Below, piece after piece: positions 1-64,000 of a DNA stretch of 64,000 nucleotides; the first letter of the stretch is position 1; each line of letters begins with the position of its first letter. The notes beneath the pieces are model-generated. The model was not told the origin of the DNA. It did no database searches and saw only the letters and a list, made by a program, of their open reading frames with translations. The stretch spans positions 1 to 64,000 of the forward strand of contig JAPUDO010000020.1 in the NCBI GenBank assembly GCA_027493055.1, in the 5' to 3' direction. Source of the DNA: Niabella sp. Lineage in GTDB: Bacteria > Bacteroidota > Bacteroidia > Chitinophagales > Chitinophagaceae. The translations under genes were made by a program, and so were the position numbers.

Positions 1-10
1 TACTAGATAA

Positions 11-90
11 ACTAAAGGCCGAAGGCGTTATGCTTAATGCTTTTAGCTTCTGGCTTTCATGCCGTACAGCGTACAACTAATACCGTACAT
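11..90. repeat. Degenerate heptamer array
   Basis: From about position 11 to 90 the sequence keeps a 7-base phase. Units include TTATGCT at 28, TAATGCT at 35, TTTAGCT at 42, TCTGGCT at 49, CGTACAG at 63, CGTACAA at 70 and CGTACAT at 84. The word changes along the array but the period does not. It ends five bases before the stop codon of the membrane protein gene at 96. This is one member of the family of 7/8-base arrays described in the findings; its function is unknown. Confidence 0.75.
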
Positions 91-95
91 AAAAA

Positions 96-1361
96 CTACG
101 CTGACTGCTTTGTTTTATGCAGCAATGTTTTTGCCACATTATAACCATATAGCGCCGATACAATCACCCATGCGCCTAAAGCAACTCGTATTAGTAAAAG
201 ATGCTGCAATATAATAGCTACAGCCAGCAATACAAGCGCTGCATTAAAAAACCAGAACTGCCATACGATCAGCCCCTCATCGTACAAATGTTTGGGCAGC
301 GGTACTTTCACTTTTCCCGACAAATGCTTGTAGTGCCCGTTCCAGACAATGAACGGTAGCGTTTTGAAAGTTTTGCCGAGGATAATACCCGTTATCCAAC
401 CCATAAAAAGAAAAGTGCCATACAATATTGTCCATTGGGTACCTTTCATGTAGTAAACGACAGGAATCAGCAATACAGCCATCAAAAGGCAGAGAAAAGA
501 AATAAAGGTATGCTTCATCAGCAACTCTATTTTTTTTCTTACCCTGCCTTTGAAGGCATCATACAAATACAATAGCCAGCAAATGATTCCTGCAAGAACC
601 AACAGCGCATATATCAAAAACCTTGTACTAACCCCGATGAAGTAGCCGTCAACCAAAAACAATATCAATCCTGCATTTTGCAAGATAAAGGCATACTTCA
701 GCAGATACCCTTTTTTTGATTTTCCTAAAAGGAACATCGGTACCAGCTTTGCGCTCACTCCTGTAATAAGCTGCAGGAACCATCCTCCCAAACCCGCATG
801 AGCATGGAATTTCAGGATATCAAGATGATTCTTTTCAAAAAAAGGAAAAGCCAGGTTGACAGCCAGCAATAACCCAACCAGTGTTGTAAACAGCAACCAC
901 AATGAAGACACCACAATGAATAATTTTGGGACAGAATGACGAATGCGGTGCCTGCTTGTTAATATAACATTTAAAAAGTAAAGTACCGTTGAGATGACCA
1001 CCAGGGAGCCGCCGCCAATCATCAGCCATCCTGTTCTGAAATCCCAGAAGGAAAATGTGAGCAACGCTACACCCGCTGTTAGTATGTACCAGCTGAGGGA
1101 AGCTAATAACGGGCTGTACAGATCTCTTTCACAAATTACAGGAAGTAACTCGTAAGCAGCACCAAAAATGATCATAGTGCCCCACCCTAAGGCAGCTATA
1201 TGTACAATGGTCAGCAAGTGCGGACTGAAATAATGGCGCGTAAAACTTTCTGCGCTAACAAGCATTAAAATACATAGAACGAAAAAAGCAACAGCCCCTG
1301 TTGCATAAAACGGGAGCACCGCATTGTTGGGAGGCGCTTTTCCAATATTAATATCTGCCAT
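96..1361 (-). CDS. Heme-copper-oxidase-I-like / NnrS-like membrane protein
   Basis: A 421-residue polytopic membrane protein with about twelve hydrophobic segments. It resembles the truncated heme-copper oxidase subunit I-like or NnrS-like proteins often found beside denitrification and nitrosative-stress genes. An early helix holds H54 in a VHIAALGWG context, and a later one holds H186-A-H188 followed by GLGGW; both look like heme-ligand positions. I see no adjacent HH pair of the kind that binds CuB, so it is unlikely to be a catalytic oxidase or NO reductase by itself. It is the last gene of the minus-strand NO/low-oxygen block and follows the DUF2249 gene across a 311-base spacer. The family call is by pattern only; a heme or NO-handling role is inferred from context. 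Confidence 0.6.
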   Translation of the reverse strand: MADINIGKAPPNNAVLPFYATGAVAFFVLCILMLVSAESFTRHYFSPHLLTIVHIAALGWGTMIIFGAAYELLPVICERDLYSPLLASLSWYILTAGVALLTFSFWDFRTGWLMIGGGSLVVISTVLYFLNVILTSRHRIRHSVPKLFIVVSSLWLLFTTLVGLLLAVNLAFPFFEKNHLDILKFHAHAGLGGWFLQLITGVSAKLVPMFLLGKSKKGYLLKYAFILQNAGLILFLVDGYFIGVSTRFLIYALLVLAGIICWLLYLYDAFKGRVRKKIELLMKHTFISFLCLLMAVLLIPVVYYMKGTQWTILYGTFLFMGWITGIILGKTFKTLPFIVWNGHYKHLSGKVKVPLPKHLYDEGLIVWQFWFFNAALVLLAVAIILQHLLLIRVALGAWVIVSALYGYNVAKTLLHKTKQSA

Positions 1362-1672
1362 ACCTTATAAACCGGTCTGTTAATTTTACGAGTGTCATGT
1401 CAACCGAAAAACGTCGTTTTAATTGTCATGCTGAGCTTGACGAAGGGTATATAAGAAAAGACTTCGACAAGCCGTTAATGACAAGAATTTTAAATAAATG
1501 AAAATCAATGTCGTCCTGAGCCTGACGAAGGACATTCGTAATCCATCGCTCAAGGCTTCGTCAAGCTCAGCCTGACAACGCTTCTTGTCATTTCAATGAA
1601 CTTACTTTTTTTATTATTTGGGACTCAACATGACATTGGTTCCGAAAGAGTATGATTTACATGACACTAGTC
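1362..1672. repeat. Spacer with REP-like TGTCATGCTGAGCTTGACG repeats
   Basis: This 311-base spacer holds three copies of a motif close to TGTCATGCTGAGCTTGACG followed by AAGG: about 1425-1446 and 1509-1531 in plus orientation, and about 1555-1578 inverted (CTTCGTCAAGCTCAGCCTG). The second and third copies face each other and could fold into an imperfect hairpin. Similar motifs occur between genes in many bacterial genomes as REP-like repeats. No open reading frame or clear promoter was recognised here. Confidence 0.6.
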
Positions 1673-2515
1673 TTAATCTTTAAATATAAGCATCTTCACA
1701 TCACCTTCATCAATATTATATATGTGCACCGCAAAATCTTTTGAAGCCAGTTCTTCCAATAAATAAACAGGCACTCTTTTGTGATGCACATATAAACCAT
1801 GACCTGCCTGTAGCGTTCCCAGCTCTGCAAGAATGGTTTGCATAGGCAAAGGCATTTCAAGCTTTCGTACATCAATTGTCTTTTTCTTTTCCCCGCTGAA
1901 AAGGCTGCAAATCTTTTCAAAAGAAGCAGCATCGTGCATTACCATTTTTGCTTCCGCAATGTCTCCTCCCGAAGTATTTTTCTGCTTCTTTAAAAAATAA
2001 GTATGAAATTCCGTAGCGCTGATCGTATCCACAAAACTAGCTTCAGCCTTATCTTTTCCCAGCAGGTGGATCAGTGGAGTTGGTACAAATGTGTTGATAA
2101 TACAAAGTATCTTCCCTTCAGGTACTTCTTTAAATTTTCGCATAATTTCTTTAAGCGGATCGGTACCATGCTCAATAACCGGGCGAACATCAAACTTTAT
2201 AATATCCTCTTGGGGAGCGGCCTTCAGCCAGTGTGGCTTTTCATTACCTGCAGCATTTGGCAGAACAGCATCAACGGTTTGCGGTTCATTTCCCGTAAAG
2301 CGATATCCTAAAGGTTGCAGCACCCGTTCAAAATCTTCCACTTTGCAGCCGCCCATTTTTGCCGCTTCGGCCACTGTAACTCTTGATGCCATTACTTTTC
2401 GCAGGATAGGATTTTTTAACCGCTTCAACGGAGGAGCAATGGAAGCGATAGCATCTATACTGGCTTTATTGTGCTGAATGATATCGGAAATTTTTGTTTT
2501 AGAATTAAAGTCCAT
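1673..2515 (-). CDS. DUF2249 domain protein with ScdA-like N-terminus
   Basis: A 280-residue soluble protein without signal peptide. Residues 1-75 (ISDIIQHNKASIDAIASIAP and the following VTVAEAAKMGG) resemble the small DUF1858/ScdA_N helical domain. Residues about 105-180 and 210-280 each look like a DUF2249 unit; the last one includes IDVRKLEMPLPMQTILAELG and a C-terminal FAVHIYNIDEGDVKMLIF. DUF2249 domains are small and often accompany hemerythrin and Ric/ScdA proteins. Here the gene lies 29 bases downstream of a hemerythrin gene and near ric, all on the minus strand, so a role in NO or redox stress is inferred. The exact activity is unknown. Confidence 0.7.
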   Translation of the reverse strand: MDFNSKTKISDIIQHNKASIDAIASIAPPLKRLKNPILRKVMASRVTVAEAAKMGGCKVEDFERVLQPLGYRFTGNEPQTVDAVLPNAAGNEKPHWLKAAPQEDIIKFDVRPVIEHGTDPLKEIMRKFKEVPEGKILCIINTFVPTPLIHLLGKDKAEASFVDTISATEFHTYFLKKQKNTSGGDIAEAKMVMHDAASFEKICSLFSGEKKKTIDVRKLEMPLPMQTILAELGTLQAGHGLYVHHKRVPVYLLEELASKDFAVHIYNIDEGDVKMLIFKD

Positions 2516-2544
2516 ATTGATTTCTTTTCAATGTTCTATTTAGT

Positions 2545-3030
2545 TTATCTTTTCCAGAATTCGTCATCGTAATCTTCACAGGCGGTGTGGCTGAGCTCCT
2601 CTTTATACAACACCTTTCCTATTTGTACCAGTTGCGGGCCGGACAATTCATTTTCCAGATACGGAAACAATGTCCTTTCTTCATACCGGGTATGTTCTTC
2701 CAAAAGGTCGGCCAGATCAAGAAAATGCCTGTTTTCCTGTTTATGCCCGGCAATAATATCTTCAAAAGTCATGGAAAGCATAGCGTGCTCATCCAGTGCT
2801 TTTTGTACCAGGCTATCCGTATGATCAAAAAACAACAATGTACCTTCCTCTTCCTGATGAGGCCTGAGACAGTTCTCCCAAAACCATTGAACATACCTCC
2901 TAATCCTTTGCGGGGAAATATTCAAATGAATCCCCCACCTGATCTTCCAGCAGAACAGTAATGCGCCGTGATGCTCCCTGGAAAAAGGAATTATATATAC
3001 GTTTCTTTTGATAGGTTTTGTTTTTCCCAT
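2545..3030 (-). CDS. Hemerythrin HHE-domain protein
   Basis: A 161-residue four-helix hemerythrin-like protein expected to bind a di-iron centre. Likely ligands are visible as H20/H21 (SREHHGALLF), the H58-x3-E62 pair (RPHQEEE), H82 and the H113-x3-E117 pair (EEHTRYEERTLFPYLE). The ATG at 3030 is preferred over an in-frame TTG at 3042. Hemerythrin-domain proteins of this size sense or store O2, NO or iron. It sits between ric and the DUF2249 gene and is probably part of the same stress regulon. A palindrome with arms CTGTAAAT/ATTTACAG lies 32 bases upstream of the start. Confidence 0.8.
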   Translation of the reverse strand: MGKTKPIKRNVYIIPFSREHHGALLFCWKIRWGIHLNISPQRIRRYVQWFWENCLRPHQEEEGTLLFFDHTDSLVQKALDEHAMLSMTFEDIIAGHKQENRHFLDLADLLEEHTRYEERTLFPYLENELSGPQLVQIGKVLYKEELSHTACEDYDDEFWKR

Positions 3031-3061
3031 GATCACTTTCAACTGAATCGTTTACAAAAAT

Positions 3062-3087
3062 CTGTAAATTCTTTTGAAGATTTACAG
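3062..3087. promoter_or_regulatory. Palindrome upstream of hemerythrin gene
   Basis: Perfect 8-base inverted arms CTGTAAAT (3062-3069) and ATTTACAG (3080-3087) are separated by ten bases. They lie 32-57 bases before the hemerythrin ATG at 3030, where a repressor or activator site would be expected. The sequence does not match the TTAAGA/TCTTAA palindromes near the Rrf2 gene, so a different regulator would be involved. A structural RNA role is possible. Confidence 0.4.
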
Positions 3088-3097
3088 GTGTGAAACA

Positions 3098-3221
3098 GCG
3101 GGTGTAGAACAAATCTCCCTTTTTGCGTGCTTACCTATCGCCAGGAGGCGACAACATAGGCGTGTGAGGCGAGGACGCCTCACACAGCTTTCGGTAAACA
3201 GGTAAGTTTATCCCTCACCCG
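3098..3221. repeat. Structured element with AGGA-loop hairpins (copy A)
   Basis: The ric-hemerythrin spacer holds a nested inverted-repeat structure. Outer arms CTTACCT (3130-3136) and AGGTAAG (3200-3206) enclose two perfect hairpins. One has arms TCGCC/GGCGA (3138-3151) and the other arms GTGTGAGGCG/CGCCTCACAC (3162-3185); both have the loop AGGA. The left flank (GCGGGTGTAGAAC at 3098) matches the left end of the element at 22342. The right flank (CCCTCACCC) is an imperfect inverse of it. It may be a small mobile or REP-like element, or an RNA structure in the operon transcript. Confidence 0.55.
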
Positions 3222-3227
3222 AAACAG

Positions 3228-4184
3228 CTATAGCTCTTCCAACTCTTTATCCAGTTCCAGCGCTTTGGGGAAAAGAATATTATTCTCGAGATGAATATGC
3301 TGATGCAGGTCTTCTTCAAACGCTTTCATCTTTTCAAATAAATAAGTATATGAGTTGCATGCATCCTCAGGTAAAGTATAATCGTTCGTCAGCTTACGGA
3401 AATAAGTAAGATCTTCGCCCGAAATGCCGTGCTCTTTCTGCATCATAAGGATCGGCTGCTTAATAAAGCCCGGGGACGTAGAAGTTCTATATGAAGGCTC
3501 TCTCTTTCTTTCCACCGTTTCTTTAATAGCCGGGAAAAGTGTCCTTTCTTCCTTCTCTGCGTGGTTCTGCTGATCCTGTAAAAAATGTTGTACGCTTTGC
3601 GCCAGCTTATTCAGCTCGGGGTGAACATCACCGTGACGCTTCGCTACTTTTACGGCCAGGCCTGAAATAACTTCCACATTTTCTTTTACATAGCGGTGAT
3701 GTGTATTTACGATATAATCAATAAGGAAATCCAGTTCCCATTTGTTATAATCCTGCGAAGGCGACAGAGGCCTGGCTTCTGCCGAGCTTAGCGCCGACTT
3801 TAATTCATCTTCGGTAATACCAGCTTCTTCGCTCGCCTCCTTAAGCGTTTTATTTCCGCCACAGCAAAAATCAATTCCTTTTTGTTTAAATATCTCCGCT
3901 TTGCGGATATCTTTTGCCGCTATCTCTCCCACCGTTTCACCGGCAGCGGTTTCAGGCCTTTTTGCAATACGTACTTCCCACCATTGCGGCCCACTTTTTA
4001 AATACTCCCAGGTGAATATATTTCCTCTTTCGCCCAGAAGCTGGTAGTAAAGCGGTTTGGGATCATGATCGTTCTCTATCACAAAACCCTCGCCCGGCTC
4101 CAACTCATCAAAATGCTCAAAAATAGTGGGATGCTTACGCCTGGGCTCAATCTTCGTTACATCAAGTGTTGCTGCTGTTATCAT
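3228..4184 (-). CDS. ric: Iron-sulfur cluster repair di-iron protein Ric/ScdA with DUF2249 domain
   Basis: A 318-residue protein starting at the ATG at 4184; an upstream in-frame start at 4247 would add an unlikely extension. Residues about 1-75 form a DUF2249 unit, about 85-135 the ScdA N-terminal domain with the DFCCGG cysteine motif, and about 150-310 a hemerythrin domain with several HxxxE pairs (NHAEKEERTLFP, HQHIHLENNILFP). Ric/YtfE/ScdA proteins repair Fe-S clusters damaged by NO or peroxide. The extra N-terminal DUF2249 unit is a variation on the common two-domain form. The gene lies in the minus-strand block that ends with the NsrR-like regulator and cbb3 oxidase, which fits an NO-responsive role. 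Confidence 0.85.
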   Translation of the reverse strand: MITAATLDVTKIEPRRKHPTIFEHFDELEPGEGFVIENDHDPKPLYYQLLGERGNIFTWEYLKSGPQWWEVRIAKRPETAAGETVGEIAAKDIRKAEIFKQKGIDFCCGGNKTLKEASEEAGITEDELKSALSSAEARPLSPSQDYNKWELDFLIDYIVNTHHRYVKENVEVISGLAVKVAKRHGDVHPELNKLAQSVQHFLQDQQNHAEKEERTLFPAIKETVERKREPSYRTSTSPGFIKQPILMMQKEHGISGEDLTYFRKLTNDYTLPEDACNSYTYLFEKMKAFEEDLHQHIHLENNILFPKALELDKELEEL

Positions 4185-4256
4185 TGTTTTAATATTTAAT
4201 AAATAAAAATTATTCAGGACCTGATAGCTCTGATCAAAAGTTTGCACAGACCGTTG

Positions 4257-5033
4257 CTATTTCTTTTGCGCTATTACTACGATGGCGTTCATATCTTTTT
4301 CATGTTTTTTAAATGTTTGCCTCATTTCGCTGATCCGCCGCCTGGCAGAAGGATTAGCCAAAATATTGTAACCGATTTTCAGCGTGCGGATAAAACCTTC
4401 GTCCTGTATCATTCGTCCTATATGAAGCAGGTGCATTTTATTGGTATAGATATGCTTTACTTCAAATCCCTGCTTTTCCAGGAGCGCGGTCCATTCTGTT
4501 TTTGTAAGCGGGCGCGCATTTACCCTAATACTCTGCGCAAGGTCTCTTTGAATAACTGCTTTCTCTTCCGTTCCTATATCATCGGGAGTAATCCCTAACT
4601 CGTGAATGGCATATAGTCCGCCGGGCTTTAAGATCCGGTGTGCCTCCCTGACAATCTCTTCCTTCCGGTGATCAGCATGCATGGTAAGCATAGCCTCCCC
4701 GTACACTTTATCCTGGCTGTTATCTGCCAAACCTGAATGGGCCGCATTCCCACTGATGAAACCGGCATTACTTTTCCTGAACTTACTGCGAAGTGATCTT
4801 ATAGCCTCTTCATTGGAGTCGATACCGGTATATTGTGCCGGTGATTGCGATAATACTATTGACGCGGTAAAACCAATGCCCGGAGCAAATTCTACAACAT
4901 GATCACTGCCCGATACGTGAAGCGCGCTGACCAGCTTTTTAGTCAGTTCCCTGCCACCCGGCCTTAAAACTTTTTTGCCCATCTTTGCCAGGATCCAATG
5001 GCCATGTTCTTTATCAAAATTTTCTTTTTTCAT
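4257..5033 (-). CDS. Class I SAM-dependent methyltransferase
   Basis: A 258-residue soluble Rossmann-fold methyltransferase. Motif I is VVEFAPGIGFTASIVL at about residues 45-60. The acidic motif II follows as YTGIDSNEEAIRSLR, and later LKPGGLYAIHELG corresponds to motif post-III. The substrate cannot be told from sequence. It starts 28 bases after the ferredoxin stop and ends 72 bases before ric, so it is likely co-transcribed with NO/low-oxygen genes. It could modify a small molecule, cofactor or toxic compound formed under nitrosative stress; that is speculation. Confidence 0.75.
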   Translation of the reverse strand: MKKENFDKEHGHWILAKMGKKVLRPGGRELTKKLVSALHVSGSDHVVEFAPGIGFTASIVLSQSPAQYTGIDSNEEAIRSLRSKFRKSNAGFISGNAAHSGLADNSQDKVYGEAMLTMHADHRKEEIVREAHRILKPGGLYAIHELGITPDDIGTEEKAVIQRDLAQSIRVNARPLTKTEWTALLEKQGFEVKHIYTNKMHLLHIGRMIQDEGFIRTLKIGYNILANPSARRRISEMRQTFKKHEKDMNAIVVIAQKK

Positions 5034-5061
5034 TTCCTGAAAATTTTATCAACCAAAACAA

Positions 5062-5391
5062 TTATTCTTCAATGTACACGGTAGCACCGTTGAGTAAAGA
5101 ATTGATTAATATCTGGCAGGATAGTCTGACATTAGCACTGCAGGCGCCCTTTTTACCCAACGTGCTTTCCTCATTCCTGTGGCGTTCAGATAACAGGGAA
5201 ACATCGCCTCCCTCTATCCGTACCATACAGGTGGCACATCTTCCCTGCCCGCCACATTCACCAAAACCTTCAGGATATACCTGGTCATTGATCAGCACCA
5301 TTAAATTCCGGTATTCATTTTCGCAGGCTTCTATTTTCCTGCTGTTTCCATATTCCACTACCGTAAACCCTATTTTTTCTCCTGCTATCAT
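5062..5391 (-). CDS. 2Fe-2S ferredoxin
   Basis: A 109-residue plant-type ferredoxin-like protein. The cluster loop is GFGECGGQGRCATCMVRI (Cys spacing C-x5-C-x2-C), and the fourth cysteine is in VRLSCQILI. The Cys pattern fits the 2Fe-2S fold used as a one-electron carrier. Its start is one base from the stop of the preceding membrane protein gene, so translation is probably coupled. The neighbouring oxidase and Ric genes suggest it supplies electrons to a redox reaction in this block; the partner is unknown. Confidence 0.85.
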   Translation of the reverse strand: MIAGEKIGFTVVEYGNSRKIEACENEYRNLMVLINDQVYPEGFGECGGQGRCATCMVRIEGGDVSLLSERHRNEESTLGKKGACSANVRLSCQILINSLLNGATVYIEE

Positions 5392-5392
5392 T

Positions 5393-5800
5393 TTAATTTG
5401 CTACAATGTTAAAATACCGGATGAGGTAAAAGATCCCCCACCCTGAAAACAGGATAATGAGCACCCATATCCAGGTAGGGATGCTCTGCGGCGTTTCGCT
5501 GCCTGTTATATGAAATTTTTCTGTATTACCCTTGCTGTAAGCATTTACCATAATGGGCACTACTCCATCCAGTACAGCGTTTTCCTTTATACCCTCTACA
5601 TTTATTGAGGGGCCGTTGCGTACTTCAAAGGGAATCAGTCGCAGACCTTCTTTCCCGGCAGCATCTTTGCTTACAATACGGAGCGTGTGTTTGCCGTCCA
5701 CCAGCTTGCGGGTATCCAGCTCAAAGTGCGCGGGAGTTGTCAGATGCGCTACCGGCGCTCTTTCATCATCAAGAAATATCAGCACTTCACTTGAGTCCAT
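5393..5800 (-). CDS. Membrane-anchored protein with Ig-like region, oxidase-linked
   Basis: A 135-residue protein of unknown function. Residues 1-100 look like a beta-rich, Ig-like fold (PAHFELDTRKLVDGKHTLRI and IPFEVRNGPSINVEG). Residues about 112-130 (WIWVLIILFSGWGIFYLI) form one membrane segment at the C-terminus. No signal peptide is visible, so the topology is uncertain. It is packed between the 87-residue CxxC protein and the ferredoxin with one-base gaps, downstream of the cbb3 genes, and may be an accessory or assembly factor of that oxidase. Confidence 0.55.
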   Translation of the reverse strand: MDSSEVLIFLDDERAPVAHLTTPAHFELDTRKLVDGKHTLRIVSKDAAGKEGLRLIPFEVRNGPSINVEGIKENAVLDGVVPIMVNAYSKGNTEKFHITGSETPQSIPTWIWVLIILFSGWGIFYLIRYFNIVAN

Positions 5801-5801
5801 A

Positions 5802-6065
5802 TTAATTGTTTTTTAAAACCAGCCTTTTAATATGAGCGGGTGATTTTTCGCCCGGCCAAACCAGCCATTTTACTGAAAAGAAAAGTGTTGCCACAACAAT
5901 GATTGCCACCGCCCAGATGATCACATAATCCCAATCACTTTGGGGGCCGGTACCATGAGTAATACCCTGCAACATTTTAGGCTGCTGCTTCTCGCATACA
6001 GAACAGGCAAAAGCGCTTAAGCCAGCAAACCCAAACAATAAAAGCATTAAGTATTTCCTGTACAT
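5802..6065 (-). CDS. Small exported membrane protein with CxxC, oxidase-linked
   Basis: An 87-residue protein with an N-terminal signal-like helix (MYRKYLMLLLFGFAGLSAFA), then CSVC directly after it, and a second membrane span at about 48-68 (VIIWAVAIIVVATLFFSVKW). The two cysteines at the mature N-terminus could be a lipidation or metal/thiol site, although AFAC is a poor lipobox. It follows the diheme cytochrome gene by 11 bases and overlaps the spacing of the next gene. It may be a small cbb3 subunit (CcoQ-like in size) or assembly factor; I do not recognise a family with certainty. Confidence 0.55.
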   Translation of the reverse strand: MYRKYLMLLLFGFAGLSAFACSVCEKQQPKMLQGITHGTGPQSDWDYVIIWAVAIIVVATLFFSVKWLVWPGEKSPAHIKRLVLKNN

Positions 6066-6076
6066 ACTACCAGGTT

Positions 6077-7081
6077 TTAAGGGTTTGATTGTAAAAATTC
6101 TATGACTTTCCTCACTTCCTCTGTTGTAATCTTTTTTGCACTGTTACCCCAGCTTGTTCTTTCATGATTCATGATGGCTGTCACTTCCTCGGCCGTAAGG
6201 CCGGCGTTATCACCTACAGCAGGCATTACTCCAAAACCTTCGCTCTCACGTCCGGAGTAGCCTTTCATAACAATCTCAACAAACAAATCCACATTATCTG
6301 CCAACACTATGGAGCTGCCTTTTAAAGGAGGAAAAGCACCAGCAAGGCCTTCACCGTTTTCCTGGTGGCAAGCCTGGCAATGGGTTGCGTATAAAGCGCT
6401 TCCATCTAATTCAGCGGCAGCACCATCTGCAGCGGCTTCCTGCACTTTTCTTTTATACAGGAATTCGGGAGTCGCGGTGCCATCGGGCAACGGCGTTTGC
6501 TTTAAGGACTGCAAATAAGCCACCAGTTGTAACGCTTCTTTTTTAGCAACGACCTTTTTCTCTGCATCGTTTAAAAATTCAGGAGGGATATTTACAATTA
6601 CATCTCCTTTAGCAGGTTCCTTTTTCATTTCAAACATCCAGGGATAAGCAGGCATTACCGACTCTTTCACCAGTATGCGGGGATTATACAAATGCGTAAG
6701 GTTCCATTCCAGGCTTCCCTGCCGGTTACCCACATCGGTAAGGTCGGGGCCCGTACGTTCACTCCCCATTAAAGTTGCGGTATTGCGCCACAGATCTGTT
6801 CTCCTGATCAATGCGTAGTCCGCTGCAATACCGGGTCTTTTACCCCATACTTTGTCCATGTCCACATTCCGCACCTGCTGGGTATGACATGCTACACAAC
6901 CGTTAGCAATAAAAACATGCTTACCTGCAATGGCATCCTCACTCATTGGCTTTGCCCCGGGCAGGGGCCGGCTGATCTTTTCGTTACTGAGAGCCGGCAG
7001 TATAGCCACTAATATCGTAAGCCCTGCAAAAAACAAAAATGCAGCTACAAATAATTTCCTGTGATCGTTGAACCATTCCAT
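6077..7081 (-). CDS. cbb3 oxidase diheme cytochrome c subunit (CcoO domain plus C-terminal cytochrome c)
   Basis: A 334-residue protein with an N-terminal membrane anchor (about 10-30). The first part is CcoO/FixO-like, with C62-VA-C65-H66 (NGCVACHTQQVR), LWRNTATLMGSERTGPDL and the likely Met ligand in VKESVMPAYPWMF. A second class I cytochrome c domain follows, with C235-QA-C238-H239 and a later GVMPAVG methionine. It therefore combines CcoO with a CcoP-like domain in one chain. It should pass electrons from periplasmic carriers to the catalytic subunit encoded immediately upstream (2-base gap). Confidence 0.8.
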   Translation of the reverse strand: MEWFNDHRKLFVAAFLFFAGLTILVAILPALSNEKISRPLPGAKPMSEDAIAGKHVFIANGCVACHTQQVRNVDMDKVWGKRPGIAADYALIRRTDLWRNTATLMGSERTGPDLTDVGNRQGSLEWNLTHLYNPRILVKESVMPAYPWMFEMKKEPAKGDVIVNIPPEFLNDAEKKVVAKKEALQLVAYLQSLKQTPLPDGTATPEFLYKRKVQEAAADGAAAELDGSALYATHCQACHQENGEGLAGAFPPLKGSSIVLADNVDLFVEIVMKGYSGRESEGFGVMPAVGDNAGLTAEEVTAIMNHERTSWGNSAKKITTEEVRKVIEFLQSNP

Positions 7082-7083
7082 CT

Positions 7084-9126
7084 TTATACAGACTTAGTTT
7101 GAGCAGAAATATCTACCTGGGCCTGCAGTATCTCTAAAGTTTTATCATTTACATCTACTACCCTTACCGCAGGCATCATTTTATATAAATTATAAGCAAA
7201 AAAGATATGTGAGATCCACATTAAAGAACCACCTATGGCACGCCACAGCCAATGTGGAGCCATCTGCACTACACTTTCTATAAAAGGTTTCCCTTCTATC
7301 CACATCTGCCCTTTTAAAGTGCTGCCATACATCAGCGGCACGGTATAGAACAACAGGCCGATCAATGCCAGCCAGAAATGGGCGCCCACGGCCCATTGAG
7401 GTGCTTCGTTTTGTGTGAAACGGGGCACAATGGTGTAAATGCAGGCCCACAGGAAAAAACTGATGATCCCATACATGGTAAGATGAGAGTGCGCCACCGT
7501 GAAATCGGTAAAATGCCAGATGAGATTAGTGGAACGGAATGCTTCTGCCGTTCCCTGCAGGGAACCGGTAAAATAAAATATGGTGCCCACCAAAAAGAAC
7601 GGGAGCGTATAGCTGTCTGCCAGCTTATACCATCCGTTTTTGAAAGTCATTAAAAAATTGGTAGTGCCTGCAACTACAGGTATTACCATACCCATACTAC
7701 CGAAGATAGCCACTGTTTGCAGCCACCACGGTATAGGGCTAAACACAAAATGGTGTGTGCCTATAAGCGTGTAAAAAAGTATCTGCGTCCAAAAAGCAAG
7801 AATACCGAGACTATAGGAATAAATAGGGCGATTCAATTGCTGCGGCAGGTAATAATACACAAGCCCCAGCGTAAAAAACATAAACCACATACCCACGCCC
7901 TGGTGCATGTAATAACCCTGGATAATAGTTTCCCCCAAACCGTTCTGCCACGTGGGCCAGTAGGCGACAAAAACTATTACCAGGGCATATATTATGGCTG
8001 AAATAATATACCAGTTGGAAATGTAGATCTCTTTAGTTTTTCTTACTGCTACTGTTTTAAAAAAATTATATAACGTAAGCACTAAAGCTATTGCGAACAA
8101 AGACATGACCGGCCATATATACTCCCGGTATTCGCCGCCACCATTATTGATCCCTGCCATTAATAAGACAGTGCCTGTTAATACCGTTGTATTAGTAAGA
8201 TGCAGAGAATACCAGCCCAATTTATAGCTATATAACTTTTCGTTACCTACCCTGGGAACAACATAGTAAGCCAGGCCCAGCATTGCCAGCGAAGCCCAGC
8301 CCCAGAATACGGCGTTGGTGTGTACGGGTCGCAAACGGCCAAAGCCGAGCCAGCTGACATGGTCTGCATCAGGGGCTACAAACTTAATACCGACATACTC
8401 GCCAACTGTAGTGCCAAACAGCAGCCAGATAGTAGCAGACACCAGGTAAGCTAACACCAGCCTGCTTAATTGCGGATCTACCGAAGCGCGGGGAGGCGCT
8501 TTTTGCTTTTGTGCTACAAAAGGAAGCCCTTCATCATCTTTAACAAATAATAGCCCCCTTCCATCCACGGCAGGAAGCGCTCCCGACAACTCCTGGTGCG
8601 TGAGCTGATAATCAGCAGCAGCCTTACGGGTCGTGACCGCTTTTTCCAGCGTTTCCCTGTCATAATCATTGATAAACGAGGCCAGCTTTTTTGCTTTGGC
8701 TATGTTATTTTCTGAGATGTATTTACCTGCCGCCCTTTTTATCCGCACAATCATTAATACCAGCGCGGCCACCACAGGGATCAATAACAAAAGAATAGTG
8801 ATAATGATACCGCCTTCAGATAAAAGAGGTTTACCATTCCCTATACCCTGGCTGTACAGCATCCCCGGGAGAAGCACCATGCCTGTAAGCGCCGAAATTG
8901 TTTTTGAACCGGCTTTCCAGGTTTTGATAATATGCAGCAGCTTGTCTATTTGCCGGCTGTTCATAGTTGTCAGCTGTTTCTGGAATTGCCCTTCATCAAA
9001 ATTGCTGCTGTTCCTTCTTATGACCTTCAAAATATTTTTCACTTTTTGCTGTAAAACAATTGCAATAAGCAGTGCTGCTAAAGCTATCAGCAGAAATAAT
9101 ATCAATAAAGTTGACGGAGGGAACAT
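7084..9126 (-). CDS. ccoN: cbb3-type cytochrome c oxidase catalytic subunit with N-terminal extension
   Basis: A 680-residue membrane protein. From about residue 220 it aligns with CcoN: H269 (RPVHTNAVFWGW) as a low-spin heme ligand, H408 (MHQGVGMWF) and H458-H459 (GTHHF) as CuB ligands, and H546/H548 (AHSHLTMYG) for the hemes. Y452 lies six residues before H458, exactly where the cross-linked tyrosine of cbb3 oxidases sits, and no NorB-type glutamates are seen. This favours an O2 reductase over an NO reductase. The first ~215 residues are an extra part with two or three membrane spans and a charged linker, unlike the usual ~480-residue CcoN. Transcription probably starts under the palindrome at 9148-9169. 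Confidence 0.85.
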   Translation of the reverse strand: MFPPSTLLILFLLIALAALLIAIVLQQKVKNILKVIRRNSSNFDEGQFQKQLTTMNSRQIDKLLHIIKTWKAGSKTISALTGMVLLPGMLYSQGIGNGKPLLSEGGIIITILLLLIPVVAALVLMIVRIKRAAGKYISENNIAKAKKLASFINDYDRETLEKAVTTRKAAADYQLTHQELSGALPAVDGRGLLFVKDDEGLPFVAQKQKAPPRASVDPQLSRLVLAYLVSATIWLLFGTTVGEYVGIKFVAPDADHVSWLGFGRLRPVHTNAVFWGWASLAMLGLAYYVVPRVGNEKLYSYKLGWYSLHLTNTTVLTGTVLLMAGINNGGGEYREYIWPVMSLFAIALVLTLYNFFKTVAVRKTKEIYISNWYIISAIIYALVIVFVAYWPTWQNGLGETIIQGYYMHQGVGMWFMFFTLGLVYYYLPQQLNRPIYSYSLGILAFWTQILFYTLIGTHHFVFSPIPWWLQTVAIFGSMGMVIPVVAGTTNFLMTFKNGWYKLADSYTLPFFLVGTIFYFTGSLQGTAEAFRSTNLIWHFTDFTVAHSHLTMYGIISFFLWACIYTIVPRFTQNEAPQWAVGAHFWLALIGLLFYTVPLMYGSTLKGQMWIEGKPFIESVVQMAPHWLWRAIGGSLMWISHIFFAYNLYKMMPAVRVVDVNDKTLEILQAQVDISAQTKSV

Positions 9127-9147
9127 ACTTCAATTTACATTTAATAT

Positions 9148-9169
9148 ATTAAGACCTTTTTATCTTAAT
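9148..9169. promoter_or_regulatory. Rrf2/NsrR-type operator before the cbb3 operon
   Basis: Perfect 7-base arms ATTAAGA (9148-9154) and TCTTAAT (9163-9169) flank the 8-base spacer CCTTTTTA, 22 bases before the oxidase ATG. The same arms, spacer length and right half of the spacer (TTTA) recur upstream of the Rrf2 gene at 9661-9698. Sharing between the regulator and its neighbour is what an autoregulated Rrf2 operator looks like. The arms resemble the AAGAT..ATCTT halves of known NsrR sites. Confidence 0.75.
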
Positions 9170-9184
9170 TTATAATAAAAAAAA

Positions 9185-9619
9185 CTATCTTCTTTTTAAA
9201 AGCAACGGGGAGCTTTCCTCCCATGTCTGAAATTGCTCCAAAGTAGCGGACTTATAAATACTGTAAATAGCAGTCCTGGCTTTTTTATACTGGTCATGGA
9301 TAGGACAGGGATTTTTCTCTGAGCAATAATCCAGCCCCACACCGCAGCCTTTGAACACTTTATCACCATCTATTGCAATTACAATATCTGCCAAAGAACG
9401 TTTGGCATTTTTCCCATCAATAAAAAAGCCGCCATACCGGCCTTTAGATGATTGAAGAAAACCCTGCCTGCTTAAGCCCTGTAAAATCTTTCCTATAAAA
9501 AGCTCCGGGGAGCCAATATTTTCCGAGATCTCTTTGATATTTATCATATTCCTGCTTTTTGAGTGCTGAGCAATGTAGATCATTGCCCGCAAAGCATATT
9601 CGCATGTTTTTGACAGCAT
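9185..9619 (-). CDS. Rrf2-family regulator, NsrR-like NO sensor
   Basis: A 144-residue Rrf2 winged-helix protein. The ATG at 9619 gives the canonical N-terminus MLSKTCEYALRAMIYIAQ; an in-frame start at 9658 would add 13 residues. The recognition helix region is INIKEISENIGSPELFIGKI, with a wing RYGGF. Three cysteines at C92, C99 and C105 (GCGVGLDYCSEKNPCPIH) match the number and spacing of the Fe-S ligands of NsrR. It probably binds a cluster that reacts with NO and represses the TTAAGA-N8-TCTTAA sites before itself and the cbb3 operon. The gene is directly upstream of that operon on the same strand. Confidence 0.85.
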   Translation of the reverse strand: MLSKTCEYALRAMIYIAQHSKSRNMINIKEISENIGSPELFIGKILQGLSRQGFLQSSKGRYGGFFIDGKNAKRSLADIVIAIDGDKVFKGCGVGLDYCSEKNPCPIHDQYKKARTAIYSIYKSATLEQFQTWEESSPLLLKRR

Positions 9620-9660
9620 AAATGATAAATTTCTCCCGTAATTAGGATAAAGGTACACTG

Positions 9661-9698
9661 TTTGTTTAATTAAGACAAATTTATCTTAATTAAACAAA
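9661..9698. promoter_or_regulatory. Rrf2/NsrR-type operator and promoter of the regulator gene
   Basis: A perfect 15-base inverted repeat: TTTGTTTAATTAAGA (9661-9675) and its complement (9684-9698) around an 8-base spacer (CAAATTTA). The core ATTAAGA-N8-TCTTAAT is the same as at 9148-9169. On the minus strand a TTTG inside the spacer is followed after 20 bases by TACCTTTA, close to the Bacteroidota -33/-7 pattern. The operator therefore covers the probable -33 box, as expected for autorepression. Confidence 0.75.
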
Positions 9699-9989
9699 AA
9701 AAATCCAACGCTCATCCGTCCGCTTTCATATCGTACATTTTGCTGGTTACATGTTTCAAGTTGTGCAGAGCTGTAATCCCCCGTCTTCTGACCTCGGTCT
9801 TCCGGATTTTTCGAACTTTCCCTCGTACACCTTACATCGTACATAAAAGCATAGAAATTCTATACCACCTGATTGATGCACCTTTTTCTTCCTTCTTATT
9901 AACCTTTAAACCATTTTCAACCACTGTTAAACTATCTTCAACTACTTTTCAACCGCCCTTCTGTCATCCGTCAACTGTCATCTCTACCT
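9699..9989. repeat. Spacer with heptamer arrays between regulator and glutamate dehydrogenase
   Basis: About 290 bases without a gene. TCGTACA at 9823, CCTTACA at 9830 and TCGTACA at 9837 are in 7-base phase. CTGTCAT at 9961, CCGTCAA at 9968 and CTGTCAT at 9975 form a second array that ends next to the glutamate dehydrogenase stop at 9990. Between them (about 9900-9955) is a looser 10-11-base rhythm of ACC/ACT words. No terminator or ORF was recognised. Confidence 0.6.
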
Positions 9990-11408
9990 CTATGGGAATA
10001 TACCCAGCTCAGCATAGGAAGTAGCTACTTTATTAATGGCCACTACATAAGCGGCAGTACGCATATCAGGTATTTGTTCATTATTCTTCCATTCTTCCAT
10101 GATATCCCTGGTAGCCCCGATCATGGTTTCTTCCAGGCCGCTGTACACAAGGTCTACCTCATCAGCCCCATGCTTGATAAACGACCGGTTCTTTTCGTCT
10201 ACACGTTTACCTGTCAATTCTTCTATTTCCTCCAGTATGCGTGCGTTCATGTTTTCGTTGAATCGTTTCTCCATTCTGCCATAACGAACATGGCTCAGGT
10301 TTTTCAGCCACTCAAAATAAGATACAGTAACACCGCCTGCATTCAGGTACATATCCGGCACCACCAATACTCCTTTCTGAATGAATATTTCATCCGCTTC
10401 TGGCGTTAAAGGTCCGTTGGCTGCTTCACCTATAATTTTAGCTTTTATACGCGGGGCATTTTCCCCATCGATCACGTTTTCCAATGCTGCGGGGATGAGG
10501 ATATCACAATCCAGCTCCAATCCTGCTTTATTACTTTCCAGATTAATGGCGCCCGGGAAATTGAGGATAGAACCGGTTCGTTTTCTATGTTCCACCAGCT
10601 CATGTACATTAATACCATCGGGTTTTGAAATAGCACCTTCATATTCAGCAATACCAACAATAACAGCGCCGTTTTCCATAAAGTATTTGGCCGTATGGAA
10701 ACCTACATTTCCCAGTCCCTGAACTACAATACGTTTTCCTTCCACACCTGTAGTAAGCCCGCGTTTCAGCATTTCTTCCTCCAGAGAGCACACTTCCTTC
10801 AGGCCATAAAAAACACCTAAACCGGTAGCCTCTCTTCGGCCGCGAACACCACCCTGCGAAACAGGTTTTCCAGTTACACATCCTGCGGCATCAATATCCT
10901 GCGGATGCATAGCGGCATAGGTATCCAGTATCCAGGCCATTTCTCTTTCACCGGTACCATAGTCAGGTGCAGGCACATCAACGGCAGGTCCTATAAAGCT
11001 TTTTTTGATCAGCTCGGAGGTGTAGCGTCTTGTAATTTTTTCAAGCTCATAAGGCGTATATTTTTTGGGGTCTATCTTTATACCTCCTTTCCCGCCGCCA
11101 AAAGGCACATTAACAATAGCACACTTGTACGTCATTAAAGCGGCAAGTGCCATTACCTCGTCCATATTTACCGACATCGAAAAGCGGATACCGCCCTTAC
11201 ATGGTGTTTTGTGATGCGAATGCTGGGCACGATACGCTTCAATAACTTCAATGGAGCCATCTTCTTTTTTAATGGGAAAACGCATACGGTAAACAGAGTT
11301 GCAGGCACTGATCTGTTCCAGCAGCCCTCTATCCCATTTGGTAAACTCGGCTGCCCTGTTGAAGCTTTTTTTAACCGCTCCAAAAAAACTGTAATTATTA
11401 TCAGACAT
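9990..11408 (-). CDS. Glu/Leu/Phe/Val-family glutamate dehydrogenase
   Basis: A 472-residue protein of the Glu/Leu/Phe/Val dehydrogenase superfamily, interconverting glutamate and 2-oxoglutarate with ammonia. The N-terminal substrate domain shows the glycine-rich motif [11 protein letters not shown] with the catalytic lysine region, and [11 protein letters not shown]. The dinucleotide domain contains [17 protein letters not shown] at about 230-246. Length and motifs fit the catabolic-type enzymes of about 420-475 residues; NAD versus NADP preference cannot be judged. It is a stand-alone minus-strand gene flanked by heptamer-array sequence. Confidence 0.9.
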
Positions 11409-11546
11409 AGTTCGGATTTTTTAAATGTTTGGCAAAGTTGAAATAAATCGTTATTACAAAAGGTTAATATTACACCAGCGGCAAGCGGGTAGCAGAAGCA
11501 ATAGTATATAAGAAAAACAGGCAATCCTGTTTTATCGATCAAAAAG

Positions 11547-11744
11547 CTAAGCCTTTGTTTCGGTGTCTTCCAGCTTTTTTACTTTTTTCTCAATTCTTAC
11601 TAAATAAAGAATTAATCCCAGCAGGATGATCAGCATTACTGCTACCACCACATAAATCCTCCCGCTGCTGTACATTAGGCTTTCTTTAGCCTGTGCAAAA
11701 GCCATTGCCGGGAGCAATAATAAGAACACTAACAAAAATCTCAT
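11547..11744 (-). CDS. ccmD: CcmD-like small membrane protein
   Basis: A 65-residue protein: signal-like N-terminus (MRFLLVFLLLLPAMAFAQ), one membrane span (about 30-50, VVVAVMLIILLGLILYLV) and a charged C-terminal tail. It starts 7 bases after the ccmC stop and is the last gene of the ccmB-ccmC-ccmD group. Size, topology and position match CcmD, which helps CcmC deliver heme for cytochrome c maturation. Sequence conservation in this family is low, so the name rests mainly on context. Confidence 0.65.
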   Translation of the reverse strand: MRFLLVFLLLLPAMAFAQAKESLMYSSGRIYVVVAVMLIILLGLILYLVRIEKKVKKLEDTETKA

Positions 11745-11751
11745 TGCACTT

Positions 11752-12444
11752 CTATTTAATAAAATGTTTTTCTTTAATATAGTTCAATCTTATACTGACC
11801 GTTGCAATCCAAACGCCCAGTAAGGCCCAGCCAATAAATGCGGGATATTGAATCATACGCATAGCAGGACTGGAATCCCTGAAGTTAAGAGCAGGATTAC
11901 CATCCTGTCCAGGGTGCAGGCTGGGTAAAAGTCTGGGAACTACCATAATGGTAGGGAACAGCATGGCAAAGGCAAAAATATTATAAACGGCGCTGATCCG
12001 TGCTTTCTGGTCCATGTCCTGTATAGAACTTCTTAGAATGAAATAAGCGAAATAAATAAGGAGCGCAACAGCTGTTCCTATCAGCTTGGGCTCCCTGGCC
12101 ACAGCGCTGAATGAATCAAACGCGGGGTTATTGGGATCGGCCCAGGTATAGCTGGCCCATACAGCGCCGGTGGCATATCCTAACAAACCAAAAACAATTC
12201 CTACAGAAGCATAGTTGCTGGCGGCAATATCGTTCTTTAGATTACCCTTGCTTAAATAGCGAATAGCATGTACCAAAGAGCAGGTAAACAGCACAAACAT
12301 GGCAGCCCACATACCCACGTGGTAAAAAACATTCCGGATAGTTTCCCCAAGTACAGGCAGATCAGGAATTTTAACCAGCAAGCCGCCAATAATGGCATAT
12401 ACCAATAAAACTACACAGAGAATTTTCCACCATGCCTTCTTCAT
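11752..12444 (-). CDS. ccmC: Heme handling protein CcmC (cytochrome c maturation)
   Basis: A 230-residue membrane protein with six predicted spans. It carries a tryptophan-rich periplasmic loop (GAVWASYTWADP) related to the WWD signature of heme-handling proteins. Flanking histidines in FYHVGMW and SLHPGQDG are the expected heme ligands. Together with CcmB and CcmD it would export or present heme for attachment to c-type cytochromes such as the diheme subunit at 6077. A 288-base spacer made of heptamer arrays separates it from ccmB upstream. Confidence 0.85.
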   Translation of the reverse strand: MKKAWWKILCVVLLVYAIIGGLLVKIPDLPVLGETIRNVFYHVGMWAAMFVLFTCSLVHAIRYLSKGNLKNDIAASNYASVGIVFGLLGYATGAVWASYTWADPNNPAFDSFSAVAREPKLIGTAVALLIYFAYFILRSSIQDMDQKARISAVYNIFAFAMLFPTIMVVPRLLPSLHPGQDGNPALNFRDSSPAMRMIQYPAFIGWALLGVWIATVSIRLNYIKEKHFIK

Positions 12445-12732
12445 ACTAAAAACATCAGTTTAAGTTGATAAACACAAAAGTAAGCCGAAAGTTCATAGTT
12501 TATGGAAAAGCTTGTCTAAACTTATTACATTATCATCCTAAAGGCTAAAAGCTAAAAGCAAAAAGCTGAAGGCCAGCTTCTTCTTCGGACATCGGACCTC
12601 AGACTTCTTGACTTTCCCGACTTCCTGACCATTCCAACAAGACATATGAATAACTATGAGCTAAAGGCTAAAAGCAAAAGCCGAAGGCCAGCTTCTTCTT
12701 CGACTTCGGACCTCGGACTTTCCGACTTTTCC
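12445..12732. repeat. Two related heptamer arrays inside the ccm operon
   Basis: The spacer between ccmB and ccmC holds two similar blocks in 7-base phase. The first runs from about 12537 to 12620, with AAGGCTA at 12541, AAAGCTA at 12548, AAAGCAA at 12555 and AAAGCTG at 12562, then CTTCGGA at 12583 and CATCGGA at 12590. The second runs from about 12655 to 12730 and repeats the same word order, with CTAAAGG at 12661, CTAAAAG at 12668, CTTCGGA at 12704 and CCTCGGA at 12711. The blocks look like diverged copies of each other. Confidence 0.75.
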
Positions 12733-13380
12733 TCAATCCTTCCAAAGGAAAGGAAAAAGAATAACGGAGAGTAATCCTACCAGGAAATCAAGGGCTATTA
12801 ATAGCAATATATCACTCCACTGAAAACTTTGGCCGGCAAAGAAAGCTGCGTTGGACAGCTTCATAAGCAGCATTAATTGTGGTACAATCAAAGGAAACCC
12901 CAGCACTGCCATGATCGCGGCGTTTTGCCTGGCCTTGGCAGCAATGGCCGCTAAAAAGGTAAAAACCATGCTTAAGCTAAACCCGCCTAAAAGTGCCAGA
13001 CCAGTAAAGGGCAGCAGTTTTTCAGCCGGGTTGCCTATAAAAGCCAAAAACAGTAAAAGACTGATGAGTGTCATGAGCAGCATCAGCAAACTGTTGAACA
13101 GCAGCTTTGCGATCATAAAATGAACCGGAGAAGCAACGGTATAAAAATATAACATGCGGGCGCGGCTTTCCTGCATAAAACTCTTAGCCACGGCATTAAT
13201 ACAAATGAATAATTGTATTACCCAAAACAGCCCGTTCCATATTTCTTTTTCCGGCTCTGCAATAGCCAGGAACAGCACAAAAATGGTAGCACCCATGTAA
13301 AGCAGGATGCCATAAAAACTGTATTGCTGTCGTATTTCCAGCAACAGATCTTTTTTAAATAAGGTAATTACTGATTTCAA
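12733..13380 (-). CDS. ccmB: Heme exporter permease CcmB
   Basis: A 215-residue membrane protein with about six spans, beginning MKSVITLFKKDLLLEIRQQY, typical of CcmB. Conserved stretches include FMQESRARMLYFYTVASPVH and a final LSVILFPFLWKD. CcmB is the permease partner of an ATPase (CcmA) in the cytochrome c maturation system; no ccmA gene lies in this window. It is the first of the ccmB, ccmC, ccmD genes on the minus strand and would support maturation of the c-type cytochrome at 6077. Confidence 0.85.
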   Translation of the reverse strand: MKSVITLFKKDLLLEIRQQYSFYGILLYMGATIFVLFLAIAEPEKEIWNGLFWVIQLFICINAVAKSFMQESRARMLYFYTVASPVHFMIAKLLFNSLLMLLMTLISLLLFLAFIGNPAEKLLPFTGLALLGGFSLSMVFTFLAAIAAKARQNAAIMAVLGFPLIVPQLMLLMKLSNAAFFAGQSFQWSDILLLIALDFLVGLLSVILFPFLWKD

Positions 13381-13417
13381 AAGAAGTTAAAAAGTTAGTA
13401 TTTGAAGGTTGAAACTG

Positions 13418-13624
13418 CTATCTGCAGGAGTTCTTCAACATGTTGGCTATCAAATAATTGACATATAATAAGTCAATTAAAGCATTAGTATCCAAATTCT
13501 GATCTTCTTCTATTGTCATAACTATCACCTCCAGTTTTTTATTTTCGTACTCTTTCGGTAAGGAAATGCAGAGTGGGTTAGATGAATTTTCAATTATTTT
13601 TCTTACTGCATTCATAATACTCAA
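13418..13624 (-). CDS. Small antitoxin-like protein, possibly frameshifted
   Basis: A 68-residue protein of unknown function, six bases after the thymidine kinase stop. The N-terminus (MSIMNAVRKIIENSSNPLCI then SLPKEYENKKLEVIVMTIEE) resembles small Bacteroidota proteins with an AbrB-like or antitoxin-like beta segment. The C-terminus (LLYVNYLIANMLKNSCR) looks unnatural. Read in another frame from about 13462, the same DNA encodes CQLFDSQHVEELLQIAVSTF and ends at about 13396, which looks more like a real helical tail. A one-base frameshift is possible. Function not assigned. Confidence 0.45.
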   Translation of the reverse strand: MSIMNAVRKIIENSSNPLCISLPKEYENKKLEVIVMTIEEDQNLDTNALIDLLYVNYLIANMLKNSCR

Positions 13625-13630
13625 AGTTAA

Positions 13631-14212
13631 CTAAAGTTTCGGTAATGGTTTATCGTTATAGCACTTCCTGCATCTTGGCTCATAAGCGTCCATTGCGCCC
13701 AGCATCACCTGGTCTTCATCAGGAATTTTCCGGTAAGAGTAGTTAGCTATGTTACCACATTTTACACATATAGCGTGCAATTTGGTAACATAGTCTGCTT
13801 TAGCCAAAATGGAAGGCATTTGTCCAAATGGCTGGCCGGTAAAGTCCATATCCAGCCCCGCTACAATTACCCTTAAGCCCCTGTAGGCCAGCTGATCACA
13901 AACTTCAGGTAAACCATCGTCAAAAAACTGGGCTTCATCTATACCAATTACATCTGCATCCTGGGCCATTAATAATATTTTCCGGGAATTATCTACCGGT
14001 GTTGAATGGATAATGTTGGTATCGTGCGATACAATGTTCAGCTCATCATACCGGGTATCAATAACAGGCTTAAAGATCTCCACTTTTAAATTGGCAAACT
14101 TCACCCTTTTAAGACGGCGTATCAGCTCCTCCGTTTTACCGCTGAACATAGAGCCGCAAATCACTTCTATCCAACCGCGCTTTTCTCCGCTTAAATTAGG
14201 TTCAATAAACAT
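13631..14212 (-). CDS. tdk: Thymidine kinase
   Basis: A 193-residue type II thymidine kinase that phosphorylates thymidine for salvage. The P-loop is [15 protein letters not shown] near residue 21, the lid and catalytic region holds [13 protein letters not shown], and the zinc site is formed by CVKCG and CRKCY near the end. The ATG at 14212 gives the family length; an in-frame start at 14332 would add 40 unrelated residues. On the minus strand a TACTTTTG box (complement at 14251-14258) lies about 40 bases upstream. A perfect 16-base palindrome, TTTGTTTAGAAACAAA (14228-14243), sits in the presumed leader. Confidence 0.92.
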
Positions 14213-14382
14213 GCTTAATGCCTGGTATTTGTTTAGAAACAAAAATTTCCCAAAAGTAAGGCGTATCAACTGTACAAAGGTATTTTTATAATTATAACAT
14301 TTGAATAAGGCGGATAGGTATTGTTTTTGCATAAGAATCCTGATGTACCTGGTTGGGGTAACGGTATTTATAAAAAAAGATA

Positions 14383-15087
14383 ATGGACAGAATAAAGAGT
14401 TTGATTGAAAAGCTAAACATCCAGGCTGAACAGAATGCGCCTCTCAGCCAGTTGCTAACTACAGTTCAGATGCTTCAGAATGAAATTGCCGGTACAATAA
14501 GAGAGGTTGAAGTATTAGGTGCAAGCCGGATTTCAGTAATAGTGCCCAATGCCAAGCCCGTTTTGGGAGATATTGCTCCAAATGAAAATAAGGAAGCCGG
14601 AGAAGAAGGAAAAGAATATTTTGAACTGGTAGTGGATCTTACAGATGAAGAAGACCAGGAAGTAAATTCCGCAAACGATATTCCAAGTTATGAGGAGCTG
14701 ATGAAATTAAAAAACGAGCTGGATAAGCCGGGGGTGCCGCAGGCTACCCTCGACTTTAAGCATACCGATGACATGCCTACCTTATCCAGACAAAATAAAC
14801 CCGTAGCTAAAGCCGCGAAACAATCAGCATTACCGCGGGCCAGCAAAAACGCTGTCAAAGACTTAAAAAAGGCAATTAACGCCCAGGACAGGATAGCGTA
14901 TGTAAGAGCGCTTTTCAGGGGTGATGAAGTGATGTTTGAACGAAGCATCAGCACTATCAATAATTTTCATACGCTGCATGAAGCCGAGTATTGGATACAA
15001 CGCGAGCTGAAAACAAAGAACGGCTGGCTGGCGGGTAACCCGGTAGTACAGCAATTTGAACAGCTGATCAGAAAGAGATTTGCTTAA
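14383..15087 (+). CDS. Conserved hypothetical protein
   Basis: A 234-residue soluble protein of no family I recognise. Residues 1-40 are helical and heptad-like ([20 protein letters not shown]), residues 70-150 are acidic and low-complexity, and the C-terminal 80 residues look globular and helical ([20 protein letters not shown] then [11 protein letters not shown]). It has no signal peptide or membrane span. It is transcribed divergently from tdk and converges on waaA with a 20-base overlap of coding ends. The layout of an N-terminal helix, acidic linker and C-terminal domain could mean an adaptor protein, but this is only a guess. Confidence 0.7.
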
Positions 15088-16327
15088 GCCAGCTCAAAAT
15101 TTTATTGGTAGCCCCGGTACTTTCAGCTACAAATGCTCCTGCATTAAAGCTGTATTCCTGTAGCATATTCTCTGAAGATATTATTTTTTTAAATATTTCA
15201 ATTAATTCAATATCAGTATTATAAGAACACGCACCTCTTTTTTTAATTAATTCAACAGCTTCGGCAAATTTTCCATAATTAGGGCCAAAAATAACCGGCC
15301 TGCCATACACGGCCGCTTCCAGTGTGTTATGTATACCAGATTTGTTGAAACCACCACCTATATAGCTAATTATGCTATAGTTATATAATTTTGACAACAT
15401 CCCGATATTATCAATGATCAATATATTGCTTATCGGTAAATTTTGGTGAGACGCCGATTCCTTGCTCAGTTCAGAGTAAAGAACAGCATCAGGAAATATA
15501 CTCTTTAAAAATTGAAGATGACTTTCGTTAATTTCATGAGGAGCAATTATTAATGAAATATTATTTACATACTCTATTAGTTTTTTCAGGTTCTTTTCAT
15601 CATCCGGCCAGGTACTTCCTGCTACCAAAACTTTTTTGCCAGCCGTAAATTTTTCAATAACGGGTATTGGCTCAAAAGCGTTAGCTATGGTGGCCACCCT
15701 GTCGAACCGGGTATCACCTGCCAGGGTAACCGCATGGGCAGGAAGCATAGATTGAAGGCGTAGCCGGCTCTCTTCATTCTGCACAAAAAGATGGCTGAAA
15801 AAATGCAGCATTTTCCGGTGCAGGCTGCCATACCATTTAAAGAAAACAGCATTTTCCCTGAAAATTGCGGATACCAGTATAACTGGCACCTGTCTTTTAT
15901 GTAACTGTGATAGGTAATTATACCAGTATTCATATTTCACAAAAATGACCAGGCCGGGGTTCACGATTTCCAGGAATCTTTTCACATTGGACTTTGTATC
16001 CAGCGGCAGGTAAAAAATCCAATCGGCGCCTGGATAATTTTTTCTTATTTCATATCCCGAAGGAGAAAAAAACGTTAGCAGTATTTTATGGCCAGGATAT
16101 GCTTCTTTCAACTTTTCTAAAACCGGCCGGCCCTGCTCAAATTCACCCAGAGAAGCACAATGCATCCAGATAACAGGCTGGCTGTTACCAATCATAGCGC
16201 TCTCCAGCCTGGCGAAAATATCCCTTCTGCCCTTAACCCATAGCTGCGCTTTTTTATTAAATAGCGATGCCACAAACAGCGCACATTGATACACTCTTAA
16301 AAATATATTATAGATAATAACATCCAC
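15068..16327 (-). CDS. waaA: 3-deoxy-D-manno-octulosonic acid (Kdo) transferase
   Basis: A 419-residue GT-B glycosyltransferase that adds Kdo to lipid A precursors at the inner membrane. Recognisable features are the N-terminal anchor (YNIFLRVYQCALFVASLF), IWMHCASLGEFEQGRPVLE at about 53-71, VAGSTWPDDEKNL, LIIAPHEINESHL, and the C-terminal YIGGGFNKSGIHNTLEAAVY. The start is a GTG at 16327; no better in-frame ATG is seen. The C-terminal third (about 15130-15560) is visibly more AT-rich than its surroundings. A -7-like box TACTTTTG reads on the minus strand at 16351-16344. Confidence 0.9.
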   Translation of the reverse strand: MDVIIYNIFLRVYQCALFVASLFNKKAQLWVKGRRDIFARLESAMIGNSQPVIWMHCASLGEFEQGRPVLEKLKEAYPGHKILLTFFSPSGYEIRKNYPGADWIFYLPLDTKSNVKRFLEIVNPGLVIFVKYEYWYNYLSQLHKRQVPVILVSAIFRENAVFFKWYGSLHRKMLHFFSHLFVQNEESRLRLQSMLPAHAVTLAGDTRFDRVATIANAFEPIPVIEKFTAGKKVLVAGSTWPDDEKNLKKLIEYVNNISLIIAPHEINESHLQFLKSIFPDAVLYSELSKESASHQNLPISNILIIDNIGMLSKLYNYSIISYIGGGFNKSGIHNTLEAAVYGRPVIFGPNYGKFAEAVELIKKRGACSYNTDIELIEIFKKIISSENMLQEYSFNAGAFVAESTGATNKILSWLKQISF

Positions 16328-16343
16328 GATAAAATGGTTTTAG

Positions 16344-16382
16344 CAAAAGTAAAGAGTATTGCTTTTTATTTTACTACTTTTG
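16344..16382. promoter_or_regulatory. Divergent promoter boxes between waaA and the aminotransferase
   Basis: Two outward-facing TACTTTTG boxes are present. One reads on the minus strand (complement CAAAAGTA at 16344-16351) toward waaA, and one on the plus strand at 16375-16382 toward the aminotransferase. Both match the TAnnTTTG -7 box of Bacteroidota sigma factor. Neither has a clear TTTG at the ideal 19-20-base distance, so these are likely but not certain promoters. Confidence 0.45.
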
Positions 16383-16403
16383 CTCACTTCAAAATGCAAA
16401 AGA

Positions 16404-17540
16404 ATGTCCCTGCACCCTATACAAATGGTTGATACCCACACCCAATACCTTAATATTAAAGAGGAGGTAGATAAAGCGGTGCTGGAAGTAATGGACAGCA
16501 GCGCTTTTATTAACGGGCCTGCTGTAAAAGAATTTGCCCAAAATCTGGCAGCTTATCTTGGCACAGCGCATGTAATACCCTGCGCCAATGGAACCGATGC
16601 CCTGCAGATTGCCCTGATGGCTTTAGGGCTTCAGCCGGGAGACGAGGTCATCACTCCTTCGTTTACTTATATTGCTACTACCGAAGTGGTGGCTTTGCTG
16701 AAACTGAAACCAGTTTTTGTGGAAGTAGACAAGGCTACTTTTTGTATAGACGTGCAGGACCTGGAAAGGAAGATTACCCCCAAAACAAAAGCAATCGTGC
16801 CTGTGCATCTTTACGGCCAGGCTGCTGATATGGAAACGATCATGTCCATAGCCCAAAAGCATAATCTGTTTGTAATAGAGGATAACGCCCAGGCAATAGG
16901 AGCTTCTTTTACTTTTTCCAACGGCACAGTGAAAAAAACCGGAACCATAGGGCATATTGGCTGCACTTCTTTTTATCCAAGCAAAAACTTAGGCGCTTTT
17001 GGCGACGGCGGCGCTATTTGTACCGATGATGCTGAGCTGGCCTCCAAAATGCAGATGATCGCTAACCACGGCCAAAGCAAAAGATATTATCACGATGTGG
17101 TAGGATGTAACAGCAGGCTCGACAGCATCCAGGCAGCTATCCTAAACGTTAAGCTAAAGCACCTGGATGCATACAATGCTGCCAGACAGGAAGTAGCGGC
17201 TTTTTATAATGAGGCGTTCAGCCATAATGAGAAAATAATAACGCCGGCTATTGCTTCTTATGCTACGCATGTATATCACCAGTACACACTTGTATTGAAT
17301 GGCGTGGACAGGGATGGGCTATCTGCTTTCCTTGCGGAGCAAAAGATACCGTCTATGATCTATTATCCTGTTCCGGGCCACAGGCAACAAATGTTTGGGC
17401 AGTTTGATACAGAAGCACAGGAGTTGCCGGTAACCGATTGGCTGACCGAAAGGGTTATTTCATTACCTGTTCATACAGAAATGACCAGGGAACAACTGGA
17501 ATATATTGCTTCTTCCGTTTCAGACTTTGTAAACCGGTAA
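16404..17540 (+). CDS. DegT/DnrJ/EryC1/StrS aminotransferase
   Basis: A 378-residue PLP-dependent sugar aminotransferase. The start at 16404 (MSLHPIQMVDTHTQYLNIK) is preferred over an in-frame upstream start at 16359 that would add a hydrophobic stretch. Conserved elements are CANGTDALQIALMALGLQPG, EVITPSFTYIATTEVVAL, the VIEDNAQAIGA aspartate region and the PLP lysine in SFYPSKNLGAFGDGGAI. Such enzymes aminate nucleotide-linked keto-sugars. With rfbC and rfbD downstream it probably serves synthesis of a deoxyamino sugar for O-antigen or capsule; the exact sugar is unknown. Confidence 0.88.
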   Translation: MSLHPIQMVDTHTQYLNIKEEVDKAVLEVMDSSAFINGPAVKEFAQNLAAYLGTAHVIPCANGTDALQIALMALGLQPGDEVITPSFTYIATTEVVALLKLKPVFVEVDKATFCIDVQDLERKITPKTKAIVPVHLYGQAADMETIMSIAQKHNLFVIEDNAQAIGASFTFSNGTVKKTGTIGHIGCTSFYPSKNLGAFGDGGAICTDDAELASKMQMIANHGQSKRYYHDVVGCNSRLDSIQAAILNVKLKHLDAYNAARQEVAAFYNEAFSHNEKIITPAIASYATHVYHQYTLVLNGVDRDGLSAFLAEQKIPSMIYYPVPGHRQQMFGQFDTEAQELPVTDWLTERVISLPVHTEMTREQLEYIASSVSDFVNR

Positions 17541-17558
17541 CTGCAAAGAAACAGATTC

Positions 17559-17588
17559 TTGTAAAGAGAGGAATCATCCCTACTTTTG
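17559..17588 (+). promoter_or_regulatory. Promoter of rfbC-rfbD
   Basis: TTG at 17559-17561 and TACTTTTG at 17581-17588 are separated by exactly 19 bases, matching the Bacteroidota TTTG-N19-TAnnTTTG consensus. Transcription would begin near 17593-17595, about 80 bases before the rfbC ATG. The -7 box also sits in the left arm of a small inverted repeat (TACTTTTG / CAAAAGTA, 17581-17602). It lies in the 132-base spacer after the aminotransferase gene. Confidence 0.7.
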
Positions 17589-17672
17589 CTTTTACAAAAG
17601 TAACAGCGCTTATAGCAGATCCGGGATCTATCAGAATAAATTTATCAATAGAAAATAGTATAGTTTAATAGT

Positions 17673-18221
17673 ATGCCATTTACATCTACAGGAATAGAGG
17701 GTTTACTGGTTTTTGAGCCACGCGTATTTGAAGACGACCGGGGGTATTTCTTCGAGGCTTATAATCAATCAGTTTTTGAGGCTGAGGGATTGCATTATAA
17801 TTTCGTTCAGGACAATCAGTCCTTTTCAAAATACGGAACTATACGAGGCCTGCACTACCAGCAAAACCCTTACGCCCAATGTAAGCTGGTACGGGTCTTA
17901 GAAGGGAATATCCTGGATGTGGCAGTGGATATCAGGAAAACCTCTCCTACTTACGGGAAGGTTTTTTCTATTGAGCTGAGCTCCGAAAACAAAAAGCAGC
18001 TATTGATATCCGCGGGGTTTGCCCACGGTTTTTCTGTTTTAAGCGAAACTGCAATGGTCATGTATAAATGCGATGCGCTTTATAACAAAGAAAGCGAAGG
18101 TGGTATTATTTACAATGACCCTGCTTTAGCTATTGACTGGCAGATCCCAGATGAGTCTGCTATAGTATCGGAAAAAGACCTGGCGCTGCCTGTATTAGCA
18201 GCTTGTAAAAACAATTTTTAG
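17673..18221 (+). CDS. rfbC: dTDP-4-dehydrorhamnose 3,5-epimerase
   Basis: A 182-residue cupin-fold epimerase of the dTDP-L-rhamnose pathway, acting on dTDP-4-keto-6-deoxyglucose. Family motifs are FEPRVFEDDRGYFFEAYNQS, FVQDNQSFSKYGTIRGLHYQ (catalytic His), GNILDVAVDIRKTSPTYGK and GFAHGFSVLSETA. Length matches the family. It is followed after 8 bases by rfbD, so the pair is an operon. rfbA and rfbB, which make its substrate, are not in the window. Confidence 0.93.
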   Translation: MPFTSTGIEGLLVFEPRVFEDDRGYFFEAYNQSVFEAEGLHYNFVQDNQSFSKYGTIRGLHYQQNPYAQCKLVRVLEGNILDVAVDIRKTSPTYGKVFSIELSSENKKQLLISAGFAHGFSVLSETAMVMYKCDALYNKESEGGIIYNDPALAIDWQIPDESAIVSEKDLALPVLAACKNNF

Positions 18222-18229
18222 GGAAGTTT

Positions 18230-19093
18230 ATGTCAGCAAAAAAAATATTAGTTACAGGGGGTAACGGGCAGCTGGGTTCTGAGATCAGGGAATTATCAAA
18301 CAACTATCCAGCGTATATATTCCTGTTTACAGATAAGGAAGAGCTTTCCATTATTGATGAAAATGCTGTTAATGCATTTTTTGACGAGCATCAGCCTGCA
18401 TTTTGTATCAACTGTGCGGCTTATACCGCTGTTGACAAAGCAGAAGATGCTGCCGAGCGGCCCCTTGTGGAAGCACTCAATGCAGATGCAGCAGGCTACC
18501 TTGCTAAAGCCTGTGCGCAGCACAATACAAAATTCATTCATGTTTCTACAGATTATGTTTTTGATGGTAATAACACAGTTCCCTATAAGGAAACGGATAC
18601 TACAGAACCTACCAGTGTGTACGGGATAACGAAGCTTGGCGGAGAGCAGCAGGCAATGGCCTATACTGACAGCATTATTATACGCACTGCATGGGTGTAT
18701 TCTCCCTACGGGAAAAATTTTGTAAAAACGATGCTGCATCTCCTGCACAACAAACCACAAATAAGCGTGGTGAGCGACCAGTACGGCACCCCAACTTATG
18801 CTGCTGACCTGGCCGCTGTTATTATGCAGATCATAGCTTCGGACAAATGGTATCCGGGTGTATATCATTACACCAACGAAGGGCAAATCAGCTGGTACGA
18901 ATTTGCTTTAGCCATAAAAGAAATTACGGGCGCGGCCTGTGAAGTAAAAGCCATACCCACAAGCGAATATCCTACCCCTGCCAAAAGACCGGCATGGAGC
19001 GTTCTTGATAAATCGAAGATCAGGGAAGTATATTCGATAGTAATTCCTGGCTGGAGAGAAAGCCTCGAAGCATGTATCAGCAACATCTCATAG
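18230..19093 (+). CDS. rfbD: dTDP-4-dehydrorhamnose reductase
   Basis: A 287-residue extended short-chain dehydrogenase that makes dTDP-L-rhamnose. The NAD(P)-binding motif is VTGGNGQLGSEIREL near residue 8, followed by CINCAAYTAVDKAEDAAE, the STDYVFDG substrate region and the catalytic YGITKLGGEQQ (YxxxK). RTAWVYSPYGKNFVKTML and the C-terminal PAKRPAWSVLDKSKI are also typical. It ends the rfbCD operon, and a rho-independent terminator follows at 19097. Confidence 0.93.
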   Translation: MSAKKILVTGGNGQLGSEIRELSNNYPAYIFLFTDKEELSIIDENAVNAFFDEHQPAFCINCAAYTAVDKAEDAAERPLVEALNADAAGYLAKACAQHNTKFIHVSTDYVFDGNNTVPYKETDTTEPTSVYGITKLGGEQQAMAYTDSIIIRTAWVYSPYGKNFVKTMLHLLHNKPQISVVSDQYGTPTYAADLAAVIMQIIASDKWYPGVYHYTNEGQISWYEFALAIKEITGAACEVKAIPTSEYPTPAKRPAWSVLDKSKIREVYSIVIPGWRESLEACISNIS

Positions 19094-19096
19094 AGT

Positions 19097-19122
19097 CAAC
19101 AAAGCCTTAGCTTTGTTGTTTT
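19097..19122 (+). terminator. Rho-independent terminator after rfbD
   Basis: Perfect stem CAACAAAGC (19097-19105) and GCTTTGTTG (19110-19118) with loop CTTA, followed by TTTTAT. It begins four bases after the rfbD stop and would end the rfbCD transcript. Confidence 0.8.
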
Positions 19123-19153
19123 ATATTATATCTTTTACGTATAATGTTTGCAG

Positions 19154-21217
19154 ATGATATATTCTACAATGAAGTGTTTATTGCTGTCCGTTCTTTTGAT
19201 GCCTGCTGCTTTACTTGTAATGGCGCAGGATTCTACAGCTATTCAGTTTTCCTTCAACCATAAAAGGATCAGCCAAAATGAAGTAGCATTAACTATTACA
19301 GCACGGGTAAAGCCAGGGATAAACTTATTTGCCCTTCAAAAATCACCTGAAGATGTGGTTTTTTCCCAGGTTAGCTTTGACAGCTCTGCAGTGCCCTACC
19401 TGAAAGGGGCTATTGTTGAAAAAGGGAATGTACAAACCAAGGCCGATCCTGTACTTTCCCTTGATGTAGCCTATATTAATGATTCCGTTCAATGGGTGCA
19501 AAACCTGGATATTGCAGAAACGGATACCGCTTTAATTAAAGGTAAGGTTACCTATATGTATCATGAAGGTGACCAATACCCTTCTTTTGAGAAAGATTTC
19601 AGGGTGGTGATTGAACCGGAAAATAATGCCGTAACAGTTGCAGAGCGTACAGGGACAGCCACTCAATCCGGTGGTAAAAGCGAATCTTTGTGGTGGATAT
19701 TCCTCGGTGCATTTGGGGGAGGCTTACTGGCATTGCTTACACCCTGCGTGTATTCCATGATACCTGTAACTGTTAGCTTCTTTACAAAAAGAAGTACCAC
19801 CAAACAGGAAGGGATCAGGAACGCGCTCATATACTCCCTTTCCATTATTACCATATTTACCTTTCTCGGCTTTTTAATTACATTGATATTTGGCCCGGCA
19901 GCTTTAAATAACCTTTCCACTAACTGGATCGCCAACCTGGTATTCTTTGCCATTTTTGTGATCTTCGGTATTTCATTTTTGGGTGCCTTCGAGATCCAGC
20001 TGCCCAGTTCATGGTCCACCAAAGCCGATAGCAAAGCCGGTACGGGCAGCTTCTGGGGTATTTTCTTTATGGCTTTAACGCTGGTGATCGTATCTTTTTC
20101 CTGCACGGGTCCTATCATAGGGAACCTGCTGGTACTGGCGTCCAGGGGCAGCTACTGGGGGCCGTTATTAGGTATGTTTGGCTTTTCGCTGGCGCTTGCC
20201 TTGCCATTTGCCCTGTTTGCTTTCTTTCCAAGCAAATTAAATGTTTTAGGAAAAGCCGGCGGATGGCTGAATGCTATTAAAGTTACACTGGGCTTCCTGG
20301 AGCTGGCATTAGCATTAAAGTTCCTGTCCAATGCGGATCTTGTAAAAAACTGGCGTATACTGGACCGGGAAGTGTTCATTGTGCTATGGATCGTGATCTT
20401 TTTTTTATTGGGATTATATTTATTAGGGAAGCTGAAATTCAGGCACGATGATGAGTTGCCTAAAAATGATTTCGGTATTCCCTACCTATCCGTTACCCGT
20501 TTGTTCTTTGCTATAGCGGCATTCTCTATGGTAGTGTATTTGACACCGGGTTTATGGGGGGCGCCGCTTAAAGGTCTGGGTGCTTTCTTACCGCCTATGG
20601 GCACGCAGGATTTTAATGCAGATGATCTGCCCAAAGGATTTGATGTATCCAGGCTCACTCATAGTAAAACTGCAGGTATTGAAAATAACGGGGAAACGCT
20701 GCCGCACCCTGTAAAATATGCCGATGCCATGAAAAAGAATGAGCCGGACGTGGTAGTGAATAATGGAATGATCACCTATTTTGATTATAACGAAGCATTG
20801 GAGGTAGCCCGTAAACTGAAAAAGCCGCTGATGCTTGATTTTACAGGGATCAACTGTATTAACTGCAGGCTAATGGAAACGCAGGTATGGAGCGATCCGG
20901 AGGTGATGAAGCTGCTGAAAGAAGAATTTGTGATTGCGTCTTTATTTGTAGATGTGCAGGATGCCAGCGTATCGCTTCCGGTAAGTGAGCAGTTTTACTC
21001 AAAAGACCTGGGTAAACAGGTAGAAACCCTGGGAGATTATAACACGCACCTGCAGGTGAGCCGCTTTGAAAGCAATTCGCAGCCTAACTATTTCTTTTTA
21101 GACGGTAAAGAAGACCGCTTATTGCAGGAAGGATATGGTTACCAGCCATCAAAGGGCGTTAAAGGTTTTAAAGACTGGTTGCAGAAAGCTATTGAAGCAT
21201 ACAAGAAAAGACAATAG
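19154..21217 (+). CDS. dsbD: Thiol:disulfide interchange protein DsbD-like
   Basis: A 687-residue DsbD-type protein that carries reducing power from the cytoplasm to the periplasm, for example for cytochrome c maturation. It shows a signal peptide (LLLSVLLMPAALLVMAQ), an N-terminal beta domain to about residue 150, and a transmembrane domain with the redox cysteines in TPCVYSMIPVTVSFFTKR and VSFSCTGPIIGNLL. A C-terminal thioredoxin-like domain carries C-x2-C in FTGINCINCRLMETQVW. The ATG at 19154 is chosen; another at 19169 is possible. An AATGTTTG box ends four bases before the ATG. It links logically to the ccm genes in this window. Confidence 0.88.
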   Translation: MIYSTMKCLLLSVLLMPAALLVMAQDSTAIQFSFNHKRISQNEVALTITARVKPGINLFALQKSPEDVVFSQVSFDSSAVPYLKGAIVEKGNVQTKADPVLSLDVAYINDSVQWVQNLDIAETDTALIKGKVTYMYHEGDQYPSFEKDFRVVIEPENNAVTVAERTGTATQSGGKSESLWWIFLGAFGGGLLALLTPCVYSMIPVTVSFFTKRSTTKQEGIRNALIYSLSIITIFTFLGFLITLIFGPAALNNLSTNWIANLVFFAIFVIFGISFLGAFEIQLPSSWSTKADSKAGTGSFWGIFFMALTLVIVSFSCTGPIIGNLLVLASRGSYWGPLLGMFGFSLALALPFALFAFFPSKLNVLGKAGGWLNAIKVTLGFLELALALKFLSNADLVKNWRILDREVFIVLWIVIFFLLGLYLLGKLKFRHDDELPKNDFGIPYLSVTRLFFAIAAFSMVVYLTPGLWGAPLKGLGAFLPPMGTQDFNADDLPKGFDVSRLTHSKTAGIENNGETLPHPVKYADAMKKNEPDVVVNNGMITYFDYNEALEVARKLKKPLMLDFTGINCINCRLMETQVWSDPEVMKLLKEEFVIASLFVDVQDASVSLPVSEQFYSKDLGKQVETLGDYNTHLQVSRFESNSQPNYFFLDGKEDRLLQEGYGYQPSKGVKGFKDWLQKAIEAYKKRQ

Positions 21218-21235
21218 TCATACCATCATTCCAAA

Positions 21236-21799
21236 ATGGAGTCTCTTTTAAATCATCTGAAAACTTACTACCCCATCAGCAGGGAAGCGATTGGCGCATT
21301 GGCAGATTGCCTGCAGGAAAAAACCTATGCAAAAAGTGATTTTCTGCTGAAACAGGGCCGTGTTTGCGACCATTTTTACTTTCTCCAGCACGGAGCATTA
21401 AGAGGCTTTTATAATATAAACGATAAAGAGATCACGCACTGGTTCGCGTTTGAGAATACTTTTGTTTCCTCCTTTCATAGTTTTACAACCGGGCAACCCT
21501 CTATTGAAAATATCCAGTTCCTGGAGGGAAGCATTTTATGGGCTATCTCCAGGAAACAGTTAACCGGGCTGTTTGATCAGTTTCATGAAATAGAACGCCT
21601 GGTACGTATTATTTACGAGCGATACTATGTACGCCTGGAAGAACGCTATGTAAATGCCCAGTTTAAAACGGCAGCAGAATTATACAACAACCTGCTAGAA
21701 CAATCACCTCATATTCTGGAACGGGTTCCGCTGGGATACATTTCCTCCTACCTCGGCATAACCCCCGAAACGCTCAGCCGCATCCGGAAACAACGTTAA
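21236..21799 (+). CDS. Crp/Fnr-family transcriptional regulator
   Basis: A 187-residue regulator with an N-terminal cyclic-nucleotide-binding-like beta-barrel (KSDFLLKQGRVCDHFYFLQH, then a GALRGFY turn) and a short C-terminal helix-turn-helix (ISSYLGITPETLSRIRKQR). Bacteroidota members of this size often lack obvious cAMP ligands, and no Fnr-type N-terminal cysteine cluster is seen. It lies 18 bases after dsbD and just before yiaA, and may regulate either; its signal is unknown. Confidence 0.85.
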   Translation: MESLLNHLKTYYPISREAIGALADCLQEKTYAKSDFLLKQGRVCDHFYFLQHGALRGFYNINDKEITHWFAFENTFVSSFHSFTTGQPSIENIQFLEGSILWAISRKQLTGLFDQFHEIERLVRIIYERYYVRLEERYVNAQFKTAAELYNNLLEQSPHILERVPLGYISSYLGITPETLSRIRKQR

Positions 21800-21883
21800 C
21801 AATTCCGGTTCCTGTTTTTGATAATTGTCAAATCGGCCCGGCCTGGGCTGCCATTAGCTTTGTTATCACAAAACAAAATAACT

Positions 21884-22324
21884 ATGGAATCAAAACAGTA
21901 TCAAAAACCGTCTAACGCATTTATTGGTGCCTCCTGGATGGCGTTGCTCATTGGCGTTTCTGCATTCATTATAGGTTTATGGAATGCAAACATGATGCTC
22001 AATGAAAAGGGATATTATTTTACAGTGCTGATGTTTGGCCTGTTTGCTGCCATCTCTGTGCAAAAAGCAGTACGGGACCAGCTTGAAGGCATCCCCGTTA
22101 CCAGCATTTATTATGGACTGGCATGGTTCTCCACCATTCTTTCTATCCTGCTTCTAACTATTGGCTTGTGGAATGCAGACCTGGAACGCAGCGAAAAAGG
22201 CTTCTACGCCATGTCTTTTGTACTGAGCGTTTTTGCTGCCATCGCTGTTCAAAAAAATACAAGAGACGCCAGAATCGCAACCAACAAGCGTGAGCTACCA
22301 AATAGCCAGGAACACCCTTTCTAA
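21884..22324 (+). CDS. yiaA: YiaA/YiaB-family inner membrane protein
   Basis: A 146-residue protein with four membrane spans in two similar halves. Each half contains GLWNA, a xxEKGxY turn and FAAIxVQK (VLMFGLFAAISVQKAVRD and VLSVFAAIAVQKNTRD), the hallmark of the YiaAB family. The start at 21884 is used because the upstream in-frame start at 21818 lies only 18 bases after the regulator's stop and adds unrelated residues. Its function is not known. It closes a plus-strand run with dsbD and the Crp-like gene. Confidence 0.85.
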   Translation: MESKQYQKPSNAFIGASWMALLIGVSAFIIGLWNANMMLNEKGYYFTVLMFGLFAAISVQKAVRDQLEGIPVTSIYYGLAWFSTILSILLLTIGLWNADLERSEKGFYAMSFVLSVFAAIAVQKNTRDARIATNKRELPNSQEHPF

Positions 22325-22341
22325 AAAAATAAGAAGCAGGC

Positions 22342-22630
22342 GGGTGTAGGACCAAAGTCCCCTTTTATACTAATACGGCTACACACACTATCGGTCAATA
22401 ATATTTCGCCGCCCGCCTGAATGGCGAGTCGGGCAGGCGCTGCGGCTTGAGCAAGTATGAGGTTGGATTATTACAAAGATTTCGGTGCACTGCACCTTTT
22501 AATATAAGAAGTAAACGCTGCACAGAGCAGCACCAATCTTTGTAGCCGCAGGAGCGGTAACGAAATAAACAGCATCCCAAAGGTGCAGCGCACCGCAATA
22601 TTTCATTTCAGGGATATTTGTCCTACACCC
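22342..22630. repeat. Hairpin-rich element with terminal inverted repeats (MITE-like, copy B)
   Basis: The 363-base yiaA-sulfatase spacer holds a 289-base element bounded by GGGTGTAGGAC (from 22342) and GTCCTACACCC (to 22630), with AAA next to each on the inner side. AGGC directly flanks both ends (22338-22341 and 22631-22634), which could be a 4-base target duplication. Inside are several small hairpins: GCCCGCCTGA facing GGGCAGGC (22411-22438), GGTGC-ACT-GCACC near 22484, CCGC-AGGA-GCGG (22546-22557) and GGTGC-AGC-GCACC near 22581. There is no ORF. It is related at its left end to the element at 3098. Confidence 0.55.
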
Positions 22631-22687
22631 AGGCAGGCTTTTGGATTTTTATATTTTTTCGAAAATCTTTTTAAAAGAAAAATGCCA

Positions 22688-24574
22688 TCAAGGATTTCGC
22701 AACAGTTGATTCATTGAGAACTGCAAATCCCTGATCTGTCCTTTAAAACTTTGCAGCCTGCCTTCAGCTTCTATACCCTGCAACTGCCCACAGGTAACAT
22801 AGCCTCCTTTGATCTTTGTCAGATCACCATCTACCTGCGTGTTTAAAACGGGCTGCCCATTGAATACGATATCCAGTTTTCCGGATGAAGATAATTTTAA
22901 TATCAACTGACCGGTATTTTCCTTTAATTCCTGCGTTTGAAACAGAGCTCCGGAAGCAGTAATAATACCTATCCGGCCCTGGTAAGCAAAGAGCTTAAAA
23001 TTATTAAAATAATCACACACTACTCCCCCATTATGCACACCATCCAAATAGGCAGTAATGTATAATGTGTCAGGATTCCATTCACTTCTTTTGAAAGACA
23101 GGTTTGAAACGCTGCTGTTTTGCCTGATACTATAATTCCTGTCGCCCCATTTGGGCAAAGGACCCAGCAGGATCATTTCTTCTGTTTCGCCCTGCCGTTG
23201 CAGCTCCGCGTTCAGTAACTGTCGCATCTGCTGCAACTTTTGCTTTTGGGAACCATCTTTTACAAGGTTCACAAATTCATCAGCATCTCCATTAAGATTG
23301 AACAGTTCTTCAGGAGGATGGTAGCTGTAGCGATCCAGTAAAAACGCGGCTTTTTCATCAGTCTTTGATTTTTCAACCCATGAATCAAAATAAAACTCAT
23401 TCCGCTCTACCTTATCTATATGGGTAACAAATCTCAAACCGGGATAGTAATTTTTGATATAGTGGAATCCTTCTTTCGTAATTACAGATCTGGCCGGCGT
23501 ATAATTATACCAGTAATGAGGCTCTACCGAGGTTTCTGCAAAAACATAATCATGATGTGTTTTGCTTTTACCTGATAAAACCGCTTTAAAAGACCTTCCA
23601 TCTAAGCCTTTTACCTCCTCTGCTCCCGATATATCAACCATGGTTGGCAGCATATCCACCAATGACACTAACGCATCGGACACAGCCCCATTCTTTACGT
23701 TTCCGGGCCATTTTATAATTAAAGGCACCCTGATCCCCTTATCATAAACAGTCCACTTGGCTGAAGGGAACTGGGCTCCCTGGTCCGAAATAAACATAGA
23801 TACGGTCTGGGATTCTTTTCCCACTTCCTTTAAGGTTTGCATTACTTCTCCAAAAAACTGATCGGCCTCTCCAATACTCTGGTAATAAGATGCCAATGCG
23901 TGCCTTGTTTCTTTGGTATCAGCAAGATAGGCAGGAAGCGTTAACCGGTCAGGGTCAAAATCCCTATTAGGAAACCAGGGCACATGAGGTACCCAGGGAG
24001 CCACAATCAGGCAAAGCGGCTGATCGGGTCTTTCTTTGAAATGCTGCCTGATGAGGCCCACAGTCTCTTTCTTTTTATCCAGCCTGTTTTCAATGGGTTC
24101 ATATTGTCCGAACTCCTTACCTATATGTTCAAAAGGAAAACATTCTTCCGGTCCCACATGTATCTTCCCCGATATCACTACCCTATAACCCTGTTGCTGT
24201 AAATAGTGCGGAAGGCTACGGGTATTGACCTTTGTGGTAAAGTGGTTCATTTGGATACCATTGCGGTGTGGATATAAACCCGTGAATAATGTACCACGCG
24301 AAGGAGAGCACATGGGAGAAGCCGCATAAGCTTTGGTAAAACGCATCCCTTCCGCCGCCAAACGATCAATATTAGGCGTTCTTACTTCATTATTACCATA
24401 ACATCCAAGATCCTCCTGGTTGAGATCATCTGCTATGAACAAAACAATATTCGGTTTTTTCTGAGCAGCCAGGTCCAAAGCAAAGCTCTGCATACATAAG
24501 AGCAGTAAAAAGAAATACCTTAAGCTTCTTCCCCTCGTGTACTTCAATTTAAAATCAGCCTTGTTCATTAACAT
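22688..24574 (-). CDS. Sulfatase with C-terminal lectin-like domain
   Basis: A 628-residue exported type I sulfatase. A signal peptide precedes KKPNIVLFIADDLNQEDLGC. The formylglycine signature is C-x-P-x-R in SPMCSPSRGTLFTGLYPHRN at about residue 95, and metal-site residues appear in FIADDLNQ and later MFISDQGAQFPSAKW. Residues about 500-625 look like a LamG/concanavalin-type beta-sandwich. It would remove sulfate from a glycan in the periplasm after activation by a separate maturase, not seen here. It is the last gene of the SusCD/GH51 operon, so a sulfated, arabinose-containing substrate is inferred. Confidence 0.88.
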   Translation of the reverse strand: MLMNKADFKLKYTRGRSLRYFFLLLLCMQSFALDLAAQKKPNIVLFIADDLNQEDLGCYGNNEVRTPNIDRLAAEGMRFTKAYAASPMCSPSRGTLFTGLYPHRNGIQMNHFTTKVNTRSLPHYLQQQGYRVVISGKIHVGPEECFPFEHIGKEFGQYEPIENRLDKKKETVGLIRQHFKERPDQPLCLIVAPWVPHVPWFPNRDFDPDRLTLPAYLADTKETRHALASYYQSIGEADQFFGEVMQTLKEVGKESQTVSMFISDQGAQFPSAKWTVYDKGIRVPLIIKWPGNVKNGAVSDALVSLVDMLPTMVDISGAEEVKGLDGRSFKAVLSGKSKTHHDYVFAETSVEPHYWYNYTPARSVITKEGFHYIKNYYPGLRFVTHIDKVERNEFYFDSWVEKSKTDEKAAFLLDRYSYHPPEELFNLNGDADEFVNLVKDGSQKQKLQQMRQLLNAELQRQGETEEMILLGPLPKWGDRNYSIRQNSSVSNLSFKRSEWNPDTLYITAYLDGVHNGGVVCDYFNNFKLFAYQGRIGIITASGALFQTQELKENTGQLILKLSSSGKLDIVFNGQPVLNTQVDGDLTKIKGGYVTCGQLQGIEAEGRLQSFKGQIRDLQFSMNQLLRNP

Positions 24575-24602
24575 CTATCGTTATTTATACCACAAGAATA
24601 AA

Positions 24603-26243
24603 TTATTTTGTATTAGGGGCAAAACTTAGTATCACAACAGCGCAAGGATCCATCATTATATCCAGGGTACCTTTTTCTCTTTTATTCTCTTTAATTATTC
24701 CGGGAACAATAGTATTCCTGTTTTCCAAACTGTTATATTCATTAATATTTTTGCCGGAAAGTTCCCATCTGTTATTTAACGTATAACCTTCGGGAACCGT
24801 TACAGCAACTAACTGCCTTAGATCATAAGACCGGTTCACCAATGCTACATTCACGATGGACCCACTAGTACGGCTGGCCGCTGCGTCAATAAAAGATAAG
24901 TGCTCATTGCCCCAGATCACTTCTGCACAATCTCCTTCTATGGAAGGATGCACTCCGGCTGCTGCCATACCACTGCCCTCAACTGTTATATTCAGCCTTT
25001 GCCCTACCATTGCTTCCCGGTATTTCTGAAACAGGTAATACAACGGAGTTTTGAATGCATCATTGTTTCCATTGGTTCTTATCAGCCCATGCCCGTTGAC
25101 AGGAAAAATGTAATTGGCCATACCTACAATATCAGCATTGCGTATAAAAACATTCAACATTCCGGCAGCAACTGCTGCATCCAGCAAGCGCCTGGGATCC
25201 TGCCGGCTAAATTTATACGCTTTGCCGTCAAATACAGAATGACGGTTGTTCCATTCATCTATACTTAATCGCACAGGATCCTTTCCCTGCCTGTTCTGGC
25301 TGTTATAATACTTCAAATGATCTCCCAGCAACCGAAGATGCTTTTCCATCTTTACCGGTGCAAATAACGAGTTATAAGGATCCTCTACCTTATCTTCTTT
25401 AAATTTGCTCGCTACATAATAATGCTGGGTCAAATAATCTATTTCAGTTCCTGCCTTTTCCAGCACTACCTTGTTCCACTCCGCAGTATGACCTATTCCC
25501 AGCAGCTTCAGTCCTGAAAATTTTTGATTGATGGCGTTTGCCCAAAGCTTTAACCGTTCTCCATATCCGAATGCAGTTTCGGCTGAATGCTTACCCCAGG
25601 GACCATAGTTTTCATTCCCGATACCCCAATACAAAACATTATAAGGATCGGTATGCCCGTAAGCTGCTCTTAGCTTTCCAAAATTTGTAGTATCAGGGCT
25701 TCCGTTCACATATTCTATCCAGTTCATTGCTTCACCTAAAGTACCTCCATATTCTGCGTTATTGGCCATATTGAAATTGATATAAGGTGTTGTTCCCACT
25801 TCTTTACACCACTTCAAAAATTCATCTGTGCCGAACTGGTATGTTTCTTTTCCCTTCCAGGCATGTGTTTCAACCACAGGCCGCAGGTGTTTGGGGCCTA
25901 TGCCTTCCCGCCAATGATATTCATGTATAACAGTGCCGCCGGGCCACCGCATCACCGGTATATCCAGATCTTTAAGTACAGGAATAAGATTTGCCCTTAC
26001 GGTGCCATCTTCACTCACCACACCCCGGTAGATTACACTGTCATTCACATTTTCCAGCATCTGGCCATAAATCATCGTATCTATCTGAACAGGGTTTGCC
26101 GGAACAGAAATGCTCACTTTTGTTTTCTTTTGGGCATATACATAAGTATTTACTACCATCAAAAAAAAACAGGCTATGATTTTCAGGTCAAGGTTCCTGT
26201 TCTTTATTCCTAATCTTTCTGTATTCATAAAATATAACTTCAT
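24603..26243 (-). CDS. GH51 alpha-L-arabinofuranosidase
   Basis: A 546-residue exported glycoside hydrolase of family 51 type. A signal peptide (LKIIACFFLMVVNTYVYAQ) is followed by a TIM barrel with MRWPGGTVIHEYHWREGIGP, the acid/base Glu in YWGIGNENYGPWG and the nucleophile Glu in LSIDEWNNRHS. A C-terminal beta domain completes the fold. It would release terminal arabinofuranose from oligosaccharides in the periplasm. An alternative ATG at 26228 keeps the signal peptide. It lies between susD and the sulfatase on the same strand. Confidence 0.88.
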   Translation of the reverse strand: MKLYFMNTERLGIKNRNLDLKIIACFFLMVVNTYVYAQKKTKVSISVPANPVQIDTMIYGQMLENVNDSVIYRGVVSEDGTVRANLIPVLKDLDIPVMRWPGGTVIHEYHWREGIGPKHLRPVVETHAWKGKETYQFGTDEFLKWCKEVGTTPYINFNMANNAEYGGTLGEAMNWIEYVNGSPDTTNFGKLRAAYGHTDPYNVLYWGIGNENYGPWGKHSAETAFGYGERLKLWANAINQKFSGLKLLGIGHTAEWNKVVLEKAGTEIDYLTQHYYVASKFKEDKVEDPYNSLFAPVKMEKHLRLLGDHLKYYNSQNRQGKDPVRLSIDEWNNRHSVFDGKAYKFSRQDPRRLLDAAVAAGMLNVFIRNADIVGMANYIFPVNGHGLIRTNGNNDAFKTPLYYLFQKYREAMVGQRLNITVEGSGMAAAGVHPSIEGDCAEVIWGNEHLSFIDAAASRTSGSIVNVALVNRSYDLRQLVAVTVPEGYTLNNRWELSGKNINEYNSLENRNTIVPGIIKENKREKGTLDIMMDPCAVVILSFAPNTK

Positions 26244-26272
26244 ATAGGCAACCGTCTTATAACTTAAACTAT

Positions 26273-27910
26273 TTAATATCCGGGGTTTTGTGTCAGGTTT
26301 TTATTGGTCTGAATTTCAATATCCGGTATAGGCCAAAGATAATTAGCGCTGGCAACAAATGTGCGGGTTTGTATAACGCGCATCAGGTTTCGGTCCGGCA
26401 CTGCAGAATAGTCAGGCGTTCCGTTCTCATCAATTGCAGGAGCTTTCGACAAAAAGCCCCTTGGATTTCTGCCATAGCAGGGACCATCCAAAAGCTTATC
26501 AGCAATCTTCCATCTTATGATATCAAAATACCTGACACCTTCGCCAGCCAGTTCCACTTTTCGTTCTTTCCTTACAACAGACCTTAACTGGGCCTTGGTT
26601 TTTCCCTGCAGAATAACCGGCATTCCGGCCCGGGTTCTTATTTTATTGATTGCGGTATATACCTGGTCATCTAACTGGTCCGATTCAATCCTGGCTTCAG
26701 CAAAATTCAGCAGCACTTCAGCATATCGCAATACAATAGGATTGATATCAGAACGGCTGGCATGCTGCTCGGTTGGATCAGCATATTTCCGCCAGCAGTA
26801 TCCGGAGAAGCTTGCAAACGTGTGAGTGGCGTCAAGATTGTTCACACGCACTGCCGGCGAAACATTATAATTCCAGCATAGAAGACTGTCCTTATGTGTT
26901 TCAAACTGGTATCCATAATAAACTGATCCGGGCAAGGCAATAGTTTTTCCTAACCGGGGGTCCCTGTTCTCGAAAGGCTTTTGCGGATTGTATAAGGGAG
27001 ATTTATCAATAGACAACCCATCCGTACACTCGTAAGCATCTACCAAAGCCTGTACCGGCATACGATTGCTGAACCCTCCTGCCATCCTGGAGCGGAAAGC
27101 CAAAGGTGTTTCATGAAAAATATCATTGTAATTAAACTGGATCGCCCAAATTACTTCTTTGGAAGTTTTTCCCGCACGCATGCAAATATTGCCATACTCA
27201 TTGTTCAGCACCACCTGCTTACCTTCTTCGCTTATTACTTTACTGGCCGTTTCAATAGCTTTTGCCCAACGCTCGTTGTAAAGAGATACCCTTGAAGCTA
27301 ACCCCCAGGCAGCCACTTTAGCTACTATCATGGTATTGGGCTGGTTATTTGCGGGCAGGCCGGCAGCCGCTTTATCCAGCTCATCAAGGATAAAGTCAAC
27401 AACTTTCGATTTAGGATCCCTGCCTACAAAAGCCTCCGACAAAGACAGTGTTTTTGTTACAAGGGGTACATCGCCATACAATTGGGTTAATATGGAATAA
27501 GCATATGCCCTTAAAAAACGCGCAGTAGCTTCTGTTTCGGTTACGGCCTGCTGTGATGCGCCTTCTACCCGGCCAATATTGTCCAGCAAATAATTACACC
27601 TTGAAATAACAGTGTAAAAATTATTCCAGATCGTGTTTACATTACCTGCTGTTGGCATACCCCAGAATGAATTAGGAGTGTTATCCCTGTTGGCCGCAAT
27701 GTCAGAATACATATCAAGCCAAATGATATAAGGATTTTCTAAAAAGCGAAAATTAAGAGGTTCAAAGCAACCTATCAAAGCCGCACGCATTTCTGCATCC
27801 GTTTTGGGAAAAGTAGCCGTAGAAGGTGCATCCAGCGGATATTTCACTAATTGCTTTGAGCAGGAGAACAGCGTGGTTATAAATATGAGGCTATATAATA
27901 TTCTTTTCAT
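26273..27910 (-). CDS. SusD/RagB-type glycan-binding lipoprotein
   Basis: A 545-residue outer-membrane SusD homologue. Starting at 27910 it has a lipoprotein signal (MKRILYSLIFITTLFSC) with the lipobox cysteine at residue 17. TPR-like helices (ATARFLRAYAYSILTQLYGD) and the C-terminal RYAEVLLNFAEARIES, VRKERKVELAGEGVRYFDI and YLWPIPDIEIQTN are typical. It caps the SusC porin and binds the glycan. It begins four bases after the susC stop. The partner enzymes suggest an arabinose-containing, sulfated glycan. Confidence 0.92.
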   Translation of the reverse strand: MKRILYSLIFITTLFSCSKQLVKYPLDAPSTATFPKTDAEMRAALIGCFEPLNFRFLENPYIIWLDMYSDIAANRDNTPNSFWGMPTAGNVNTIWNNFYTVISRCNYLLDNIGRVEGASQQAVTETEATARFLRAYAYSILTQLYGDVPLVTKTLSLSEAFVGRDPKSKVVDFILDELDKAAAGLPANNQPNTMIVAKVAAWGLASRVSLYNERWAKAIETASKVISEEGKQVVLNNEYGNICMRAGKTSKEVIWAIQFNYNDIFHETPLAFRSRMAGGFSNRMPVQALVDAYECTDGLSIDKSPLYNPQKPFENRDPRLGKTIALPGSVYYGYQFETHKDSLLCWNYNVSPAVRVNNLDATHTFASFSGYCWRKYADPTEQHASRSDINPIVLRYAEVLLNFAEARIESDQLDDQVYTAINKIRTRAGMPVILQGKTKAQLRSVVRKERKVELAGEGVRYFDIIRWKIADKLLDGPCYGRNPRGFLSKAPAIDENGTPDYSAVPDRNLMRVIQTRTFVASANYLWPIPDIEIQTNKNLTQNPGY

Positions 27911-27914
27911 TTTC

Positions 27915-30900
27915 TTAGAATTTAAGGTTAACGCCAATGTTTAAAGTTTTAACTTGCGGATAGTAAGCGCCATTGCTGGCAGCATTTATCTCGGGGTCCC
28001 ACCCTTCCCAGAACTTAGTAGCCGTGAACAGGTTCTCACCGGAAACATACACCCTGAAGCTGGACACACCCAGGCTTTGCAATACCTGCCTGGGTATGGT
28101 ATATCCAAGCTGGATATTTTTAACTCTTAAATAAGCCGCACTTTTCATCCAATAATCTGATAGCTGCGTATTGTTGGATTCGCCAAATGCCAGGCGGGGA
28201 AATAATGCATTGGGATCAGGATTTTCTTTTGTCCACCTGTCTTTCTGATACTCATAAGCCGTACCGCCCAGCAGGAAGGGCTGTATAGCGCTGCCGGTAA
28301 GATATCCATCGCGCTTGCCTACACCCTGTAAAAAAGCCAGGAAATCAAATCCTTTCCAGGCCGCATTTAAGTTGAGGCTGTAAGTAAACCTTGGTATTGT
28401 ATTTCCTACTACTTCCCTGTCATCACCGTTGATCACATCATCTTCTATTACGTTTACATACCTGATATCTCCCGGAGCTATTTTACCAAACTGGCGTGCA
28501 TGTTTATAAGTGCCGTCAGTATTAAAATCATCGGCCGATAATAAACCCATAGACCTGTACAGGTACAGGGAATTTAAGGCATATCCTTCCCGTGCCACTA
28601 CGGTACCGGTTTGCTGAATGCCTTTAAGATCAAGCACTTTATTTCTTACATCAGACAAGGTGAAAGTAGCGCCGTATTTAAAGGCATGATCATAGTTATC
28701 ATAGCCAAGCTGAAAATCCCATCCTTTGTTTTCAACTACGCCTGCATTTTGAAAGGGAGCAGCCACACCCATTGTTTTAGGAATACTTAACTGCAACAGG
28801 ATCCCTTGTGTTTTTTTATAGTAATAATCAAATGAAAAAGACAGGTGCCTCATTAACCGGGCATCCAAACCTATATTGCTCATAGTAGTGGTTTCCCAGC
28901 TAATATCGGTATTGGCCAGGTTCAATATAGCTGCACCGTTTTGAATAATATCGTTAGAAATATATTTCGGGGCAGTGGAAACTGTAGGCGCAAAGGGATA
29001 GTTGCTGCCAATCTCCTGGTTACCCAACCGGCCCCACGATGCCCTTAACTTTAATTCATTGATCACATCTTTAGTTCCCGACATGAAATCTTCCTCAGAT
29101 ATTCTCCACCCTGCTGAAAAAGAAGGAAAAGTGCCCCACTTGTTCCCTGCAGCAAACCTTGACGACCCATCATAACGCAGGTTGGCTTCAAATAAATACT
29201 TATTATCAAAAGCATAATTGATTCTTCCAAAGTAAGAAATAAGCGCCCATTCAGAAGCATAGCCGTTGTTCTTCATGTTGGCAGCAGAACCGCCCGATAG
29301 AACAGGATAATCTTCAAACAAAAAAGCATCTCTGAACGCGTTGAATCCTTCGTTAGAGCCAGTGAGATATTGATATCCGGCCAAAGCACCTACATGATGT
29401 TTGGAATAATCCTTTGAAAAGGTAAGTGTTCCTTCCAGCTGATTGGTCCTGTCTATAGATGTGCTTTGGTCCATCGTATTCAATGCAGGAAGCATAAACC
29501 TCAATCTCCCATTGGCATCATAGGTTTTTATCACGTTAACAAAAGAAGTTACATTAGGCTGGGAATAAGTGGGCGCGAAGCTTAACTTACCGGTTAAAAA
29601 ATCAAATGGTTTATAGCTTAAAGAGAAATTAGCAGTCAGCGGAACCCTGGTCTGCTTCCAGAATCCACCATCTTTTACAATAGCTACGGGGTTTACGCCA
29701 TTTTGCCCTTCTGCCCACAAACCGTTTGAATATTGAATGGCCTGGATGGCGGGTAATTTATCCATCATACCAAAAATGAGCCCTGTTCCGGCAGCAGTAA
29801 TAGCACCGCCGGTGGCACCGGGAAAATCAGCAACTGATTTACGCTCATCATTGACAAGGAAAACATCAAAGGTTCCTGAAAATTTAGGTGATATCTGCAC
29901 TGATGTATTCAGGCGGGCAAACATGCGTTTAAAGCTTACGCCTTCTATTAACCCGTTTTGATTAAGATAACCTAAGCTACCATAGAATTTTACGTGCTCA
30001 TTTCCTCCTGAAAGTGAAACCACATGGCTGTTTTGCAGCCCATTGCCTGTTAAAACAGCTTTCTCCCAATCCGCATCAGGATAATGATCGGGGTCTGTTG
30101 CTTTTTTGGCCTTATACTCCTCAACATAAGTAGCCGGGAAAAGCGGGCTTAGCCCCGCATTGGTATAAGCCTCATTCAGCATGGTGATATGATCTAAGCC
30201 ATTCACTTTTTTTGCCGACCTGGTTACATCTTGTTTCCCCACATAAGCGTCATATACAACACTGAACTTCCCGCTTTTGCCACGTTTGGTAGTAATTAAA
30301 ATAACGCCGTTGGCGGCCCGTGAACCATAAATGGCAGAAGAGGCAGCATCTTTTAAAACAGAAATGCTTTCGATAGATGACGGATCCACATTATTCATAG
30401 ACATAGCAATTCCATCTACCAATACCAGCGGATCAGAATTATTAAGCGTACCTATACCCCTGATCCTGATAGAGCCTCCATCATAGCCAGGCTGACCTGT
30501 ACTCTGTGTAACCGTAACACCCGGCGCTACACCTTGCAACGCCATAGAGGTTTGGCCAACCTGGCGTTTAGCCAGGTCTTCCCCGGAAACGGATGAAACA
30601 GCCCCGGTAAGATTTACTTTCTTTACAGTACCATAGCCAATCACCACTACTTCATCCATTCCTGAAACCGTTGCTTCCAGGGTCATTGTAATTTGACGTT
30701 GGTTATTAACGGCAATGCTCCTGGTTACATATCCGATACTTGAAATGGTTAATGTAGCATTCCCAGATACCGAGATCATAAATTTTCCATCAGCCCCGCT
30801 TATCGTCCCCAACAGGCTGTTCCCCACTACCCCAATGGAAGCTCCTTCTATCGGGGTTCCCTGGGAATTGGCCACTACTCCGGACACCTGCATATTTTCC

Positions 30901-30974
30901 TGAGCCCGGGATGTATAGAAGCTAAAAACCCCAAATAGCAGAAGCAGTAAGCAGCAATACGTTTTCAATGACAT
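27915..30974 (-). CDS. SusC/RagA-type TonB-dependent transporter
   Basis: A 1019-residue outer-membrane transporter. After the signal peptide comes a carboxypeptidase-regulatory-like beta domain (SGVVANSQGTPIEGASIGVV), a TonB-box-like segment near VVVIGYGTVKKVNLTGAV, the plug (GQPGYDGGSIRIRGIGTL and ISVLKDAASSAIYGSRAANG) and a long beta-barrel ending in LNIGVNLKF. ATGs exist at 30989 and 30974; the second starts directly before the signal peptide. No STN or anti-sigma contact domain is seen, which fits control by the divergent LacI protein instead. It pairs with SusD four bases downstream. Confidence 0.93.
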   Translation of the reverse strand: MSLKTYCCLLLLLFGVFSFYTSRAQENMQVSGVVANSQGTPIEGASIGVVGNSLLGTISGADGKFMISVSGNATLTISSIGYVTRSIAVNNQRQITMTLEATVSGMDEVVVIGYGTVKKVNLTGAVSSVSGEDLAKRQVGQTSMALQGVAPGVTVTQSTGQPGYDGGSIRIRGIGTLNNSDPLVLVDGIAMSMNNVDPSSIESISVLKDAASSAIYGSRAANGVILITTKRGKSGKFSVVYDAYVGKQDVTRSAKKVNGLDHITMLNEAYTNAGLSPLFPATYVEEYKAKKATDPDHYPDADWEKAVLTGNGLQNSHVVSLSGGNEHVKFYGSLGYLNQNGLIEGVSFKRMFARLNTSVQISPKFSGTFDVFLVNDERKSVADFPGATGGAITAAGTGLIFGMMDKLPAIQAIQYSNGLWAEGQNGVNPVAIVKDGGFWKQTRVPLTANFSLSYKPFDFLTGKLSFAPTYSQPNVTSFVNVIKTYDANGRLRFMLPALNTMDQSTSIDRTNQLEGTLTFSKDYSKHHVGALAGYQYLTGSNEGFNAFRDAFLFEDYPVLSGGSAANMKNNGYASEWALISYFGRINYAFDNKYLFEANLRYDGSSRFAAGNKWGTFPSFSAGWRISEEDFMSGTKDVINELKLRASWGRLGNQEIGSNYPFAPTVSTAPKYISNDIIQNGAAILNLANTDISWETTTMSNIGLDARLMRHLSFSFDYYYKKTQGILLQLSIPKTMGVAAPFQNAGVVENKGWDFQLGYDNYDHAFKYGATFTLSDVRNKVLDLKGIQQTGTVVAREGYALNSLYLYRSMGLLSADDFNTDGTYKHARQFGKIAPGDIRYVNVIEDDVINGDDREVVGNTIPRFTYSLNLNAAWKGFDFLAFLQGVGKRDGYLTGSAIQPFLLGGTAYEYQKDRWTKENPDPNALFPRLAFGESNNTQLSDYWMKSAAYLRVKNIQLGYTIPRQVLQSLGVSSFRVYVSGENLFTATKFWEGWDPEINAASNGAYYPQVKTLNIGVNLKF

Positions 30975-31040
30975 TTTTCGTTGTTCCATAATACATAAAA
31001 CTTTAAATGTGATGGTTTATAAATAGCAATCGATAGAAAA

Positions 31041-32297
31041 CTAAAGAGAAACAACCTTGCCCAACTCACCCACTAACAATTGCACACCAATAAGCGTTAC
31101 CAGGTAAATAACGCCCACGGCAATAAACACGGGTGTATAGGAAACATTGGAGATGACCCAGCCAATAGCAATCTGAGTAAGAATGGAAGCCACGCCTCCC
31201 AAAGTACCTCCCAGGCCTGTTAGTGTGCCGTGTACCCGTTTGGGAAATACCTCGGCCGGTATAGTTATATTACCCCAAAGGCCATGTCCAAACATAACCC
31301 CTGCTATTGCTATAATAACAATAGCCCAGTTAGTAGAATTGAATAAAAGAATGCAGCAAAGAGGTATTAATAAGGATGCTGTAAGCATGGTTGTTTTGCG
31401 GGCATTATTAAGTGTCCAGCCTTTACCAATTAGCCTGGCTGGTATTATTCCGCCAACAACGGTTCCTATAGCTAACGCTAAATAAGGTATCCATGCAAAA
31501 TAACCTACATGGGCTAAGGACATTCCCTGCTCTTCCTGCAAATACTTAGGTATCCAGAAAATTAAAAAGTAAGTGCAGGGATCAATAAGAATACGGGCGA
31601 TGAAACATCCCCAGGCTTTCTTCATCCTCAGCAGTTTCCATACAGAGATTTTCCTGCCCAACTCCTGTTGCGGTTCAGGATTGCTTTCAATATATGCCAG
31701 CTCCTGTTTGCTGATGCGGGGATGCTCAGCCGGAGCATAATAGTACTTCCACCAGAAATACACCCAAACAAAACCAATAAGGCCTGTTGCCACAAATGCC
31801 GCCTGCCAGTTCCAGATAATAGTAATAAAGCTCACCAATGGAGCGGCTATTGCAGCACCAGCAGAAGATCCTGCATTCAGCAAACCTATAGCTAATGCCC
31901 GTTCCTTCATAGGGAACCATTCTGCCGCCGCTTTCACACCGGCAGGAAAGTTGCCCGATTCTGTAGCTCCCAATAAAAACCTGAAACCACAAAACTGTAC
32001 CACAGTTTTTGCAAATCCGTGCAGCACATTGGCAAAAGACCATCCCCCGGCAAATAACAGGAAGCTCTTACGTGTGCCCCATTTATCCACCAAATGCCCG
32101 CTGACAGCATACATAATGGTATAGCTCAATAAAAAGGAAGAAGTAATATAAGAATAATCAATATCGGACAGGTCTAATTCTTTTTGTATAGTTGGAGCTA
32201 TCACAGACAAGACCTGCCGGTCCAGGTAGTTCAAAGCCGACACAAAAAAAAGCAATGCACCTATCCTCCACCTTATGTTTCCCCCAGGGCTAACCAT
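31041..32297 (-). CDS. MFS transporter, anion:cation symporter family
   Basis: A 418-residue major facilitator with twelve spans of the ACS (hexuronate/phthalate) type: [20 protein letters not shown] in helix 1, [16 protein letters not shown] in loop 2-3, and [20 protein letters not shown]. It would bring a monosaccharide acid or similar breakdown product across the inner membrane. The ATG at 32297 overlaps the end of the FAD gene by eight bases, implying translational coupling. The presence of an acid-sugar-type carrier hints that the glycan may contain uronic or other acidic units. Confidence 0.88.
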
Positions 32298-33786
32298 GGT
32301 GTATATCTTTGAAAGGATTATAGTGGCTGGCAGTTTCACCTGATCCGTCTCCCCTGTTCAGCACAAGCTTTTCGTCAACTTTTTCACCAGCATTGTTCAT
32401 ATCTGTAAGATACTGTCCGTCCTTTACCAATTGTGCCCGTACAACAGCCACATCCACTTCCCGGGACTTTAAATTATTTTGTATCATTTGAGCGGCTGCA
32501 ACTCCCGCACCCTGGCCAATGCCCATGCATGTGGCCATTACCCTGGCAGAACCAAAAGCCGTGTGTGTAGCAGAGATACTGCGTCCTGCCACTAATACAT
32601 TATCCAAACCTTCCGGTAACAAACATCTGTAAGGGATCTCATATACTGCCTTACCCGACCCTGTAAATACCTGCTGTTCTCCCACGAGCGGGTGAATATC
32701 AATTGCAAAAGTTCCACAGGCTATCCCATCGGGAAAAGATTTACTGGTCAGCACGTCCTGCTCAGTTAATGTATAATCGCCTACAATATGGCGGGTTTCC
32801 CGTACGCCCACCTGAACACCAGTATCAACAATATATGCATTTTCAAAACCGCCAACATATTTTTTCAGGAAATTAGTAATATGCCATGCCTGCGACCGCG
32901 TTTCAATTTCTGCATAAGTAAGATCCGCAGCATTGGTACCATCTATCCCCTGCAGCCTGGTAGCGTTTACTGCCACCTGGCCTTCTATGGGCAGTTGATA
33001 AAAAAGTATTCTTGGCGCGGCTTCTTTTGGAAATTCTCCCAACTCCATCCCTTTTTTAACCAATGCCTTTAATCCCAGGAAAGCTATTGCTTCACTCGAA
33101 TCAATTTCTTCATCGGTAGGAGCATCTTTCAAAAGATCGCGGTTATTCTTCATCCAGTGCCTTAAACCAGCCATATTAATTCCGCCAATCCTGTAAAACA
33201 ATGATACCGGCTGCATAGCACCATCTTCTTCACGTCCCTTTACAAACCGGGCGCCCGAAAGGGCTATTATATCGGCATCTGCAGAACAATCAATCACTAC
33301 TTTGGGGCAAATGGCCTGCCGCCCGGATTTATTTTCAATGATCACGGACAAAACATTATTATGATCTCTTTGAACATTCACCGCCCAGGTATGTAATAAT
33401 AATTCCACCTTAGCTTCCGTAACCATTTGAAACAGTAAGTATTTCATTCCTTCCGGATCAAAGGGTGTCATGGAAGCGTTATCAAAGGTTAAATCGCTCA
33501 CATGCCCGTGAGAGGCTTTTAATGCCACCAACCGGTCAACCAATTCCCCTGCAATACCCCTGATCACCTGTTTCCCGTTTATATCATGAAAGGTAAACAT
33601 GGGGTTAACCATTGCAATGGTGAGGTTTCCCCCCAGAAAACCATACCGTTCAATAAGCATCACTTTGGCACCACTCCTGGCGGCCGCTATGGCAGCTCCA
33701 ATTCCTGCCGGACCGGCACCTACTACTAAAACTTCGGGAGAAGCAAAAACAGGAAGGACTTTTTTTTCCTCTTCAATAAAATTCAT
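32290..33786 (-). CDS. FAD-dependent oxidoreductase
   Basis: A 498-residue FAD protein of the FAD_oxidored type often found in glycan-use loci. The start at 33786 ([14 protein letters not shown]) places the FAD motif [20 protein letters not shown] at residues about 19-38, followed by [30 protein letters not shown] and the C-terminal [16 protein letters not shown] are typical. The longer in-frame start at 33888 would overlap the LacI promoter region. No signal peptide is seen, so it is cytoplasmic. It is the first gene of the operon; its substrate is not known. Confidence 0.85.
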
Positions 33787-33897
33787 ATAGCAATTTTTCA
33801 GAGCTAAGCTATACCCACCTATGTTGTTTTCAAAAATTTTAAGTGATATTTTTTTGGGAACTTTCCCGCAACCGATCCCAATAATCATTTATCTTAG
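33787..33897. promoter_or_regulatory. Divergent control region of the glycan locus
   Basis: The 111-base spacer between the FAD gene and the LacI-family gene must hold both promoters. It contains an imperfect palindrome GGGAACTTTCCC (33856-33867) about 30 bases before the regulator ATG and AT-rich stretches near 33820-33850. No CG-centred LacI-type operator was clear, so the site is only a candidate. Confidence 0.4.
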
Positions 33898-34938
33898 ATG
33901 TCTAATATAAAATACATTATGCGAGGCCATCAGGTAACCATCCTGGATATAGCCCGGAAACTGGGTATTTCCAAATCCACTGTTTCCCGGGCTCTTACCA
34001 ATAATCCCAACATCAGCAAGGAAACAAAATCACTGGTATTAAAAGCTGCACGTGAAATGGAATACCAACCCAACCTGCTGGCACTGGGGCTCATAAAAAA
34101 TAAAACCAATACATTAGGCGTAGTAATACCCGACATTCAAAAGCCCTTTTTTGCGGCTATTGTAAGCGGCATTCAACATACTGTAAGCCAGATAGGCTAC
34201 CGCGTAGTCATTGCGCAATCAGATGAATCTCCAAAAATTGAAAAAGAAAATATAAACGCGCTGATGCTGAGCCGTGTGGATGGCTTCTTTATTTGTCATA
34301 CACGCGATACCAAAGATTTTGAACACGTAAAAATCCTCCACAGGAAAGGATATCCTATTGTTTCCTTCGCGCGGATTTGCCAGGAGCTGCCCATTCCTAA
34401 AGTAGTGGAAGATGATTTCAACGGGCTATATACTACTACCAATCATCTGATAGGAAAAGGCAGAAAAAGAATAGCATTACTTGCGGGCCCCAAACAGCTA
34501 CTGGCAAGTAAGCTACGGCTAAACGGCTATAAAGTGGCCCTCCAGCAACATGGGATCCCCTATGATAAAGACCTTGTGGCTAATACCCGGTTCAGAACCA
34601 CAGATGTGGCTTCTGCACTTGATAAATGGTTAGGGCTCAGCGCTCCTCCTGATGGTATATGTACGGTTTACGATGCAGGAGCCATTAAGCTCATGCAGCT
34701 TATAAAGGCGAAGGGATTGAGAATCCCGCAGGACATTGCTGTTGTAGGGTTTGGCGATGATCCTGCTGCAGCTATCATAGAACCCGGATTAACTTCGTTT
34801 GCACAAAAGCCCTATGAATTAGGAACTATAGCAGGTAAATATATGCTCGAATTGCTTAATGATAAATACACGCATTTCCACTCTGAAATGAATATCTGCA
34901 AAGGGCAGCTGATCGTAAGAAAATCGTCTGATGGTTAG
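33898..34938 (+). CDS. LacI-family transcriptional regulator
   Basis: A 346-residue LacI/GalR regulator. The helix-turn-helix with hinge is VTILDIARKLGISKSTVSRA and the following NNPNISKETK at about 12-45. The periplasmic-binding-like core starts at TLGVVIPDIQKPFFAAIVSG, and the C-terminus contains IAVVGFGDDPAAAIIEPGLT. The gene starts 111 bases from the divergent FAD-oxidoreductase gene and is the likely repressor of the MFS/SusCD/GH51/sulfatase operon, sensing a sugar or sugar acid. LacI control of a SusCD locus is less usual than hybrid two-component or anti-sigma systems. Confidence 0.9.
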   Translation: MSNIKYIMRGHQVTILDIARKLGISKSTVSRALTNNPNISKETKSLVLKAAREMEYQPNLLALGLIKNKTNTLGVVIPDIQKPFFAAIVSGIQHTVSQIGYRVVIAQSDESPKIEKENINALMLSRVDGFFICHTRDTKDFEHVKILHRKGYPIVSFARICQELPIPKVVEDDFNGLYTTTNHLIGKGRKRIALLAGPKQLLASKLRLNGYKVALQQHGIPYDKDLVANTRFRTTDVASALDKWLGLSAPPDGICTVYDAGAIKLMQLIKAKGLRIPQDIAVVGFGDDPAAAIIEPGLTSFAQKPYELGTIAGKYMLELLNDKYTHFHSEMNICKGQLIVRKSSDG

Positions 34939-34996
34939 TCCCGCTTTTAAACAGGAATGCTAAAAATAATCTCCCTGCAGTATCCATCTGTTAGTT

Positions 34997-35323
34997 TTAT
35001 CCCTTTATCATTGTCAGCAGCATTTTAAATGCTGTGGTGGCATACACCGCATGCGGAATATTAGCAGGCAAAACAATCATCTCTCCGGCTTTTACCCCGT
35101 GGGGTTCCCCGGCAATATGGATTTCAGCGGTACCATCCAATACCTGTACCACAGCATCAAACGGAGCAGAATGCTCACTGAGCTGCTGTCCTTCGGCAAA
35201 AGCAAATAAAGTAATATTCCCCGCTTTGTTTTTAATGATCTGCTGGCTGACAACACTGTTTTTTACATAGCTGATCTCATCGTTCGGTGCAAAAACAGTA
35301 GCTCTATCTGTAGGTGTGCTCAT
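34997..35323 (-). CDS. Cupin-domain protein
   Basis: A 108-residue single cupin domain. The two cupin motifs appear as EHSAPFDAVVQVLDGTAEIH and GEMIVLPANIPHAVYA, with probable metal ligands H51 and a later His. Such proteins bind a metal and may be small dioxygenases, isomerases or ligand sensors; substrate unknown. It lies 33 bases after purM on the same strand but has no evident functional link to it. Confidence 0.82.
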   Translation of the reverse strand: MSTPTDRATVFAPNDEISYVKNSVVSQQIIKNKAGNITLFAFAEGQQLSEHSAPFDAVVQVLDGTAEIHIAGEPHGVKAGEMIVLPANIPHAVYATTAFKMLLTMIKG

Positions 35324-35356
35324 TTTATATTCAAATTAATTTTTTAATCAATAGTA

Positions 35357-36541
35357 TCAGTAAGCAGCAATAAGCTCTCCGTTCCGGATCAGGTCAAGCC
35401 TTTTTTTATCCGATGCCTCTACCCTGCCTATTATCTGAGCCTCTATACCAAAAGACTGCGCAACAGCAATCATAGCTGCTGCATCCGCTTCGTTGGTATA
35501 TATTTCCAAACGGGTGCCCATATTAAATACCTGGTACATTTCTTTGTCATCGGCCCCGCTGGCGCTTTTAATAATATCAAAAACTACCGGGGGAGTAAAC
35601 AGGTTATCCTTAATGATCTTTACGTTATCCGGCACATATTTCAGGCATTTGGTCTGTCCGCCGCCGCTGCAATGGATCAAACCGTTAATAGCATCAAAAT
35701 GCGTTTCCAGCAAAGTCTTCATAACGGGTGCAAAAGTTCGGGTAGGGCTTAAAATCAGTTTGCCTACCGATGTTTCGGTGCCATCAACAGTAATTTTATC
35801 CGTCATCCTGTACTTGCCAATGTACACTACCTCATCGTTTAAAGAAGGCTCATAGGTTTCCGGAAAGTTTTCTGCGTAATATTTGTTCAGCACATCATGC
35901 CTGGCACTGGTCAAACCGTTACTGGCAAGCCCGCTGTTATATTCTGTTTCATAATTACTCTTACCAAAAGAAGCCAGCCCTACGATCACGTTGCCAGGCG
36001 CAATTTTTTCGTTGGTAATTACTTTATTTTTAGGCCATCGGGCCACCATGGTACCGTTTACCGCTATAGTGCGCACCACATCACCTACATCAGCAGTTTC
36101 ACCGCCCATAAAAGTAATGTTCACACCATAGTTTCTCATGGTATCAAAAAACTGCTGGCTGCCATTGATCACTTCGCTCAGCACTTCGGCCGGTATCAGG
36201 GCTTTATTCCTGTCAATGGTAGAAGAAAAAGCCAGCTTATCGTAAATGCCCACACAAAGCAGATCGTCAAGGTTCATGACAATTGCATCCTGTGCAATAC
36301 CGCGCCACACACTGGCATCCCCGGTTTCTTTCCAGTACAGGTAAGCCAGGATACTTTTAGTACCTGCACCATCTGCGTGCATCACATTTACCCAATCCTG
36401 AGGGCTATTGGCATCACCTACCAGCACATCGGGGTATATTTTGCAAAACGCATTTGCAAACAAGCCCTTATCCAGGTTTTTCACGGCTTCATGCACTTCT
36501 TCTTTCTGGGCAGATACGCCCCTCTTGGAGTATAACGACAT
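35357..36541 (-). CDS. purM: Phosphoribosylformylglycinamidine cyclo-ligase (AIR synthase)
   Basis: A 394-residue AIR synthase of purine synthesis, longer than the ~345-residue enterobacterial form as is usual in Bacteroidota. Motifs include MHADGAGTKSILAYLYWKET, IVMNLDDLLCVGIYDKLAF, FMGGETADVGDVVRTIAVNG and the C-terminal HCSGGGQTKCLKYV. It closes the imidazole ring in an ATP-dependent step. The upstream spacer (36542-36803) is non-coding and holds a GC-rich inverted repeat and a heptamer array. Confidence 0.9.
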   Translation of the reverse strand: MSLYSKRGVSAQKEEVHEAVKNLDKGLFANAFCKIYPDVLVGDANSPQDWVNVMHADGAGTKSILAYLYWKETGDASVWRGIAQDAIVMNLDDLLCVGIYDKLAFSSTIDRNKALIPAEVLSEVINGSQQFFDTMRNYGVNITFMGGETADVGDVVRTIAVNGTMVARWPKNKVITNEKIAPGNVIVGLASFGKSNYETEYNSGLASNGLTSARHDVLNKYYAENFPETYEPSLNDEVVYIGKYRMTDKITVDGTETSVGKLILSPTRTFAPVMKTLLETHFDAINGLIHCSGGGQTKCLKYVPDNVKIIKDNLFTPPVVFDIIKSASGADDKEMYQVFNMGTRLEIYTNEADAAAMIAVAQSFGIEAQIIGRVEASDKKRLDLIRNGELIAAY

Positions 36542-36585
36542 TTTATTTTTATGTTATCAGCACCTGTGCAATTCCCGGCGATCTT

Positions 36586-36609
36586 GCCTGCCCGTCCGTT
36601 CAGGCGGGC
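36586..36609. repeat. GC-rich inverted repeat (shared with 22411-22438)
   Basis: GCCTGCCCG facing CGGGCGG-like sequence around the centre TCCGTTCAGG forms an imperfect hairpin upstream of purM. Its reverse complement matches the ends of the segment at 22411-22438 (GCCCGCCTGAA and GGGCAGGC) inside the MITE-like element, so the two are members of a dispersed palindromic repeat. It is too GC-rich for its surroundings. Confidence 0.5.
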
Positions 36610-36684
36610 GTCGCACACTGGCACACCTATGCATGTATCAACAAATTATTTCAAGGTTGCGAAGATAAAACAATCGGAGCGATA

Positions 36685-36793
36685 GTTCATGGTTCATAGC
36701 TCATAGTTCATAGTGTGTAAAAAAAAGATTCAACAACCAACATTTTAGCCTATCACATTTCAACATTTTAACTTGTCAACTTACCAACTTACT
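36685..36793. repeat. Heptamer then octamer array upstream of ribF
   Basis: GTTCATG at 36685, GTTCATA at 36692, GCTCATA at 36699 and GTTCATA at 36706 are exact 7-base steps. Further on the phase becomes 8: CACATTTC at 36754, AACATTTT at 36762, AACTTGTC at 36770, AACTTACC at 36778 and AACTTACT at 36786. The last unit provides the start of the TACTTTTG box for ribF. The 7-base word is the reverse complement of the one at 51983-52010. Confidence 0.8.
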
Positions 36794-36803
36794 TTTGCGT
36801 GCA

Positions 36804-37745
36804 ATGAAAATTCATTACGATATCAACAATCTGCCTCTCTTCAAAAATACAGTAATCACCATCGGCACTTTTGACGGTGTACATGAAGGACATAAAAAGA
36901 TCATCAGCCAGCTCACCCAAACTGCCCGTGATGCAGGTGGAGAATCCGTCATCATTACTTTTCATCCCCATCCCCGCAAAGTTGTTTCTTCCTCTATTTT
37001 AGGTATCCGCCTTATCAATACATTGAGCGAGAAAACGGAGCTGCTGGAAAAGCTGGGTGTTGACCATCTCATTGTAACACCTTTTACAGAGGTGTTTGCC
37101 CACCAGGAGCCGGAAGATTATTTAAAAAATTTCCTGGTAGAAAAGTTCCATCCGCACACTATTATTATTGGCTATGATCACCGTTTTGGTAAAAACCGCA
37201 AAGGCAATTACAAACTCCTCGAAGCCTGGCAGGCCAGGTATAACTATCAATTAACGGAAATTCCCAAGCACATCCTGGACCATATAGGCATCAGCTCTAC
37301 CAAAATACGGGAGGCCATCCTAAACGGAGATACTACTACCACCAACCACCTTTTGGGCTACAACTTCTTTTTTGAAGGAGCAGTAGTGCATGGCGATAAG
37401 CTGGGAAGGGAATTGGGCTATCCCACCGCTAATTTAAAAGTACAGAACGAGGAAAAGATCATACCGGGAGATGGGATATACGCAGTTTACGCATCGCTGA
37501 AAAATGAAGAGGGCAGTTATGGCCCACTTATGAAAGGCATGATGAGCGTTGGCTTTCGCCCTACTGTTGACGGTAAAAAAAGGGTGATAGAAGTTAATCT
37601 TTTTGACTTTCACGATGAAATTTACGGCAAGACATTAAGGGTATATGTAAAGCAATTTTTACGCAGCGAAGAAAAATTTGACAGCCTGGAAACGCTGATC
37701 AAAAAGATAGATGATGATAAAGTTGAGAGTTTGAAAGTGTTGTAA
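36804..37745 (+). CDS. ribF: Bifunctional riboflavin kinase / FAD synthetase
   Basis: A 313-residue RibF that makes FMN and FAD. The N-terminal nucleotidyltransferase domain shows VITIGTFDGVHEGHKKIIS (HxGH-type motif), IIGYDHRFGKNRKGNYKLLE and GISSTKIREAI. The C-terminal riboflavin kinase domain shows GRELGYPTANLK and KGMMSVGFRPTVDGKKR. The ATG at 36804 is used. A -7 box TACTTTTG (36790-36797) ends six bases before it, so the mRNA may be leaderless. No FMN riboswitch is present in this short leader. Confidence 0.93.
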   Translation: MKIHYDINNLPLFKNTVITIGTFDGVHEGHKKIISQLTQTARDAGGESVIITFHPHPRKVVSSSILGIRLINTLSEKTELLEKLGVDHLIVTPFTEVFAHQEPEDYLKNFLVEKFHPHTIIIGYDHRFGKNRKGNYKLLEAWQARYNYQLTEIPKHILDHIGISSTKIREAILNGDTTTTNHLLGYNFFFEGAVVHGDKLGRELGYPTANLKVQNEEKIIPGDGIYAVYASLKNEEGSYGPLMKGMMSVGFRPTVDGKKRVIEVNLFDFHDEIYGKTLRVYVKQFLRSEEKFDSLETLIKKIDDDKVESLKVL

Positions 37746-37829
37746 AAAGCTACAAATACAAATCTATTTTACAGATATTCTGCAAACCTATTAATCTACA
37801 ATTTTTTCTACCGTTGTATATATTCTAAA

Positions 37830-37866
37830 AAATAGTTTTCATTTTGAAAACTATTTAATATTTTTG
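37830..37866 (+). promoter_or_regulatory. higBA promoter with overlapping palindromic operator
   Basis: A perfect inverted repeat with 12-base arms AAATAGTTTTCA (37830-37841) and TGAAAACTATTT (37845-37856) around TTT lies just before the -7 box TATTTTTG (37859-37866). It covers the region between -33 and -7, the expected place for autorepression by the HigA antitoxin. The toxin start codon follows four bases after the -7 box. Confidence 0.7.
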
Positions 37867-37870
37867 TATT

Positions 37871-38182
37871 GTGAATATCATTAACCGAAAAACAATTATC
37901 TATTACACCAGGCTGTACCCAAAAGCAAAAAACCAATTGCTTACATGGTACTCTGAAATGCTGAAGTATGAATTTGATAATTTTAATCAGTTAAAGGAGG
38001 TTTACGGAAATGCAAGTATTGTAAATAATCAAAGGATAGTATTTAACATCAAAGGCAATGATTACAGGCTGGTAGTTTCAATGAATTTTTTCAAGAAAGC
38101 ATGTTATACCATCTGGTTTGGCACACACAATGAGTATGACAAAATAGATGTGGCAACTATTCCTTATAATTTGAATTTGTAA
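37871..38182 (+). CDS. higB: HigB-type toxin (mRNA interferase)
   Basis: A 103-residue protein of the HigB_toxin family (RelE-like fold), beginning at GTG with NIINRKTIIYYTRLYPKAKN. Typical features are LLTWYSEMLKYEFDNFNQLK, NNQRIVFNIKGNDYRLVVSM and the C-terminal CYTIWFGTHNEYDKID. Family members cut mRNA at the ribosome. It precedes its antitoxin by 12 bases, the HigBA order (toxin first). A palindromic operator and -7 box lie directly upstream, and the GTG start so close to the promoter suggests a leaderless transcript. Confidence 0.88.
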   Translation: MNIINRKTIIYYTRLYPKAKNQLLTWYSEMLKYEFDNFNQLKEVYGNASIVNNQRIVFNIKGNDYRLVVSMNFFKKACYTIWFGTHNEYDKIDVATIPYNLNL

Positions 38183-38194
38183 ATTTTATATAAG

Positions 38195-38548
38195 ATGGTT
38201 TGGAAAGTTATCAAAACAGCAAATGAACATCGCAAAGCAATTAAACGGGCTATGGAAATTTTCCATGCTGAACCCGGCACACCCGAAGACGATGAACTGG
38301 GCGTATTGCTTGTCTTAATAAAAGATTATGAAGACAGAACCATAAAAATGCCGCAGGTTGATGTATTGGAAGTCATTAAAGATAAAATGCAGGAACAAGG
38401 GCTTAAAAACAAAGATATAGAACCTATTATTGGCAGCAAAGGGCATGTATCTTCTATTTTATCAGGAAGAAGAGAAATTACTTTAAAAATGGCTCAGCGA
38501 CTTAGAGATTATTTTAACTTACCAGCTGAATTATTTTTACAGGCATAA
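38195..38548 (+). CDS. higA: HigA-type antitoxin
   Basis: A 117-residue antitoxin with an N-terminal helical toxin-binding part and a C-terminal Xre-type helix-turn-helix: LEVIKDKMQEQGLKNKDIEP, then IIGSKGHVSSILSGRREITL, ending LRDYFNLPAELFL. It should neutralise HigB and repress the operon through the palindrome at 37830-37856. A palindromic element follows 20 bases after the stop. Confidence 0.88.
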   Translation: MVWKVIKTANEHRKAIKRAMEIFHAEPGTPEDDELGVLLVLIKDYEDRTIKMPQVDVLEVIKDKMQEQGLKNKDIEPIIGSKGHVSSILSGRREITLKMAQRLRDYFNLPAELFLQA

Positions 38549-38560
38549 TATCCCAACCCA

Positions 38561-38672
38561 GGGGTACCTAACATTTTTGCTGCAGGTGGTAACACACTAC
38601 AGCGGCGTCTGCCGTGGCAGGGTGTTATCACCCGCCACGAAATACCGGCTACTATATAAAAATGTTACGTCC
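38561..38672. repeat. Palindromic element downstream of higBA
   Basis: Terminal arms TAACATTTTT (38569-38578) and AAAAATGTTA (38658-38667) are perfect 10-base inverted repeats, with GGGG and CCCC further out. Inside, GGTGGTAACACACTACAG pairs imperfectly with CAGGGTGTTATCACC (about 38585-38632), giving a long GC-rich hairpin. No ORF is present. It resembles a REPIN or small MITE, or could act as a transcript-ending or stabilising structure after the toxin-antitoxin pair. Confidence 0.6.
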
Positions 38673-38718
38673 CCCATCAAATAAATACAGGTTCAGACTT
38701 TTCAACTATTTTTGACAG

Positions 38719-39009
38719 ATGGAAGTAAACGAAGTATTGGTAGACAAGCTGGCACATTTATCCAAGCTTACTTTTACCGAGCAGGAAAAGAAAGATATTT
38801 CTAAAGACCTTCAGAATATGATCGGTTTTGTAGAAAAGCTCAATGAGCTGGACCTCAAAGACGTAGAACCCTTAATGCACATGAGCAATGAAATAAACGT
38901 GCTGCGGGAAGATGAGATCAAAGGCTCTGTAAGCCGTGAAGAAGCGCTGAAAAATGCCCCCGAAACCGATGGGCAGTTTTTCCTGGTACCTAAAGTGATT
39001 AAAAAGTAG
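38719..39009 (+). CDS. gatC: Asp-tRNA(Asn)/Glu-tRNA(Gln) amidotransferase subunit C
   Basis: A 96-residue GatC, the small stabilising subunit of the GatCAB amidotransferase that forms Gln-tRNA(Gln) and Asn-tRNA(Asn). The conserved N-terminus is [20 protein letters not shown], with [20 protein letters not shown] and the C-terminal [20 protein letters not shown]. gatA and gatB are not nearby. The -7 box TATTTTTG (38707-38714) ends four bases before the ATG, so the transcript may be leaderless. Confidence 0.9.
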
Positions 39010-39059
39010 CCCCTCCCCAAAGGGAAGGGCGAGCAATTATTCAGAATCGCGGATTTACA

Positions 39060-39099
39060 TTAGCACATTTTCAAATTATCACATTATCACATTTTCCAA
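39060..39099. repeat. Octamer array abutting the lolD-like start codon
   Basis: Units in 8-base phase: TTAGCACA at 39060, TTTTCAAA at 39068, TTATCACA at 39076, TTATCACA at 39084 and TTTTCCAA at 39092. The last base of the last unit is the A of the next gene's ATG. No conventional ribosome-binding sequence remains between the array and the start. Confidence 0.75.
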
Positions 39100-39809
39100 T
39101 GCCCGGCATTATACATATTGATCAGTTACGCAAAAGCTACTTTATGGGTCAGCAGGAGCTGCCTGTACTCAAAGGTATTTCGTTAGATATCTATAAAAAC
39201 GAATACATTTCATTAATGGGTCCTTCAGGCAGCGGTAAAAGTACGCTCATGAATATATTAGGCTGCCTCGACAGTCCTACGGCAGGCACATATATCCTAA
39301 ATGATCATGATGTGAGCAAAATGGAAGACAATGCGCTGGCCGAAGTACGCAATAAAGAAATTGGTTTTGTGTTTCAGCAGTTCAATTTATTGCCCAGGCT
39401 CACCGCGTTAGAAAATGTGGCGCTGCCTTTAATTTATGCGGGCCTGTCTAAAAACATCCGTAATGAAAAGGCCATGCAGGTACTGGAAAAAGTGAATCTT
39501 ACTGATCGAAGCCATCATAAGCCTAATGAACTGAGCGGTGGCCAGTGCCAGCGCGTAGCAATTGCAAGGGCTTTGGTCAATGATCCTTCCATTATTTTAG
39601 CAGATGAGCCAACCGGTAACCTTGACACTAAAACTTCCTATGAGATCATGGATATTTTCGGGCAGATACATGCCAGTGGCAATACCGTTGTTTTGGTTAC
39701 CCATGAAGAGGATATTGCCCGCCACTCCCATCGTATTGTAAGGCTGAGAGACGGTTTGATTGAAACGGATGAAAAAGTGGAGAACCCTACAATTGCGCAT
39801 GTACGTTGA
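39099..39809 (+). CDS. ABC transporter ATP-binding protein, LolD/MacB type
   Basis: A 236-residue ABC ATPase. Walker A is [19 protein letters not shown] at about 39-57, the Q-loop region is [20 protein letters not shown], the signature is [16 protein letters not shown], and Walker B is [16 protein letters not shown]. This pattern, including PTGNLD, is typical of LolD/MacB/FtsE-like ATPases that drive lipoprotein release or efflux through MacB-type permeases. The permease is not adjacent, so the partner is unknown. Short-repeat arrays flank the gene on both sides. Confidence 0.88.
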
Positions 39810-39810
39810 A

Positions 39811-39896
39811 ATGACAGAGGACAGATGACCGAAGACAGTTGACAGTTGAAAAAAATCCAAAGTCTAACGTCTAAATACTAATATCCAGATACTAAA
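39811..39896. repeat. Heptamer arrays between the ABC ATPase and the adenosyltransferase
   Basis: Two consecutive arrays in 7-base phase fill the spacer. First ATGACAG at 39811, AGGACAG at 39818, ATGACCG at 39825, AAGACAG at 39832 and TTGACAG at 39839. Then AGTCTAA at 39861, CGTCTAA at 39868, ATACTAA at 39875 and ATACTAA at 39889. The second array ends one base before the ATG at 39897. Confidence 0.8.
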
Positions 39897-40457
39897 ATGT
39901 CCTTTAAAATTTATACAAAAACAGGCGATAAGGGAAAAACCGCATTAATTGGCGGCACAAAGGTTTCCAAATCTCATCTTCGTATTGAAAGCTATGGAAC
40001 AGTGGATGAGCTTAATGCACATATCGGCCTCTGTAAAGACCTGCTGAAAGATGCTACTGCTGTTCCTGTTTTACAGGATATACAGAACAAGCTTTTTATT
40101 ATTGGTGCAGCACTGGCCTGTGATCCTGATAAACCGGCCAAATTAACTGTTCCCCATTTGCAAGAAAGCGACTGCGGGCTGCTGGAAAAAGAAATAGACC
40201 AGATGGACGCAGTATTGGAGCCAATGAAATATTTCATTTTACCGGGTGGAGATATAACTATTTCGCAGCTACATATTGCACGCTGTATTTGCCGCCGTGC
40301 AGAAAGATGTTGTGTGAGGCTGGAAGAAACCTCCCCCGTTGCTCCTCTCATCATACAATACCTTAATCGCCTCAGCGATTATTTATTTGTGCTGGCAAGA
40401 TACACAGGGCATCTGCTAAAAGTGCCGGATACTCCGTGGAGGCCGGGAAAGGATTAA
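39897..40457 (+). CDS. Cob(I)alamin adenosyltransferase, PduO type
   Basis: A 186-residue PduO/MMAB-type ATP:cob(I)alamin adenosyltransferase, which attaches the adenosyl group of coenzyme B12. The ATP-binding N-terminus is KIYTKTGDKGKTALIGGTKV with K/T/G residues typical of the family. SYGTVDELNAHIGLCKDL and the C-terminal RCICRRAERCCVRLEE with YLNRLSDYLFVLARY are conserved. No cobalamin riboswitch or B12 gene lies nearby; the neighbouring acs could only be linked indirectly. Confidence 0.92.
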   Translation: MSFKIYTKTGDKGKTALIGGTKVSKSHLRIESYGTVDELNAHIGLCKDLLKDATAVPVLQDIQNKLFIIGAALACDPDKPAKLTVPHLQESDCGLLEKEIDQMDAVLEPMKYFILPGGDITISQLHIARCICRRAERCCVRLEETSPVAPLIIQYLNRLSDYLFVLARYTGHLLKVPDTPWRPGKD

Positions 40458-40880
40458 AGTTAGCGGGGGATGGATACCCAGAAAAATAGCCAAAAGGGGG
40501 TTATCCTGCACTCCTGTCATCTCAGGGCTAATGCATAAATTTTATTTCTTTAACTACCCGAACAATGTTGCGCAGCTATGCAGCGCTTCTAACAAGGGAA
40601 TTAACGTCTTCTATAAATGGTTACCGCTCCGCGGTAAGATAAAATTCCATTTCAGCCGCGTCACCGCGAATATATTAATAAGAAAGAAAAGCAAACAGCC
40701 CTCCGAGCCACATAGGTGCGGCGACATGTTTAATTTATGGGCCTGCCCTGCCTGTCAACTGTCATCCCTCAACTTGATTTGTTATATCTTAACGCAAACG
40801 ATTGCGCTTTTAACGCGCAGATAGTAAATTGTTTGTTATATTAGTGCCTCGAATTTCAACTACAAAAAAATTTAATTGCG
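40458..40880. repeat. Hairpin-rich spacer before acs with heptamer array and LacI-type palindrome
   Basis: A 423-base non-coding stretch. GC-rich palindromes stand out: TTACCGC-TCC-GCGGTAA (40621-40637) and the GCAGCTATGCAGC region near 40572, with further REP-like words (TCCGAGCCACATAGGTGCGG near 40700). CTGTCAA at 40752, CTGTCAT at 40759 and CCCTCAA at 40766 form a heptamer array. ACGCAAACGATTGCGC at 40792-40807 is a CG-centred palindrome like LacI/PurR operators. A TATATTAG box (40837-40844) may be the acs -7 element. Confidence 0.55.
40792..40807. promoter_or_regulatory. CG-centred LacI/PurR-like palindrome upstream of acs
   Basis: The 16 bases ACGCAAACGATTGCGC agree at 14 positions with the classical PurR-type operator ACGCAAACGTTTGCGT. 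It sits 30 bases upstream of a TATATTAG box (40837-40844) and 73 bases before the acs ATG, overlapping where a -33 element would lie. A LacI-family repressor or activator could bind; the one in this window serves a distant locus. Confidence 0.4.
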
Positions 40881-42830
40881 ATGTCATACCCATTTCAGAT
40901 CAAATCCATTGAGCAATATCACGAAGACTACAAACAGAGCCTGGAGGATCCCGAAGGTTTCTGGAGCGAGGTTGCAGACAGTTTTGAATGGAGAAAGAAA
41001 CAGCCTTTCAGTAAGAAAACACTGGACTGGAATTTTACCGAGCCTAAAGTAAAATGGTTTGAAGGTGCCAAGCTGAACATTACTGAAAACTGCCTGGACC
41101 GGCATTTGGAAAGTATTGGCGACCGTCCAGCCATTATCTGGGAGCCTAACGACCCTAACGAAAAAACAAGAACGCTCACTTACAAAGTACTTCACAAGAA
41201 AGTATGCGAGTTTGCGCAGGTGCTGCGTAATAACGGGGTTAAAAAAGGGGACCGTGTATGTATTTATATGGGCATGATACCAGAGCTGGTCATTGCAGTT
41301 TTGGCCTGCGCCAGAGTAGGCGCTATACACTCTGTGATCTTTGGAGGCTTTTCGGCACAAAGCATTGCGGACAGGCTGTATGATGCAGAAGCAGAATATA
41401 TTATTACCTGTGATGGCGCTTATCGCGGCGCAAAGGACATTTCTTTGAAATCTACTATTGATGACGCCCTGATAGGTAACCGTACTGTAAAAAGAGTAAT
41501 TGTTTTTACCCGTACCCGTACCCCTATGAGTATGATAAAAGGCCGCGATGTGTGGTGGAGAGATGAGGTAGAAGATGTTATTGAATCCATGCACGAAGAT
41601 GTGGTTAAAGTTCCTGCAGAAGAAACAGATGCCGAGGACCCATTGTTTATACTTTACACATCAGGCAGCACGGGCAAGCCAAAAGGTGTGGTACATACCA
41701 CGGCAGGTTATATGCTATGGACAGCCTATACTTTTGTTAATGTATTTCAATATAACCCCGGTGATGTCTTTTTCTGCACCGCAGATATAGGATGGATCAC
41801 AGGCCACAGCTATATTGTTTACGGTCCGTTACTGGCCGGGGCTACCTGCCTGATGTTTGAAGGTATTCCTACATGGCCCGATGCCGGCAGATTCTGGGAT
41901 ATTGTTGATAAGCATAAGGTGAATACCTTATATACAGCACCTACAGCTATCCGCTCTTTAATGAGTCATGGCCTGGAACCATTAGCAGGCAAAGACCTTT
42001 CTTCCCTGAAAGTGTTGGGAACAGTAGGCGAACCTATTAATGAAGAAGCCTGGCATTGGTATGATGAACATATCGGCAAGAAAAAATGCCCGATTGTGGA
42101 CACCTGGTGGCAAACAGAAACCGGCGGCATATTGATTTCAAACCTGGCAGGCGTAACACCGGCAAGACCAAGCTGGGCAACGCTTCCGCTGCCTGGCGTA
42201 AAACCGGTACTGGTAGATGAAAAAGGAGAAGAAGTAACAGAGCTTACTGATATACATTACAGCGGCAACCTTTGCCTTACCATGCCCTGGCCGGGAATTT
42301 TGCGTACTACCTGGGGCGACCATGAGCGCTGCCGTCAAACCTATTTCGGCACTTATGAAAATAAATACTTTACAGGCGATGGCGCGTTTAAAGATGAAGA
42401 AGGCAATTTCCGTATTACAGGACGCGTGGATGACGTATTGAACGTTAGCGGTCACAGATTGGGTACGGCAGAAGTAGAGAACGCTATCAATATGATGGCC
42501 GGCGTGGTGGAAAGCGCTGTGGTGGGCTACCCGCACGAGCTGAAAGGACAGGGCATTTATGCTTATGTAGTTTTAGATGGCAAGCACAGACATGAGGAAG
42601 ACGACCATCTGACCAAGCAGGATCTGCTGGCCACTGTTTCGCGTATTATTGGCCCTATTGCCAAACCGGATAAGATCCAGTTTGTGAGTGGCCTGCCTAA
42701 AACCAGGAGCGGTAAGATCATGCGCCGCATACTTCGTAAAGTAGCCGAGGGCGAGCTGGAAAACTTGGGAGATACCTCTACCCTTTTAGATCCGGCTGTA
42801 GTGGAAGAAATTAAAGAAGGCCGGTTATAG
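40881..42830 (+). CDS. acs: Acetate-CoA ligase
   Basis: A 649-residue AMP-forming acetyl-CoA synthetase, converting acetate, ATP and CoA to acetyl-CoA. Family landmarks are FWSEVADSFEWRKKQPFSKK near the N-terminus, ILYTSGSTGKPKGVVHTTAG (A3 motif), TADIGWITGHSYIVYGPLL, WWQTETGGILISNL and the C-terminal LPKTRSGKIMRRILRKVAEG with the catalytic, acetylatable lysine. It ends at a strong bidirectional terminator shared with trpF. Confidence 0.95.
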   Translation: MSYPFQIKSIEQYHEDYKQSLEDPEGFWSEVADSFEWRKKQPFSKKTLDWNFTEPKVKWFEGAKLNITENCLDRHLESIGDRPAIIWEPNDPNEKTRTLTYKVLHKKVCEFAQVLRNNGVKKGDRVCIYMGMIPELVIAVLACARVGAIHSVIFGGFSAQSIADRLYDAEAEYIITCDGAYRGAKDISLKSTIDDALIGNRTVKRVIVFTRTRTPMSMIKGRDVWWRDEVEDVIESMHEDVVKVPAEETDAEDPLFILYTSGSTGKPKGVVHTTAGYMLWTAYTFVNVFQYNPGDVFFCTADIGWITGHSYIVYGPLLAGATCLMFEGIPTWPDAGRFWDIVDKHKVNTLYTAPTAIRSLMSHGLEPLAGKDLSSLKVLGTVGEPINEEAWHWYDEHIGKKKCPIVDTWWQTETGGILISNLAGVTPARPSWATLPLPGVKPVLVDEKGEEVTELTDIHYSGNLCLTMPWPGILRTTWGDHERCRQTYFGTYENKYFTGDGAFKDEEGNFRITGRVDDVLNVSGHRLGTAEVENAINMMAGVVESAVVGYPHELKGQGIYAYVVLDGKHRHEEDDHLTKQDLLATVSRIIGPIAKPDKIQFVSGLPKTRSGKIMRRILRKVAEGELENLGDTSTLLDPAVVEEIKEGRL

Positions 42831-42843
42831 TAACCATATACAA

Positions 42844-42890
42844 TAAAATAAACGCCTGCCTGGTATAAAAAGAAGCAGGCGTTTATTTTA
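42844..42890. terminator. Bidirectional terminator between acs and trpF
   Basis: A perfect stem of about 16 bases: TAAAATAAACGCCTGC (42844-42859) pairs with its complement at 42875-42890 around a 15-base loop. Runs of A and T flank both sides, so it can end transcription in both directions. The trpF stop codon (42883-42885 on the minus strand) is inside the stem. Confidence 0.85.
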
Positions 42891-43512
42891 TGCTCCCCAA
42901 AAACTCTTTTACGCTTTCTATATCCTTTATTCCAGGTGCTATTTCAAACTTACTGTTTACATCCAGGGCAAAAACATTATTAGTTAATGTAAATTGTTTT
43001 ACCTGTTCTACATCATCCAGACCAATGCCCCCACTTAAAAAATAAGGTTTGGTTATATTTGCTTTTGATAAAACAGACCAGTCGAACTTTTTACCGGTAC
43101 CACCATATTCCTGTGCTTTGGTATCGAAAAGAAAATAATCAGCAGCTTTTTCATAAGGTTTTAATATTTCAGAAAGGTGTTCATCGCCTTTTACCCGGAA
43201 CGCTTTTATAACAGTAACTTTTTCTTTTATGACATCGCAAAAATCTGCGGTTTCATCTCCGTGCAACTGAATGGCATTCAGTCCATATTCATCAACAGTT
43301 TGTAAAATCATCTCTATTGATTCATTCACAAAAACTCCCACTTTTTGTATAGAGGCAAAGGCTTTCAGATCAGCCGCTGCCAGCTTATTAGCGGCAAAGC
43401 GCGGGGATTTTTCATAAAAAATAAACCCCGCATAATCCACGCCCATAGCAGCCAGTTGCTCTACTTGCTGCATATCGGTCATACCACATACTTTAATTTT
43501 TAAATGCCCCAT
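42883..43512 (-). CDS. trpF: Phosphoribosylanthranilate isomerase
   Basis: A 209-residue (beta/alpha)8 isomerase of tryptophan synthesis. KIKVCGMTDMQQVEQLA carries the catalytic Cys, IQLHGDETADFCDVI and the acid aspartate region FLFDTKAQEYGGTGKKFDWS follow, and the phosphate site is PYFLSGGIGLDDVEQVK. It is the last gene of the trp cluster; trpB and trpA, which normally follow in Bacteroidota, are absent. A repeat-filled 158-base spacer separates it from trpC. Confidence 0.93.
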   Translation of the reverse strand: MGHLKIKVCGMTDMQQVEQLAAMGVDYAGFIFYEKSPRFAANKLAAADLKAFASIQKVGVFVNESIEMILQTVDEYGLNAIQLHGDETADFCDVIKEKVTVIKAFRVKGDEHLSEILKPYEKAADYFLFDTKAQEYGGTGKKFDWSVLSKANITKPYFLSGGIGLDDVEQVKQFTLTNNVFALDVNSKFEIAPGIKDIESVKEFLGSIK

Positions 43513-43670
43513 AACAAACTTATAGACCTGTAAGGTTTTGAAAACCTTGTTCTTCGGGACTTGCAGTCCCGAAGCTTTATATTGTAGCCTTTAGCTACTT
43601 TTAAAAATAGCCAAAGGCTGTACAATAGTCCTGCGAAACAAAATGTTTCGCAGAACATCTGTGTTAAAAC
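43513..43670. repeat. Hairpin-rich spacer in trp operon with dispersed repeat copy 1
   Basis: The trpC-trpF spacer consists largely of hairpins: TTCGGGACT-TGC-AGTCCCGAA (about 43552-43572), TGTAGCCTTTAGCTA pairing with TAGCCAAAGGCTGTACA, and CTGCGAAAC-AAAAT-GTTTCGCAG (about 43631-43653). The part 43608-43659 recurs with about 5 differences in 52 bases at 50026-50077. It would be transcribed within the trp mRNA. Confidence 0.7.
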
Positions 43671-44462
43671 CTATAGGTTACCTGCTCTTAATTTTTGCAC
43701 AAAAGCTTCAAAAGCCGCTGGTGTATCCGGCTGCTTCATAAAGTACTCTCCTATCAGGAATCCCTTAAACCCGTTTTCTTTAAAAAGCAGAACATCTTCT
43801 ATTTTATCAATACCACTTTCTGCAATTTTTATTTTATCAGCAGGCAACTTTTCCGCCATACGCAGGCTGCGCTCAATATCTACACTAAAGGTTTTCAAGT
43901 CACGGTTATTGATACCAACAATCTTTGTAGCATCGCAAATATGCTCCAGTTCTTCTTCTGCATGAAGTTCCAGGATCGTTTGCAGGCCTAAAGATCCTGC
44001 AAATTCAGCCAGATGTTTCACCTCAGCCGGGGTTAAGCAAGCCGCAATCAAAAGGATCACATCAGCTCCAATGGATTTTGCTTCTGCAACCTGGTATTCA
44101 TCTACAATAAAATCTTTGCGAAGAATGGGAATATCATTTTTGCGAGCCTGTGCCAGGTCTTCATCCGAACCACCGAAAAAATTTATATCTGTTAACACAG
44201 ACAAACAAGCCGCGCCAAACCTTGTATAAGCAGATGTAATTTCATTCACATCTGCATTTTCTTTTATAAACCCTTTGGAGGGCGATTTCCTTTTAAACTC
44301 GGCAATAATGCCAGTGCTGCCTTCTTTTAACAAGGCTGCCGAAAGCGGGCGGGCGGGAATAGAAAAAGCGGTCCTTGCTTCCAGGTCTTTTAAAGATGTT
44401 TTTGCCTTACGCGCCGCAACCTCTCCTTTTTTATGCGCTACAATTGTATCTAAAATATTCAT
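43671..44462 (-). CDS. trpC: Indole-3-glycerol phosphate synthase
   Basis: A 263-residue TrpC barrel. Signatures are MNILDTIVAHKKGEVAARKA at the N-terminus, IIAEFKRKSPSKGFIKENAD, the catalytic lysine in PILRKDFIVDEYQ, and LHAEEELEHICDATKIVGIN followed by NRDLKTFSVD. It converts CdRP to indole-3-glycerol phosphate. It is not fused to trpF as in enteric bacteria. trpD ends 70 bases upstream. Confidence 0.94.
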   Translation of the reverse strand: MNILDTIVAHKKGEVAARKAKTSLKDLEARTAFSIPARPLSAALLKEGSTGIIAEFKRKSPSKGFIKENADVNEITSAYTRFGAACLSVLTDINFFGGSDEDLAQARKNDIPILRKDFIVDEYQVAEAKSIGADVILLIAACLTPAEVKHLAEFAGSLGLQTILELHAEEELEHICDATKIVGINNRDLKTFSVDIERSLRMAEKLPADKIKIAESGIDKIEDVLLFKENGFKGFLIGEYFMKQPDTPAAFEAFVQKLRAGNL

Positions 44463-44532
44463 AGCTGTCTTTTGTCATTAATAGCTTATCGAAATGTGGG
44501 CTTCGGCATCCCGTATAGCTATGACATACATT

Positions 44533-45525
44533 TTATTGTAAAGAAATCAATTTTTTTAAACATGTGTTTGCTTTGCCCGATCTCAAGCTCTCCTTTGCTG
44601 CTTCAAAAGCATCGTCATAGCTTTTAAACAAGCCTGTAACCTGCAAAGCTATTGCAGCATTTGCCAAAACCACTGCTTCCTGCTCCGGACTTCCTTTCCC
44701 CTCAATAATGGTTTTAAAAATGTGTGCAGCTTCTTCAATAGTGTTTCCTCCCGAGATGGACTCCGGCTTCACTTCCATGCCAGCCAGCTGCACCGCCGAG
44801 AATACTTTTTCTCCTTCGTGCGTAAACAGCTTGCTATCCCCTGTCAGTGAAACTTCGTCATATCCATCCAATCCGTGTACAATGGCGAAGTTCTCCTTTT
44901 GCTGCTGTAACAAATAATTATACAACCTTGCCATCTCTAAATTATATACACCAATAATACTAAATTTAGGAAAAGCCGGATTCACCAGAGGGCCCAGCAT
45001 ATTGAAAAAAGTACGCATGCCCAGGTTTTTACGAATAGGCCCCACGTTCTTTAACGCCGGGTGAAACATCGGTGCATGCAAAAAACAAATATTGGCTTCT
45101 TCCAGCTCTTTTCTCAAAGCTGCATTATCATTCTTAAACCTGTATCCTAATGATTCAATTACGTTAGAAGAGCCACTGATAGCCGAAGCGCCATAGTTAC
45201 CATGCTTACTCACTTTATGCCCCGCACCCGCCACAATAAAGCAGGACAGCGTTGATATATTAAAAGTATTCTTCCCATCGCCGCCAGTACCTACAATATC
45301 AATCGTATCTATTCCGCTGAAATCCATAGGCAGGCAAAGCTCCAGCAGTGCATCCTGAAATCCCTGAAGCTCCTGCAAGGTAATACTACGCATTAAAAAA
45401 ACGGTCATGAAAGAAGTCACTTCATGTTCGTTGTAAACACCTTTACCAATATTCACCAACACTTCTTTTGCCTCAGCCCTGTTTAGTGTTTTGTGCTCAA
45501 ATAAATGGTTTAATATCTTTTTCAT
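44533..45525 (-). CDS. trpD: Anthranilate phosphoribosyltransferase
   Basis: A 330-residue TrpD. The PRPP-binding motif is IVGTGGDGKNTFNISTLSCF, followed by KHGNYGASAISGSSNVIESL and FLHAPMFHPALKNVGPIRKN. RTFFNMLGPLVNPAFPKFSI completes the active site. Its ATG overlaps the stop codon of the tautomerase-like gene (TAATG), so the two are translationally coupled. It adds phosphoribose to anthranilate. Confidence 0.94.
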   Translation of the reverse strand: MKKILNHLFEHKTLNRAEAKEVLVNIGKGVYNEHEVTSFMTVFLMRSITLQELQGFQDALLELCLPMDFSGIDTIDIVGTGGDGKNTFNISTLSCFIVAGAGHKVSKHGNYGASAISGSSNVIESLGYRFKNDNAALRKELEEANICFLHAPMFHPALKNVGPIRKNLGMRTFFNMLGPLVNPAFPKFSIIGVYNLEMARLYNYLLQQQKENFAIVHGLDGYDEVSLTGDSKLFTHEGEKVFSAVQLAGMEVKPESISGGNTIEEAAHIFKTIIEGKGSPEQEAVVLANAAIALQVTGLFKSYDDAFEAAKESLRSGKANTCLKKLISLQ

Positions 45526-45914
45526 TAAACATTGATTTTGTAATTCAGATTTAGTTCGTCACCGCTCTTGCCACGTATTCCCCAGTTATGTTTGGGCGTT
45601 TCCATAAGCGTAATTTCAAGATCGATATTTTGAATATCCAGCTCTCTTTCAAACCGCTCAAAAAGTAATTTGTAAAACTGCTTTTTTGCCTCAGCACTCC
45701 GTCCCTCGAACATATGTACTTCAATAATTGTATGCTTTTCGGTTCTGCCAGAAAAATAATAAAAACCATCCTCCTCCACGTATATAAACCTGTGGGATTT
45801 TTTCTCCTCCGGATACTGAAATGCTGCAACATAGCATTCATGTAAAACTAATGACAATTTTTCACGAACCGGATGCAGCGACTTTTTCAAACCAAAAATT
45901 TTTATTTGTCCCAT
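45525..45914 (-). CDS. Tautomerase-family protein lacking the N-terminal proline
   Basis: A 129-residue protein with the fold of the Tautomerase_2 family: VREKLSLVLHECYVAAF, SHRFIYVEEDGFYYFSG, IIEVHMFEGRSAEAKKQFY and LMETPKHNWGIRGKSGDEL. Tautomerases use proline 1 (after Met removal) as general base, but this protein begins M-G-Q-I-K, with glycine in that position. It may be a structural or binding protein or use another residue. It lies inside the trp operon with a 1-base overlap to trpD, a position I do not know from standard trp operons. Confidence 0.72.
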   Translation of the reverse strand: MGQIKIFGLKKSLHPVREKLSLVLHECYVAAFQYPEEKKSHRFIYVEEDGFYYFSGRTEKHTIIEVHMFEGRSAEAKKQFYKLLFERFERELDIQNIDLEITLMETPKHNWGIRGKSGDELNLNYKINV

Positions 45915-45956
45915 ATCTTAAACGCCATTTATTCAGCCAATTACTTAATATCTCTC

Positions 45957-46640
45957 CTAGATTGCTTTCTTTATGGTCAGCATTTTGTTTCCTCCCTGTT
46001 GAAATTCATATATCACCTCCTGTAGCTGAACATTAAAATCAGCTCCAAAATAATCCATCACAGGCTTCAGCAGCACCGACTCTCTGGCGTCTAAATCCAG
46101 GACAGGAAATATCCTTACTTCATTTGCCACTCTTAACATTTCCTTTATGGCCGAAATATGAAATGCCAACCCAAGCTGCGCGTACAACAGTAAAAAATGA
46201 GAGCTAATCCCAACCTCAAACTCATTTTCATCAAAACCGGTTTTACCTGGCAGAGCATGATCTACATACCGCCCTTCTGCTTTTCCTTTCTCAAAGTCGC
46301 TAATAAAAGAGCCCATAGCATTTATGCGAATAGCTTCCAGCTCTTCCGGACTTCTAATTTGTTTCCAAATAAAATCAGCTGCATTTGCCTTCACCTGTTT
46401 CATGATCACGCTCTTTGTCTCTTCAATCCGTTGTACTATTTCTTCAGCTGAGAACCGGTATATGGGATCAACAGAAATAACCTGCTTTCCTTTTTGTGTC
46501 ATTTCAACATTGAAGCTGGCCGGGCCATCTCCAAAACTGACAATCCGCCTATCCAAATCATCATCAGTTAAGCTAAACATCTTCCTGTATTCGTCCATAT
46601 TACGTCCCCAGGGAACCACCTTTTCCAACTCAAAAGCCAT
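45957..46640 (-). CDS. SAM-dependent methyltransferase-like protein in trp operon
   Basis: A 227-residue soluble protein of the family that begins MAFELEKVVPWGRNMDEYRK. RIVSFGDGPASFNVEMTQKG with VISVDPIYRFS looks like motif I and II of a class I methyltransferase, although the glycine motif is GDGPASF, not GxGxG. The C-terminal VIYEFQQGGNKMLTIKKA is also conserved. The substrate is unknown. It sits 22 bases after trpG and before the tautomerase-like gene, so it is transcribed with trp genes without an obvious role in tryptophan synthesis. Confidence 0.68.
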   Translation of the reverse strand: MAFELEKVVPWGRNMDEYRKMFSLTDDDLDRRIVSFGDGPASFNVEMTQKGKQVISVDPIYRFSAEEIVQRIEETKSVIMKQVKANAADFIWKQIRSPEELEAIRINAMGSFISDFEKGKAEGRYVDHALPGKTGFDENEFEVGISSHFLLLYAQLGLAFHISAIKEMLRVANEVRIFPVLDLDARESVLLKPVMDYFGADFNVQLQEVIYEFQQGGNKMLTIKKAI

Positions 46641-46662
46641 AGTAATACAATCAGATCATTTT

Positions 46663-47232
46663 TTATACAGCTAACCAGTTGCGAATGATCGTTTCCCCCA
46701 TTGGCGTCAGCACACTTTCAGGATGAAACTGTACCCCACGCACATCATAAGTTTTATGCCTCAACGCCATGATCATATCATTCTCATCAACAGCAGTTAC
46801 TTCCAGTTCATCAGGAAAGCCGTCTTTTGACACCACCCAGGAATGATAACGACCCACTTCAATATCGGTTGGCAAGCCTGCAAACAGCCTTGCATCCTCT
46901 TTAATTATTTTGCACGATGTTGCTACCCCATGATATACTTTTGACAGGTTGGTCAGTTTTCCACCAAATGCCTCACCTATAGCCTGTTGCCCCAAACACA
47001 CGCCCAATATGGATTTTGTAGCAGCATATTCTTTTATAAGAGGTAATAGCAAACCTGCTTCTACAGGAATGCCGGGACCGGGGGAAAGAATGATCTTATC
47101 GTAGTCCTTCACTTTTTCAAGCAGTATCTGGTCGTTGCGGTACACATCTACTTTCTGATGTAATATTTTTTCAACCAGGTGAACCAGGTTATAAGTAAAA
47201 GAATCGTAATTATCAAAAACGAGCAGCTTCAT
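46663..47232 (-). CDS. trpG: Anthranilate synthase glutaminase subunit
   Basis: A 189-residue glutamine amidotransferase. The ATG at 47232 (MKLLVFDNYDSFTYNLVHLV) is the family start; an in-frame start at 47340 would read repeat sequence. The catalytic cysteine is in ILGVCLGQQAIGEAFGG and the His/Glu pair in GVQFHPESVLTPMG. It supplies ammonia to TrpE and might also serve folate synthesis. Its start codon is part of the last unit of the heptamer array that fills the trpE-trpG spacer. Confidence 0.94.
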   Translation of the reverse strand: MKLLVFDNYDSFTYNLVHLVEKILHQKVDVYRNDQILLEKVKDYDKIILSPGPGIPVEAGLLLPLIKEYAATKSILGVCLGQQAIGEAFGGKLTNLSKVYHGVATSCKIIKEDARLFAGLPTDIEVGRYHSWVVSKDGFPDELEVTAVDENDMIMALRHKTYDVRGVQFHPESVLTPMGETIIRNWLAV

Positions 47233-47346
47233 GTAGAATGTAGAATATTGAATGTTAAATATTAAATGTAAAATACCTGTGAACGTTGTGAAACCGGCCT
47301 CGGGCTTTCTGCCTCCTGCTTTCAGCCTGCGATAAACCATGAACTA
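47231..47346. repeat. Heptamer arrays filling the trpE-trpG spacer
   Basis: On the plus strand ATGTAGA at 47231, ATGTAGA at 47238, ATATTGA at 47245, ATGTTAA at 47252, ATATTAA at 47259 and ATGTAAA at 47266 are in exact 7-base phase. GGCTTTC, TGCCTCC, TGCTTTC and related units follow at about 47304-47325, then CATGAAC and TATTAAC near 47338-47351. The array starts inside the trpG start codon and runs into the trpE stop, leaving almost no other sequence. Confidence 0.8.
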
Positions 47347-48783
47347 TTAACTAATTTGCTGCGCTACTTCAACGGCTTTTTTAAGAGCGCCGAGCTTATT
47401 GTTTACTTCCTGCAGCTCATTTTCGGGTATGCTGGCGGCTACCACACCCGCACCTGCCTGGTAATACAAAGTATTGCCCCGGCTCAGAAAAGTACGGATC
47501 ATAATAGCCTGGTTGCAACTTCCGTTGAAACCCATAAAGCCCACAGCGCCACCATAATAGCCTCTTGACGTAGGTTCCAGCTCATTGATCAGCTGCATTG
47601 CTTTAATTTTAGGTGCGCCGCTGAGCGTACCGGCAGGAAAAGTTTTGGCTAAAAGCTCAAAAGAACCGGACGCATCACCCAGCTGTCCCGAAACTTCACT
47701 CACCAGGTGAATTACATGCGAATAAAAATGTGTTTCGCGAAAATGATCCACTTTCACATTATCACAGCCCCGGCTTAAATCATTACGCGCCAGATCAACC
47801 AGCATCACATGCTCGGCATTTTCTTTGGGATCATTCTCTAACCGCACTGTTTCTGCTGCATCTAATTTATCATCACCAGTTCTTTTTACAGTTCCGGCAA
47901 TAGGATGCACAATAGCTTTTCCTTCATTAATAATTAACTGAGATTCGGGAGAAGAGCCCATGATTTTATAATCGCCATAATCAAAGAAAAACAGGTAGGG
48001 AGAGGGATTGATATTCCTGAGCGCCCGGTACACATTGAACTCATCGCCTGTAAAATACTGCTGAAACCTGCGACTTAGTACGATCTGGAACACGTCGCCC
48101 CTGAAACAATGCGTAATGCCCTGTTGTACCATCGTACGGTAATCATCATCCGTCATATTAGAGCTTTCATCATCTTTAATACTGAACGGGTAAACAGGCA
48201 CATCTTTCCCGCGTATCAGAGATTCAAGCAAATGCCTGTCGCTCTTAATACCTTCTATTTCATTTTCGCAAATAAACAATTCATCCTTAAAGTGATTAAT
48301 AGCAATCACATATTGATACAGGCGATAACGCATTAAAGGAATTGCATCCCTGTCTTTCCTAAACACAGTGCCGGGGATGGTCTCAAAAAAGCGGACAGCA
48401 TCATACGAAGTATAACCATAAAGGCCCTGGGCAAAGGAAGCGGCTTTGCTTTGTGAGGTTTCTACATCAAAACGCTGCATAAAGCGGTGCAACGCTGCTG
48501 CTATGCCCGTTTGTCCGGGAAGCAGTCCATCGTTACCCATGCTTACTTCTTCCGCTGTATGGCCGGGTAATTTGATCTCCATTTTTTCATCAGAAGAAAT
48601 TTCAATACCTGCAATAGCATTTACCCCTATAAGGGACCAGCTGTTTTCTGCAACATGGTTATCCGTACTTTCCAGTAAGATAGTATCACGAAACCTGTCG
48701 CGTAAGCGTAAATAGATCCCTACCGGCGTAAATATATCAGCCAGCATTGAGGTAACGGTTGTTTTAATTTTTACGTTTTGCAT
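47347..48783 (-). CDS. trpE: Anthranilate synthase chorismate-binding subunit
   Basis: A 478-residue TrpE that converts chorismate to anthranilate with TrpG. The start is the ATG at 48783; a TTG at 48795 is less likely. The tryptophan feedback motif is TILLESTDNHVAENSWSLIG near the N-terminus (LLES). Catalytic-domain motifs are KIMGSSPESQLIINEGKAIV, HPIAGTVKRTGDDKL, HVMLVDLARNDLSRGCD and FPAGTLSGAPKIKAMQLINE. It is the first structural gene after the trp leader and attenuator. Confidence 0.95.
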   Translation of the reverse strand: MQNVKIKTTVTSMLADIFTPVGIYLRLRDRFRDTILLESTDNHVAENSWSLIGVNAIAGIEISSDEKMEIKLPGHTAEEVSMGNDGLLPGQTGIAAALHRFMQRFDVETSQSKAASFAQGLYGYTSYDAVRFFETIPGTVFRKDRDAIPLMRYRLYQYVIAINHFKDELFICENEIEGIKSDRHLLESLIRGKDVPVYPFSIKDDESSNMTDDDYRTMVQQGITHCFRGDVFQIVLSRRFQQYFTGDEFNVYRALRNINPSPYLFFFDYGDYKIMGSSPESQLIINEGKAIVHPIAGTVKRTGDDKLDAAETVRLENDPKENAEHVMLVDLARNDLSRGCDNVKVDHFRETHFYSHVIHLVSEVSGQLGDASGSFELLAKTFPAGTLSGAPKIKAMQLINELEPTSRGYYGGAVGFMGFNGSCNQAIMIRTFLSRGNTLYYQAGAGVVAASIPENELQEVNNKLGALKKAVEVAQQIS

Positions 48784-48834
48784 GTGTGTTATCAAGCTAT
48801 ATTCAAAAGATTTTCTTTCAAAAAGTCAACAAAA

Positions 48835-48855
48835 AACCCCGGGCTTACCGGGGTT
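48835..48855 (-). terminator. trp attenuator terminator hairpin
   Basis: On the minus strand AACCCCGG pairs perfectly with CCGGGGTT around the loop TAAGC, followed by a run of T (complement 48831-48834), 52 bases before trpE. The 5' arm ACCCCGG can instead pair with CCGGGGT inside the leader peptide codons (complement 48896-48902), giving a mutually exclusive antiterminator. This is the arrangement of ribosome-mediated attenuation. Confidence 0.85.
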
Positions 48856-48888
48856 CTTGTATATCATTCATCCTTTAGATGCAAGGCG

Positions 48889-48948
48889 TTACAATACCCC
48901 GGAAGAGTTTGTATGCCACCACCAAAAGAAAGCTGTTTGCCGATTCAT
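48889..48948 (-). CDS. trpL: trp leader peptide
   Basis: A 19-codon ORF, MNRQTAFFWWWHTNSSGVL then TAA, with three consecutive Trp codons at positions 9-11. Codons 16-18 (TCC GGG GTA) contain the antiterminator segment CCGGGGT, complementary to the 5' arm of the terminator at 48835-48855. A ribosome stalled at the Trp codons would leave that segment free to pair and allow read-through into trpE. A ribosome that reaches the stop would cover it and let the terminator form. A near-consensus promoter ends five bases before the ATG. Confidence 0.88.
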   Translation of the reverse strand: MNRQTAFFWWWHTNSSGVL

Positions 48949-48953
48949 GACGG

Positions 48954-48985
48954 CAAATATAAAAGGGAAATAGATGGAATGCAAA
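48954..48985 (-). promoter_or_regulatory. Promoter of the trp leader/operon
   Basis: On the minus strand TTTG (complement 48982-48985) and TATATTTG (complement 48954-48961) are separated by 20 bases, an excellent match to the Bacteroidota TTTG-N19/20-TAnnTTTG consensus. The leader peptide ATG begins five bases after the -7 box, so transcription probably starts at or next to the start codon and the leader is leaderless. Confidence 0.8.
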
Positions 48986-49027
48986 TTTTTTTTCTGCGCA
49001 AGCTCTTTAAACGGCAAAAATATACAG

Positions 49028-49759
49028 CTAACCTATGTGAAAATCCTGGGAGGGCCTGTATGTCTTATTGTAGATGAAAAGGCAGGAGCCGTTCTTTATT
49101 GTTTGAATGATAGGCTTGTTCAATTCTACCGGAACTGCAGGGCACCCGTGGCTGCGGCCTATATACCCCTGGGCATTAATAAAAGACTCACTTACATAGT
49201 TAGCGCCGTGCATTACAATAGCCCTGTCGTAAGCATTATTATTAATGCCCTTTTCAAGTCCCTTTAGCTTTAAGGAGAAGCCTTTACTGCCATTATAGGT
49301 ATCTTCTGTAATATAAAAGCCAAGGCTGCTTTTATGCGATTCATTGGTATTGCTGAAGAACTGTGCTATTTCCTTACCGGTATTTCTCCCATGTGCAACC
49401 AAAGTATTAAAAAGCACCTTAAAATTCTTTACATCTATCACATACAATCTTTTCCGGTAGCTGGGCTGATCAAAATCAATGATTGTGAGAACGGAATCAT
49501 TATTCAGCAAACCGTCCTCGTCCAGCTTCTGAAAGCCCTGAACAGCATAATCAAAAGCTTCCTGCGAAAGGCCCTGAACATTTAAACGAAGGCTGTCATA
49601 CACATATTTAATGGATAGGACATGTTTTTTATTCAATGTATTCTGTTCGGAAGTTGTTTTTTCTTCCTTAGCTGATTCAATCTTATTAATAGTCCACGAC
49701 ATAAAAGCTACTGACAATACACAGACACCGAGTAACCTTAAATAGTTTTTCAATTGCAT
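49028..49759 (-). CDS. Murein L,D-transpeptidase catalytic domain protein
   Basis: A 243-residue exported protein of the YkuD_2-type family. An N-terminal signal/anchor (LRLLGVCVLSVAFMSWTI) precedes a catalytic domain with LYVIDVKNFKVLFNTLVAHG and the active-site set AIVMHGANYVSESF and GYIGRSHGCPAVPVEL, where His and Cys form the transpeptidase site. It probably cross-links or trims peptidoglycan in the periplasm. It stands alone, and its 3' end lies only 43 bases from the -33 box of the trp promoter. Confidence 0.85.
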   Translation of the reverse strand: MQLKNYLRLLGVCVLSVAFMSWTINKIESAKEEKTTSEQNTLNKKHVLSIKYVYDSLRLNVQGLSQEAFDYAVQGFQKLDEDGLLNNDSVLTIIDFDQPSYRKRLYVIDVKNFKVLFNTLVAHGRNTGKEIAQFFSNTNESHKSSLGFYITEDTYNGSKGFSLKLKGLEKGINNNAYDRAIVMHGANYVSESFINAQGYIGRSHGCPAVPVELNKPIIQTIKNGSCLFIYNKTYRPSQDFHIG

Positions 49760-50166
49760 ATCTTCTTCAGATTTTTCATTTTTTAAACTACAGGGATGTT
49801 TTTCTATAAGTGTATGTAAGCTCTGGAAAGGCGAATAATAAAAACGCCTCCTAAAGAAGAATATTGTACCGGAATTCTATAATAGGAAAATTTTAACAAT
49901 TGATCTGTCTGTCAAATATGTCTCTAATTTTTTCACAAAACACTGTATATCAAATAGAAAGAATATAAAAAGACACGATCTGCGCAAGGGTTAAATCCTA
50001 ATGGCCTTCGGCTACTTATTGAATGTAGCCAAAGGCTGCAACATAGTCCTGCGAAACAAAATGTTTCACAGAGCATCGATGTTTCGCAAAGCATCGTTTA
50101 ACAGCGTTTTTCGGGACCTATAGATAGCTATCATTCGCGGCCACCCAAGCAAATAAAGCAAAACGG
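49760..50166. repeat. Spacer with dispersed repeat copy 2
   Basis: About 400 bases without an ORF. The segment 50026-50077 (TAGCCAAAGGCTG, then TAGTCCTGCGAAACAAAA and GTTTC) repeats the trpC-trpF spacer element at 43608-43659. Beyond it ATGTTTCGCAAAGCATCG repeats part of the unit again. The left half (49760-49985) is AT-rich and should hold the promoter of the L,D-transpeptidase gene; nothing else was recognised there. Confidence 0.65.
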
Positions 50167-51750
50167 CTAATGCATAGCCTCGCTTAAATCAATGGCTTCC
50201 CGGGTTTTCCGTCTCCGTATAAACAAAATAAAAGGAATACAAACCAAGAACAGTATCCCGAGATATAAAAACACATCCATATAGGATAACACCGCAGCCT
50301 GTTTGGTGATTGAAAGATCAAGGGTTTTATATGCCGAACCCAGCGCAACATCGGGCGTCATCCCTTTGGCTACAAATCCCTGCTTTATTGCCATTACCCT
50401 TTGCTGCACATTGAGGTCGTTTACATCCAGTTTGGATATGAGGTCGTTCCTGTACAACATATTCCTGTTACTGATAAAAGTAGTGATAGCCGCTACACCA
50501 AATGACCCTCCCAGTTGCCGCATCATTCCGGTAAAAGCAGCCCCCTGCCCTATCTGCTGGCCTTTTAAAGTAGAGAGCGCCATGGTAGTGATGGGTATAA
50601 ACAGCAGGCTTAATCCCAGCCCCCTGACAATCAGCATCCAGAAAAAATTATCCGCACCTGTATTGGGTGTAATAATTTTATATCCCCATAAACTATACAC
50701 AAAAAATAACAATAATCCAACCGCTACCATATACGGCTGTGGTACCCCTTTAGAGATAAGCCGCCCTACTACAGGCATCATAAATGCTGTTGCAAGGGTA
50801 GCGGGTATCATTAACATGCCCGATTGAAAAGCTGTCCACCCTAGCAGGCTTTGCGTGTACAGCGGTATAATAAAGGTAGATCCATACAGTCCAAACCCAA
50901 GTATAAATGACATTACCGTTCCGATCCGGAGATTACCGTTCTTTAATACCCGCAGCTCTACAATAGGGTTTTTACAGGTAAGCTCCCGCCATATAAAAAA
51001 GAACAGGCCAAACACTGCCAATGCGGTAAAAACTACTATCATTGAGCTCTGGAACCAATCTTCCTCATGCCCGCGTTCCAAAATAAACTGCAGCGATCCT
51101 ACGGTAACAGCAAGCAGGAATATACCCAGCCAGTCAATTTCGCTTTTGGACTTTTTCTCCGCATACTTAGGGCTTTTTATAAATTGCAGCGTTAACAGCA
51201 CCGCAATAATACCTAAAGGAATATTAATATAAAAAATATAAGGCCAGCTGAAATTATCTACAATATAGCCTCCCAGGGGCGGACCTAATGTGGGACCAAC
51301 AATCACACCCAAACCATAAATAGCCTGTGCCATGCCACGTTTTTCGGCAGGATAAGACTCTGTAATGATCGTTTGGGAAGTAACCAGCAACGCCCCTCCG
51401 CCTACGCCCTGTAAGAACCTGAAAGCAACCAGCTCCCAGATACCGGTAGCATTCCCGCACAGGAAAGAACATACCGTGAAAAGCACAATAGAAAAAGCAA
51501 AATAATTCCGCCTTCCAAATTGCTGCGACAACCAGCTGGTCATTGGCACTATAATTACATTACCGATAGCGTACGCTGTAATAACCCAACCCACTTCTGA
51601 AAGCGTTGCACCCATATTCCCCTTCATATCATTCAACGCCACATTCACAATGGTGGTATCTACAATCTCCAGCAACGCGCACACGATCGCCGTCAGTGTT
51701 ACAATAAAGCGGCGAAAGCCATATTCAACCAACGAATTTTGATCTTCCAT
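50167..51750 (-). CDS. emrB: EmrB/QacA-type (DHA2) MFS efflux pump
   Basis: A 527-residue drug:H+ antiporter with fourteen spans. Landmarks are EIVDTTIVNVALNDMKGNMG in helix 1 (motif D1), LSQQFGRRNYFAFSI (motif A) and GLGVIVGPTLGPPLGGYIVD (motif C of antiporters). It forms a tripartite pump with the EmrA-like adaptor and TolC-like channel encoded upstream. It is the last gene of the TetR-controlled operon and is separated from emrA by 256 bases of heptamer arrays. Confidence 0.93.
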   Translation of the reverse strand: MEDQNSLVEYGFRRFIVTLTAIVCALLEIVDTTIVNVALNDMKGNMGATLSEVGWVITAYAIGNVIIVPMTSWLSQQFGRRNYFAFSIVLFTVCSFLCGNATGIWELVAFRFLQGVGGGALLVTSQTIITESYPAEKRGMAQAIYGLGVIVGPTLGPPLGGYIVDNFSWPYIFYINIPLGIIAVLLTLQFIKSPKYAEKKSKSEIDWLGIFLLAVTVGSLQFILERGHEEDWFQSSMIVVFTALAVFGLFFFIWRELTCKNPIVELRVLKNGNLRIGTVMSFILGFGLYGSTFIIPLYTQSLLGWTAFQSGMLMIPATLATAFMMPVVGRLISKGVPQPYMVAVGLLLFFVYSLWGYKIITPNTGADNFFWMLIVRGLGLSLLFIPITTMALSTLKGQQIGQGAAFTGMMRQLGGSFGVAAITTFISNRNMLYRNDLISKLDVNDLNVQQRVMAIKQGFVAKGMTPDVALGSAYKTLDLSITKQAAVLSYMDVFLYLGILFLVCIPFILFIRRRKTREAIDLSEAMH

Positions 51751-51780
51751 TTTTTATTTATTAAGTTCACGGGACGTAGA

Positions 51781-52010
51781 TGCTGAATACCAGATACTGG
51801 TTTCTGGTTACTGGATCACATTCACCTTTGAGCTTTTGTCTTCCGCTTTTCACTTTCGTCTCATATATCCTACATTAACCTGATGCTGGTCAGCGGGAAC
51901 TTGGAACCTGAAACCTGGAACTTTAAACTGTTCAACCTGTCATCCGTCCTCTTATGTGTTACTTGATCATAGACGATAGACTGAACTATGAACCATGTAC
52001 TATGAACTAA
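51781..52010. repeat. Long heptamer arrays filling the emrA-emrB spacer
   Basis: The spacer between two operon genes is largely in 7-base phase. Examples are ATACCAG at 51787, ATACTGG at 51794, TTTCTGG at 51801 and TTACTGG at 51808; then GGAACTT at 51896, GGAACCT at 51903, GAAACCT at 51910 and GGAACTT at 51917; then ATAGACG at 51969, ATAGACT at 51976, GAACTAT at 51983, GAACCAT at 51990 and GAACTAA at 52004. The last unit contains the emrA stop codon. Confidence 0.8.
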
Positions 52011-53131
52011 TTCAGATGCACATCCACTACTACATTCATGCCTGCCCTGAGCTTTTTGATGAGCGGATCATCAGGGTGCTCAAATTCAATTTTAACCGGC
52101 AGGCGCTGTACTACTTTTACAAAGTTGCCACTTGCATTGTCCGGGGGCAGCAATGCAAAACGGGCGCCTGTAGCAGGCGACAAAGAAGCCAGTTTTGCTT
52201 CAAATTCCTTACCGGGAAAGGCATCTGCTTTTATAACCACTTTTTGCCCTTCCACCATTTTATTTACCTGGGTTTCTTTAAAATTGGCCACCACCCATTT
52301 ATCATCATTCAATACCACGCTGAACAATTGTGCGCCGGCCTGTATGAATTGCCCGGCCTGTACCGGTACTTTTGATACCACTCCGCTTTCAGCAGCAGTG
52401 ATTACAGTATAACCTAAGTTTAATTTTGCATTCTCTACCTCAACCTCCCGCTGCCTGATGCCTGATCTTGCTATATCTGACTGCTCTTTACTTGCTGTTA
52501 CCTGCCCCTGAACCACGCCCGTTTGTGCTGCCGCCTGGTTGCGTTGTGCTATTAAGATCTGTAACTGCTTATCAGCAGATTGTTTGGCAGCTAAAGCCTG
52601 CTCATACTGCTGTTGTGTAATAGAATGATCTTTAATAAGATTTTCATATCTCTTTAAATCCTCCGAGGCTCTCCACACGTTCACCTTAGCTGCTTCAATT
52701 TGTGCGTTCACCGTTTCAACAGCTGCCGCAGCCGTGCCTATATTTTTATGAGTAGCTTCAGTATTTGCCCGGGCAGAAGCCAGGTTACTGCGGGCTGTGG
52801 ACAGGGCTGCTTCTGCCTGCTCAAGCGCCATAGCAAGATCTCTTTTATCAAGAACAATTAAGGTATCTCCTTTTTGCACCACCTGGTTATCTTTCACTCT
52901 CACTTCGCTGATATATCCTGAGATCTTTGAAATAACAGGGCTCAGGTTAGCTTCCACCTGTGCATCATCGGTTTCTTCATGCTTCTGACTATGAATATAT
53001 CTTGTTATTCCCAGGTACAAGCTCCCTACTATCATCACAGCAAGTATAATAAAGAATATCGGGCTTCTTTTTTTAGCAGGTACATTTTCTCCTGCAGGTT
53101 CTTTTGTTTCAGTAATTGTATTATTTGCCAT
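52007..53131 (-). CDS. emrA: EmrA/HlyD-type membrane fusion protein
   Basis: A 374-residue periplasmic adaptor. A membrane anchor lies at about 27-45 (FFIILAVMIVGSLYLGI). The lipoyl half-motif is SPVISKISGYISEVRVKDNQ with VVQKGDTLIVLDKRDLAMAL, followed by a long alpha-helical hairpin (about 85-215) and the second lipoyl half and beta-barrel (SGVVSKVPVQAGQFIQAGAQ). It connects the MFS pump with the TolC-like channel. It starts 17 bases after tolC ends. Confidence 0.92.
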   Translation of the reverse strand: MANNTITETKEPAGENVPAKKRSPIFFIILAVMIVGSLYLGITRYIHSQKHEETDDAQVEANLSPVISKISGYISEVRVKDNQVVQKGDTLIVLDKRDLAMALEQAEAALSTARSNLASARANTEATHKNIGTAAAAVETVNAQIEAAKVNVWRASEDLKRYENLIKDHSITQQQYEQALAAKQSADKQLQILIAQRNQAAAQTGVVQGQVTASKEQSDIARSGIRQREVEVENAKLNLGYTVITAAESGVVSKVPVQAGQFIQAGAQLFSVVLNDDKWVVANFKETQVNKMVEGQKVVIKADAFPGKEFEAKLASLSPATGARFALLPPDNASGNFVKVVQRLPVKIEFEHPDDPLIKKLRAGMNVVVDVHLN

Positions 53132-53148
53132 TTTTGTAGAATTAGATT

Positions 53149-54483
53149 TTATTGATAAAGCACACCGGTTGTTTCTAATAATTTCCTGTAAGCCAGCGCT
53201 GCATCGGCCCTGGCATTTAAAACATTTATTTTAGCAGACAACAACGTTACATTGGCCTCCAGCAGATCAGTAATGGTTACCAGGTTATTGTCGAACTTAT
53301 TTTTGGTAATACGATAATTTTCTGTGGCCTGATCCTGCACTTTCTCATATACTTCAATTTTTTTCTTTGCTACGAAGGCATTCTGATAATCTTTATTCAG
53401 ATTGAGCCTGATCTCATCCACCAACATAGCCTGTGTAGCAGATAACTGCGTTTCCCTTGCTTTAGACTGCTTTAGAACAGCATTGCTTTTCCATAAATTA
53501 GCCAGGTTATATTGTACCCCTATACCGGCATTAACAGCATTAGTAACCGTTAATACCTTGGGAATATCTGCTGCTACATAACCACCGGTTAAAGCTAACG
53601 TAGGGTAATTTTCGGCCTTTGCCGCTTTGGTGCTTAGTACGGCCGCCTTCTGCTGAAAGTCTATTGCCTGCACATCCTTGCGGTTCTGCAGGGCCAGCTG
53701 CTCATAATCGGCATAAGATCGGTCTTCCATCTGCTGCCCGGCAAAAGCTGCATCCACTTCCAAAACAGTGGTTTCGGGTAACCCTAGCAGCAGGTTCATA
53801 TTTACATTAGCTATATTAAGGGCATTTTCTGTTTCCAGCAACTGCAGCTCAATATCTGAAGTTTGCAATTGGGCCTTCAACCGATCATTACGGGCAATGA
53901 TGCCGTTATTTTCCTTGTTTAAAAAATCTGCGTCTCTTTGCTGGGAGGCTAACAGATTCTCTTTTATAACTTTCACTGCCTGGACGGCCTTGAACAGGTT
54001 TACATAAGCCTGGCTTATATTATAAGCGATAGCATTCCTGTCTTTTCCGGCATTCAGATTTGCGGCTTCCAATAAATATCGTGATGATTCAATGCCATAT
54101 TTTATACGGCCGCCGGCAAACAGGGGTAAAGAAAAATTGGCCATACCATAAACAGCCTGATTCACTTTTGGTGATTTTGACGCCTGCGATGTGCCTTCTC
54201 CTTCTGAAGATTGCCGGGCCGTTTTCAGGTCAATATTGGCATTGGTAAGCCTTAGGTAACTGCCACTGATCTTCAGGTCCGGCAATTGCCTGTTTTTGGC
54301 TTCTGCAATAGCAGCTTCCGCTTCTGCAATTTTTGCATCATCAATTTTCAGGTTATTGCTGTTAGCAATACCTAACTGCAACGCCTCTTCAAGCGTTATT
54401 TTTCTAACCTCCTGCGCTGTTACATTAACACAGGAGAAGAACGCTGCGGATAAAAACCATAGCGCCTTAGTTTTTAGACTCAT
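53149..54483 (-). CDS. tolC: TolC-family outer membrane efflux protein
   Basis: A 444-residue exported channel protein. The signal peptide is KALWFLSAAFFSCVNVTAQ. Two repeats of the outer-membrane efflux fold follow, starting with ITLEEALQLGIANSNNLKID and ending with NKFDNNLVTITDLLEANVTL and LNARADAALAYRKLLETTGV. Its ATG at 54483 overlaps the end of the tetR gene by 17 bases. It provides the outer-membrane exit for the EmrAB-like pump. Confidence 0.92.
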   Translation of the reverse strand: MSLKTKALWFLSAAFFSCVNVTAQEVRKITLEEALQLGIANSNNLKIDDAKIAEAEAAIAEAKNRQLPDLKISGSYLRLTNANIDLKTARQSSEGEGTSQASKSPKVNQAVYGMANFSLPLFAGGRIKYGIESSRYLLEAANLNAGKDRNAIAYNISQAYVNLFKAVQAVKVIKENLLASQQRDADFLNKENNGIIARNDRLKAQLQTSDIELQLLETENALNIANVNMNLLLGLPETTVLEVDAAFAGQQMEDRSYADYEQLALQNRKDVQAIDFQQKAAVLSTKAAKAENYPTLALTGGYVAADIPKVLTVTNAVNAGIGVQYNLANLWKSNAVLKQSKARETQLSATQAMLVDEIRLNLNKDYQNAFVAKKKIEVYEKVQDQATENYRITKNKFDNNLVTITDLLEANVTLLSAKINVLNARADAALAYRKLLETTGVLYQ

Positions 54484-55090
54484 ACCCTAAAATACTTTTA
54501 GTAATAAATTTTAAATGCTCTTTTACTTTTTCGAAATAAACATCCTGTATCCACTCCCTTGTAACCTTAGCTCCATAATGCTCAGCATATAAATGCTTGT
54601 TGATAAGGGATTGCATTATGGTCCCTGTAATGGTAGTATGAAATAAAACCGGGTCTACCTTATTTTTAAAAACCCCCGATCTTTCTCCTTCTGTTATAAC
54701 CTGGTCAAAAAACCTGGCATATATTTCTTTAGACTTACTTAAGAACCTGAGCACACTTTTATTCTTATTAGTGGCCTGCTCTGCGAGTATCACTTTATAA
54801 AATGACCGGTTATTTTTTACCCTGTCCACATAACCCGCAATAGCTTTCTCAATCTTTCCTATGGGACCAAGAGACTCATCCTCTATTATTTCTTTAACCG
54901 AATTCAGTCCCACAGACATACGCATCCTGAACATCTCCCCCATCAGCTTCTCCTTGGATCCGAAATAGTAGGAAATCATAGCTATATTAATCTTAGCCGC
55001 TTTAGCTATATCCCGTACAGAAGTTGCATCAAAACCTTTGTCTGCAAACAGCTCCTCGGCCTTTTCTAATATAAACTCCTTTTTTGTCAT
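54467..55090 (-). CDS. TetR-family repressor of the efflux operon
   Basis: A 207-residue TetR regulator. The ATG at 55090 gives MTKKEFILEKAEELFADKGF and the helix-turn-helix region ATSVRDIAKAAKINIAMISYYFG; an in-frame TTG at 55111 lies within the operator palindrome and is rejected. The C-terminal ligand domain is of unknown specificity. It is the first gene of the tetR-tolC-emrA-emrB operon and should repress it through the palindromes at 55103-55140. Confidence 0.88.
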   Translation of the reverse strand: MTKKEFILEKAEELFADKGFDATSVRDIAKAAKINIAMISYYFGSKEKLMGEMFRMRMSVGLNSVKEIIEDESLGPIGKIEKAIAGYVDRVKNNRSFYKVILAEQATNKNKSVLRFLSKSKEIYARFFDQVITEGERSGVFKNKVDPVLFHTTITGTIMQSLINKHLYAEHYGAKVTREWIQDVYFEKVKEHLKFITKSILGYESKN

Positions 55091-55102
55091 TCCGGATGCA
55101 AA

Positions 55103-55140
55103 ATTAAACAATTGTTTAATTTAATCAAACATTTGTTTAA
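55103..55140. promoter_or_regulatory. Tandem TetR operators
   Basis: ATTAAACAATTGTTTAAT (55103-55120) is a perfect 18-base palindrome 13 bases before the tetR ATG. A second, imperfect copy (ATCAAACATTTGTTTAAT, about 55123-55140) follows directly, with the same AAACA and TGTTTAAT words. Two adjacent similar palindromes before an autoregulated TetR gene are the expected operators. Confidence 0.75.
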
Positions 55141-55214
55141 TATTTTTTTTTAGAAAGTAATGGCGTATTGACAGAACGGAATAACAGACTGATTCACAAA
55201 TATGCATACTCATG

Positions 55215-55246
55215 AAAAAAGTGCAACCCTTGCGGTATTGCACTTT
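55215..55246 (-). terminator. Terminator after amt
   Basis: AAAGTGCAA (55218-55226) pairs with TTGCACTTT (55238-55246) around an 11-base loop, and on the minus strand the stem is followed by six T. It lies 23 bases after the amt stop. Confidence 0.75.
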
Positions 55247-55268
55247 CCTGTCTCATGTAAAACTATGA

Positions 55269-56588
55269 TTATAAAGTTTCTCCCAGCTGGCTCACATCCA
55301 GGCCCTGGGCCTCTTCTTCTTCGCTAACACGTAAAGGAGTAATCAGGTCTGTTATTTTTAAAATGATCATCGACATAATAAATACGGCTACTAATACACC
55401 AATGGCAACCAGCACATGTGTAGTGAACAGTTTTGTTTCTCCAAAAAATAATCCTTTGTCTGCAACTACAGAGTTGATACCGGGGCTGGCAAAAACACCT
55501 GTAAGTATCATACCCACCAAACCACCTACACCATGACAGGGGAACACATCCAGCGTATCATCAATACTTGTTCTTGTTCTCCATTCAACCATCAGGTTAC
55601 TAACAAATGCAGCAACCACACCAATTACCAAAGCGTGCGGAATGCTTACAAAACCGGCAGCAGGAGTTATAGCCACCAACCCTACAACAGCGCCAATGCT
55701 GGTACCCATAGCCGAAGGTTTTTTACCTCTTAATGCATCAAACATGATCCATGCAAACGCAGCGGCGCCAGATGCAACAGCAGTAGTACCCAAAGCTATA
55801 GCAGCCAGGTTGTTGGCACCCATTGCAGAGCCACCGTTAAAGCCAAACCAGCCAAACCAAAGTAAACCGGTACCTAATAACACATAGGTAATTCGGGCAG
55901 GCTTCATTTCCTGGTCAGTTCTTTTTCTTAAATAGATAGCACTTGCCAAAGCCGCCACACCTGCGCTCATGTGCACTACTGTTCCGCCTGCAAAATCCAA
56001 AACACCCAGTTTTGCTAAAAATCCATCAGGGTGCCAGGTCATGTGCGCCAGCGGGGCATAAATGAATACGAAAAACATTAAAATAAATAAAATATAAGAA
56101 GTAAAGCGTACGCGCTCAGAAAATGCCCCGGTAACCAGCGCCGGTGTGATAATAGCAAATTTCAACTGGAAAAATACAAAAACCGCCAGGGGAACTGTTG
56201 GTGCGGCAGCCCAGGGCTTTCCATCTGCAATGCCGTTTAAAAGAAAAAAGGTGGACGGATTCCCTATAAATCCGCCAATATCATCTCCAAAAGCCAGGCT
56301 GAATCCAAAAACCACCCAAATAATAGAAACAAAGGCCATACAAATAAAACTTTGTAACATTGTGGAAATCACATTTTTCTTTTTAACCATGCCTCCATAG
56401 AAAAAAGCGAGTCCGGGTGTCATAATTAACACCAGCGCTGTTGAAGTAAGTAACCAGGCAGTATCCCCGGTATCAATAGCGGGATCAGTAGGGCTTGCAA
56501 CAGGATTGTGCCCCATAAAAACACAAAGAAGGGTTACCAACACAAGCAGTAGGAAAGGAACAATAGCCAGTTTTTTGGTCATGTGCAT
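55269..56588 (-). CDS. amtB: Ammonium transporter Amt
   Basis: A 439-residue membrane channel for ammonium with an N-terminal signal-like helix and eleven further spans. TALVLIMTPGLAFFYGGMVK is the classical first helix. The pore histidines are in GGTVVHMSAGVAALASA and DVFPCHGVGGLVGMIL. It imports ammonium, which glutamate dehydrogenase could assimilate. No glnK/PII gene is adjacent, which is unusual for amt. A very AT-rich 141-base spacer separates it from the divergent GNAT gene. Confidence 0.93.
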   Translation of the reverse strand: MHMTKKLAIVPFLLLVLVTLLCVFMGHNPVASPTDPAIDTGDTAWLLTSTALVLIMTPGLAFFYGGMVKKKNVISTMLQSFICMAFVSIIWVVFGFSLAFGDDIGGFIGNPSTFFLLNGIADGKPWAAAPTVPLAVFVFFQLKFAIITPALVTGAFSERVRFTSYILFILMFFVFIYAPLAHMTWHPDGFLAKLGVLDFAGGTVVHMSAGVAALASAIYLRKRTDQEMKPARITYVLLGTGLLWFGWFGFNGGSAMGANNLAAIALGTTAVASGAAAFAWIMFDALRGKKPSAMGTSIGAVVGLVAITPAAGFVSIPHALVIGVVAAFVSNLMVEWRTRTSIDDTLDVFPCHGVGGLVGMILTGVFASPGINSVVADKGLFFGETKLFTTHVLVAIGVLVAVFIMSMIILKITDLITPLRVSEEEEAQGLDVSQLGETL

Positions 56589-56729
56589 AGTTAATTTTTT
56601 TAATGTGATTAAATTAAATCATAATTAATAAATAAAACAATTATGACGATTATATTTACAAAATTATAAATTTTATTTCAATAAAAATTGTAAAAACGTC
56701 AATTATAAATATATATATTTTTATATAAT

Positions 56730-57305
56730 ATGAAAATACAAATAGCAAACTCCTCCCATGCAGAACAAATAAGCGCTATTTATGCTCCTTTTGTTACTGA
56801 CGGATTGGTAACTTTTGAGACCCAAATACCTGGTATTGAAGAATTTGAAAACAGGATTGCCCAATACTCCCAAAAATACCCCTGGTTAGTGATGGTTGAA
56901 GAAACTACTGTTTTAGGATATACGTACGCATCAGCATACAGGGAGCGGGTGGCTTATCAGTGGGTAGCCGAATGTTCTGTGTACATCCACCCGGATCATA
57001 AGAAAAAAGGCATTGCCGGGCGCCTGTATGCAGCCCTGTTTAAATTGCTGCAGCGGCAGGGTATATATAAAGTGTATGCTGTTATTACGGTACCTAATCC
57101 TGAAAGTGTGGGGTTCCATGAAAAAATGGGCTTCCGGTGGTTTGCCACTTACGAAAACGTAGGTTATAAATCAGGCCATTGGTGCCATGTAGGCTGGTGG
57201 CAGCTTACACTAAAGGAGCCTGACGAAAACATCCCGGTCCCGCCGCTTTTTTTTCCTGATTTAGATCCGGAAATGGTAGAAAAAATTTTACAGGGATTAG
57301 CGTGA
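56730..57305 (+). CDS. GNAT acetyltransferase, phosphinothricin-acetyltransferase-like
   Basis: A 191-residue GNAT protein close to the Pat/phosphinothricin acetyltransferase group. The N-terminus is ISAIYAPFVTDGLVTFETQI, the acetyl-CoA-binding motif is CSVYIHPDHKKKGIAGRLYA, and VPNPESVGFHEKMGFRWFAT with VGYKSGHWCHVGWWQLTL closes the fold. It likely acetylates a small amine; the natural substrate is unknown. It converges on the aminotransferase gene with a 9-base overlap. Confidence 0.85.
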   Translation: MKIQIANSSHAEQISAIYAPFVTDGLVTFETQIPGIEEFENRIAQYSQKYPWLVMVEETTVLGYTYASAYRERVAYQWVAECSVYIHPDHKKKGIAGRLYAALFKLLQRQGIYKVYAVITVPNPESVGFHEKMGFRWFATYENVGYKSGHWCHVGWWQLTLKEPDENIPVPPLFFPDLDPEMVEKILQGLA

Positions 57306-58499
57306 AACCCTTCCAGGATATACCTTTAATGCTTCCTGCAGGCAATCCATAGCATTGCTGATAGACTCTTTATTGATAACATAAGCCATCCTTACCTCGT
57401 TAAGGCCCAGGCCGGGGGTTATATAAAAACCTGTACCGGGGGCAAACATAGCGGTTTGATTGTTATAAGAGAATTCCTCCAGCATCCACTGACAAAATTT
57501 ATCAGAATCATCAATCGGCAATTTTGCCATAGCATAAAAAGCACCTCCGGGATTGGGGCAATACACCCCGCCCATCTGGTTCAAACGACTTACCAGCAAA
57601 TCTCTCCTGCCCATGTACTCGGCTTTCGATGCATCAAAAAAATCATCGGGCAGGTCAATAGCAGCTTCAGCCAGTATCTGGGCCAGCCCGGGAGGGCTAA
57701 GTCTTGCCTGTCCAAATTTTAATGCAGCATTATAAACGTTCCTGTTTTTGGTAACCAGTGCCCCTATACGCGCACCACAGGCGCTATATCGCTTGCTGAT
57801 CGTATCTAAAAGTATGGCATTCTCCTCCAGGCCCGGCAAATGCATTACACTGGTGTACTCGCTATCACTGTAACAAAATTCCCTGTAAGCCTCATCACTA
57901 AGAAAATACAGACCATGTTTTTTGCAGATAGCACCTATTTCCAGCATCTCTTCGTTGCTATACAGATATCCGGTTGGATTATTAGGATTACAAACAAGGA
58001 TAGCCCTGGTTTTAGGGGTAATAGCTTTTTCAAATTCACTGACAGGTGGCAGCTTAAATCCTGTTTCTATAGTAGATCTTACCGGTACCACATTAACGCC
58101 TGCCTCACATGCAAAACCGATATAATTAGCATATAAAGGTTCTGAAATAATAACTTCATCCCCCTCATCCAAACAGGCAAAAAAAGCAAACAGTATGGCT
58201 TCACTGCCTCCTGTGGTGATCAATATTTCATTGTAGTTTACAGAGATCCCTGTTTTAGTATAATAAGTGGCCAGTTTTTTCCTGTAGCTTTCGTTACCCG
58301 CACTATGACTGTATTCAAGTATAGGCATATCAGCATGTTTCACTGCCTCCATCATGGCCGCGGGCGTTTCAATATCGGGCTGGCCGATATTTAAATGATA
58401 CACTTTTATATTTTTTTTCTTAGCGGCTTCTGCGTAAGGAACCAGCTTCCTGATGGGAGATGCAGGCATTTGCTCCCCCCTCTTCGATATATTAAGCAT
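57297..58499 (-). CDS. Class I/II pyridoxal-phosphate aminotransferase
   Basis: A 400-residue fold-type I aminotransferase. Conserved parts are YHLNIGQPDIETPAAMMEAV, TTGGSEAILFAFFACLDEGD, VCNPNNPTGYLYSNEEML, FLSDEAYREFCYSD and the PLP lysine in LDTISKRYSACGARIGALV. It probably acts on aspartate or another amino acid in cytosolic nitrogen metabolism; specificity cannot be read from sequence. It is transcribed away from the DUF1573 gene terminator. Confidence 0.88.
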   Translation of the reverse strand: MLNISKRGEQMPASPIRKLVPYAEAAKKKNIKVYHLNIGQPDIETPAAMMEAVKHADMPILEYSHSAGNESYRKKLATYYTKTGISVNYNEILITTGGSEAILFAFFACLDEGDEVIISEPLYANYIGFACEAGVNVVPVRSTIETGFKLPPVSEFEKAITPKTRAILVCNPNNPTGYLYSNEEMLEIGAICKKHGLYFLSDEAYREFCYSDSEYTSVMHLPGLEENAILLDTISKRYSACGARIGALVTKNRNVYNAALKFGQARLSPPGLAQILAEAAIDLPDDFFDASKAEYMGRRDLLVSRLNQMGGVYCPNPGGAFYAMAKLPIDDSDKFCQWMLEEFSYNNQTAMFAPGTGFYITPGLGLNEVRMAYVINKESISNAMDCLQEALKVYPGRVSR

Positions 58500-58535
58500 A
58501 CAACAAAATTACAGTCTTCATGGTGTAACATCATA

Positions 58536-58561
58536 AAAAAATCCCTTCTCAGGGAAGGGAT
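58536..58561 (-). terminator. Terminator after DUF1573 gene
   Basis: ATCCCTTC (58541-58548) and GAAGGGAT (58554-58561) form a perfect 8-base stem. On the minus strand it is followed by seven T, 26 bases after the DUF1573 stop codon. Confidence 0.75.
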
Positions 58562-58586
58562 CCGAAATCATTCGGTATAAAGCTTT

Positions 58587-58976
58587 TTATTTTTTGGCTA
58601 CTACCTCCCCGGTGAAATAAACAATCTTGGGCTCGGTATATCCGGCTAAATAAATTTCCACATCCCTGTTCACAGGCCCCAAAGCTGATGGCTTATAAGA
58701 CACTTTCACTTTCCCCGTTTTACCGGGCAGTATGGGCTCTGCAGGCTTTTCGGGAACGGTGCATCCGCAGCCGGCCTGAACCGTTTTCACCACCACAGGT
58801 TTTTTGGTTTGGTTTACAAATTCCATATCAAAAGTAACTGCATCTCCGGGCGATACTTTACCAATATCATACTTTTCCTTTGCCATTTTAATAGCCGCAT
58901 CTGCCGATTGCGCACTAATAATATTTACAGACAACAGGAATAACAAGGAGAAAATAAAACTGACCTTCTTCATCAT
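58587..58976 (-). CDS. DUF1573 domain exported protein
   Basis: A 129-residue exported protein: signal peptide (KVSFIFSLLFLLSVNIISAQ), then one DUF1573 beta-sandwich with YDIGKVSPGDAVTFDMEFVN, VVVKTVQAGCGCTVPEKPAE and VKVSYKPSALGPVNRDVEIY. The CGC in the central strand is typical. The family is very common in Bacteroidota and its function is unknown; an envelope role is likely. Confidence 0.85.
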   Translation of the reverse strand: MMKKVSFIFSLLFLLSVNIISAQSADAAIKMAKEKYDIGKVSPGDAVTFDMEFVNQTKKPVVVKTVQAGCGCTVPEKPAEPILPGKTGKVKVSYKPSALGPVNRDVEIYLAGYTEPKIVYFTGEVVAKK

Positions 58977-59192
58977 TAAGATTTTCTTAGTTTACAAATT
59001 GGATTACAAAAGTATTTAAAAAGACGCAATAAGCATGGGGAAAGTTGCATTAAAACAATGCCCTGCCACCTGTTATTAAACAACCGTACGGGTAAGCTGC
59101 TACATTGGCAGGTTCCTTTTATCTTTTATTGATATAATCACTACACTAAAATGCTTATTAATACGTTATATTCATATTTAACACTTCTCACT

Positions 59193-59200
59193 TATTTTTG
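59193..59200 (+). promoter_or_regulatory. -7 box before the E1 gene
   Basis: TATTTTTG matches the Bacteroidota -7 consensus TAnnTTTG and ends four bases before the ATG at 59205. No TTTG sits at the right distance, so the match is partial. If used, transcription would begin at or just inside the start codon region. Confidence 0.45.
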
Positions 59201-59204
59201 TCGA

Positions 59205-61595
59205 ATGGATATGTCACACTCCGAAATTGCAGGACAAAATGAAATGCTGTCTTTTGAGAAATTTAAAGACGGAGTTTTACATGATTACTATATCGCATGC
59301 TTAAGCAGGGAGATCAGCCTGCTTGCCCGCAAGGAAGTGCTTACCGGTAAGGCCAAATTCGGCATATTTGGAGATGGTAAAGAAGTAGCACAGGTAGCCC
59401 TTGCCAAATTTTTTAAACCGGGAGACTGGAGAAGCGGATATTATCGCGATCAAACCATGATGCTTGCCCTGGATAAATCTACTCCCCGCCAGTATTTTGC
59501 CCAGCTTTATGCCGATCCCAATCCAGAGCTTGAACCATTCAGCCAGGGCAGGCAAATGAACTGTCATTATACCAGCCGTAATACGCGGGAAGACGGGGAA
59601 TGGGCCGACCTGGTAAGCATAAAGAATACCTGTACCGACATGTCTTCCACAGCCTCCCAGATGCCAAGGGCTGTTGGCATTGGCCTGGCTTCGAAGCTTT
59701 TCAGGGAAGTAGAGGAATTAAAACAGTTCAAACATTTATCCGACAACGGTAACGAAGTGTGTTTTTGTACTATTGGCGATGCTTCTACCAGCGAAGGCCA
59801 TTTCTGGGAAGCTGTAAACGCTGCCGGAGTGTTGCAGGTTCCAGTTGCGATTTTTGTTTGGGATGATGGTTATGGCATTTCGGTACCCAGAGAATATCAA
59901 ACCACCAAAGGTTCTGTATCCAAGGCATTGAAAGGCTTTGAAAAAGAAGAAGGAACCAACGGGTTTTATATAGCCACTTTAAAGGGCTGGGATTACATGG
60001 GCATGGTAGAAGTGTTTGATGAAGGCATTCAGCTGGCAAGAGATACCCATACACCGGTAATTTTTCATGTGGAAGAGCTTACGCAACCCCAGGGCCACAG
60101 CACATCGGGCAGCCACGAAAGATATAAAAGCCCCGAAAGGCTTGCATGGGAAAAAGAATGGGACTGCTTAAAGAAAATGAAAGCATGGATACTGGAAAAT
60201 GCTTTGGGCGATGAAGCCACACTTGCCAGGATAGAAACTGATGCCCGCCAAAATGTAAGAGAAGCCAGGGACAGGGCCTGGAAAGAATATCTTGCACCTA
60301 TTAAAGAACAGGTACAGAAAAGCCGCGAAGTAATTGAGGCATTGATCCCTGATAACCTGGAGCATGAGGATGAACTAAGAAAAATATCGAAGGACCTGGG
60401 CTCACTCAGGGAACCTTTACGCAAAAACAGTATGCAAAGCGTGTATAAGGCATTGCTGCTCTGTGGCGAGAAAGCAACCAGCGAAGCAAGGGATTATTAT
60501 AAAGAGCTCCAGGAGGAAAACAAGCAGCTTTATAATACTTATTTATACGAGGAAGGGCCTAAAGGCGCTCTAAACGTGGAAGTAGTGCCCCCTGTAATTA
60601 CTGATGATTCGCCCCTGCTCAACGGCTACCAGATCATTAACAGGTATTTTGACGGGCTGTTTGCATCCAATCCGAAAGTGTTTGCTTTTGGCGAAGACCT
60701 TGGAAAGATTGGTGATGTAAACCAGGGCTTTGCGGGGTTACAAAAAAAGTATGGCAGTCAAAGGATCTTTGATACCGGGATTAGAGAACTATCCATTATA
60801 GGCGAAGGCATCGGGCTTGCCTTAAGAGGACTACGCCCCATTGCAGAGATACAATATCTTGATTATGTAGTGTATGGCCTTCAGCCCTTAACTGATGATG
60901 TAGCATCGCTTTATTACAGGAGCGGCGGTAAACAAAGCTGCCCTATCATTGTAAGAACAAGAGGGCACCGCCTGGAAGGTATATGGCATAGCGGATCACC
61001 TATGGGTATGATCATCAATGCTCTTCGGGGTATGTATATATGTGTTCCCAGGAACTTTGTACAGGCAGCGGGTATGTATAATACACTTTTAAAAAGTAAT
61101 AATCCCGGGCTTGTGATAGAAAGCCTTAATGGCTACCGTTTAAAAGAAAAGCTTCCCGCTAACTTAAATGACATAACCGTTCCATTAGGCATTCCTGAAA
61201 TTTTGCAGGAAGGGACAGATATTACTATTGTAAGCTACGGCTCTACCATCAGGATCGTACAACAGGCCATGAAGCTGGTGGAACCGCTAAATATCAGCTG
61301 TGAGCTGATTGATGTGCAAACCCTGCTGCCCTTTGACAGGAACCATATGATCCTCGAATCCCTCAAAAAAACCAACCGTATTGTTTTTGTAGATGAAGAT
61401 GTGCCGGGCGGTGCCGCAGGCTACATGTTCAATAAAGTAATGGAAGAGCAGGGCGGCTACCGGTATTTAGACGTAGCGCCCAGAACAGTTACGGCCAAAG
61501 ACCACAGGCCTGCTTATGGCAGTGACGGCGATTATTTCAGCAAACCTAATGCAGAAGAAGTGGCTGCTGTGTTAACAGAAATGATGAAAGAATAA
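59205..61595 (+). CDS. Fused alpha/beta E1 component of 2-oxoacid dehydrogenase
   Basis: A 796-residue fusion of the two E1 chains of a thiamine-diphosphate 2-oxoacid dehydrogenase (pyruvate or branched-chain type). The alpha part contains CTDMSSTASQMPRAVGIGLA and the TPP motif TIGDASTSEGHFWEAVNAAG. The beta part begins near residue 485 (GYQIINRYFDGLFASNPKVF) with AFGEDLGKIGDVNQGFAGLQ and VDEDVPGGAAGYMFNKVMEE. It decarboxylates the acid and passes the acyl group to an E2 not encoded here. The ATG at 59205 or 59211 is likely; a start at 59151 would read through the promoter. Confidence 0.88.
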   Translation: MDMSHSEIAGQNEMLSFEKFKDGVLHDYYIACLSREISLLARKEVLTGKAKFGIFGDGKEVAQVALAKFFKPGDWRSGYYRDQTMMLALDKSTPRQYFAQLYADPNPELEPFSQGRQMNCHYTSRNTREDGEWADLVSIKNTCTDMSSTASQMPRAVGIGLASKLFREVEELKQFKHLSDNGNEVCFCTIGDASTSEGHFWEAVNAAGVLQVPVAIFVWDDGYGISVPREYQTTKGSVSKALKGFEKEEGTNGFYIATLKGWDYMGMVEVFDEGIQLARDTHTPVIFHVEELTQPQGHSTSGSHERYKSPERLAWEKEWDCLKKMKAWILENALGDEATLARIETDARQNVREARDRAWKEYLAPIKEQVQKSREVIEALIPDNLEHEDELRKISKDLGSLREPLRKNSMQSVYKALLLCGEKATSEARDYYKELQEENKQLYNTYLYEEGPKGALNVEVVPPVITDDSPLLNGYQIINRYFDGLFASNPKVFAFGEDLGKIGDVNQGFAGLQKKYGSQRIFDTGIRELSIIGEGIGLALRGLRPIAEIQYLDYVVYGLQPLTDDVASLYYRSGGKQSCPIIVRTRGHRLEGIWHSGSPMGMIINALRGMYICVPRNFVQAAGMYNTLLKSNNPGLVIESLNGYRLKEKLPANLNDITVPLGIPEILQEGTDITIVSYGSTIRIVQQAMKLVEPLNISCELIDVQTLLPFDRNHMILESLKKTNRIVFVDEDVPGGAAGYMFNKVMEEQGGYRYLDVAPRTVTAKDHRPAYGSDGDYFSKPNAEEVAAVLTEMMKE

Positions 61596-61633
61596 TGATA
61601 TTTGCAAGACGCAGCAGTACCCATATTAATAAC

Positions 61634-61662
61634 AATGCCAGGCTTACACCTGGCATTTAATT
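61634..61662 (+). terminator. Terminator after E1 gene
   Basis: AATGCCAGG (61634-61642) pairs perfectly with CCTGGCATT (61649-61657) around CTTACA and is followed by TAATTTTG. It ends the E1 transcript between the converging E1 and FtsB-like genes. Confidence 0.75.
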
Positions 61663-61684
61663 TTGTTGCAGCCCCCGTAAACTA

Positions 61685-62071
61685 TTAATTTTCTGAACCT
61701 GGAACCGTTTTTGTTTTATCTTCTGTTACAAAAATATCCTCATTATCACGCTTCATAAGATATTTTTCGCGGGCCAGCTTTTCAATCACCACGGGGTCAG
61801 TTTCCAGCTCAGCCTTAACTTTCCGCAGCTCAGATAACTCACGGGTATAATGTTCTTTGCTTTGATTGAGGTTATTCAGCTCTTCTCTCCTTTCCATAGT
61901 TGTGATCAGATCATTTTTATCTAAAAACAACATCACTGCCAAAAAACCTACAGAGGCAATTAAATATTTGTTGGTAAGAAAACGGGAGACCCGGCCCAAA
62001 GCCTTCCTTTTTTTAGGCGCCTGTTCCATTACGGGTTCCTTTTCAGTAACAAAGTCTACAAATTGCTCCAT
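61685..62071 (-). CDS. FtsB/DivIC-like septum formation initiator
   Basis: A 128-residue bitopic membrane protein: a basic cytoplasmic N-terminus (APKKRKALGRVSRFLTNKYL), one span (LIASVGFLAVMLFLDKNDLI) and a periplasmic coiled coil (about 65-100, RREELNNLNQSKEHYTREL) ending in KLAREKYLMKRDNEDIFV. This is the FtsB/DivIC pattern of the divisome. A perfect promoter lies 22-60 bases upstream. Confidence 0.85.
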   Translation of the reverse strand: MEQFVDFVTEKEPVMEQAPKKRKALGRVSRFLTNKYLIASVGFLAVMLFLDKNDLITTMERREELNNLNQSKEHYTRELSELRKVKAELETDPVVIEKLAREKYLMKRDNEDIFVTEDKTKTVPGSEN

Positions 62072-62099
62072 AAGAAAAATTTTTTACTGTTAACCTCTG

Positions 62100-62130
62100 C
62101 AAAGATACTGGCTGTTTATTACAGTGCAAA
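62100..62130 (-). promoter_or_regulatory. Promoter of the FtsB-like gene
   Basis: On the minus strand TTTG (complement 62127-62130), a 19-base spacer and TATCTTTG (complement 62100-62107) match the Bacteroidota consensus exactly. Transcription would start near 62094, about 22 bases before the ATG. Confidence 0.8.
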
Positions 62131-62217
62131 TGTACAGTCTGCCGTTGCCTGTAAAAGGCCGCAAAGCAGCATGTCATTTGCACTGTTACCGGTTACAAAA
62201 GTAATGTAACTATTGGC

Positions 62218-63519
<1,302 letters not shown>

Positions 63520-63623
63520 TTAAAATGTACTTTTTTAAATTTGAGGCGCAATTTACTTAATCCTATGCGTATCTGGTACACAAATATTTGAAAAAGTATA
63601 TCACAGGTGTGGATAAACATCAT

Positions 63624-63643
63624 AATCATGAAATATCATGATT
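63624..63643. promoter_or_regulatory. Palindrome upstream of eno
   Basis: Perfect arms AATCATGA (63624-63631) and TCATGATT (63636-63643) flank AATA, 117 bases before the eno ATG. It could be a regulator site or a chance AT-rich palindrome. Confidence 0.25.
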
Positions 63644-63695
63644 TTCATCAGCTTCCCGGCGGGGAATATGGATCAAAAATAAATGCTGAAAGCAA

Positions 63696-63724
63696 AAAAA
63701 GCATGGCTGTATAAACCATGCTTT
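63696..63724 (-). terminator. Terminator after carbonic anhydrase gene
   Basis: AAAGCATGG (63698-63706) and CCATGCTTT (63716-63724) form a perfect stem, followed on the minus strand by a run of T. It lies 24 bases after the carbonic anhydrase stop. Confidence 0.75.
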
Positions 63725-63747
63725 ACATTAGACAATGGCATTAAGCA

Positions 63748-64000
63748 CTATATATTATCATATACATAAATAGGATCAATTACTGTATCTCCCGGTTTGA
63801 TGTTAACCACCTCTTTAATGATACCATCTTTTATCCCATACACCCAGCCATGAATTTCGGGACCCTGGTGGTCTTTCCAGGCTTTTTGGATAACCGAGGT
63901 TTTGCAAAGTTTTTCTGCCTGCTCTTTAACGTTCAACTCTACTAACCTTTCGGCTCGTTCTTCTATATTTTCAATAGCGTCCAGCTCTTCCCTGTTATGC
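63748..64000 (-). CDS. Beta-class carbonic anhydrase, C-terminal part (runs off the window)
   Basis: The reading frame is open to the window edge. Its visible C-terminus reads HNREELDAIENIEERAERLV, ELNVKEQAEKLCKTSVIQKA and IHGWVYGIKDGIIKEV, the ending of Can/CynT-type beta carbonic anhydrases that hydrate CO2. The zinc-binding motifs lie upstream, outside the window. The internal TTG at 63936 is not the true start because family-like sequence continues before it. Confidence 0.85.
   Translation of the reverse strand, partial: HNREELDAIENIEERAERLVELNVKEQAEKLCKTSVIQKAWKDHQGPEIHGWVYGIKDGIIKEVVNIKPGDTVIDPIYVYDNI

Follow-up and report, generated by a model that had tools for sequence, protein, structure and literature searches.

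Degenerate seven-base repeat arrays in the intergenic spacers of Niabella and related bacteria

The DNA between bacterial genes is usually interpreted as a mixture of regulation and noise. The spacers of the Niabella genome analysed here, and those of its relatives, often carry in addition a fast-changing layer of repeats composed of worn 7-base words. An earlier note, made from the sequence alone, had reported such arrays; that observation was confirmed, while the interpretation offered with it is partly supported. The arrays are more than independent local slippage tracts. As the best available explanation we consider them heptad fold-back arrays, produced by slipped copying in steps of 7 nt together with copying between spacers, and comparable to the degenerate heptanucleotide hairpins of cyanobacteria; we give this explanation about an even chance of being correct.

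The window, by which we mean the whole stretch of 64,000 nt that was analysed, comprises positions 1-64000 of a contig in a 5.75-Mb assembly of 131 contigs (family Chitinophagaceae, genus Niabella). Genes were called by our own codon-score and ORF method, without annotation, so that gene edges may be off, and the names emrA and emrB were assigned by Pfam class alone. In each of ten intervals, the best lag-7 and lag-8 segments were scored against 300 dinucleotide-preserving shuffles of that interval. These intervals, the genes flanking the focal spacer and the stretches within it are as follows.

11..90, heptad array in the spacer after the minus-strand ORF 96-1361 (lag-7 score 12.7, 0/300 shuffles)
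9823..9844, CGTACA-type array, one copy of a dispersed module, matched at 9824-9844 (lag 7, 1/300 shuffles for 9823-9843)
9961..9988, short GTCAACT/GTCATCC array ending beside the stop of the minus-strand ORF 9990-11408 (lag 7, 4/300 shuffles)
12537..12730, composite of CTAAAAG-type and TCGGACT-type heptads (lag-7 score 19.2, 0/300 shuffles)
36685..36793, GTTCATA heptads, then 8-base repeats ACATTTCA and CAACTTAC (lag 7 and lag 8 each 0/300 shuffles)
39060..39099, 8-base array ACATTATC ending where ORF 39099-39809 starts (lag-8 score 17.2, 0/300 shuffles)
39811..39896, GACAGAT then AACGTCT heptads filling the spacer of two plus-strand ORFs (lag-7 score 18.1, 0/300 shuffles)
40752..40779, short GTCAACT/GTCATCC array (lag 7, 2/300 shuffles)
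47231..47351, TGTAGAA/TATTAAA heptads between trpE-like and trpG-like genes (lag-7 score 23.1, 0/300 shuffles)
46663-47340 and 47347-48795, trpG-like ORF and trpE-like gene, respectively (PF00425, PF04715, PF00117)
50167..51750, minus strand, downstream gene, MFS transporter (emrB; PF07690, 1.8e-59)
51781..52010, focal spacer between the HlyD-type adaptor gene and the MFS efflux gene (lag-7 best score 15.0, 0/300 shuffles)
51787-51814, 51896-51929 and 51952-52004, heptad stretches of TACTGGT, GGAACCT and TGAACTA type, respectively, in the focal spacer, which holds at least three
52007..53131, minus strand, upstream gene, HlyD family adaptor (emrA; PF16576, PF13437)

The period-7 or period-8 arrays claimed for these ten intervals all exceeded their dinucleotide shuffles (≤4/300), one with both periods and one, 39060-39099, with period 8 only and no lag-7 signal against its 300 shuffles. 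Six intervals (11-90, 12537-12730, 36685-36793, 39811-39896, 47231-47351 and 51781-52010) were matched by none of the shuffles at lag 7; the three short ones (9823-9843, 9961-9988 and 40752-40779) are individually weak. The CTAAAAG/TCGGACT composite occurs twice in spacer 12537..12730, as judged by eye, and the segments within 39811..39896 lie at 39813-39849 and 39852-39881. In the trpG-like ORF 46663-47340 the domain starts only at residue 40. The heptads of the focal spacer start immediately past the stop codon of the HlyD-family gene, and for the MFS protein on its other side the closest named loci are from Niabella (84% identity). An Rfam search of the window returned no match. With respect to intrinsic terminators, the focal spacer holds a single match to a 5-pair GC stem with a T run, versus 0.3 (sd 0.7) in shuffles, and this lies on the plus strand, opposed to the direction of both flanking genes. 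By eye, the spacer at window positions 1428-1600 carries TCATGCTGAGCTTGACGAAGG-like repeats in both orientations.

The wider sample comprised 464 kb of this 5.75-Mb genome; a further 15 Niabella genomes contributed 100-200 kb each, and two other genera approximately 21 kb each. Over the spacers of the 464 kb, the lag-7 match was 0.2817, versus 0.2684 (sd 0.0016) after shuffling, and lags 14 and 21 were raised too; the lag-8 match was hardly raised (0.2700 versus 0.2684). Coding DNA showed no rise at lag 7 (0.2522) or lag 14 (0.2521); the signal is specific to spacers, as had been proposed. A segment detector applied to the 282 spacers of this sample yielded 65 segments at lag 7 versus 3.0 in shuffled spacers, 50 versus 3.0 at lag 14, 13 versus 4.0 at lag 8, and 3 versus 3.0 at lag 6. 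These counts and the later analyses omit spacers bearing N, while the lag-match averages use DNA in which an earlier segment listing counted one run of N as an array. Two outcomes named beforehand as fatal to the observation, an equal signal in shuffled spacers and a disappearance of the phase genome-wide, did not occur, so far as 464 kb of 5.75 Mb reaches. Among the 16 Niabella genomes sampled, each kb of spacer held between 0.07 and 2.0 segments, and single 21-kb loci of DXS and Taibaiella held 3.1 and 2.7, respectively. Split by spacer type, the density was highest in co-directional spacers (0.98 per kb), followed by convergent (0.75) and divergent ones (0.52). Deduplicated spacers of Weeksellaceae gave 52 segments versus 12.5 in shuffles at lag 7 and 37 versus 13.0 at lag 8. 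E. coli K-12 yielded no lag-7 segment in 50 kb, of which 4.3 kb is spacer, and no lag-7 array was found in three 20-kb stretches from the wider order, whose 181-4495 bp of spacer each are too little to judge; a fourth stretch, of 1.7 kb, was left out.

Within arrays of at least 42 nt, the matched fraction falls from 0.688 through 0.608, 0.561, 0.486 and 0.438 to 0.396 at lags 7 to 42, with off-phase values of 0.255-0.284; the first figure is inflated by the selection of arrays. The period is thus real, although the "strict" phase of the earlier note is too strong a description for a match that declines from 0.688 to 0.396. Its further claim that words drift inside arrays holds, similarity falling off unit by unit. 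A steady decay over unit distance is expected if each unit is a worn copy of its neighbour. One word may pass gradually into another, as in the passage from GATGACA through GTAGAAT to TTAAATG, with a similar passage at the far-apart sites L009 9851 and L022 19266, and a relative contains a pure run of approximately 17 units (L319 455-579). Slipped-strand copying of adjacent 7-nt stretches may create the units, and would account for the period, the decay and the pure runs.

The arrays are also related to one another. The 40 array spacers in 464 kb of the genome formed 69 BLAST-related pairs, versus 2 in a reversed control, and the sum over 12 genomes was 116 versus 7, to which G003, G004 and G009 contributed nothing. 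One pair has 166 nt in common at 92%, copies of composites share pieces whose ends vary in place, and near-identical modules are dispersed on both strands. A 29-mer was present in 29 contexts of the DNA sampled (≤6 edits), often with shared flanks. The CGTACA pattern at its core gave 81 matches in the genome (overlapping registers counted separately) and no reversed hits; across the family, 13 of 147 genomes had matches, and the reversed control gave one hit. The occurrence of TATGAAC in both orientations, noticed earlier in the window, extends across the genome: with at most one mismatch, TATGAACTATGAAC matched 27 times on one strand and 14 times on the other, versus 4 for the reversed pattern, counts in which overlapping registers are treated as separate. 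One array composite, compared with plasmid and phage record collections, had no match in either.

Relatedness extends to the vocabulary of the arrays. The 231 arrays from 18 genomes contained 628 word classes, compared with 870 (sd 19) for synthetic arrays seeded with heptamers drawn at random from spacers. Relative to this null of slippage from random seeds, word sharing was raised both within genomes (0.138 versus 0.080) and between them (0.097 versus 0.067); when the 57 arrays of the present genome outside the window were compared with the 165 of the other genomes, it was 0.097 versus 0.074 (z 4.2). The word TAACTGA was found in 11 of the 231 arrays versus 2.0 in the null, and no single dominant word emerged from the 628 classes. 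The cyanobacterial words TDNGATT and NNTGAGT were not enriched over column-permuted controls (30 arrays versus 25.8 and 18 versus 20.1, respectively).

Inverted partners within 150 nt in the same spacer, beating all 20 shuffles, were found for 56 of 174 arrays over all genomes, against 8.3 expected; the same criterion gave direct partners for 25 of 174. The inverted partners were strong in DXS (11/12) and G015 (10/11). The present genome had them at only 11 of 63 arrays, about as many as had direct partners (13). Among 20 loci read in G134, seven held inverted module pairs, the module starts being 44-206 nt apart, and 13 held the module in a single orientation. Opposed bases in the stems showed no clear RNA-sense excess, with G-T 47 and A-C 37 in array spacers and 114 and 86, respectively, in spacers without arrays. 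A 17-bp palindrome like GTATAGAAATTCTATAC recurs next to heptad arrays (window 9845; L201, L209, L216 and L218); it was considered as a terminal repeat and set aside, as it recurs at some arrays and marks no consistent end.

Arrays are placed with respect to gene ends. Of 176 arrays in co-directional spacers, 50 begin no more than 7 nt from a stop codon, versus 19.9 expected. At the other edge, 30 of 176 end within 7 nt of a start codon versus 19.9, yet 47 end within 25 nt versus 48.4, so there is no clear crowding at starts. A near-identical 27-mer, with 86 pattern matches to its core in G134, was present 27 times in the 20 loci read there; a sense-strand gene end lay near in 21 places and none was found for 6. 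Thirteen of the 27 copies have a stop codon at a distance of -1 to +7 nt on the sense strand; on the antisense side no copy does, gene ends there falling at -27, -11, 36 and further. The loci of G134, G093, G147 and G102 were chosen by the CGTACA word, and those of G134 therefore test place and not abundance. The stop-codon contact of this 27-mer looks selected or targeted. A reading of the 27-mer as a mini-ORF of eight codons was dropped because some copies have a stop as the second codon.

The arrays are, moreover, polarised. Of 50 arrays starting within 15 nt of a stop and more than 40 nt from a start, 43 had G>C on the sense strand, 3 had C>G and 4 had equal numbers; background 35-mers are near even (0.53-0.57 with G>C). 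Among 47 spacers with several arrays, the first was G-rich and the last C-rich in 28 and the reverse held in 1, the remainder having the same sign (14) or a zero (4). With arrays that have as many G as C, or that lie in the central fifth of a spacer, left aside, inward-G versus outward-G arrays numbered 99 to 28 in co-directional, 19 to 8 in convergent and 10 to 10 in divergent spacers of the Niabella set. The polarity recurs in the independent Weeksellaceae set, which gave 24 to 5, 9 to 2 and 6 to 1. On a confinement of the polarity to transcribed spacers, the divergent spacers of the two sets disagree. Lag-8 arrays in co-directional spacers gave 25 to 8 in the Niabella set and 16 to 8, which is not significant, in Weeksellaceae. 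The focal spacer is an exception to this rule (skews 2, 0 and 2). Polarity as a general property of intergenic hairpins was rejected, the 5' arm being G-rich versus C-rich in 138 to 117 hairpins without arrays and 40 to 15 with them. Of 62 stop-near arrays, 48% had stop codons in all three frames in the sense direction, versus 26% antisense and 12.5% in background. The stop density stood at z 7.0 against dinucleotide shuffles, though only z 1.6 against column-permuted arrays, which leaves all-frame stop codons weak as a cause of the polarity.

Orthologous spacers differ in length and words. The HlyD-MFS spacer measures 256 nt here, 224 in G003, 220 in BIN29, 147 in N. drilacis, 134 in N. pedocola, 131 in N. 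aurantiaca and 9 in BIN26. Between BIN29 and N. pedocola the flanking proteins are 99% identical around spacers of 220 versus 134 nt, and two relatives have orthologous spacers of 9-12 nt that are array-free; array-filled and array-free states of an orthologous site were compared by eye. TGAATAG-like words follow the stop at this spacer in many Niabella. In other genera the spacer was recovered at 67 of 73 loci, the longest being possibly misdelimited. Among close pairs, the matched fraction was 0.46 in array spacers (n=13) versus 0.62 in others (n=89; p 0.065), the relative length change differed at p 0.054, and length was unchanged in 0 of 13 versus 17 of 89 (p 0.12); faster turnover of array spacers is thus borderline. 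Gaps in the 13 orthologous array pairs measured 7 nt five times and 8 nt ten times, versus 6 nt once and 9 nt twice, with gaps of 1-5 nt commoner (50). In one case approximately 50 nt adjoining an array are identical while the array itself differs. The efflux-gene spacer of Chryseobacterium (L036-L103, before position 9991) appears by eye to hold several different hairpin families, as if repeatedly refilled; 17 orthologues picked by eye as one family have a predicted common stem, in which 2 of 25 pairs covary.

The likeness to heptamer repeats of cyanobacteria suggested in the earlier note is accepted. The P6b stem-loop of the cyanobacterial trnL intron consists of degenerate heptanucleotide repeats, Class I TDNGATT and Class II NNTGAGT (Costa 2002, as cited in PMC4476775 and PMC3488679). 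Its degenerate 7-nt units pair into a hairpin, as the inverted arms of 56 of 174 arrays would, its length changes by units, and the two classes swap at one site. There the repeats occupy one intron; here they occupy many Bacteroidota spacers (40 in 464 kb) in many word families, with stop-codon contact and polarity, and the two P6b words are not enriched. The statement that nothing comparable had been described for this group was too strong at the level of the phylum, since MacGregor (2015; PMC4679880) reports TAACTGA arrays in five Bacteroidetes, the spacers of two of which also hold other heptamer repeats. According to that paper, the TAACTGA repeats of Beggiatoaceae, cyanobacteria and these Bacteroidetes are, like ours, 7 nt long, mainly intergenic, sporadic and biased in orientation to genes, and 7 nt may suit polymerase slippage. 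In its main genome one word dominates, lying for the most part directly before start codons, and close variants of that word seldom form repeats; the present arrays differ in their many drifting words, inverted partners and stop-codon contact. Mrazek (2007), as described in PMC4679880, found a heptanucleotide excess among long simple sequence repeats and proposed slippage; the period-7 excess is shared, whereas those repeats are long and simple and that description mentions no dispersal, fold-back or polarity. BrickBuilt, a MITE with a minisatellite in Porphyromonas gingivalis, resembles the arrays in its Bacteroidota host, intergenic tandem repeats, small inverted ends and many copies, and differs in a 23-nt unit, a leader and tail, and 19 copies (PMC4596501). 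REP elements, associated with RAYT, are likewise dispersed hairpins between genes; they are described in PMC3733652 as tagged palindromes of 20-40 bp, while the arrays vary in length and word. In the open-access PMC literature, with subscription papers and preprints outside its scope, we recognised no description of such arrays for Chitinophagaceae.

Slippage, one of the origins offered in the earlier note, fits the decay of similarity with distance. As a full account it falls short: shared vocabulary, composites, inverted partners, stop contact and polarity mark the arrays as other than independent local tracts. In the fold-back explanation that we favour, pieces would also be copied between arrays, through template switching or gene conversion via shared words, and would fold back inside a spacer to yield inverted arms, the flanking genes bounding array growth; inter-spacer copying and fold-back synthesis would then give rise to the composites, the vocabulary and the inverted arms, and the arrays would be mostly tolerated rather than selected. 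Slippage with blind copying does not yield the polarity (99 inward-G versus 28 in co-directional spacers) or the stop-codon contact, both of which imply that direction matters for the formation or retention of arrays. Their source may be either a transposase reading inward ends, transcription selecting G-first hairpins, or inward DNA synthesis from gene edges. The most far-reaching form of the last is a new class of polarised heptad fold-back elements in gene-end spacers of at least two Bacteroidota orders, built inward from gene edges, both strands being G-rich inward, by an activity dedicated to extending 3' ends or to copying, which advances 7 nt at a time and favours certain words. We regard this as speculative and unlikely; if true, bacteria would have a new route to intergenic DNA, and the G-first hairpin would persist because it suits transcription through the spacer.

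Mobile, MITE-like fold-back elements, with heptads as inward-read terminal inverted repeats moved by a transposase that prefers gene ends, are a possibility to which we attach rather low probability. The inward polarity, the near-identical modules scattered on both strands, the inverted pairs in 7 of 20 G134 loci and the occurrence of orthologous spacers both filled with and free of arrays would all suit such elements, yet neither element length nor inner sequence is fixed, 13 of the 20 loci hold the module in a single orientation, and copies share pieces with ends at varied places. One composite, moreover, lacks a match in plasmid or phage records. A RAYT or Y1 transposase as mobiliser is disfavoured, since Y1 counts do not track array density (G008, 0 at 0.34/kb; G012, 8 at 0.17; G006, 11 at 1.36) and the one Y1 gene inspected, of six matches in the genome, is flanked by other repeats and not by heptads. 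Slightly more doubtful still is selection for RNA elements, that is, post-stop mRNA hairpins that would protect or set the expression of neighbouring genes through all-frame stops or the steering of Rho. Contact with stops (50 of 176 arrays versus 19.9), the sense-strand G bias near them (43 to 3), three-frame stops (48% sense versus 26% and 12.5%) at a density of z 7.0, and the predicted stem of 17 Chryseobacterium orthologues, even with 2 of 25 pairs covarying, are consistent with this; the opposed bases without clear sense bias (G-T 47 versus A-C 37; 114 versus 86 without arrays), the fall of the stop excess to z 1.6 against column-permuted arrays, the window's lack of an Rfam match and a 9-nt spacer between the same gene pair in one relative are not. 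That an oligomeric protein with a 7-bp repeat binds the arrays, as a chromosome or transcription insulator, appears improbable: the limited vocabulary and the near-identical 27-mer, with its 86 core matches in G134 and frequent position at gene ends in the loci read, could be so explained, whereas unit similarity decays with distance, as it should not in a fixed site, one genome holds many different words, and the module has a sporadic distribution, in 13 of the 147 genomes of the family. Telomerase-like addition of templated 7-nt repeats by a reverse transcriptase is hardly credible. Extension of 3' ends would fit the unvarying unit length and the inward polarity, but RVT_1 matches occur in just 7 of 17 genus genomes and in none of the five array-densest Niabella genomes (G000, G005, G006, G007 and G016); as a general cause it was rejected, unless the enzyme is too divergent for the RVT_1 model.

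In Niabella, detectable heptad segments reach about two per kb of spacer and occur also within trp-like and efflux-like gene pairs; a single process, working in 7-nt steps and with a direction, seems to lie behind them. If that process is found, it may explain the recurrence of period 7 in cyanobacteria, Beggiatoaceae and Bacteroidota, and the arrays could be used for rapid typing of strains. The recurrence of TAACTGA (11 arrays versus 2.0) offers a way to test the question of heptamer repeats with Niabella strains in culture.

Other repeats accompany the arrays. In DXS (L307:35-553), array modules are tandemly amplified into a satellite of approximately 120 bp in about four copies, and L308 is similar with a run of N. 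A dispersed family, TAGCCAAAGGCT ... TGCGAAACAAAATGTTTC ... GCAGAGCAT, occupies spacers without detected heptads (window 43513-43670 and 49760-50166; G000 C87:73950-74541). A palindromic dispersed repeat, CGCCAGGAGGCGACAACATAG ... GAGGCGAGGACGCCTC, is found at window 3043-3227 and at G000 C31:16122, C87:140204 and C74:9588, and a dispersed repeat of approximately 100 nt with CTGACAGGATTATAAAA at G000 C87:152842, C87:157928, C74:73804 and C74:97257. At L027:5300-6500, in the same genome, a Y1 (RAYT-like) transposase gene lies among repeats of its own, ATAATATT and CCCTTCGGG, which form a separate repeat family.
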